IMG/VR virus record: IMGVR_UViG_3300009507_004363
Span: 1-28,445 of that record
DNA from: a virus
Length of the DNA: 28,445 bases
Direction: 5' to 3' (one strand)
Made by a program: the position numbers and the translations under genes. Below the pieces are notes generated by a model. That model searched no databases. It saw only the letters and a list, made by a program, of their open reading frames with translations, and was not told the origin of the DNA. This document shows, in pieces, positions 1-28,445 of this stretch. Every line of letters starts with the position of its first letter. Positions within the stretch are counted from its first letter, which is position 1.

Positions 1-84
1 CACTGCGTTTACAATTGCGTAAACTACTCCAAGGCTAATAACTGGCAAGAATGAAACAACAAATAAGGTAAAAGAACTTACCAT
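1..84 (-). CDS. Small membrane protein, N-terminal part only
   Basis: A minus-strand frame opens with ATG at 84-82 and stays open for 28 codons to the window edge. The visible part is almost entirely hydrophobic (FTLFVVSFLPVISLGVVYAI), so it is a membrane segment or an uncleaved signal. It starts 2 bases after the stop of the 77-codon gene upstream, so the two are almost certainly co-transcribed. In E. coli the gene next to dusA is pspG, a small phage-shock membrane protein; position, hydrophobicity and the sigma-54-like site upstream would fit, but the visible sequence does not by itself identify PspG. Host gene, not phage. Confidence 0.55.
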   Translation of the reverse strand, partial: MVSSFTLFVVSFLPVISLGVVYAIVNAV

Positions 85-86
85 AA

Positions 87-320
87 TTATTCACTCATCA
101 AATCAGTTGAATTCATTGATTGTTTTGCAAGCTTCATCAATTGTTGCACCTGAAAAAGATCGTTGCTTAAAATTGACTGCTTCGCTTTATAGCTCACGTG
201 TTTTTGAACAGTGGTAACTTGTTCGTTAACTAAGTTTTGTAAATCTTGAGTATCAGACAGATTGCTAATTGATACTGGTGTGTTTAATACAAGGCTGCTT
301 AATAGAACTAATGATTGCAT
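87..320 (-). CDS. Small hypothetical host protein (77 aa)
   Basis: The frame has a good AGGAG ribosome site 6 bases before ATG. The protein has a short hydrophobic N-terminus (residues 1-12), possibly a weak signal, then a polar Gln/Ser/Leu-rich helical region. I recognise no family. It is followed within 2 bases by a hydrophobic protein gene, so it is the first gene of a two-gene unit transcribed away from dusA and separated from dusA by a terminator. A sigma-54-like promoter lies just upstream, which suggests envelope-stress or other activator-dependent control. Confidence 0.6.
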   Translation of the reverse strand: MQSLVLLSSLVLNTPVSISNLSDTQDLQNLVNEQVTTVQKHVSYKAKQSILSNDLFQVQQLMKLAKQSMNSTDLMSE

Positions 321-358
321 GACTTTCTCCTAGTGTTTTTTGTTTAGTCGGAGATAGT

Positions 359-377
359 GTTACAAAGGTTGTGCCAA
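359..377 (-). promoter_or_regulatory. Candidate sigma-54 (-24/-12) promoter
   Basis: Read on the minus strand there is TTGGCAC, then 5 bases, then TTGTA. The sigma-54 consensus is YTGGCACG-N4-TTGCW, so the -24 element is perfect apart from the last G and the -12 element has TTGT for TTGC. It lies about 40 bases before the 77-aa gene. E. coli pspG, at the equivalent place next to dusA, is a sigma-54/PspF target, so the context agrees. Only one site was seen and no activator site was identified. Confidence 0.45.
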
Positions 378-386
378 GCTTAAAAT

Positions 387-416
387 AAAAAAAGGCCCTT
401 ATTAAATAGGCCTTTT
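387..416 (-). terminator. Rho-independent terminator of dusA
   Basis: An 8-bp perfect stem (AAAAGGCC, 390-397, with GGCCTTTT, 409-416) is followed on the minus strand by a U-rich tract. It lies about 75 bases beyond the dusA stop. The A/T tracts on both sides could let it act in both directions. Confidence 0.8.
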
Positions 417-488
417 ATAGTTTGTAAGTGCAAACGCAATAATTTCATCGTTTAACTAAAACAACTCAATGGTAAATTTAACCACTTT

Positions 489-1490
489 TTAGTCAATTCC
501 TCTTTCTCGGAAAAACTCAGTAGCTTCTACTATTAACTCTTTGCCTTTTTTATCCGTTTTAACTGCATTTTCACTTAAATATCGACGCCAAATTTTAGCG
601 CCTGGTAAACCTAAATAAAGTCCCATCATATGACGTAAAACATGCCATGCACGACCCTCATTAATTTCATGTTTAGTGATGTAATCAGACATTTTTTCTA
701 AAACACCAGAACGTGAGATCTTTTCATGGTTATCCTGGTAAATAACGTCATCAACATCAGCCATGATATAAGGATTTTGGTAAACCTCTCGACCCATCAT
801 TACACCATCAACGTGTTTAAGGTGTTCTAGACTTTCATCTAAGGTTTTTACACCACCGTTGATGATAATTTCCAGTTCAGGAAACATCTCTTTAATTTTA
901 TATACACGGTCGTAGTCAAGTGGCGGTATATCGCGATTTTCTTTTGGGCTAAGGCCTGTAAGCCAAGCTTTTCTTGCATGTATGATAAACGTTTCACAGC
1001 CTGCTGCTTTAACTTTGGTAACAAAGTCTAATAAAAATTCAAAACTATCTTGATCATCAATGCCAATACGAGACTTCACTGTAATAGGGATGGTCGTCAC
1101 TGCTTTCATTGCGGCAACGCATTCTGCAACTAATTCAGGTTTTGCCATTAAACAGGCGCCAAACATACCATTTTGAACACGATCTGATGGACAACCTACG
1201 TTTAAGTTTACTTCGTCGTAACCTCTCTCTTCAGCTAGTTTGGCACAGTGTGCTAACGCTTCCGGATCACTGCCACCTAACTGTAACGCGACAGGGTGTT
1301 CTTCTTTATTAAACTTTAGAAAGTCCTTTTTGCCGTGAATAATAGCGCCAGTTGTAACCATCTCGGTATATAACACTGAGTGTTTAGACATTGTTCGATA
1401 AAAGTAACGGCAATGACGATCGGTCCAATCAAGCATCGGTGCTACGCAGAAGCGGCGGTCTATTGATTTACGTGTATTCTCAGTATTCAT
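489..1490 (-). CDS. dusA: tRNA-dihydrouridine(20/20a) synthase DusA
   Basis: DusA is an FMN-dependent cytoplasmic enzyme that reduces uridine 20/20a in the tRNA D-loop to dihydrouridine with NADPH. At 333 aa it has the usual length. Visible family motifs are [15 protein letters not shown] near the N-terminus (16-30), the NVGCPS segment with the catalytic Cys100, [14 protein letters not shown] (tRNA/FMN contact), and the phosphate-binding INGGVKT and [13 protein letters not shown]. The start has an AGGAG site 6-7 bases upstream. An integrase gene starts about 130 bp upstream in divergent orientation: this is the well-known arrangement of prophages integrated into the 5' end of dusA, where the element supplies the replacement 5' end and promoter. 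The gene looks intact. Confidence 0.97.
1380..1490. other. Probable attL region inside the dusA 5' end
   Basis: Integrases of this placement recombine within the conserved start of dusA. The segment coding for the [11 protein letters not shown] motif is the most conserved part and is the likely core. The exact core cannot be fixed because the matching attR copy lies beyond the right edge. This is inferred from gene order and family knowledge, not from a visible direct repeat. Confidence 0.4.
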
Positions 1491-1575
1491 GCGGTCTCCT
1501 GCTTATTTAACTGGGCTCTCAATAATTTACTTTTATTGTCTTTTATTGGCTTTTTTTGACTTTTTGAAGTTGTCA

Positions 1576-1608
1576 GGGATACACTTGGGATACACAAAAT
1601 TGTATCCC
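1576..1608. repeat. GGGATACAC repeats: candidate integrase or Xis arm sites
   Basis: GGGATACAC occurs twice in direct orientation (1576-1584, 1587-1595), 11 bases apart, and GTATCCC follows inverted at 1602-1608, giving a 7-bp palindrome around ACAAAATT. The repeats lie 10-40 bases before the integrase start, where arm-type binding sites of tyrosine recombinases or autoregulatory sites are expected. The rest of the interval 1491-1617 holds T-rich sequence with a TTTTATTG direct repeat and no gene. Confidence 0.5.
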
Positions 1609-1617
1609 CGAGCAATC

Positions 1618-2670
1618 ATGGCATCTTTCAGTATAAGAAAACGTATAAAAAAAGACGGCACACCTAAGTATCAAACATTTATTCGAGTCAAAGAAAAAGG
1701 CAGCGTAGTCTACACTGAATCGAAAACATTCACTAAAGAAAAAGTTGCTCAGACTTGGGGTAAACGTCGTGTTGTTGAAATAGAAGAAAGAGGTTACTTA
1801 GAAACAGGTGAAAATGTTTCTGTACGTGAATTAATAGCCAAGCTTATTGATGATCCGCATAACGAGTTGGGCCGCACCAAATTGTCTGTTCTTAATATGT
1901 TATGCGATTGTGAGATAGGACAAGTAAAAATAGTTAAGCTGCAACCTAAGCATATTATCGAGCACTGTAAATCTCGGAAAGAAGCCGGTGCGTTGCCACA
2001 AACAATCAATCACGATGTTAGTTATCTGCGCTGGGCGCTAAAAGCTGCAAAACCTCAGTTCGGGTATAGTGTAAATGATGAATGCATTGTTGAAGCCTAT
2101 GCGTCACTTTATGACCTTAAACTAATTGGCAAAAGTGAGCGACGAACGAGACGGCCAACCAGTGTTGAACTCGACAAAATGAGGGCAGCGCTCGAGCTGC
2201 GAGAAAAGCAGCGTTCTTCTACAATACCGTTTCTTGATATCCTTAATTTCTCTATATTAACGTGCATGCGGATTGGAGAAGTTTGTTCCATATTATGGGA
2301 AGACCTAGATACAGAGCAAAACGCAGTATTAGTTCGCAACCGCAAAGATCCTCGCAAAAAATCAGGCAACCACATGCTAGTTCCTCTACTTGGTGATTCC
2401 TGGAACATCATCAACTCCCAACCCAAAACAGATGAAAGAATATTTCCTCACAACTCAAGATCAGTAACAGCTGGTTTCCAAAGAGTTAGAAACGCAAATG
2501 GTATTAAAGATCTTCGATATCACGATCTAAGACGCGAAGGCGCCAGCCGTTTATTCGAGATGGGGTTTCAAATTGATGAAGTTGCTCAGGTAACTGGACA
2601 TCGCAATATTAATACGCTTTGGCAGATTTACACTGAGCTATTTCCAAGAAGGCTACACGATAAAGAATAG
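1618..2670 (+). CDS. int: Phage tyrosine-recombinase integrase
   Basis: This enzyme integrates and excises the prophage at attB in dusA. The C-terminal catalytic domain shows the full set: Arg218 in TCMRIGEVCSILWEDLD, Lys243 in RNRKDPRKK, His302-x-x-Arg305 in RYHDLRREGASRLFE, His328 in VTGHRN and the nucleophile Tyr338 in QIYTELFP. A central SAM-like/core-binding domain precedes it. I chose ATG 1618 (350 aa): MASFSIRKRIKKDGTPKYQT is a typical start of these integrases, whereas the 43 extra codons back to 1489 would be hydrophobic, would overlap dusA and would cross the repeats. The ribosome site is weak, which is common for int. It is convergent with the small gene at 2674, 3 bases away. Confidence 0.95.
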   Translation: MASFSIRKRIKKDGTPKYQTFIRVKEKGSVVYTESKTFTKEKVAQTWGKRRVVEIEERGYLETGENVSVRELIAKLIDDPHNELGRTKLSVLNMLCDCEIGQVKIVKLQPKHIIEHCKSRKEAGALPQTINHDVSYLRWALKAAKPQFGYSVNDECIVEAYASLYDLKLIGKSERRTRRPTSVELDKMRAALELREKQRSSTIPFLDILNFSILTCMRIGEVCSILWEDLDTEQNAVLVRNRKDPRKKSGNHMLVPLLGDSWNIINSQPKTDERIFPHNSRSVTAGFQRVRNANGIKDLRYHDLRREGASRLFEMGFQIDEVAQVTGHRNINTLWQIYTELFPRRLHDKE

Positions 2671-2673
2671 AGA

Positions 2674-2862
2674 CTATGTCAGCTGTAACTTGTTTACGCA
2701 TGTTTTTATTTGCTCTAGCTTTTCATCAACTAACCACAAGGCATTGCCTAGCATTTCTTGATTCACTTTAGCGAAGGAGTCTTCTGATTGCAGCAATGCC
2801 AAAATAGCTTCGGCTTGCAATATTGACTTGTTGAGGTTGTCGCTTATTTCTATTTTATTCAT
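2674..2862 (-). CDS. Small helical phage protein (62 aa)
   Basis: The predicted protein is all-helical and acidic (LQAEAILALLQSEDSF, then ALWLVDEKLEQIKTCVNKL). Amphipathic repeats suggest a small dimer or helical bundle. I recognise no family. It lies tail-to-tail with the integrase and head-to-head with the XRE/ParA-like gene at 2999, sharing the 136-bp intergenic region with it, so it may be under that protein's control. An accessory role in recombination is possible from position only. Confidence 0.55.
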   Translation of the reverse strand: MNKIEISDNLNKSILQAEAILALLQSEDSFAKVNQEMLGNALWLVDEKLEQIKTCVNKLQLT

Positions 2863-2998
2863 TTGGTACTACATCCAATCCATTTGATTTACCTAATTCT
2901 ACTCCATGGTTATTAAAAATATATCTGTCGATTAGTACGACTTTATGTACCTTTTATGTATTATACGTCGCATTACCTATCACTTTTTAAACAATTAG
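2863..2998. promoter_or_regulatory. Divergent promoter region, 62-aa gene / XRE-ParA-like gene
   Basis: This 136-base AT-rich gap separates two divergent starts. It contains a repeated TTATGTA (around 2943 and 2953) and a TTATAC -10-like hexamer near 2961-2966, both upstream of the plus-strand gene. No ACAA-N6-TTGT operator is present, so it is probably not under the phage repressor found at 10604. No clear -35 is visible; the site assignment is tentative. Confidence 0.3.
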
Positions 2999-4018
2999 AT
3001 GCAAAACAAACAAAACAAAATCGTAACTCCCGAATTACTAAAGAAAATTAGAAAAAAAATAGGCTTAACGCAAAAAGAAGCCGGTGAGTCTGTTAATACC
3101 AGCATGCGCGTTTGGCAGAGATATGAAGCGCCAACATCAGCAACAAGCTCAGCTCGAATACCAGAGACAACTGCAGAATTATTTTGTTTGAAGCATGGAT
3201 TGCCATATCCGCCAGTACAAAATGCAAAGCTAAGCAAATTAATCACTGTACTCGGTGGTTCCGGCAGCGGCTGTTCTCTCCTTGCGATGGATTTGGCAAT
3301 ATTATTAATGCAGGACGATTACGATGTTTTGATTTTAACTGATGAGTACCAGGCATCTGGAATTTACTCGAACAAGTCCATTGATGAGAACCTTCCTTTT
3401 CCAAAGGTAAAAAACTTAAAAGGCATAGAAAGCAGAGCAATTGATGGGCCTTTTGCTGAGATTTCTGAAGTAATAAAGGGAAATGAAACAAGCCTAAATG
3501 ATATTGTTCCCCTTTATGACTTCTGCATAATGGATGTTAATGACGAAATTGCAAAACGAGAGTTAGCCAAACGTTCTCCAGACTTGATTTTGACACCGGT
3601 ACTTATGCGTGATCATACAGCTCGATTGCTTAAGGGAATTGAAAAAACGTTTACCATATTGTCTGAGTCATTACCGGCCGATACTAAAAGCATATATAAA
3701 ATTTGTATGTTAGGAGTAAAGCAGCCGTATTCTGACAATTTCGAGCAAAGTTATTTAAATGGAGAGTCAGTCGAGGATTGTGAAGCAAGCATCAATTGGT
3801 GTACTAAAGACCAGGAAGCCAAACTTATGAAATTAAAATCTGTTTGTGGAAATAACATTCTGGATAGTTTTACCAGTGCTGCTTATCAAGGATATGTCAC
3901 TAAAACGCAGTCTGAAAAAGGGTATAGCATTGTACATAAGCACCCTAATTCATTTGCGGTATTTGAACTAAACTCAATAAAAAATGAAATACTAAAAATA
4001 TTAAGGGTTAAGGCTTAG
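2999..4018 (+). CDS. XRE-type HTH fused to a ParA-like domain with degenerate P-loop
   Basis: The 339-aa protein has two parts. Residues 9-72 look like an XRE helix-turn-helix (LLKKIRKKIGLTQKEAGESVNTSMRVWQRYE). From residue 80 it resembles the ParA/MinD NTPase fold: beta strand LITVLGG, then GGSGSGCS at 86-93, then a helix (LLAMDLAILL) and a strand (YDVLILTD). The GxxxxGK[ST] frame is kept but the invariant Lys is Cys92. A Walker-B-like YDFCIMDV is at 173-180, followed by SPDLILTPVLMRD, which resembles the usual ParA strand. It is probably a nucleotide-independent DNA-binding protein; partition, regulation or defence are all open. The gene is plus-strand between integrase and the leftward operon, so it is transcribed apart from the early genes and could be expressed in the lysogen. 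The ribosome site is poor. Confidence 0.75.
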   Translation: MQNKQNKIVTPELLKKIRKKIGLTQKEAGESVNTSMRVWQRYEAPTSATSSARIPETTAELFCLKHGLPYPPVQNAKLSKLITVLGGSGSGCSLLAMDLAILLMQDDYDVLILTDEYQASGIYSNKSIDENLPFPKVKNLKGIESRAIDGPFAEISEVIKGNETSLNDIVPLYDFCIMDVNDEIAKRELAKRSPDLILTPVLMRDHTARLLKGIEKTFTILSESLPADTKSIYKICMLGVKQPYSDNFEQSYLNGESVEDCEASINWCTKDQEAKLMKLKSVCGNNILDSFTSAAYQGYVTKTQSEKGYSIVHKHPNSFAVFELNSIKNEILKILRVKA

Positions 4019-4030
4019 CTATATTAAGCC
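4012..4030. terminator. Possible bidirectional hairpin between convergent genes
   Basis: GGCTTA (4012-4017) pairs with TAAGCC (4025-4030) across a 7-base loop. It overlaps the ends of both convergent genes, which are only 5 bases apart. There is no U-tract, so termination efficiency is doubtful. Confidence 0.3.
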
Positions 4031-4275
4031 GCCTTATCCCATTCTGCTCTTGCTTCTAAGCGCTGCTTATCAATTAACTTAGCTAAGTCATCAACGTGAA
4101 CGAACCATGGTGACTTTTGACCGGTACCTACTTGGAATGCAGGAATAGGCAACGAAGCTGACTTTGCTTTTTGTATGGCAGTATGACGAGAACAAGCGAA
4201 GTAAGTTTCGCAGATCTCTTCAAGAGGAATTGCCGTCTTTTCATATTGAGCCATTAATAAAAGTGATGTTTTCAT
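4024..4275 (-). CDS. PrtN-family (pyocin activator-like) protein
   Basis: The 83-aa protein has the PrtN family pattern: an N-terminal LLMAQYEKTAIPLEEICETYF, a middle HTAIQKAKSASLPIPAFQ and a C-terminal PWFVHVDDLAKLIDKQR. PrtN in Pseudomonas activates pyocin genes; small homologues are common in gammaproteobacterial prophages close to the integrase. Here it is the last gene of the leftward operon, the place lambda uses for xis, so a Xis-like role in excision or control of the recombinase is as plausible as transcription activation. The start overlaps the stop of the preceding gene by ATGA. The family call is fairly firm, the role is inference. Confidence 0.8.
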   Translation of the reverse strand: MKTSLLLMAQYEKTAIPLEEICETYFACSRHTAIQKAKSASLPIPAFQVGTGQKSPWFVHVDDLAKLIDKQRLEARAEWDKAA

Positions 4276-4622
4276 AATTGGTATTCTTTCTCTATTCGTT
4301 TCATTTCAAGTTTGGTTTCAATATCCAAAGTGATTGACGGCTTATACTTTGGTGACTTCTTCGGCTTGGTCGCTTTAGCTTTCTTGGCAGCTGAGCTCAA
4401 ATTAAATGTTTGTTTACTTACTCGTTGTCTATATTCACTTCGAACACAGCCACAACTTTTTACTCTGCCGAGATTATCTTGTCTTACTTCTTTTTGCGTT
4501 CCACACTCACATTCGCACAAGTAATAAAAATAACCGTTGCCACCAACTCGAGCTAACTTTTTAAGGACGGTGAAATGTTTAAATGTTTTACCGATGATCA
4601 ATTGATTATTTAGTTCGGTCAT
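4272..4622 (-). CDS. Cys-rich phage protein with zinc-binding CxCxCG...CGC module
   Basis: The 116-aa protein begins with the pattern G-K-x-F-x-x-F-T-V-L followed by YLCECECG and KSCGC (Cys36, 38, 40, 57, 59). This N-terminal module is familiar from phage proteins that often also carry AP2 or HNH domains; here those are missing and the C-terminus (70-116) is a Lys-rich linker and a charged helix. DNA binding is likely from the basic tail. It overlaps its downstream neighbour by 4 bases and shares one base with its upstream neighbour. Confidence 0.65.
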   Translation of the reverse strand: MTELNNQLIIGKTFKHFTVLKKLARVGGNGYFYYLCECECGTQKEVRQDNLGRVKSCGCVRSEYRQRVSKQTFNLSSAAKKAKATKPKKSPKYKPSITLDIETKLEMKRIEKEYQL

Positions 4623-5086
4623 TATTTAGACTCCTTGTTTAGCTCGATAAAATCAAACTCTGCAAAATATTCATCACAGTCACAACCAATGGGGCTTGGT
4701 TCGCAATCACAATCTATCTGATCGTAAATCTCATCAATAAGACGGTCTAATATAAACTGCCTATTTATCATCACTGTTTTTGCTTCACCGCTTTTAGGGT
4801 GTTTAAACTTATACTCTGACAACTCACTATTACGTTTTTCTAGCTCTGCAATGCGCGCACTGGCTTTCTCAAGCTGAGAATTCCAAGACTCGATTGACTG
4901 GTATTTTTCGGCTTCTAGTTCGTCTATTCGGTTTTGCATTTTATGGAACGTTGACGTGCTAATAAGCATTTTTTCAGGCGTAAACTCACAATGGTACTGC
5001 TTTTTGAATTCACTCTGCGACATTCCTGTACGTTCGTTGCAAAGCTTTGATAAATCCCAGTGGCCTTCTATTGATTTGTTAGTCAT
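4622..5086 (-). CDS. Coiled-coil phage protein with Cys/Asp cluster
   Basis: I chose ATG 5086 (154 aa) because a GAGGA site lies 8 bases upstream; an ATG 36 bases earlier would lack this. The middle third is a coiled coil (RIDELEAEKYQ to ARIAELEKRNSEL). The C-terminal part holds DCDCEPSPIGCDCDEYF, four cysteines in an acidic setting, possibly metal binding. I recognise no family. It is in the middle of the leftward early operon. Confidence 0.6.
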   Translation of the reverse strand: MTNKSIEGHWDLSKLCNERTGMSQSEFKKQYHCEFTPEKMLISTSTFHKMQNRIDELEAEKYQSIESWNSQLEKASARIAELEKRNSELSEYKFKHPKSGEAKTVMINRQFILDRLIDEIYDQIDCDCEPSPIGCDCDEYFAEFDFIELNKESK

Positions 5087-5090
5087 TGTT

Positions 5091-5216
5091 CTAGTCCTCA
5101 AATCTTTTATCTGCATTCGCACGGTAAGTGAATAGGTAGCCCCAATGTTCGGAAAGGTACAGACAAGAAAATCGACGTGCGGTTTTGAATATTGAGTCTA
5201 TTTTTTTGTTAGTCAT
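5091..5216 (-). CDS. Tiny phage protein (41 aa)
   Basis: This short frame begins ATGACTAAC, overlaps the stop of the upstream membrane-protein gene by 3 bases of shared context (8-base overlap) and ends 4 bases before the next start, so it fits the tight operon spacing. The protein is basic and aromatic (KTARRFSCLYLSEHWGYLF). Its last codons carry the GAGGA site of the next gene. I recognise no family. Confidence 0.5.
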   Translation of the reverse strand: MTNKKIDSIFKTARRFSCLYLSEHWGYLFTYRANADKRFED

Positions 5217-5433
5217 TATTGTCACCGCTTTTATAATCTAGGTTATTAGTTACGATAAGGTTAAAACTGCTTTTACCTAGAAAGTAAACGAACGCCAAAA
5301 GCCAAAGTGTTGATTCAAGTGAGTGTAGAGCGTAAAGAATTACATTGTCTTTGTTCTGGTGCGCAAGGAAAACCTCTATCAGCATAAACGCAACACAAAC
5401 CCATCTGATTTTGATTATTAAGTTGTTAGTCAT
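5209..5433 (-). CDS. Small two-helix membrane protein
   Basis: The 74-aa protein shows two hydrophobic stretches (about residues 5-24, IIKIRWVCVAFMLIEVFLA, and 38-53, ESTLWLLAFVYFLG) with a charged loop between and a polar tail. It is likely an inner-membrane protein; in early phage operons such proteins are sometimes exclusion or host-takeover factors, but nothing here shows that directly. The start is preceded by AAGGA about 10 bases upstream. Confidence 0.55.
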   Translation of the reverse strand: MTNNLIIKIRWVCVAFMLIEVFLAHQNKDNVILYALHSLESTLWLLAFVYFLGKSSFNLIVTNNLDYKSGDNND

Positions 5434-5445
5434 TGGATAGATCCT

Positions 5446-5742
5446 TTAGTGCTTACTTGAAGCTTCAGCTTTGTAATTGTTCATGAAAATTTCACCAAAC
5501 GCTGTCAACTTCTTACTAGTAGACTTGCCATCTTCACGCTTCTGATCTATTAAAAAGCCACCATCTATCATTATTGAGTAGGCGGTACTTCCAGACCAAT
5601 AACCTTTAATTTGGTCATTTAGATTTTTATATAACTGGGCTTTCATGGCTTCTAAACTATTAGTCACCGATTGGCCTACCCATCGTTTTGAAAATAGCTG
5701 AATAATTACCTTGTCTATATCACTAATTTTATTCTGGTCCAT
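5446..5742 (-). CDS. Hypothetical early phage protein (98 aa)
   Basis: The protein has an alpha/beta pattern with a helix pair followed by GGFLIDQKREDGKSTSKKLTAFG, which reads like the wing of a winged-helix fold; that is a guess. Its start abuts the stop of the upstream gene (TAA directly followed by ATG). I recognise no family. Confidence 0.55.
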   Translation of the reverse strand: MDQNKISDIDKVIIQLFSKRWVGQSVTNSLEAMKAQLYKNLNDQIKGYWSGSTAYSIMIDGGFLIDQKREDGKSTSKKLTAFGEIFMNNYKAEASSKH

Positions 5743-5973
5743 TTAATTAATACTCCAACCATCAACAAGGGCCGGCATAACCAAACCATATTGCTCAACG
5801 TTCTGTTTGGCATGAACGTAGTGAGCAAGGAAGGAGGGTATTTCCCCTTTACCAGTAGCTATAGCCATTTGCTCGGAAAGCCCAGACTCTTTAACAATTA
5901 GATCCCACATTGGCTTTATTTTGCTTTTGAACTGCTCATTTAGTTCTTGTTGAGTTAGCTTTCTATTTATCAT
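5743..5973 (-). CDS. Hypothetical early phage protein (76 aa)
   Basis: The frame has an AGGTGA ribosome site before ATG and abuts the next gene. The protein is mixed helical (LTQQELNEQFKSKIKPMWDL) with no visible motif. I recognise no family; support is operon spacing and ribosome site. Confidence 0.5.
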   Translation of the reverse strand: MINRKLTQQELNEQFKSKIKPMWDLIVKESGLSEQMAIATGKGEIPSFLAHYVHAKQNVEQYGLVMPALVDGWSIN

Positions 5974-5986
5974 TTAAAGTCACCTG

Positions 5987-6187
5987 TTAAGCTAAGTCTT
6001 CAAATTCATCAAAGATGAAGTCTTGTTTATTTCTGGTAATTGTTAACCTGACTTGTAACTCTTCGCTGCCACACAATAAGCGACCAAGGCTAACTTCGTT
6101 ATCTGCATAATCACCTTCAAGCATTTCACTTATAAGGTGCTCGATGTTATCAACAGCCGTTGCTGCAACTTCTTTTGCGCCACTCAT
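5987..6187 (-). CDS. Acidic early phage protein (66 aa)
   Basis: A small acidic protein (HLISEMLEGDYADNEV, ending FDEFEDLA). Its ATG overlaps the stop of the zinc-ribbon gene upstream (ATGA), a sign of translational coupling. Its charge would suit a DNA-mimic or inhibitor, but this is only composition. Confidence 0.5.
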   Translation of the reverse strand: MSGAKEVAATAVDNIEHLISEMLEGDYADNEVSLGRLLCGSEELQVRLTITRNKQDFIFDEFEDLA

Positions 6188-6363
6188 ATTTCTTCAGCTC
6201 CTAACCAGCCAGACATAACCGCAGCTGTTGGTCTTGCATGGCCTTCTTCGATTAAAGATTGATACTCGTTATAATCATCTTCAATGCCTGGATAAAAGCA
6301 GTTATCACAAAAGCCTTCTTGCAACACGGTTGCTTGGCATTTTTTACAATTCGTTTTAGTCAT
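6184..6363 (-). CDS. Small zinc-ribbon protein (59 aa)
   Basis: This frame encodes CKKCQ (Cys6, Cys9) and CDNC (Cys19, Cys22), a compact four-cysteine zinc knuckle, followed by an acidic helix (GIEDDYNEYQSLIEEG). It starts 8 bases inside the end of the HNH gene and ends in an ATGA overlap with the next gene, so it fits exactly into what would otherwise be a gap of about 170 bases. The role is unknown, likely nucleic-acid or protein binding. Confidence 0.6.
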   Translation of the reverse strand: MTKTNCKKCQATVLQEGFCDNCFYPGIEDDYNEYQSLIEEGHARPTAAVMSGWLGAEEI

Positions 6364-6955
6364 TTTTTAAACCCTTCTCGAGAGTTGCAGTTTTAGATTG
6401 CAGCCTTGATAGCGCAATGACTGACTCTCTAAGTTCAGGAGGTTGTTTGCTAAGCTCGTTAATATTCATGAAAATATGTTCTGAGTCAGAAACCTCAATG
6501 AGATTACTTAAGCAGATATTATTTTTATCACCGTCAATAAACCGAACATTGTGACCTTTAGGTAAAGGGCCGTTTGCTTCTTCCCAAAGAAGAATATGTT
6601 TAGCTCGCCAAACGCTAGGGTCAGCAATCTTCACATCTTGGTAACCGTCACCATTAATTCTTTCGGTACCGACAGGTTGGTGATTGTGAGGAATATGACC
6701 TTTAGCAAATGAGCCAGAGTTAGGCTTACAAAGTCCTTTCGTACCAGTGCACCAAGGAACATTTCCTTTTGGAAAGTGACCGGTTCTTCCAGAATTGATT
6801 CGATTATTCTTAACAAAACTAATCATTTGCGTAAGTGATATATTCGTTCCAAAAACAGTATTAAATTTCTTAGTTAGCTCTTTACGGCCATATGGACCGT
6901 AATTACTAACAATCCATTTAACTTGTTCTTGGTTAAATAACACCGACCTGATCAT
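6356..6955 (-). CDS. HNH homing-type endonuclease
   Basis: The 199-aa protein has an N-terminal HTH-like region (1-50), a Gly/Lys/Pro-rich linker with repeated KGxxP units (GHFPKGNVPWCTGTKG, FAKGHIPHN), and an HNH_3-type core: WRAKHILLWEEANGPLPKGH, then DGDKNN and LSNLIEV. His120 and Asn146 are probable catalytic and metal residues. Such genes are typically mobile in phage early regions. It overlaps the gene upstream by 4 bases (ATGA), so it has been fitted into the operon. Confidence 0.85.
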   Translation of the reverse strand: MIRSVLFNQEQVKWIVSNYGPYGRKELTKKFNTVFGTNISLTQMISFVKNNRINSGRTGHFPKGNVPWCTGTKGLCKPNSGSFAKGHIPHNHQPVGTERINGDGYQDVKIADPSVWRAKHILLWEEANGPLPKGHNVRFIDGDKNNICLSNLIEVSDSEHIFMNINELSKQPPELRESVIALSRLQSKTATLEKGLKND

Positions 6956-7185
6956 AACTGTTCCAACATTCCTGGTAATTTTCGGCTAATTCCGTACTCA
7001 GCCTTAAATTGTTCAGCGCGAAGCGCCAAACTCGCATTTGATATCACTTGCTTTGATAGTTGAGAAATAGCTCTAGAGCGTTCTATTTCAAGTTTGGCAT
7101 TGTCACTATCCATCGACTCGTCAGACATTCTTTCTATCTGTGCAAACAAGTGGTTATTGAGATCAATAAGTTTGTTTTTCATCAT
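6952..7185 (-). CDS. Small helical phage protein (77 aa)
   Basis: An all-helical protein (LIDLNNHLFAQIERMSDESM, then AISQLSKQVISNASLALRAEQF). Similar small proteins of unknown role occur in early regions of many gammaproteobacterial phages; I cannot give a function. It has a GGAGC ribosome-site-like sequence before the start and is coupled to the HNH gene. Confidence 0.6.
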   Translation of the reverse strand: MMKNKLIDLNNHLFAQIERMSDESMDSDNAKLEIERSRAISQLSKQVISNASLALRAEQFKAEYGISRKLPGMLEQL

Positions 7186-7191
7186 TGGCTC

Positions 7192-7794
7192 CTAAGCTGC
7201 CTTAAGGGCGTCTTTGCTCTGTAACTTCTGATAAATGTCTGTGACATAAAGGCATTGGTGTTTTGCATCATCTAATGCGTTGTGTGATACACCCTTCATT
7301 GGAATATTACGTTTTGGATCAATCCCAAATATTCTTCTACCTATGTCGACAACCGTGCGAACGTCACGATCACCATAAAAAGGCCAAGGCTTTGTCATAT
7401 TTGTTGCTTCATAGGCGTTCGACAAAATCACATTGTCAAATGTCGCGCCATTGCCCCAGACAACACGTTTATGGAAATTACCGGTTTGATAAATCCAATC
7501 TTGGAATGCTAAAAGAGCATCTTTCAATGTAACTCGGTTTGCATCATTAAAAACCGCGCGAGCCTGATCACCCTGTCTCATCCACCATTCGATAGTTTGA
7601 CCGTCAACTTCGCCGTAATTTAATGCATCAGTTAAATTGATTGCCTGGTAAAACGTAGAGCCAAATTTACCAGTGAACGGATTCCATATTGCAGCGCCAA
7701 TTGAAATAATTGCAGCGTTTGAACCGCTACCAACTGTTTCTAAATCAATCATTACATCATTGGCCACTGGCGCTTCTTGAACTTCATTTTTCAT
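7192..7794 (-). CDS. DEDDh 3'-5' exonuclease (RNase T-like / ExoVIII-type)
   Basis: The 200-aa protein has the three exonuclease motifs: Asp17 and Glu19 in MIDLET, Asp120 in WGNGATFDNVIL, and His171/Asp176 in SHNALDDAKHQ, the DEDDh arrangement. The GxGSNAAIISIGA block and the DRDVRTVVD segment match the phage 3'-5' exoribonuclease/exodeoxyribonuclease family. It probably trims DNA or RNA during phage replication or recombination. There is no visible partner such as a Beta-type annealase in the window. Its ATG overlaps the stop of the 50-codon gene upstream. Confidence 0.88.
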   Translation of the reverse strand: MKNEVQEAPVANDVMIDLETVGSGSNAAIISIGAAIWNPFTGKFGSTFYQAINLTDALNYGEVDGQTIEWWMRQGDQARAVFNDANRVTLKDALLAFQDWIYQTGNFHKRVVWGNGATFDNVILSNAYEATNMTKPWPFYGDRDVRTVVDIGRRIFGIDPKRNIPMKGVSHNALDDAKHQCLYVTDIYQKLQSKDALKAA

Positions 7795-7943
7795 CTACGT
7801 TTCCTTTTTTGTGTTATTAACCCAAGCTCAATCAACTGGTTTAATTTAATTAACGCTCGGATTTTGAATCTAATTTTTAGGTCAAAGGTTTCTCTGCAGC
7901 GACAACAATCATGTCTGCTATCTAGGTAATCATCCTGAGTCAT
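7791..7943 (-). CDS. Tiny basic CCxC protein (50 aa)
   Basis: This frame exactly fills the gap between the coiled-coil gene and the exonuclease, with ATGA overlaps at both ends, which is strong support for translation. The N-terminus has HDCCRCRETF, a half zinc-finger-like cluster, and the C-terminus is very basic (LITQKRKRR). The AAAGGAAAC near its end is the ribosome site of the exonuclease gene. Function is unknown. Confidence 0.6.
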   Translation of the reverse strand: MTQDDYLDSRHDCCRCRETFDLKIRFKIRALIKLNQLIELGLITQKRKRR

Positions 7944-8710
7944 GCCGCCATGTTCTCTGATAAAGATTCCAAATCACTATCAGATAAATCCCAGTTTTTA
8001 TCCTTCGCTCTGCGCAGCCATTTTCCGCAATGTTCCATTGTTGTTTTTTTAGGGCGGATACCACCTTTTGGAGCGTCAACCAATTCCGCTTCACCATCTT
8101 CATTTAGCAAAATTAGACCTCCCCTTCCGCTTTGGTGCAGATACAATAAAGGCGTCATTTTTTCGTCATAACCGGTAATCATGTCACCAAGGTGGTAAGG
8201 GTAGGTTTGAACAATGTCGTTACCATCTCTAAACAATTGATTAATACTTGCTGTATCTAGGCGGTTTGTTAACTCAGCGACTTGCTTCTCTAAGTCAGCA
8301 ACCTTCTTCTTTTCTGACATAAGACTTTTTTTAAGCTGATCTGCAGAAGACTTATGATTCGTTAAGCGGGTTTGATAGTCTTTGATTTTTTCACGTACTT
8401 TTTTTGGAGTAGCACCTATTTCTTTATAGGCTTTCAGCAACAGCTGCACGTCTTTTAGTTTGAACAACGCCTGCTCGCGTTCTCTGTTTGCCTGCGCCAG
8501 CTGTTGATCGGACTTTTCAGCTTTTTCCAATACAATGCCTGCATCTCTTTCGTAATTTTTCAATAAATTGCGATTTGAATCGTTTTCTTGATCCAAAAGC
8601 TCTAACTTTTCGACAAGTTCGTCGTGTTCAATCGACTCTTGGTTATAACTTGCAACAAGCAATTGAATCGCCTCATCCATTGGAATGACACTTTTGCTAC
8701 TTAAATCCAT
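7940..8710 (-). CDS. Long coiled-coil early phage protein (256 aa)
   Basis: Residues about 25-155 are nearly continuous heptad-rich coiled coil (HDELVEKLELLDQEND to KKKVADLEKQVAELTNRL). The C-terminal 90 residues form a separate globular part with YPYHLGDMITGYDEKMTPLLY and NWDLSDSDLESLSE. I recognise no family. The start has an AAGGGA site located inside the 31-codon gene upstream. A structural, scaffold or inhibitor role is possible. Confidence 0.7.
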   Translation of the reverse strand: MDLSSKSVIPMDEAIQLLVASYNQESIEHDELVEKLELLDQENDSNRNLLKNYERDAGIVLEKAEKSDQQLAQANREREQALFKLKDVQLLLKAYKEIGATPKKVREKIKDYQTRLTNHKSSADQLKKSLMSEKKKVADLEKQVAELTNRLDTASINQLFRDGNDIVQTYPYHLGDMITGYDEKMTPLLYLHQSGRGGLILLNEDGEAELVDAPKGGIRPKKTTMEHCGKWLRRAKDKNWDLSDSDLESLSENMAA

Positions 8711-8796
8711 ACTTCTATCCCTTCGACAATTGTTAATGCCGCTGTATACAGAAATAAACTAATACAAAGCGGCAAGTACTTTTTGAGCGTTTTCAT
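8701..8796 (-). CDS. Single-span membrane peptide (31 aa)
   Basis: The frame encodes MKTLKKYLPLCISLFLY and continues hydrophobic to TAALTIVEG: a positive N-terminus and one membrane helix. It overlaps the stop of the upstream gene by ATGA and overlaps the start of the coiled-coil gene by 10 bases, carrying that gene's ribosome site. Placement and composition argue for a real micropeptide, but translation may serve only to couple the neighbours. Confidence 0.45.
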   Translation of the reverse strand: MKTLKKYLPLCISLFLYTAALTIVEGIEVWI

Positions 8797-9056
8797 TGGG
8801 CCAACCTTTTGGCCCTGGTGTTTTTAATTAATGCGATAAAGCCTTTGACCAAACCTCGGTCTCGTTTCGCAAAAAGGTTCAAAACAAATGAATGCTTAAC
8901 CTCTTGCGTAGTAATGCTTACCAGAGCAACTTCGTAATACTTTGAGCCGTACTCAACAAGAATGAGCTTCTCTTCTGAGATGCTTCTATTTACCGCTTCT
9001 AATTGGTTTTTAAGTTTTGTTAAAAGTGTTTCTTTTTGAATACTGCTAATCATCAT
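8793..9056 (-). CDS. Hypothetical early phage protein (87 aa)
   Basis: The protein has an N-terminal coiled-coil helix (LLTKLKNQLEAVNRSISEEK), a beta-rich middle (LVEYGSKYYEVALVSI) and a basic end (FIALIKNTRAKRL). An AAGGA site lies 6 bases before ATG. I recognise no family. Confidence 0.55.
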   Translation of the reverse strand: MMISSIQKETLLTKLKNQLEAVNRSISEEKLILVEYGSKYYEVALVSITTQEVKHSFVLNLFAKRDRGLVKGFIALIKNTRAKRLAQ

Positions 9057-9093
9057 TGCTTCCTTATAAAACGATTTGCCTAGTAATTACCGA

Positions 9094-9255
9094 TTAAGCT
9101 GCCATTGGAGGTGGTTCTGGCGGCGGGTTATGCAAAGTAATAACTTTTGGAAATACAACTTTCAGGTTTCCGAACTTGGAAGCCTCGTTGATTTGATTCA
9201 TTACTTCTTTATTAGAATGACGATTAACACTTGGAAGTAAGTAGACTTTAGTCAT
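9094..9255 (-). CDS. Small Pro-tailed early phage protein (53 aa)
   Basis: This frame fills the otherwise empty space between 9056 and 9274. The first 40 residues read as beta-alpha-beta (MTKVYLLPSV, KEVMNQINEASKFG, LKVVFPKVITL), then a proline-rich tail (HNPPPEPPPM). Starts ATGACTAA like several genes of this operon. No family recognised. Confidence 0.5.
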   Translation of the reverse strand: MTKVYLLPSVNRHSNKEVMNQINEASKFGNLKVVFPKVITLHNPPPEPPPMAA

Positions 9256-9273
9256 GGTTTAGCGCTCCAGTAA

Positions 9274-9666
9274 TTAAGCTGATAGGAATTTATTTTGAAG
9301 TTCGCGCATCTTTCTAATCCGCGCATTGCTAGTTCTAGTTGTTCTAAAACTCCTTTCAACGTCTAGGTTGTTAACATTAAGTAAGCAGATAAATATGCAT
9401 GCGGTATAGCGCAGAACACCTTGCTTTATTGCTTGGTGAACTGTTTCTCGCATGGAAAACGTGTTGAATTTAAAACTCAGGTCGTTGCAAGCCTTTTTAA
9501 CAGTCGTAACTTTCACGCCCATTTCTTCTGCTATGCGTTTTTGCGGGAACCCCTGGGCGACAAAAAGCAATGTTCTTGCTTGTTGAGTTGGCAGATGTGA
9601 GTGCGGTTTTGTATCAACCTCAATACCATCTAATTGAAACCCTGTTGTTGTTTTTATTGTTTTCAT
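9274..9666 (-). CDS. LuxR-type (GerE) HTH regulator, first gene of the leftward operon
   Basis: Residues 25-84 form a GerE helix-turn-helix: LPTQQARTLLFVAQGFPQKRIAEEMGVKVTTVK and a recognition-helix tail reaching the MRETVHQAIKQGVL segment typical of LuxR domains. No receiver or autoinducer domain precedes it, only about 24 residues. It is the first gene from the leftward promoter, where lambda has N. It probably controls early or late phage genes. The start is uncertain: ATG 9672 or 9666, with no good ribosome site for either, and the operator region overlaps immediately upstream. Confidence 0.8.
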   Translation of the reverse strand: MKTIKTTTGFQLDGIEVDTKPHSHLPTQQARTLLFVAQGFPQKRIAEEMGVKVTTVKKACNDLSFKFNTFSMRETVHQAIKQGVLRYTACIFICLLNVNNLDVERSFRTTRTSNARIRKMRELQNKFLSA

Positions 9667-9677
9667 AATCATGCTTA

Positions 9678-9744
9678 ACAATTTAAGTTGTTAAACAGAA
9701 TACAAGTAAAATTGTACAAGTCAATAAAAAACAATAAATTTTGT
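9678..9744. promoter_or_regulatory. Left operator cluster (three ACAA-N6-TTGT sites)
   Basis: Three 14-bp sites share the inverted ACAA-N6-TTGT frame: 9678-9691 (ACAATTTAAGTTGT), 9702-9715 (ACAAGTAAAATTGT) and 9731-9744 (ACAATAAATTTTGT). Centre spacings are 24 and 29 bases. The first is identical to one of the three sites at the rightward promoter. The outer flanks of the first extend the palindrome to TTAACAA/TTGTTAA. The middle site covers the spacer of the leftward promoter, so occupancy should block RNA polymerase. The presumed ligand is the repressor at 10604-11242. Confidence 0.82.
9697..9724 (-). promoter_or_regulatory. Leftward early promoter (PL)
   Basis: On the minus strand: TTGACT (9724-9719), a 16-base spacer, TATTCT (9702-9697). 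Five of six -35 bases match consensus. The expected start near 9690 leaves an 18-24 base leader without a Shine-Dalgarno sequence before the LuxR-type gene. The spacer holds the middle operator. Confidence 0.75.
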
Positions 9745-9776
9745 AAATCGAATTTAAATGAAAAGGAAACAGGCAT

Positions 9777-9801
9777 AAAAAAAACCGCCGAAAAGGCGGT
9801 T
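9777..9801 (-). terminator. Terminator of the repressor/zinc-ribbon operon
   Basis: A perfect 7-bp GC-rich stem (AACCGCC, 9783-9789, with GGCGGTT, 9795-9801), 5-base loop and eight Us on the minus strand. It lies 25 bases beyond the zinc-ribbon gene stop and insulates PL from the immunity operon. Confidence 0.9.
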
Positions 9802-9825
9802 AATATTTAGCAGAATAGTTAGTAA

Positions 9826-10581
9826 TTATTTCTCGGTGTAAGTCGTCCCATCGAGGTTAAGCTCAATCCGTTTGGTTTCTGTTACAACTGCATTGAACGA
9901 GTTGGTCCCCCGATATGTGGTTTGAACAGTTATATGATCACCTCTATCCCAGTATAAAGTTTCGACATGTTCGTAACTGTCAGGGTTCTTCATTTGTTGT
10001 TTGATCACTTTTTCAAGCTGAATATGTGAACCATCCCAAGAACTAAATTGTTTCTCAATCAGCTTAGTTCTATCGAGTTTCGCTTGATAGTGTTCTATTT
10101 TATCCTGGTACATTTGGTTGTTCGGCGCTAATAGAGATAAATTTTTATAGATGTCTAAGTTCTTTTTAGCATCAGCAGCTGGAATACTTAATGCTTCTGA
10201 TAAAAGTATTTTCTCTTTAGCCTGGTTAACAATAACTAATAAATCTTTATCTCTAACATTTTTATATTTAGAGGCCTGTGATGTAATCTCTGTATAGTTT
10301 TCTTGTTCCAATAACTGGTTTAACTCGATAATTATTGCTTTTTTGTTTGACTTAAACTCCTCTAAAAACTGTACGTTTCGTTTTTCCTGAGCTTGTTTTT
10401 GTTTTGCCGACTCTTGATCAGCTATAATTGTACTAAACATATAAGAGCCAATCGACACGACTATCAACCAAGTGAATAGAGATGTTTTCTTTTTTACTTT
10501 TTGAGGAGCGCCGCACTGCGGACACGTAGCGGCTTTTTTACTAACTTTGTTACCACAGACTTTACACTTAACAAGAGACAT
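9826..10581 (-). CDS. Zinc-ribbon membrane protein in the immunity operon (rex position)
   Basis: I chose ATG 10581 (251 aa) for its AAGGA site and because MSLVKCKVCGNKVSKKAATC starts cleanly with a zinc ribbon (Cys6, Cys9, Cys20, Cys23). A Lys-rich stretch and one membrane span (about 34-53) follow, then a long helical region (EQYTEITSQ-type tetratricopeptide-like helices, 60-165) and a C-terminal beta-rich domain (WDGSHIQLEKVIKQQMKNP to the end) containing the HVETLYWDRGDHITVQTTYRG segment. It is 22 bases after the repressor gene with its own terminator, so it should be expressed in the lysogen. Lysogenic conversion, most obviously superinfection exclusion, is a reasonable inference from location; the biochemical role is unknown. 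Confidence 0.75.
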   Translation of the reverse strand: MSLVKCKVCGNKVSKKAATCPQCGAPQKVKKKTSLFTWLIVVSIGSYMFSTIIADQESAKQKQAQEKRNVQFLEEFKSNKKAIIIELNQLLEQENYTEITSQASKYKNVRDKDLLVIVNQAKEKILLSEALSIPAADAKKNLDIYKNLSLLAPNNQMYQDKIEHYQAKLDRTKLIEKQFSSWDGSHIQLEKVIKQQMKNPDSYEHVETLYWDRGDHITVQTTYRGTNSFNAVVTETKRIELNLDGTTYTEK

Positions 10582-10603
10582 ATAATTTTCCTTTAATTTC
10601 CCT

Positions 10604-11242
10604 TTAATTTCTTTTTCTATAACTCGCAACCACAACACCAATAATCACAGCATTAGGCATCATTTCAAAGATTGGGTTAGGCCAGTTAGTGTTTAATGCT
10701 TTTAGATATTTCTGAGAGCCGTCAATAATGAGCTGCTTAAATGTTGCTTCTTCATTCCCTTGTTGCCGAACCACCACGCATGAACCATGGCGAGCCTCAA
10801 CTAAAGGGTCAACAAAAATGATTTCGCCTTCAATATAATCAGGCCACATAGACTCACCAAAAACTTTTAACGCAAATGCGTTTTCACTATGTTTGTCGGG
10901 ACAAGGGTAAAACTCGTCTGCATCATCAGGTTTAAAAAGATGACTAATATCAGGCCAAACAGCGGCCTTGCCCCAACTTATTAGTGGGACGTTAGATTTA
11001 AACCTGGCTAATTCTGGAGTGTTGCTCTCAGGTAATTCCATATAACCACTACCAGACTCTAACCAGTCTGCAGAAACGTTTAGAAACCTAGCGATAGCGA
11101 CAAGGCTTCTTGGTTTTAAAGTTTTCCCAGAGCAAATAGCATGAACTGACTGCTGACTAGAACCGACAGCAGTTGCAACCTTTTCTTGGGTTATCCCTTT
11201 TAACTCTAAAACATAATTTAAGCGCTTAGCTAATGTATCCAT
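10604..11242 (-). CDS. CI/C2-type phage repressor (XRE HTH + S24 LexA-like domain)
   Basis: The 212-aa protein has an XRE helix-turn-helix at 5-60 (LNYVLELKGITQEKVATAVGSSQQSVHAI) and a LexA-like peptidase domain: catalytic Ser131 in GESMWPDY and Lys169 in EEATFKQL. The cleavage region reads ISWGKAAVW, so the expected Ala-Gly is Ala93-Ala94. It should keep the prophage silent by binding the six ACAA-N6-TTGT operators, and RecA-stimulated self-cleavage should induce it. It is divergent from the Cro-like gene, with three operators between. Confidence 0.93.
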   Translation of the reverse strand: MDTLAKRLNYVLELKGITQEKVATAVGSSQQSVHAICSGKTLKPRSLVAIARFLNVSADWLESGSGYMELPESNTPELARFKSNVPLISWGKAAVWPDISHLFKPDDADEFYPCPDKHSENAFALKVFGESMWPDYIEGEIIFVDPLVEARHGSCVVVRQQGNEEATFKQLIIDGSQKYLKALNTNWPNPIFEMMPNAVIIGVVVASYRKRN

Positions 11243-11268
11243 AAATATTACTTTTTTAGGTTTTTTTT

Positions 11269-11297
11269 ATTCTACAAAAAGATTTGTACAATAAAAA
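11269..11297 (-). promoter_or_regulatory. Candidate repressor promoter (PRM-like)
   Basis: On the minus strand: weak TTTTTA (11297-11292), 17-base spacer, TAGAAT (11274-11269). The operator at 11274-11287 fills the spacer and that at 11298-11311 sits directly behind the -35, the geometry of lambda PRM with OR3 and OR2. The poor -35 fits a promoter that needs activation. Confidence 0.5.
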
Positions 11298-11333
11298 ACA
11301 ATATAAATTGTTGATAAATACAATTTAAGTTGT
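11274..11333. promoter_or_regulatory. Right operator cluster (three ACAA-N6-TTGT sites)
   Basis: Sites: 11274-11287 (ACAAAAAGATTTGT), 11298-11311 (ACAATATAAATTGT), 11320-11333 (ACAATTTAAGTTGT). Centre spacings are 24 and 22 bases, about two helical turns, suitable for cooperative dimers on one face. The last is identical to the first left-operator site and lies in the spacer of the rightward promoter; the middle touches its -35; the outermost lies in the repressor promoter. Confidence 0.85.
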
Positions 11334-11338
11334 ATTCT
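11311..11338 (+). promoter_or_regulatory. Rightward early promoter (PR)
   Basis: TTGATA (11311-11316), 16-base spacer, TATTCT (11333-11338). Spacer length and -10 are the same as at the leftward promoter. The predicted start is close to 11345, so the GGAGG at 11343-11347 is at or before the RNA 5' end and may not serve as a ribosome site. Confidence 0.75.
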
Positions 11339-11370
11339 ATGCGGAGGTAATTTTAACTATTGGTATCAAA

Positions 11371-11595
11371 ATGAATTCTTCCCCTTCATTAAGAAAGGCA
11401 ATTGCCAAATCAGGCGGACAGGTAAAACTTGCTAGTGCCATAAATACATCACAGCAAAACATTTCAAATTGGTTGAAGTCCGGCAAAGTTGCCGCGGACA
11501 AAGTAATCCCTATTGAACGAGAAACTGGCGTTTCAAGGCATGAGTTGCGGCCTGACATTTTCCCACCAGAAGACGAACAAATGAAAGCAGCTTGA
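11371..11595 (+). CDS. Cro/YdaS-like HTH regulator
   Basis: The 74-aa protein is a compact helix-turn-helix: LRKAIAKSGGQVKLASAIN, then TSQQNISNWLKSGKVAADKVIPIERETGVSRHELRPDIFP, the signature of the YdaS/Cro family in prophages. It is the first rightward gene and should compete with the repressor for the operators. The GGAGG upstream is 23 bases from this ATG, too far to be its Shine-Dalgarno; an ATT start at 11359 in the same frame would be 11 bases away and is possible but unproven. Confidence 0.9.
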   Translation: MNSSPSLRKAIAKSGGQVKLASAINTSQQNISNWLKSGKVAADKVIPIERETGVSRHELRPDIFPPEDEQMKAA

Positions 11596-11703
11596 TTGTA
11601 GTAAGTCATATTGTGATTCCTTTTGTTTTACAGGTTTACTTTAACTGTCAAAGCAATCTTAAGTAATCACTTTTGGTAGATGGTTTTTTATACAGGTAAA
11701 AAA

Positions 11704-11847
11704 ATGAGAAATGCATTAAGGGAATTACATCTAACAGCTCGGATGAGACTTTTTAATAATTACAGCCACCGCAGTGTTTTATTTATTTTGGATAGATATC
11801 GCTTGAATGGTGGCAAAGAAACAACAGGTGAATGTGATTTCTATTAG
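11704..11847 (+). CDS. Small early phage protein (47 aa)
   Basis: Within the 298-base stretch between the Cro-like gene and the primase this is the only convincing frame. It encodes MRNALRELHLTARMRLFNNY, then a mixed polar end. A CAGG lies 8-10 bases upstream. It is basic and helical; no family recognised. It is too short for a CII-type activator. The remainder of the stretch (11596-11703, 11848-11893) shows nothing definite. Confidence 0.45.
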   Translation: MRNALRELHLTARMRLFNNYSHRSVLFILDRYRLNGGKETTGECDFY

Positions 11848-11893
11848 GTAGTTAGAAATTAAAAATAACATATAAGAAAAACAGGGATAAACA

Positions 11894-12937
11894 ATGAAGC
11901 AGATGTACTTGCAAGATTTACAATCCATTCTTGAATTTATCGAATCCGATGTACCCAGAGATGATTGGGTAAAAATTCTGATGGGCATTAAAAACGAGTT
12001 CGGCGATGATGCATACGATATTGCAGAACAGTGGAGCAGTAATGCATCGTCTTTTAAAAAAGACAGCTTTAGAAGTACTTGGTCCAGCATTAAAGCCGAA
12101 GGAAGCGTAACTATTGCAACCGTTGTTAAAACAGCAACAGACAATGGTTATAAACCCAATACTAGTGAGTATTCTCCTGAAGAAAAAAAACGCTTTGCAG
12201 AAGAGCGAAAGAAAAGAGAAATTCGCAAGTTAGAAGCAGCAGCTGCGGCCAAACACGAGCAAGACACTTGGCACAATACCATTTCACAATTTTCACAGTT
12301 CATATTGTCCAATCACACTATTCCCGTTAAATCGAACAAGTACCTAACCGAAAAGAAAGTGCACAGCTTTGGTTTGAATGCATTTAAATCGAGCATAATC
12401 ATTGTTATGCATAATGACTATAAAACGGAGGTTATTGTGGGTGCTCAGGACATTAAATCATTCTTTAATAACTTACCGAATAATGATGATCGGACGTTTT
12501 CTTTTTTACATATTAAACGTGGTGATCTTGCCGTTCCTTTAATTGATTCAGATAAAAAACTATGGAACCTTCAAGTTATTACTGCAAACGGAACAAAGTT
12601 GTTTATTAAGCATGGTAAAAAATCAGGCTGTTTCCATTTCATCGGTAAAGCATCTGATTGCAATATAATTGCAGTTGCTGAAGGTTATGCGACAGCTGCG
12701 TCGATACACATGGCAACTCAATGGCCTTGTGTTGTAGCACTTGATGCTGGGAATCTTAAGCCTGTCGTATGTAGCTTGCGCGATAAACTACCAAGTAATG
12801 ATTTTATTATTTGTGCAGATGATGATAGCGGAACACCTGGCAACCCTGGACTGACCAAAGCAAAAGAAGCAGCGAAATTAATCAATGCTAGAGTTGCAGT
12901 TGCTGACTTTTCAGTATTAGAAAAGAAGGCAGCGTAA
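11894..12937 (+). CDS. Phage DNA primase (PriCT-2 + Toprim), lacks its usual C-terminal end
   Basis: Residues 5-85 match the PriCT-2 type domain (DDWVKILMGIKNEFGDDAY, then SSFKKDSFRSTWSSIKAEGSVTIATV). Residues about 205-340 form a Toprim_3 domain with Glu263 in VAEGYATAASIH, the VALDAGNLKPV strand and acidic Asp309-311 in FIICADDDS. It should lay primers for phage replication. No CHC2 zinc finger is visible at the N-terminus. The closing FxDWNDLH segment of Toprim_3 primases is missing here and is found at the very start of the next frame, so the primase-helicase seems to be split at 12937. Confidence 0.88.
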   Translation: MKQMYLQDLQSILEFIESDVPRDDWVKILMGIKNEFGDDAYDIAEQWSSNASSFKKDSFRSTWSSIKAEGSVTIATVVKTATDNGYKPNTSEYSPEEKKRFAEERKKREIRKLEAAAAAKHEQDTWHNTISQFSQFILSNHTIPVKSNKYLTEKKVHSFGLNAFKSSIIIVMHNDYKTEVIVGAQDIKSFFNNLPNNDDRTFSFLHIKRGDLAVPLIDSDKKLWNLQVITANGTKLFIKHGKKSGCFHFIGKASDCNIIAVAEGYATAASIHMATQWPCVVALDAGNLKPVVCSLRDKLPSNDFIICADDDSGTPGNPGLTKAKEAAKLINARVAVADFSVLEKKAA

Positions 12938-14298
12938 TGGGTGATAAGAAATTTACAGACTGGAACGACCTACACGTTGCAGCTGGGTTAGAAGTTGTTA
13001 AGTCTCAGCTTTTTACATTGGCAAAAGACATATCTGCTAATGATGACTCGTCTAAACCCGATCAAAACGCTACCGCGCGACAGCGTTCAGCGGGGGATGA
13101 GCAGGATTGGATATATCAACTCCAGAAAACTAATGCAGGAAATCCCTTAGCGAACATAAGCAATGCAAAACTGGTACTAGAGAATGACCCCGCTTTTGAT
13201 GGCGTTCTAGGTTATTGCGACTTTAGTTACAGGATCATCAAACGAAAAGCACCACCATTTAAAGTCGGTAAAGCCGGCGAATGGACAGATAGCGATACTG
13301 AACGACTTAGAATTTATTTATCTGAAAAGTACGGGTTCACTCCTAAAACAGGTGATGTTATGGGTGCAATCCTTGTGCATGCTGAAGAACACTCCTTTCA
13401 TCCAGTCAAAGATTATCTTAGTGACATTAAATGGGATGGTAAAAAGCGAGTTGAGACCTGGTTAACTGACTACTTAGGCGTAGAAGATTCAGATTACTCA
13501 GCACTGGTTGGAGTATTTTTCTTAGTGTCAGCTGTTGCTCGTGTACTTAGACCACCAGTAAAAGTTGACTCTGTATTAATACTTGAAGGACTGCAGGGGC
13601 TAGGTAAGTCTACGATGCTGCACAATCTTTTTGGTGACTGGTTTACAGATACACCTATGGCTCTAGGTGAAAAAGATACTTTTCAACAAATGCAAGGCAT
13701 GTGGGGAATAGAACTTGCCGAGCTCGATGCTTTTAACAAGGCAGAGAACACTAAAGCAAAACAGTTTTTTGGCTCGCAAACTGACCGATATCGCCCTTCA
13801 TATGGGCGTATGGTTCAGGAGTTTCCACGACAATGTGTTTTTGTTGGTACCACTAACCAAGATAGATACCTTAAAGACTCGACCGGTAACCGTCGATACT
13901 GGCCAGTTATGTGTACCAAGATTTGCCAAGAGGCAATCAAACGAGATCGGGACCAACTGTGGGCAGAAGCATTACATATGTTCAACAGTGGAATGCCGTG
14001 GTGGCCAGATGATGAATACAAACACTTTTTCGAAGTTCAACAAGAAGATAGGTTTGACTCAGACATCTGGGAAGGTATTATCTATAATTGGTTGAAGAAA
14101 AACCGTCGTGAAGATTACTCATCATCCGAAATAATGGAAGAAGCTTTGGGTATGGAGCCTCAAGCGATGAAGCCGCCGGAGCAACGCCGGTTAGGTCTAA
14201 TCATGCATAGATTAGAATTCGTTAAACGGAAAAAGATGATTAACGGCAAAAGGCCTGCTCATTACTACCCACCAAAGGGGTTTTGGAATGCAGAATAG
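12937..14298 (+). CDS. VirE-type phage replicative helicase (SF3-like ATPase)
   Basis: The 453-aa protein belongs to the virulence-associated-E family: Walker A EGLQGLGKST (218-226), Walker B GIELAELD (257-264), GTTNQDRYLKD sensor region and Arg319/Arg320 in TGNRRYWPV as arginine finger. The first 25 residues (DKKFTDWNDLHVAAGLEVV) look like the tail of the upstream Toprim domain. Stop and start share one base (TAATG), in a different frame, so re-initiation is expected. The pair should prime and unwind at the origin that follows. The C-terminal 80 residues are a winged-helix-like domain. Confidence 0.9.
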   Translation: MGDKKFTDWNDLHVAAGLEVVKSQLFTLAKDISANDDSSKPDQNATARQRSAGDEQDWIYQLQKTNAGNPLANISNAKLVLENDPAFDGVLGYCDFSYRIIKRKAPPFKVGKAGEWTDSDTERLRIYLSEKYGFTPKTGDVMGAILVHAEEHSFHPVKDYLSDIKWDGKKRVETWLTDYLGVEDSDYSALVGVFFLVSAVARVLRPPVKVDSVLILEGLQGLGKSTMLHNLFGDWFTDTPMALGEKDTFQQMQGMWGIELAELDAFNKAENTKAKQFFGSQTDRYRPSYGRMVQEFPRQCVFVGTTNQDRYLKDSTGNRRYWPVMCTKICQEAIKRDRDQLWAEALHMFNSGMPWWPDDEYKHFFEVQQEDRFDSDIWEGIIYNWLKKNRREDYSSSEIMEEALGMEPQAMKPPEQRRLGLIMHRLEFVKRKKMINGKRPAHYYPPKGFWNAE

Positions 14299-14604
14299 CC
14301 CTTTTACCATGACAGTGACAATAAACCATGACAGCTGCAGGCCAATCCATGTAAGGGATTGTCATAGTGTCACAGTATGTCACGGTACTTTCCACACATA
14401 CGCGCGCGCGCACCACGCAACGCGATTTACCATTCAAATATATCTATCTATTACCTGTGTACGTAAATTAACTATGACACACTATGACACTATGACAATC
14501 CTAGTAATACCAACACTTGTAGCTGTCACAGTTCTATGTCACGGTCATTTTTACTATGACACTTCCTTTTTTAGTTCAGACGAAGTTAAAAGTGGAGCAC
14601 TGCA
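14299..14604. other. Candidate phage replication origin with TGACA iterons
   Basis: This 306-base stretch without a credible gene contains 12 copies of TGACA or its complement: plus-strand at 14310, 14316, 14329, 14475, 14485, 14493, 14557; complement at 14360, 14368, 14378, 14524, 14537. Many extend to CTATGACAC, and three stand in tandem at 14473-14497. Between the two groups lie a 21-base alternating pyrimidine-purine run (14393-14413, mostly CG) and an AT-rich ATATATCTATCTATT. Iterons, an AT-rich element and adjacency to primase/helicase genes are typical of a replication origin. Confidence 0.72.
14393..14413. repeat. Alternating pyrimidine-purine tract
   Basis: Strict alternation for 21 bases, CACACATA then (CG)n then CAC, inside the candidate origin. 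Such tracts melt or adopt Z-form under negative supercoiling. Seen directly; the role is inferred. Confidence 0.6.
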
Positions 14605-14946
14605 ATGCAAATAACAACAAACGTTGAGTACCTTTTAGGCGAGTGGGGAAAGTGGTCACGAACTGGGTTAGGCTTAACACTTAATTCACCAGGCAAGTTT
14701 GTGTATGTTGATATTGATGATGAGTTAGCGTTGCAGATTGATATGGCTGTTGCTTCTTTGGGACATAGCGCCCCACTAACACAAAAGGTCATTATGATGC
14801 ACTATCGTTCGCAACTAACGTATAGGGCGATTGCTTCTAACTTAAGGATTGGTGAAACTAAATCAAGGCAGCTGTTACTGAGTGGAACTGCCTGGCTTGA
14901 TGGCCATTTAATGGCAAAGGGAATAATAGTTTCAAAAGCTGCATGA
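14605..14946 (+). CDS. Q: Phage antitermination protein Q-like
   Basis: The 113-aa protein has the Q-family start (YLLGEWGKWSRTGLGLTL) and a C-terminal sigma-region-4-like HTH (VIMMHYRSQLTYRAIASNL, RIGETKSRQLLLSGTAWLDGHL). Q proteins bind near a late promoter and let RNA polymerase pass terminators into lysis and structural genes. Two tandem terminators follow directly downstream, as expected for its target. A GTGGAG site precedes the start. It is the last gene of the rightward early operon. Confidence 0.85.
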   Translation: MQITTNVEYLLGEWGKWSRTGLGLTLNSPGKFVYVDIDDELALQIDMAVASLGHSAPLTQKVIMMHYRSQLTYRAIASNLRIGETKSRQLLLSGTAWLDGHLMAKGIIVSKAA

Positions 14947-14952
14947 TTTTAT

Positions 14953-14981
14953 TTGAATTGCGCGCGCAAAGAGTCTACTAT
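14953..14981 (+). promoter_or_regulatory. Candidate late promoter (PR'-like)
   Basis: TTGAAT (14953-14958), 17-base spacer containing the GCGCGCGC tract, TACTAT (14976-14981). Each hexamer matches consensus at four positions. It lies between Q and the tandem terminators, where Q-dependent late promoters sit. Confidence 0.45.
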
Positions 14982-15010
14982 TTCAGCTAAGCTTAGCAAA
15001 GCTACACGAT

Positions 15011-15041
15011 AAAACCCGAGGTTAACCCCTTGGGTTTTTTT
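15011..15041 (+). terminator. First late-leader terminator (tR'-like)
   Basis: AAACCC pairs with GGGTTT, and the inner GAGG/CCCT can extend the stem, followed by seven Us. It lies about 65 bases after Q. It should end early transcripts and the late leader until antitermination. Confidence 0.85.
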
Positions 15042-15090
15042 GTATCTGCTTGTTGAGTCCCTGTTTTGAACATTTTTCCTGTTATGTTTT

Positions 15091-15117
15091 CGCTAGGTTA
15101 ACGCCTAGCGTTTTTTT
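15091..15117 (+). terminator. Second late-leader terminator
   Basis: Perfect 7-bp stem CGCTAGG/CCTAGCG (15091-15097, 15104-15110) and seven Us. The tandem arrangement would give tight control of the late operon. Confidence 0.88.
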
Positions 15118-15129
15118 AAATGGTGTCAG

Positions 15130-15204
15130 ATGAAAAAATTCAAGTTAAGCAAAGTATGTAAAGCCGTGCGCAGCGCTTTATCAAATCAAAAACAAAAAAG
15201 ATAA
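15130..15204 (+). CDS. Possible tiny basic peptide (24 aa)
   Basis: A short frame after the terminators encodes MKKFKLSKVCKAVRSALSNQ and ends in KQKR. It is very basic and stops 6 bases before the next gene. The ribosome site is poor; its support is only position and composition. Confidence 0.25.
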   Translation: MKKFKLSKVCKAVRSALSNQKQKR

Positions 15205-15210
15205 TTATAT

Positions 15211-15579
15211 ATGGGTGCTGATCAGCTGGCCGTAGCAGTATCTTTCTGCATTCTTGCAGTAACGGTTGCTGGTTTCATCCTAAGCGGAATAAAAAGTAGT
15301 TTAAGTAGTCTCTGGGAAAAATTTCACAGAGAAGTGGAACGAACGTCAGACTTTAGAGAAGACGTTAAGTCCAATTACATGACTAAAGTGGACGTTGAGA
15401 ATCATTTGTCTATACGACTCGACAATATGAATGAGCGAATGAAGAGACTTGAAGCACAATTAGAAGTACTTCAACCTGTCATGGCCGGACTCAACCAAAG
15501 CTTACCTGCAATAGCAGAGCTAATTTCTTCTTTAGAAAAGCAAGTTAATCGCAATCAAAACTCCAAAGGTGATCACTAA
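15211..15579 (+). CDS. Membrane-anchored coiled-coil protein of the lysis cassette
   Basis: The 122-aa protein has one membrane span (about 6-27, AVAVSFCILAVTVAGFILSG) and then a coiled coil (DVENHLSIRLDNMNERMKRLEAQLEVL). It is the first substantial late gene, just ahead of a second membrane protein and the endolysin. A holin or pinholin partner is plausible from context; no specific family is recognised. Confidence 0.65.
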   Translation: MGADQLAVAVSFCILAVTVAGFILSGIKSSLSSLWEKFHREVERTSDFREDVKSNYMTKVDVENHLSIRLDNMNERMKRLEAQLEVLQPVMAGLNQSLPAIAELISSLEKQVNRNQNSKGDH

Positions 15580-15800
15580 TGTTCGGACTAGAAGCCGTTT
15601 TCGTTGAACTGTTGTTTAAGTTGGCGATTGCACTATTTGCTTTGATTGGTGTCAGGTTCGCTCTTATGTGGTTCGACATCATTTCACAGGTTGTCAGATT
15701 TGGAGATTGGATTAATGAAGCCGATGATATGTCGAAAGCTGTTTACTTTGGTTGTCGCTTTATTGCCGTCTGCATCTTGGTCGGCCTCGCTCTTTCCTGA
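15579..15800 (+). CDS. Small membrane protein, holin candidate
   Basis: The 73-aa protein has two hydrophobic segments (about 7-30, FVELLFKLAIALFALIGVRF, and 55-73, YFGCRFIAVCILVGLALS) with a charged loop, the size and topology of a class II/III holin. It starts one base inside the stop of the previous gene, and the endolysin begins inside its 3' part in another frame. Confidence 0.6.
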   Translation: MFGLEAVFVELLFKLAIALFALIGVRFALMWFDIISQVVRFGDWINEADDMSKAVYFGCRFIAVCILVGLALS

Positions 15801-16287
15801 TACATACGATAAAGAATTCAAAACCTCATCTATTCACTTGCCAGTCGGTACTGATTGGCGATTGCTAAAAGCACAATGCTTTCAAGAAAGCAGACTAAAA
15901 AGATTTGCAGTATCTCCAGTTGGGGCCATGGGTGTTTGTCAGTTTATGCCATTAACCTGGCTAGACATGAAAAAGAAACACTCAACACTAACAAGTCCGT
16001 GGTTGCCGTCTCAGTCAATTCGAGCAGCTGCACTTTACATGAAGCAATTAAATAACAGTTGGAGTAGCCCAAGACCACAGAGTGAACGATATAAGTTAGC
16101 TCTTGCGTCATACAATGCTGGCTTTGGAAACATCCTTAAGTCACAAAGGCAATGTAACAATGAAGTCTACTATCAACCTATTATCAATTGTCTTCATTGT
16201 GTAACTGGACATCACAGCGAAGAGACTATCAATTATGTTAAGCACATTAACCGGTTTTATAAAGTTATGGTCAGCACCGGCAATTAA
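15715..16287 (+). CDS. Exported lytic transglycosylase (endolysin, SLT/GH23 fold)
   Basis: I chose ATG 15715 (190 aa) because GGAG lies 9 bases upstream; ATG 15724 is an alternative. A signal sequence is visible (CRKLFTLVVALLPSASWSA, cleavage near ASWSA-S). The SLT domain follows with catalytic Glu58 in AQCFQESRLKRFAVSP, then GAMGVCQFMPLTW and ALASYNAGFGNILK. It should cleave peptidoglycan after Sec export. The first about 85 bases overlap the holin candidate in a different frame. Four cysteines in the C-terminal part (QCNN, NCLHC) may form disulfides in the periplasm. Confidence 0.9.
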   Translation: MKPMICRKLFTLVVALLPSASWSASLFPDTYDKEFKTSSIHLPVGTDWRLLKAQCFQESRLKRFAVSPVGAMGVCQFMPLTWLDMKKKHSTLTSPWLPSQSIRAAALYMKQLNNSWSSPRPQSERYKLALASYNAGFGNILKSQRQCNNEVYYQPIINCLHCVTGHHSEETINYVKHINRFYKVMVSTGN

Positions 16288-16726
16288 GTTGCTTTTGTTA
16301 GCTGGCGTTGTTCTATCTTCAATTACCTATGTATTCATACTTCAATCAAAAGTGCAGCAGCAGCTGCTCGAGATTGAGGCGTTGGACAGTAAGTTAATAA
16401 GCAAACAGCATGAAATAGAATCTCTTACCGTTAGCGTAGACAATGCAAACAATGCAACGAACCAAGCACTAGCAGAGCTTCTTAAAGTTGATAGGTTGGC
16501 AGTACAGAGAGCAAATAAGTTAAAAGAACTTACCTTGCAATTAAGTCACTTTGAAAATGAATTGAATGAGTTAGGTACCAACAATGAAAACATTAAAGTT
16601 TGGTTTGATCATAGTATACCTGGCTCTGTTATCAGCTTGCTCGAGTACACCAGAGACTCGAACAGTAACAGTGCAAACAATAAAGAAGGTTCGACCACCA
16701 CTGCAGTTGATGCAGAGTTGCGTTAA
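16235..16726 (+). CDS. Rz: Rz-like inner-membrane spanin subunit
   Basis: The 163-aa protein has an N-terminal membrane span (about 16-36, AIKLLLLAGVVLSSITYVF), a periplasmic coiled coil (QQLLEIEALDSKLISKQHEIE to LKELTLQLSHFENELNELG) and the Rz-type end NIKVWFDHSIPGSVISLLEYT. It should complex with the nested Rz1 lipoprotein to fuse inner and outer membranes at lysis. It overlaps the endolysin by 53 bases and contains the start of Rz1. Confidence 0.85.
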   Translation: MLSTLTGFIKLWSAPAIKLLLLAGVVLSSITYVFILQSKVQQQLLEIEALDSKLISKQHEIESLTVSVDNANNATNQALAELLKVDRLAVQRANKLKELTLQLSHFENELNELGTNNENIKVWFDHSIPGSVISLLEYTRDSNSNSANNKEGSTTTAVDAELR

Positions 16727-16850
16727 GCCTGCTGTCAATTTAGAAACGAACAAAGACCTCATCATATTAATTGGCGATCTCTTTGCTGCATTAGATGCAT
16801 GCAACTACGATAAGCAACAACTTCGAGAGTGGAGTGAAGATGCCAGTTAA
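16584..16850 (+). CDS. Rz1: Rz1-like outer-membrane spanin lipoprotein (nested in Rz)
   Basis: The 88-aa frame begins inside Rz in another frame and runs 124 bases beyond it. It has a lipoprotein signal, MKTLKFGLIIVYLALLSAC, with lipobox LSAC and Cys19 as the lipidated residue, then a short proline-containing stretch (KKVRPPLQLM). Nested signal-lipoprotein frames of this kind define Rz/Rz1 pairs. Confidence 0.85.
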   Translation: MKTLKFGLIIVYLALLSACSSTPETRTVTVQTIKKVRPPLQLMQSCVKPAVNLETNKDLIILIGDLFAALDACNYDKQQLREWSEDAS

Positions 16851-17232
16851 GCCAGGCAGTTGGTGCACTAAGTGCCGCACAGTTCATAGTAATGGTGACT
16901 GCCCACATCGTAAGCCTTTTGATAGAAAGCGTAAGCAAGCAAAGACATCTGGTCGCGGTGGTCGCACTTGGTCTAAGAAGCGCGAGATAATATTTAATCG
17001 CGATCGTTTCTTATGTCAGATTCATTTAGAGAAAGGTGAACTGGTATCTGTAGAGTTGCACGGCCCTAATCATGGAGTCTGTGACCACAAAATACCAAAG
17101 AGCCAAGGCGGAACTGATGACGATGACAATTTACAAACCATCTGTCAGCACTGCGACAAGATAAAAACGTCTGAAGAATCACAACAAGCAAAAAAATCAC
17201 TGACCCCGGGGGCCTTGAAAGTTCAGAGATAG
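16840..17232 (+). CDS. HNH endonuclease next to the terminase
   Basis: I chose ATG 16840 (130 aa), which has GGAG upstream; a start at 16795 would lie deep inside Rz1. An N-terminal zinc site (CTKCRTVH, CPHRK) precedes a basic GGRTWSKKREIIFNRDRFLCQ helix and the HNH core CDHKIPKSQGGTDDDDNLQTICQHC. HNH proteins of this kind sit beside TerS/TerL in HK97-like and other siphophages and cooperate with terminase in genome cutting. It overlaps Rz1 by 11 bases. Confidence 0.88.
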   Translation: MPVKPGSWCTKCRTVHSNGDCPHRKPFDRKRKQAKTSGRGGRTWSKKREIIFNRDRFLCQIHLEKGELVSVELHGPNHGVCDHKIPKSQGGTDDDDNLQTICQHCDKIKTSEESQQAKKSLTPGALKVQR

Positions 17233-17317
17233 CCTACGTTCACCGCCGCCCTAGTCAAATTTTTATGTGACACAGTAATGAAAACAAAAAACCCACTTAG
17301 AGAATAAAAGATTAGTT

Positions 17318-17785
17318 ATGTCAGGTAGATATCCACAAGTAGCAGTAGAAAAAGACGACAAAGTCGTTCAATTTCCTGGTACCCAAGAAAAGGCGGAAAT
17401 AAGCGATAAGGAAGCGAGAAAAATCGCGATCAGTTCGCGTCCGCGTGGAATGTCTAAACCAGAGCAAAAAGTGTGGGAAACTGATATCCCTGCTTATGTA
17501 AAAATTAACAGATTTAAGCCTCACTTTATCAGGTTCTTCAAAGAGTATTGTGTGGTAATCGCACGAATGGAAGAAACGAAAGCTCATCTTGATTCAGAAG
17601 ATATCGGTTGGACATACACGACTATCGGGCGGAATGGGGCTCAACATAAGAACAGACCTGAAGTTGCTCAGTATAACGATGACTGGCGAAAGCTTAATAG
17701 CTTAATCAATCAGATTGGTGGTAGCCCTGCGACTGACCAACGTTTTACTAACTTACAGCCTGGGCTTTTTGATGAAATATATTAA
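17318..17785 (+). CDS. terS: Terminase small subunit (P27 family)
   Basis: The 155-aa protein has the P27-type layout: a disordered charged N-terminus, then SKPEQKVWETDIPAYVKINRF, FKEYCVVIARMEETKAHL, and a WTYTTIGRNGAQHKNRPEV segment followed by LNSLINQIGGSPATDQRF, the usual family end. It recognises the packaging site and loads TerL. It abuts TerL with no gap. Confidence 0.88.
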   Translation: MSGRYPQVAVEKDDKVVQFPGTQEKAEISDKEARKIAISSRPRGMSKPEQKVWETDIPAYVKINRFKPHFIRFFKEYCVVIARMEETKAHLDSEDIGWTYTTIGRNGAQHKNRPEVAQYNDDWRKLNSLINQIGGSPATDQRFTNLQPGLFDEIY

Positions 17786-19495
17786 ATGCGAAACAGTTAC
17801 CCAACGTTTACTAAAGATCATATCGCTGACATTGAGCAGTACGCTTCTGATGTCCTTAGTGGAAAGCGCCCAGCCAATAAGTATGAGCGTTTAGCGGTTG
17901 AGCGAGAGAGTAAAGATTTAGCTCGAGCTGGTACCGAAGAGTTTCCATATTACTTTGATGTTGATGCAGTAAATAAAGTAATCAGATTTATAGAAACCTT
18001 TAATCACGTTAAAGGGAAGTGGGCCAGAGCGATTGGCCATGAGTCTTTAATAAGCTTGGGACCTTGGCAAAAGTGGATAACAGCCCAAATATTTGGCTGG
18101 AAACATATCAAAACTCATCGTAGACGTTTCCGTTCTGCAGCAGTCTATGTTCCGAGAAAGAATGGTAAATCAACTTGGATTGCGCCAATTGGTCTTTATA
18201 TGTTGTCTAACGATAACGAACCAGGCGCAGAAGTATACTGCGGCGCTACTAATCAGAAACAAGCAAACGAAGTATTTCAGCCAGCACATAAAATGGCCAA
18301 TAAGCAACCGGCGTATCGTCGAAGATTTAAAGTTGAATTATTAGCACAACAAATATCTAGCACTTTGGACGGTGGCAAATTTGAACGTCTGATTGGTGAT
18401 CCTGGCGATGGTGGCTCTCCTAGCTGTTATCTATGCGATGAGTTTCACGAGCACCCTGACGAAAAACAACGTGACACAATGATTACTGGTATGGGTGCAA
18501 GGGAACAACCTTTAGAGCTAATAATATCAACAGCCGGTTCAAACTGGTTTGGTCCATGTGGCCAGCATTGGAAAGAGTGCCAAGAAATACTACAAGGCTA
18601 CCGAACAGATGAAAGCACATTTTGCATCATCTACGCAGCTGACAAAGATGATGACTGGCAAGACGAAAAAACGTTAGAAAAAGCGAATCCGAACTACGGT
18701 GTCTCAGTTGACATCGAAGGCTTAAAGAATCAGCTAAGTAAAGCTAAACAGTCAGCAAGAAAGCAAAACGCATTCAAAACAAAACATCTCAATATGTGGG
18801 TTGGTGCTCGAGAGAGTTGGCTCAACATGGAGGATTGGTCAGCAGCTGCTGATCCTGAACTTAATAAAGATGATTTTGTTGGGCAGGATTGTACGAAAGG
18901 TGTCGATTTATCTGAAAGCGATGATTTAACAGCTGATGTAGATTGTTTCGATAGAGACATTGACGGCAAAACGCATTACTACTTTTTTGCTAAATCATAT
19001 GTAACTGAAGCAAAGGCAGAAGAAATAGACATCTATCGCGAGTGGATAGATCAAGGACATCTGCTGGAGTGCGAAGGTAGCAGCATCGATTACGATGAAG
19101 TGGAAAAAGCGATGGGTACAGACAACGAAACGCATTTTGTTAGCGCTTTGTTTTATGACCCTGCAGGCGCTGCTCCAATCGCGCAACGAGTTCAAAACGC
19201 TTATGGTATTGAGCCAATCAAAGTCGCACAAAACTATACTAACTTTTCTCCGGCAATGCGTGAGTTCGAAACACTATTAAGACAAGGCCGAATTCATCAC
19301 AACGGTGATCCAGTTCTTGCCTGGTGTCTAGGTAACGTAATCGCGAAGACGACGATGGATGGTAAATACATTCGCCCAGTCAAAGAGCACAAAGACAATA
19401 AAATCGATACAGCAGTTGCAATGCTTCTTGCATTCATAGGTGCATGGACACCGGATGAAGAAGACGGCTCAAACCAAGAATACGTGGAACTCTAA
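17786..19495 (+). CDS. terL: Terminase large subunit (HK97 type)
   Basis: The 569-aa packaging motor has an N-terminal ATPase with Walker A PRKNGKST (123-130) and Walker B CYLCDE (214-219, Glu219 catalytic), the coupling region IISTAGSNWFGP, and a C-terminal RNase-H-like nuclease with Asp374 in KGVDLSESDD and further acidic positions in ALFYDPAG and the end region NKIDTAVA. The length is normal. Its stop overlaps the portal start by one base. Confidence 0.96.
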   Translation: MRNSYPTFTKDHIADIEQYASDVLSGKRPANKYERLAVERESKDLARAGTEEFPYYFDVDAVNKVIRFIETFNHVKGKWARAIGHESLISLGPWQKWITAQIFGWKHIKTHRRRFRSAAVYVPRKNGKSTWIAPIGLYMLSNDNEPGAEVYCGATNQKQANEVFQPAHKMANKQPAYRRRFKVELLAQQISSTLDGGKFERLIGDPGDGGSPSCYLCDEFHEHPDEKQRDTMITGMGAREQPLELIISTAGSNWFGPCGQHWKECQEILQGYRTDESTFCIIYAADKDDDWQDEKTLEKANPNYGVSVDIEGLKNQLSKAKQSARKQNAFKTKHLNMWVGARESWLNMEDWSAAADPELNKDDFVGQDCTKGVDLSESDDLTADVDCFDRDIDGKTHYYFFAKSYVTEAKAEEIDIYREWIDQGHLLECEGSSIDYDEVEKAMGTDNETHFVSALFYDPAGAAPIAQRVQNAYGIEPIKVAQNYTNFSPAMREFETLLRQGRIHHNGDPVLAWCLGNVIAKTTMDGKYIRPVKEHKDNKIDTAVAMLLAFIGAWTPDEEDGSNQEYVEL

Positions 19496-20748
19496 TGTTT
19501 AATATACCCTTTTTTAAAAGTAAGCAAAGCACAGTGCCAGAAGCAGCTGATGACACAAGTGTTTCCAATGAAGTGGAAATGGCGGAAGTTGCAAGTTCTG
19601 ATATTAATAAAATGGCAGAACTATTTGGCATGATGCCATCAATTGCGGGGCCACAAGTCACCCCAAAAACATCAATGAAAGTATCTATTGTTTTTGCATG
19701 TGTAAGGTTGATAGCCGGTGCATTATCACAAATGCCTGTTCATATATTTGATAGGCAGGAAAATGGGGATAAGACTCGAATTGGTAATCACGCTCTTGCA
19801 AACCTCTTTAACTTACAACCGTGCGCGGTTTGGTCAGCAGCTACGTTCTGGGAATATATAGCTGCATCAATGCTGCTCCACGGCGATGGTTATGCGGTAT
19901 TGGTTAGAGATCGGAACGGTGAAGTTGAAGAAATACTTCCTATCTCACCAGTGGGTATGGTTGTTGAAAATAACGGTGGTCGACTCAACTACTTCTTTCA
20001 TTTGGGCGGTCAGCCAAAAGGGTTTGATCAAGATGATATTTTGCACTTCCCTGGCTTTGGCTTTAACGGTCTGAAATCAATGTCTGTTATTCAATGGGGA
20101 GCGTTTAATTCAATTGGTTTAGAACTGGCTATGGAAGAACACTCTGCAGAGTTCTTTAAGTCTGGTTCAACTCAGCAAATAGCAGTAATCAAAACGGGCA
20201 AATGGTCTGATGAGCAAAAGGACTCATTTAGACAATCGTGGGTAAAAACTTACGGTGGCACAAAGCGAGGTAAATACCCGCTTGTAATGGACGGTTCAAC
20301 TGACATAAAAGAGCTTAGCGTATCAGCTAAAGACTCTCAGCTGCTCGAATCAAGAGAGTTTCAAATCACAGATATTGCGCGCGCTTTCGGACTTCCTTCG
20401 TTCATGGTAAACCAAGAACAAAAGAGCACATCGTGGGGTTCGGGTATCGGCGAAATTGGATTGTCATTTGTTCGATACACTCTTGGCCCTCACTTAAATC
20501 GATTCGAGCAAGAAATAAACAGAAAGCTTTTCCTCGGTACAACATTCTTTGCTGAGTTTATTACGTCTAATTTAATGCGATTAACGCTCAAAGAGCGAAA
20601 CGATTCTTATCGTCAAGCAATTGGCGGCTCACAAGGTCCTGGTTGGATTGCTATAAACGAAGTTAGAAAGCTTGAGAACTTACCTCGTATCGATGATAAA
20701 CGATATGACCTTCCATACGACCCAACTATAAACAACAAAGCGGATTAG
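19495..20748 (+). CDS. Portal protein (HK97 family)
   Basis: The 417-aa protein matches HK97-like portals: MKVSIVFACVRLIAGALSQMP, HALANLFNLQPC, the YAVLVRDRNGEVEEILPI strand pair, DILHFPGFGFNGLKSMS, and AFGLPSFMVNQEQKSTSWGS. It forms the dodecameric channel through which TerL packs DNA. The C-terminus has LPRIDDKRYDLPY. Translationally coupled to TerL. Confidence 0.95.
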   Translation: MFNIPFFKSKQSTVPEAADDTSVSNEVEMAEVASSDINKMAELFGMMPSIAGPQVTPKTSMKVSIVFACVRLIAGALSQMPVHIFDRQENGDKTRIGNHALANLFNLQPCAVWSAATFWEYIAASMLLHGDGYAVLVRDRNGEVEEILPISPVGMVVENNGGRLNYFFHLGGQPKGFDQDDILHFPGFGFNGLKSMSVIQWGAFNSIGLELAMEEHSAEFFKSGSTQQIAVIKTGKWSDEQKDSFRQSWVKTYGGTKRGKYPLVMDGSTDIKELSVSAKDSQLLESREFQITDIARAFGLPSFMVNQEQKSTSWGSGIGEIGLSFVRYTLGPHLNRFEQEINRKLFLGTTFFAEFITSNLMRLTLKERNDSYRQAIGGSQGPGWIAINEVRKLENLPRIDDKRYDLPYDPTINNKAD

Positions 20749-20752
20749 CCCT

Positions 20753-21508
20753 ATGAATAACAGCAGAAAGTTAATGGCCCTGATTAAGGCCAATTGCAAT
20801 AACAGATCTGAAACCGATTTTAAGGTAGTGAAGAACTCACCACTTGCGGCAGATAATGATAATCGGTCAGCGATATTAATCTACGATGTTATTGATCCTT
20901 GGTGGGGTGTTTCAGCTGAAATGGTTAAAAAAGCTCTGTTAAGCATTCCAGATGCAACGGACATTGACGTATATATCAATAGTCCTGGTGGTGACGTATT
21001 TGAAGCAACAGCAATCTACAGCACACTGATTGCTCACCCTGCAAAAATTCACGTTCATATTGACGGTGTTGCAGCAAGTGCAGCCACTCGTGTCGCAATG
21101 GCCGGTGATACTATCGAGATAGCAGAGTCAGGCATGTACATGATTCATTATGCTTGGACAGTTGGCTTTGGCAATGCAACTGAACTTCGAAAAACAGCAG
21201 AAATGCTAGACAAAATTGATAACACTATCGTTGCTGATTACGTCAACAATACAAGTGTCGATGATGTTCAAATTAGAGAATGGATGGAGGCAGAAACTTG
21301 GTTTACTGCGCAAGAAGCAGTAGAGCATGGCTTTGCAGAGCAAATCATTCAACGAAACACCGGTAGCAATAACATTGCTAATAAAGGCCGCAAAAATTGG
21401 GACCTATCAGCATATGAAAATGCACCAGAACCTCAAGAACCTGAAGATCCATTTCCGCAACGTGAACGCTTAGAAAGATTCGCGAATATGTTGCGGGTAA
21501 CAAGCTAG
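20753..21508 (+). CDS. ClpP-like prohead maturation protease
   Basis: The 251-aa serine protease (S14 type) shows DVYINSPGGDVFEATAIY, catalytic Ser109 in GVAASAAT, His132 in YMIHYAW and an Asp in MLDKIDNTIV (about 153-156). It cleaves the capsid protein's N-terminal scaffold region during prohead maturation. The order portal-protease-capsid is standard. An EPQEPEDPFP linker precedes the C-terminal helix. Confidence 0.93.
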   Translation: MNNSRKLMALIKANCNNRSETDFKVVKNSPLAADNDNRSAILIYDVIDPWWGVSAEMVKKALLSIPDATDIDVYINSPGGDVFEATAIYSTLIAHPAKIHVHIDGVAASAATRVAMAGDTIEIAESGMYMIHYAWTVGFGNATELRKTAEMLDKIDNTIVADYVNNTSVDDVQIREWMEAETWFTAQEAVEHGFAEQIIQRNTGSNNIANKGRKNWDLSAYENAPEPQEPEDPFPQRERLERFANMLRVTS

Positions 21509-21534
21509 CTTGCGCTGGCAAACAACCGACCGAG

Positions 21535-21557
21535 GCACCTTTAAGGTGCTTTTTTTA
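21535..21557 (+). terminator. Intrinsic terminator between protease and capsid
   Basis: Stem GCACCT/AGGTGC (21535-21540, 21544-21549) with a 3-base loop and seven to eight Us. It lies inside the late operon, so late polymerase must be antitermination-competent or termination must be partial. Confidence 0.8.
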
Positions 21558-21585
21558 TATCTAAAAATCAAAAGGGATAATTCCT

Positions 21586-22830
21586 ATGTCAATCCAGCAA
21601 AAACGTGAACAGCGCAAATCATTGGCTGTCAATCTCAACAAGCTAGTTAAAGATCACCCTAAAGATCAAGCTTGGGATAAGTCTCACCAAGAAAAGTACG
21701 ATACTTTAGTTACTGACATCGAGAAGTTAGATGGCGAACTAGAACGTGATCAAAAAGTATTAGATTTAGCATCTAAAACAAAATTGAACACACAAAACCG
21801 TGCTGACCGTGACGGCATCTCAACAGATGAAGCAGAATCTCGCATTGAAAATGAGAAGAAAGCTTATGACTCGTGGATGCGTGGTGGTATGTCTGCTCTT
21901 AATGAAGAGCAACGTGAAGCCGTTCAAAACCGCATCAACTCACCACAAAACACAATGAGTACAGGCAATGGTGCAGAAGGCGGTTATTTAACGTCTGACG
22001 AAATTGCACCTGGTATTTCTCAAGCGCTTTCTGAATACGGTGGTATGCGTGAATTGGCAACAGTTGTTCCAACTGAGTCAGGTTCTCGTATTCCATGGCC
22101 AACGTCTGATGCCACGTCAGAAACAGGTGAATGGCTAAGTGAAAACGGCACATCTGCAAACGAAGATACTAACTTTGGTGTACGCAACATCGACACGCAT
22201 ATGGTTAGCTCTAAAGTCATTGCTGTTCCGTTCCAACTACTTCAAGACTCTCGCTTCGACCTTGAAGGTTACATCAATCAATTGATTGGTGACCGTATCG
22301 GCCGAACAACAGAAGATGCATTCATGAACGGTACCGGTACTGACCAACCGCATGGATTATTAGCTGATATCACTGCGGGTAAAGTTGGTTCTTCTGGCCA
22401 AACATCAATAATTACCTTTGATGATTTAGTCGATTTAGAACACAGCGTTGATCCTGCTTATCGTCGTAGCGGCCAGTGTGGTTTCATGATGAACGACTCA
22501 ACACTTAAAGTTATTAAGAAAATGAAAGACAACCAAAATCGTCCTCTTTGGTTGCCTGGTATTGAAAGCGGCGAACCGAATGCGATTTTAGGTCGTCCGT
22601 ATGCGATTAACCAGCACATGCCTGTAATGGGAGCAAATGCCAAATCACTTGCCTTTGGTGATTTCTCTAAGTACATCGTTCGCGACGTCTCTCAAATGTT
22701 GCTATTCCGATTCACTGACAGTGCGTATAGCCGCAAGGGCCAAGTTGGCTTCTTAGCGTTCATGCGTTCAGGTGGTCGTTACATCGATGTGGGTGGTGCG
22801 ATTAAGTACTACCAAAACAGCGCTACCTAA
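21586..22830 (+). CDS. Major capsid protein (HK97 fold)
   Basis: The 414-aa precursor has an N-terminal coiled-coil delta/scaffold region (1 to about 120; EKYDTLVTDIEKLDGELERDQ), then NGAEGGYLTSDEIAPGISQALSE, the usual start of the mature HK97 domain, and TEDAFMNGTGTDQPHGLL and GQCGFMMNDSTLKVIKKMKD. Cleavage by the upstream protease probably falls around 115-130. Mature subunits form the icosahedral shell. Whether HK97-type cross-linking occurs cannot be told. Confidence 0.96.
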   Translation: MSIQQKREQRKSLAVNLNKLVKDHPKDQAWDKSHQEKYDTLVTDIEKLDGELERDQKVLDLASKTKLNTQNRADRDGISTDEAESRIENEKKAYDSWMRGGMSALNEEQREAVQNRINSPQNTMSTGNGAEGGYLTSDEIAPGISQALSEYGGMRELATVVPTESGSRIPWPTSDATSETGEWLSENGTSANEDTNFGVRNIDTHMVSSKVIAVPFQLLQDSRFDLEGYINQLIGDRIGRTTEDAFMNGTGTDQPHGLLADITAGKVGSSGQTSIITFDDLVDLEHSVDPAYRRSGQCGFMMNDSTLKVIKKMKDNQNRPLWLPGIESGEPNAILGRPYAINQHMPVMGANAKSLAFGDFSKYIVRDVSQMLLFRFTDSAYSRKGQVGFLAFMRSGGRYIDVGGAIKYYQNSAT

Positions 22831-22869
22831 TCGTTAGGTAAATTAATAAGTGCCTGGTAGCAGGCACTT
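22824..22869 (+). terminator. Two hairpins behind the capsid gene
   Basis: First: TACCTAA/TTAGGTA (22824-22830, 22834-22840), overlapping the capsid stop codon. Second: AAGTGCCTG/CAGGCACTT (22848-22856, 22861-22869), a perfect 9-bp stem with a 4-base loop but only a weak U tract. They may attenuate transcription or protect the capsid mRNA 3' end. Confidence 0.6.
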
Positions 22870-22893
22870 CAATTCTATTAGTTAGGAAATACC

Positions 22894-23181
22894 ATGGCTA
22901 AAAAAACTAAATTATTAGCAGCTCGAGTACTGGTTACTATTACTTGTTGTGGCTTAAAGTTCGAACCGAACGATGTCATCGAAGCGTCAGAGAAGGTGCT
23001 AAAGCCGTTTCTAGAAAAAGGCGAAGTATCGACCGAAGACGAAGAAGTGGCATATTGTGTAGCGCAAGGTGCTGAGTTAGTTACTGTCAATGAAACTAGC
23101 GAACCGTCAAATGATGAAAATCAAGATGATGATTCATCTAAAGACGATTCAAAAGGCAATAACAACGATAGCGAGAAATAA
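22894..23181 (+). CDS. Hypothetical protein after capsid, acidic tail (95 aa)
   Basis: Residues 1-62 are a small globular domain (AARVLVTITCCGLKFEPNDV, then EEVAYCVAQGAELV). Residues 66-95 are a low-complexity Asp/Ser/Asn tail. Similar short proteins follow the capsid gene in many siphophages, possibly decorating or aiding the head; no firm family. TTAGGA precedes the start. Confidence 0.65.
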   Translation: MAKKTKLLAARVLVTITCCGLKFEPNDVIEASEKVLKPFLEKGEVSTEDEEVAYCVAQGAELVTVNETSEPSNDENQDDDSSKDDSKGNNNDSEK

Positions 23182-23183
23182 TC

Positions 23184-23792
23184 GTGAATATGCTCCGTAA
23201 AATAGTAAGTGCACCAAAAGCAGAGCCGGTAACGTTAGAAGATGTTTATGCTCATACTAATAGTGACAGCGATGACGAGACTTATTTAAGTACTCTAATC
23301 CCTGCAGCAAGAAAACGCTTCGAAACTATGACGGGCCGCTTGTTAGTAGAACAAACATGGCAGCTTGCGCTTCCTAAATTCACTACTGACATTTGTTTAC
23401 CTCTTACCCCTTTGCGGAGCATAACTTCGATTAAATATATTAATGGTTTAGGTCAATTAGTGACTATTGATCCTAGCGAATACAGAGTTGTATCGCACGG
23501 ATTAACCGCTGTAATTACACCTAGACTTGGTGGCAGTTGGCCAGCAGTTGGCTATAAAGTCAGTGATGCAGTTCAAATAGAGTGTGTCTTTGGCCATGCA
23601 GGAATTGCTGCAGATCAAATTGACGCAGCTTCTATTTCTGACGAAGACAACTACAAATTAGCTAAACAGTCGATTCTTATTTTGATTGCAGATTGGTTTC
23701 GAAACCGAGAAGACACTGCTCCAGTGCAACTTTATGAAACACCAAACGCATTTAAAGCTATTTGCTCAGAACTATCGGTGCAATTGCTATGA
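23184..23792 (+). CDS. Head-tail connector protein (HK97 gp6-like)
   Basis: The 202-aa protein has the connector signature VTLEDVYAHTNSDSDDETYL, LIPAARKRFETMTGRLLVEQTW, then PLTPLRSITSIKYING and a C-terminal AKQSILILIADWFRNRE helix. It forms the ring under the portal. GTG at 23184 or ATG at 23190 may be the start. Confidence 0.88.
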   Translation: MNMLRKIVSAPKAEPVTLEDVYAHTNSDSDDETYLSTLIPAARKRFETMTGRLLVEQTWQLALPKFTTDICLPLTPLRSITSIKYINGLGQLVTIDPSEYRVVSHGLTAVITPRLGGSWPAVGYKVSDAVQIECVFGHAGIAADQIDAASISDEDNYKLAKQSILILIADWFRNREDTAPVQLYETPNAFKAICSELSVQLL

Positions 23793-24118
23793 CTAGACCC
23801 GCAGCTGGCTCGCTCAATAAGAAAGTTTTCTTCGAAAAAAGTACTTTATCTGATGATGGTTACAATCATCCAATCTGGGAAAATGACTTTTCTAAATGGG
23901 CAAAAATAAAAGCGGGCAAACCTTCTGAGTCGGTGAAGAGCGGACAGGTCACCGGTGAAATAAATTATGTAATTACTTGTCGTTATTCAGCAAAAATAAA
24001 ACCGACTCACCGAATTAATCACAAAGGCCGAATTTTTGAAATTATCGGTAAACCAGTGAATGTAGATGAGGCTTTTGAGTTAACTGAAATTCTCGCAAGG
24101 GAGATCACTGATGCTTGA
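23789..24118 (+). CDS. Head-closure / head-tail adaptor protein
   Basis: I chose ATG 23789, which overlaps the connector stop by ATGA (109 aa). GSLNKKVFFEKSTLSDDGYN, WAKIKAGKPSES, and HRINHKGRIFEIIGKPVNVDE are the SPP1 gp16-like adaptor pattern: a beta barrel that closes the head pore. The next gene overlaps by 8 bases. Confidence 0.88.
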   Translation: MTRPAAGSLNKKVFFEKSTLSDDGYNHPIWENDFSKWAKIKAGKPSESVKSGQVTGEINYVITCRYSAKIKPTHRINHKGRIFEIIGKPVNVDEAFELTEILAREITDA

Positions 24119-24611
24119 TATTGGTATTGACGTCAAAGGCCTAAAAGAGATGGAAAAAGCTCTTTTGGAAATAGCTAAAGAAGTAGGTACCAAGAAAGCT
24201 GCAGGAATGATGACGTTGGCGCTTAAAGATGGCGCCAAGAAGTATGAAAACAGCATGAGACGTAACGCACCCGAATCATCTGTGACTCGTTTTGTTAAAA
24301 ATAAAAAAGGTCAAAGAGTCACGATCAGACCAGGCTTCCTCAAGTCTCGAATTAAAATAAGAGGAATGACAGGCAAAGGAAAAGTCACAAAGCGTATAGG
24401 TGAAAATGTTGTCTCTCACGTAAAAGTCGGGGTGTTTAAAGTCCCTTACATTGTCCCTATCGAATACGGTACTTCTAAAATGGATGCTCACCCATTCATT
24501 CGCAAAGCATTCAGCACACGAACCAAGCAAGTACTTCACGTTATTAACGACAGGCTGGCAAAGCGAATAGCTAAAGCGCAGCAAAAAATTCAAAAGAGAC
24601 CATCAAAATGA
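24111..24611 (+). CDS. Tail-completion protein (HK97 gp10 family)
   Basis: The 166-aa basic protein reads LDIGIDVKGLKEMEKALLEI, ALKDGAKKYENSMRRNAP and VPYIVPIEYGTSKMDAHPFIRKAF, the gp10 signature. It joins head and tail. GGGAG lies 8 bases before ATG. The C-terminus is strongly basic (AKAQQKIQKRPSK). Confidence 0.9.
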   Translation: MLDIGIDVKGLKEMEKALLEIAKEVGTKKAAGMMTLALKDGAKKYENSMRRNAPESSVTRFVKNKKGQRVTIRPGFLKSRIKIRGMTGKGKVTKRIGENVVSHVKVGVFKVPYIVPIEYGTSKMDAHPFIRKAFSTRTKQVLHVINDRLAKRIAKAQQKIQKRPSK

Positions 24612-25006
24612 TTGAGAACTCTATTCGTCGATACGCAATGTTGTCTACAGAATTAAAATTACTTATTGGTAATAATTTTTATTTAACTACGAAGCACAAT
24701 ACCAAAAGCAATTATGTCTTGTTACGAATAATTAGCGATAACCCTGATCTTGATTTGCATATGGATGAGGGACAGAACGACGCAACTGTGCAATTTGATT
24801 GCTACAGCAAGGACCCACTAACAGCTTCTGAAATCGCCAAAACAATTGATAGTGTATTTAACACTGTTTCGTTTAAAGACACTCTAATAAAAGTCCAATT
24901 TGCACTTAAACAAAACAGAATTCCAAGCTATGACGAAGATGCAAAAAAGTATCGCGTTTCATTGGATTACGCATTTTATTACAACACAATAAGCAACGGA
25001 GCTTAA
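24608..25006 (+). CDS. Tail terminator protein (DUF3168 family)
   Basis: The 132-aa protein has YVLLRIISDNPDLDLHMDEGQNDATVQFDC and SASEIAKT-type helices matching the DUF3168 tail-terminator family, which stops tube growth and binds the connector. It is coupled by ATGA to the preceding gene. Confidence 0.85.
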   Translation: MIENSIRRYAMLSTELKLLIGNNFYLTTKHNTKSNYVLLRIISDNPDLDLHMDEGQNDATVQFDCYSKDPLTASEIAKTIDSVFNTVSFKDTLIKVQFALKQNRIPSYDEDAKKYRVSLDYAFYYNTISNGA

Positions 25007-25009
25007 ACC

Positions 25010-25471
25010 ATGACAAGTCCATCAGCAGTAACAACTCCAGCATCAGAAACGGTTGATTCACATAAGTCTACACTTCAGTTTTGCACAACTGGTGTAGGAA
25101 CGGCCGATACCTTTTTGCCAGGTCTAGATGTAATTCCTCAAATTAATTCAGGTGAGCAATGGGACGACGATACTGACATTGCAGCAGCGAATCGTTCTTA
25201 CAGCAAAAAGGCTTTGCCTGAAGATCAAGATTTTGAATTGGCGTTTCGTCATAAGCCGGGTAACGCTGACCAAAAAGCATTTACTGATTTAGTTAAAGCG
25301 CGCGAACACATCACTCTAAAAGTCACTCGAGCAAGTGGTGAAGTTCAAGAGGTTGTCTATATCCCTCAAGATCACTTTAGTGGTGAATCAGGCAAAGAGT
25401 CAGGCAAACAAATGTTTGGTGTTATCGGTAAGTTGCAGCAAGTGCAGTTCACTACTGTTTCTGCGGCATAA
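25010..25471 (+). CDS. Major tail tube protein
   Basis: The 153-aa protein carries features of siphophage tube proteins: STLQFCTTGVGTADTFLPG, FELAFRHKPGNADQKAF, LKVTRASGEVQEVVYIPQ and a Gly/Ser-rich C-terminal arm. It sits between terminator and chaperone genes. CGGAG lies before the start. Confidence 0.85.
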   Translation: MTSPSAVTTPASETVDSHKSTLQFCTTGVGTADTFLPGLDVIPQINSGEQWDDDTDIAAANRSYSKKALPEDQDFELAFRHKPGNADQKAFTDLVKAREHITLKVTRASGEVQEVVYIPQDHFSGESGKESGKQMFGVIGKLQQVQFTTVSAA

Positions 25472-25482
25472 AGGAGTAAGGC

Positions 25483-25818
25483 ATGATTACTGCTGAACAA
25501 ATAATGTCAGGCGGCTTGCCAACTTCTAAGCGTGAGTTTGACGTGCCTGGAGTGGGTAAGATTTTATTGCATAGATTACCAGCAATTGATGAAACCGAGG
25601 CACGACAGCTTTTTAGCAACCAAGAAGCTGACACGAAGGAATTAGAAAAGTTAGCTCAGCGCAACACCTACTTCATGCTATTTGGCAAGTTCAATGACAA
25701 AGAAGCCAAAAAGCTGCCTAAGCAGATGGATGTTTCTCAGTTAGCAATGATCCATACGACTGGCTTGTTTTATACAAACATGTCGCAGGATAACTTGGAA
25801 CAACTTGAAAAAAACTAA
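25483..25818 (+). CDS. Tail assembly chaperone, short form (G-like)
   Basis: The 111-aa protein follows a strong AAAGGAG site. It has a beta sandwich-like start (REFDVPGVGKILLHRLPAID) and helices (ETEARQLFSNQEADTKELE). It ends Glu-Lys-Asn-stop on an A AAA AAC heptamer, with the T-like frame continuing in -1. The short form normally binds tape measure in excess over the fused form. Confidence 0.85.
   Translation: MITAEQIMSGGLPTSKREFDVPGVGKILLHRLPAIDETEARQLFSNQEADTKELEKLAQRNTYFMLFGKFNDKEAKKLPKQMDVSQLAMIHTTGLFYTNMSQDNLEQLEKN
25809..25815 (+). promoter_or_regulatory. Programmed -1 ribosomal frameshift site (A AAA AAC)
   Basis: In the zero frame the codons are GAA AAA AAC TAA, so A AAA AAC is a canonical X XXY YYZ slippery heptamer directly before the stop. 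Slipping gives CTA ACA AAG and an open -1 frame to 26060. A small GAGC/GCTC hairpin (25830-25833, 25841-25844) lies 14 bases downstream; it is weak. Confidence 0.88.
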
Positions 25819-26060
25819 CAAAGCAACCTGAGCTCGCCGCGCTCTGCAATCTAGCAGACAACTTGGGTTGCTCCATCTATGAACTACGCCAACGTTTACC
25901 CGCTGAAGAACTCGAACTCAGACTCGTACATCAAAGCATGAAAATGGGATTGACGTTCGACAGAAGTGAACAAAGAAAAATAGAACAAGAGCAGAAAAGG
26001 CGCGATGCGGAAGCCTTTTTAAACAATTGTCCTTGGCGAAAAACAAAAAGAAGAGCATAA
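25815..26060 (+). CDS. Tail assembly chaperone, -1 frameshift extension (T-like)
   Basis: Read from the slippery site in -1, 81 codons follow: TKQPELAALCNLADNLGCSI, then RLPAEELELRLVHQSM and a basic FLNNCPWRKTKRRA end. The LPAEELE motif is typical of the T domain in G-GT pairs. A separate start at 25863 is unlikely, as it would lose the conserved first part. The fused product would be 192 aa. Confidence 0.85.
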   Translation, partial: LTKQPELAALCNLADNLGCSIYELRQRLPAEELELRLVHQSMKMGLTFDRSEQRKIEQEQKRRDAEAFLNNCPWRKTKRRA

Positions 26061-28274
26061 ATGGCATCTATCGCAACGCTGACAATAGACTTAATAGGTA
26101 AAAGTGCAAAGCTTACGGCTGAATTAAAAAAAGCCAATAAGAGCACTAAATCTTGGTCTGATAAAACGCGCCAAATGGTTGGCACAACCACTAAATTTAT
26201 GGCGGGCTTTGGTACAGCCGGCGTTGCAGCATTTACAGCTATTTATGCTAAAAATGCAGCATTTATAGATCAGCAAGCGAAAACAGCTGATCGTCTCGGC
26301 ATAACGACTGAAGCTCTTTCCGGCTTGCAACATGCAGCTCAACAAACTGGCGCATCCACTGAAAGCTTGAACATGGGCTTGCAACGGATGACAAGGCGAA
26401 TTGGCCAAGTTGCAGCAACCGGTAAGGGTGAAGCAAAGGTTGCTTTGGATCAGCTAGGTATATCGATTGATGATATTAAAAGCAAAAGTCCTGATGAGCA
26501 ATTTGCACTTATCGCCGAGAAAATGTCTGATGTAAGCGATCAAGGCCAAAAAGTATTTTTAACTCAAAAGCTATTTGATAGCGAAGGGGTAAAGTTACTT
26601 AATACGTTAAATCTTGGTGCTGATGGCATTCAAACAATGATGAATGAAGCCGAAGCTCTGGGACTTGCAATCAGTAGAGTTGATGCGGCCAAAGTAGAAA
26701 TTGCTAATGACGCTTTTGATAGAGCTCAGAAGTCGACACATAGCTTTGGCCAAGCATTAGCGACAGAAACCGCCCCACTTGTTGCTGCAATTTCTGACAT
26801 GTTTACAGAGTCTGCAATAGAAGCCGGTGGGTTTGGTCAGTTAGCTCAAACTGTTGTAACAAAAGTCGGCAAAGGACTTGGTTTCTTATCTGATATGGGA
26901 CGTGGCTTACAAGTCACATTCTTATTATTAAGACAAGCCGTTGCTGAACTAGGCAATGGTGCTGTTCAATTGTTTAATGGCCTCTATCAAGCCGGTGGTG
27001 GCATGCTTGAATACCTGGGCATGGATGTCAGTAGTACCAAAGATATGCAGGCTTTTGCAGATGGTTTTTCCGGTACCACTGATCAATTAGCTGGCGAACT
27101 AGAAGACCTACTTGCCGCGCCTATGCCATCTGAAAAGATTGGTGCATGGATTGCTGATGTTCAGCAAAAATTTGAAACTCAAGCTAAAGCACAAGTTAAG
27201 AAAGGGAAAAACGATTTAAACCACTTATTGCTTGGGGACAATTCGAGTAATAACGAAAATGATTCAAGCGGTAAAGTTGATGCTCTAGTTGAAAAAGCTC
27301 GTAGCCAATACCAAAAAATATATGAAGCTCAACTAGAGCTTGAAGGCAACGAAATTGAGTTGGAAAACCGTAAATACAACCGACTCGTTGAAAAGATGGA
27401 CGCTGAGATTCAGCTACTACGTGATAAAAATCTAGCAACTCAAGAGATAGAAGAAGAGTACCGAGTTGCCAAAGAGCAGCTCGAGTTACAGCATAAAGAA
27501 CGCCTAGGAGAGCAAAACAATGATTTTTGGTCTAGCTACACAGAATCAGTAAGAAACAGCTCTGCAATTACCGATGAGCTATGGGCCGACACGTTATCAA
27601 ACTTCTCTCGAAACGTTTCAAATAATATAACCAATTCAATTTTCGAATGGAAAGGCTTTGGCAACTTAGTTGAAAACATTGCAGTAAGCTTTGGTAAGTC
27701 GATGATCCAAACGCTTGTTGAAATTGGAACTCAAAGAACTGTACTTTGGGCCCTAGAGAAAACTATCGGCAAAGCAAATTCAGCATCATATATAACTCAA
27801 GTTGCAGGTCAGGCCCAAGCCGGTGCGCATTTGGCAGCTATTAATGCGTTTGCTTCAACAGCAGCCATCCCAATTGTTGGACCAGCTATGGCACCAGGTG
27901 CGGCGGCATTAGCGGAGGCTGCAACCCAACCTTTAGCAGCAGCTGCTATTGCTTCCGCCGCATCTTCCCTAGCGTCCTTCGATGGAGGTGGTTACACCGG
28001 AGATGGCGCCAGAATTGGTGGTGTTGATGGCAAAGGTGGAATGTTCGCAATTGTTCACCCAAAAGAAACAGTTATCGATCACACAAAAGGCCAAAGCTTA
28101 GGAAACAAAGTTACTATTAACTTAATTGAAGATGCATCAAGAGCCGGTCAAAACTCTAAAAGAGAAATGTCAGGAGAGGATGTTATTGATGTGTTCGTTA
28201 GTAACATTCGAGAAGGTGGCTCTGCTTCTGGTGCACTTGAAAGTCATTACGGATTACAAAGGCAGGGTTTATAA
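26061..28274 (+). CDS. Tail tape measure protein
   Basis: The 737-aa protein begins with a TMP-type N-terminus (SIATLTIDLIGKSAKLTAELKK), has a hydrophobic helix (about 46-68), the repeated phrase LGITTEALSGLQHAAQQTGAS, a long coiled coil (about 410-480), and an Ala-rich hydrophobic segment before the conserved FDGGGYTGDG...GGMFAIVHPKETVI end. It sets tail length; at the usual 0.15 nm per residue this would be a tail of about 110 nm. The start abuts the chaperone stop and its stop overlaps the next gene by one base. Confidence 0.94.
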   Translation: MASIATLTIDLIGKSAKLTAELKKANKSTKSWSDKTRQMVGTTTKFMAGFGTAGVAAFTAIYAKNAAFIDQQAKTADRLGITTEALSGLQHAAQQTGASTESLNMGLQRMTRRIGQVAATGKGEAKVALDQLGISIDDIKSKSPDEQFALIAEKMSDVSDQGQKVFLTQKLFDSEGVKLLNTLNLGADGIQTMMNEAEALGLAISRVDAAKVEIANDAFDRAQKSTHSFGQALATETAPLVAAISDMFTESAIEAGGFGQLAQTVVTKVGKGLGFLSDMGRGLQVTFLLLRQAVAELGNGAVQLFNGLYQAGGGMLEYLGMDVSSTKDMQAFADGFSGTTDQLAGELEDLLAAPMPSEKIGAWIADVQQKFETQAKAQVKKGKNDLNHLLLGDNSSNNENDSSGKVDALVEKARSQYQKIYEAQLELEGNEIELENRKYNRLVEKMDAEIQLLRDKNLATQEIEEEYRVAKEQLELQHKERLGEQNNDFWSSYTESVRNSSAITDELWADTLSNFSRNVSNNITNSIFEWKGFGNLVENIAVSFGKSMIQTLVEIGTQRTVLWALEKTIGKANSASYITQVAGQAQAGAHLAAINAFASTAAIPIVGPAMAPGAAALAEAATQPLAAAAIASAASSLASFDGGGYTGDGARIGGVDGKGGMFAIVHPKETVIDHTKGQSLGNKVTINLIEDASRAGQNSKREMSGEDVIDVFVSNIREGGSASGALESHYGLQRQGL

Positions 28275-28445
28275 TGGCGTTAATCTCATATCCAAAATCA
28301 CTAAAACTTCCGTTAATTTCAAACTATCAATTATCTCAACAATCAAATCTTTTAAGAACACCGATGTCATCTGGCTCAGCTCGAGTTAGAAAGCGCTTTA
28401 CTTCAACACCAACTATTTTCCCTGCTAAGTGGAAGTTAGACGGCA
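28274..28445 (+). CDS. Minor tail protein, N-terminal part (runs off the window)
   Basis: The frame starts ATG 28274 (TAATG overlap with tape measure) and is open for 57 codons to the edge. It reads MALISYPKSLKLPL, then ARVRKRFTSTPTIFPAKWKL. The R-x-R-x-RFTS-x-PT phrase is familiar from siphophage proteins encoded right after the tape measure. The rest is not visible. Confidence 0.8.
   Translation, partial: MALISYPKSLKLPLISNYQLSQQSNLLRTPMSSGSARVRKRFTSTPTIFPAKWKLDG

Follow-up and report, generated by a model that had tools for sequence, protein, structure and literature searches.

The six ACAA-N6-TTGT sites that bracket the cI operon of this virus record (28,445 bp, analysed whole and called the window here), three at each end, are very probably OL1-OL3 and OR1-OR3 of a lambdoid switch between lysis and lysogeny with operators of the 434 class, in which CI would read the ACAA half-sites with Gln28-Gln29 and a YdaS-type Cro would compete for the same sites. 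Divergent cI (HTH plus S24 autoprotease) and cro genes were found with operators between them, which is the lambdoid CI/Cro layout. Three features of the 434 class were present (14-bp sites, three each at OL and OR, and a Gln28-Gln29 helix), and two features of strict imm434 were absent (Gln33 in CI and a Cro homologous to 434 Cro). Coordinates are given in Table 1.

Table 1. Features of the immunity region, in window coordinates.
Feature	Coordinates	Strand	Basis
Sigma-70 region 4-like HTH protein (PF08281, phrog_3282), first PL-operon gene	9274..9666	-	profile; start conserved in relatives
OL1 operator ACAATTTAAGTTGT	9678..9691		exact match; aligned with OL1 of L074, L028, L049 and L133
PL promoter TTGACT-16-TATTCT	9697..9724	-	consensus scan, 9/12; kept in 4 relatives
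OL2 operator ACAAGTAAAATTGT	9702..9715		exact match; alignment with relatives
OL3 operator ACAATAAATTTTGT	9731..9744		exact match; alignment with relatives
Intrinsic terminator-like hairpin	9783..9801	-	sequence scan
Zinc-ribbon protein with hydrophobic stretch, rex/hex position downstream of cI	9826..10581	-	sequence scan
cI, HTH_3 + peptidase S24 repressor, 434-like recognition helix SQQS	10604..11242	-	profile and PDB matches
Predicted PRM -10 TAGAAT, weak -35	11269..11274	-	inference; alignment of relatives
OR3 operator ACAAAAAGATTTGT	11274..11287		exact match; alignment with relatives
OR2 operator ACAATATAAATTGT	11298..11311		exact match; coordinates
PR promoter TTGATA-16-TATTCT	11311..11338	+	consensus scan, 9/12
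OR1 operator ACAATTTAAGTTGT	11320..11333		exact match; alignment with relatives
cro, YdaS/Xfaso1-Cro type (PF15943), recognition helix begins Gln28-Gln29	11371..11595	+	profile (E 3e-17), sequence, fold

Perfect matches to ACAA-N6-TTGT were counted across the whole record. Six were returned, all in the two clusters and each where the sequence-only reading had placed it, with 0 further matches elsewhere. ACAATTTAAGTTGT was present twice, as OL1 and as OR1, so that one identical site does lie at each end as had been claimed; the two copies are not equivalent in promoter position. Dinucleotide shuffles (n = 100) contained a mean of 1.14 sites, with six or more in 1/100, and six or more were found in 0.15% of first-order Markov windows (n = 2,000). 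Triples within 70 bp occurred in 0/2,000 of these Markov windows, and 0/20,000 regions simulated under a local 79% AT model held three sites. The earlier claim of a match stronger than chance in AT-rich DNA therefore holds for the clusters. One-mismatch sites were not enriched (23 found, 26 expected), which leaves clustering alone as the unusual feature. Single sites were expected by chance about 1.1-1.3 times per window; at this density (~1 per 25 kb) well over 100 would be expected in a host genome, and a host-wide count of single sites is thus uninformative and not decisive as a test. The inner bases of the window operators were T-rich (often ACAATTT). The promoter-operator elements of the two ends formed a 31-nt inverted repeat (77%), and a 23-nt stretch was common to OL3 and OR2; both would fit an old duplication.

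Both early promoters were, as previously read, TTGAxx/TATTCT pairs with a 16-base spacer filled by one operator. Promoter-like sites were not in excess in the consensus scan overall, so support for PL and PR rests on conservation: in 4 relatives OL2 was likewise framed by a PL with TTGAC(A/T) as its -35 and, after a 16-bp spacer, TATTCT or TATCTT as its -10, and the PR -35 of relatives was weaker (TTGTAA). The PR spacer was occupied by the outermost site, OR1, and the PL spacer by the middle site, OL2, whose final T doubles as the opening T of the -10 hexamer; the left and right ends are therefore not mirror images. OL1 spanned about -1 to +13 relative to the predicted start of PL and OL3 was sited upstream of the PL -35. 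At the right end, OR2 reached one base into the PR -35. By coordinates its centre lay ~42.5 bp upstream of where PRM is predicted to start, and the PRM -10 abutted OR3, in relatives likewise. In lambda, OR1 lies in the PR spacer, OR2 lies at the PR -35 and at about -42 from PRM, and CI activates PRM from such an OR2-like place ~42 bp upstream of the start. The window resembles lambda in these positions and in the general OL/OR plan, and is unlike it in operator sequence and repressor helix. The right-end sites thus stand in the places of OR1, OR2 and OR3, and the description of a lambda-like double operator was upheld, with three sites each at PL and PR flanking cI, a divergent cro and an OR2/OR3 geometry that fits the predicted PRM. 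The weak -35 of the putative PRM would suit activation by CI from OR2, and the hairpin downstream would terminate the PRM operon ahead of OL.

The window CI had PDB matches to the repressors of lambda and 434. Its recognition helix (SQQS) aligned with that of 434 (TQQS), with Gln28-Gln29 common to both, at 39% identity only between the two proteins. The 434 consensus was derived here from the records of 434 and Shigella phage Sf6, both sequence and annotation. Coliphage 434 carried the perfect sites ACAAGAAAGTTTGT and ACAAGATACATTGT plus three at OL, and ACAARNNNNRTTGT is annotated in the Sf6 record as 'identical to 434'; both phages have ACAA-N6-TTGT operators in threes at OL and OR, as in the window. 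Because these operators are identical in form and the window CI carries the Gln28-Gln29 of 434, the consensus cannot be called new, as the sequence-only reading had called it. Further likenesses to 434 were an OR1-OR2 spacing of 22 in both, similar OL spacings (29/24 in the window, 31/23 in 434), the QQS helix, the S24 repressor and an accessory gene downstream of cI. Unlike in 434, OR3 was a perfect site (imperfect in 434), the PR spacer contained OR1, CI had Ala33, Cro was YdaS-type rather than HTH_3, and no N protein was recognised in the first gene at PL. Residue 33 was Ala or Gly in close relatives and is Gln in 434. In the 434 complex, Gln33 is the third base-contacting CI residue. Together with the T-rich inner bases, Ala or Gly at this position suggests that fine specificity may differ from that of 434. 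In Escherichia phage 434B (L011, OL657227.1), OL1-OL3 are annotated at 3099-3180, inside cI, and ACAA-N6-TTGT OL sites were located at 4043-4110, ~0.9 kb from the annotated OL; the annotation looks misplaced, and motif positions were used for comparison instead of annotated features.

The cleavage loop of the window CI (residues ~90-96) read WGKAAVW, where 6 aligned relatives had QAG or RAG. The scissile dipeptide was therefore Ala-Ala instead of Ala-Gly, with the catalytic Ser131 and Lys169 kept. Such a dipeptide may alter SOS induction, and the prophage may be poorly inducible.

No DNA similarity to the region was found in the phage collection searched, and a CI search of a genome contig collection returned distant relatives only. 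IMG/VR relatives (L005/L074, L028, L049, L064 and L133) had CIs 71-75% identical to that of the window where measured, and shared its operators and their register with the promoters, with 3+3 sites wherever a contig covered both ends. The 3+3 arrangement was complete in L005/L074, L028 and L049, with OR spacing of 24/22 and a PL -35/-10 pair with a 16-bp spacer. OR1 was identical letter for letter in the window, L074, L028, L049 and L064 (5/5 family members shown). Flanks had diverged and sites and promoters were conserved; the OL-OR distance was 1.6 kb in the window and 2.3-3.2 kb in the relatives, whose Cro was YdaS-type with SQQN.

CI homologues were gathered in viral contigs by C-terminal patterns, blind to helix and operator (80 loci). 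The 49 distinct HTH sequences compared included those of the window and L005. At least two perfect sites were found upstream of cI for 11/12 CIs with Gln28-Gln29 and for 0/37 without it (Fisher 4e-10, a value that overstates independence because the 49 sequences form a handful of clades). Gln-Gln helices are thus associated with ACAA-N6-TTGT sites; the Gln-Gln CIs, though not independent lineages, span the 434 and window groups together with L166 and L192, and the sole exception among the 12 was L205. Pseudoalteromonas phage PY3 (CI TQQT, Cro KQGH) had 0 perfect sites. A separate scan of viral contigs for triple sites returned at least 118 stretches. Among the matches listed, 62 adjoined a 434-type Cro, 19 a YdaS-type Cro, 2 a CI only and 35 neither CI nor Cro, the last including fragments at contig ends and arrays of evenly spaced repeats that have no switch gene.

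The window Cro was nearest Xfaso1 Cro by sequence and by predicted fold (pLDDT 86.8; Z 11.9 and rmsd 1.1 over 63 residues against PDB 3bd1), and Gln28 was the first residue of helix 3 in the predicted model. Its start, GGTAT(C/T)AAAATG, was conserved in relatives. Xfaso1 Cro and CP-933P YdaS (PDB 8co2) share its PF15943 family and fold and are likewise divergent from cI; the Xfaso1 helix starts RQSA, unlike the Gln-Gln of the window. 434 Cro (HTH_3) belongs to another family. Gln28 was invariant in 16/16 YdaS-type Cros (window + 15), all beside site clusters. When phages were picked by Cro similarity alone, Pseudomonas phage Haddon (SQQM) had 2 perfect sites and 1 one-mismatch site, and the others, with Cros lacking xQQx, had 0 sites. 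Some Cros beside triple sites had KQAH or KQGH in place of xQQx. These comparisons leave evenly balanced the proposal that two Cro lineages (434 HTH_3 and YdaS/Xfaso1) independently read ACAA-N6-TTGT through a Gln that opens the recognition helix, operator specificity being kept while the Cro gene was exchanged. According to Hall et al. 2005, as cited in PMC4488713, Cro recognition helices follow half-site-matched rules; the finding therefore extends a known principle and is not a new one.

The KQAH and KQGH Cros bear on an alternative in which CI alone binds the sites, the YdaS-type Cro having a target of its own that differs from them or overlaps them, as may hold for CP-933P YdaS. The operator consensus of CP-933P (GTTTAGTAA half) is not that of the window; there YdaS acts as Cro with footprints that overlap those of its CI counterpart PaaR2, two repeat types occur side by side, and the footprints do not settle which exact sequence each protein binds (PMC8630535). 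The invariant Gln28 argues against such a division in the window, as does the contrast between Haddon and the site-blind YdaS-type Cros that lack both xQQx and sites. A scan of the OL-OR interval for a second repeat family with operator-like layout also found none, and we consider the alternative unlikely.

Another alternative is a truly new operator specificity with no tie to 434, to which the T-rich inner bases and Ala or Gly at CI residue 33 might point, but 434 has the same outer four bases in each half-site and the same Gln28-Gln29 pair, which makes this quite improbable. Chance in an AT-rich sequence, or a repeat array with no operator role, was also considered, since single sites are common and some viral-contig triples are regular repeats for which no neighbouring switch gene was found. 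That reading was ruled out by the clustering, given the lack of triples in the 2,000 simulated windows, and by the conservation of sites and promoters in relatives with diverged flanks; we give it next to no credence. Operators of a 434-class switch are thus the preferred reading.

In such a switch, CI dimers would grip the ACAA half-sites in the prophage through Gln28-Gln29 of the recognition helix. CI on OR1, OR2 and OL would shut PR and PL by occupying the promoter spacers, and from OR2 it would activate PRM and with it cI; ordered site filling and cooperative binding would be part of this putative scheme. Looping between the clusters, 1.6 kb apart, is possible. On loss of CI, Cro, whose recognition helix starts Gln-Gln, would compete for the same sites and, by analogy with lambda, probably prefers OR3.

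Other genes of the window were also noted. The PL-proximal gene occupies the place of lambda N, with its start just downstream of PL. The N antiterminator is the first PL gene in lambda and 434, not in all lambdoid phages. The first PL gene, the one gene of the PL operon scanned against profile families, matched no N family, and N proteins diverge fast. An integrase gene directly adjoins a dusA-like gene (tRNA-dihydrouridine synthase, judged from sequence) at 489-2670, which suggests integration at dusA.

The switch is largely of an ordinary, long-known kind and its novelty is low; a Cro from another family is the one twist, and its exchange is the part of the finding worth bench work. The textbook 434 operator is no speciality of coliphages: it recurs in many viral contigs with two Cro families. 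A 434-type operator is predictable from two repressor residues, and the operators of unannotated temperate phages, with possible cross-immunity among them, thereby become predictable from sequence.
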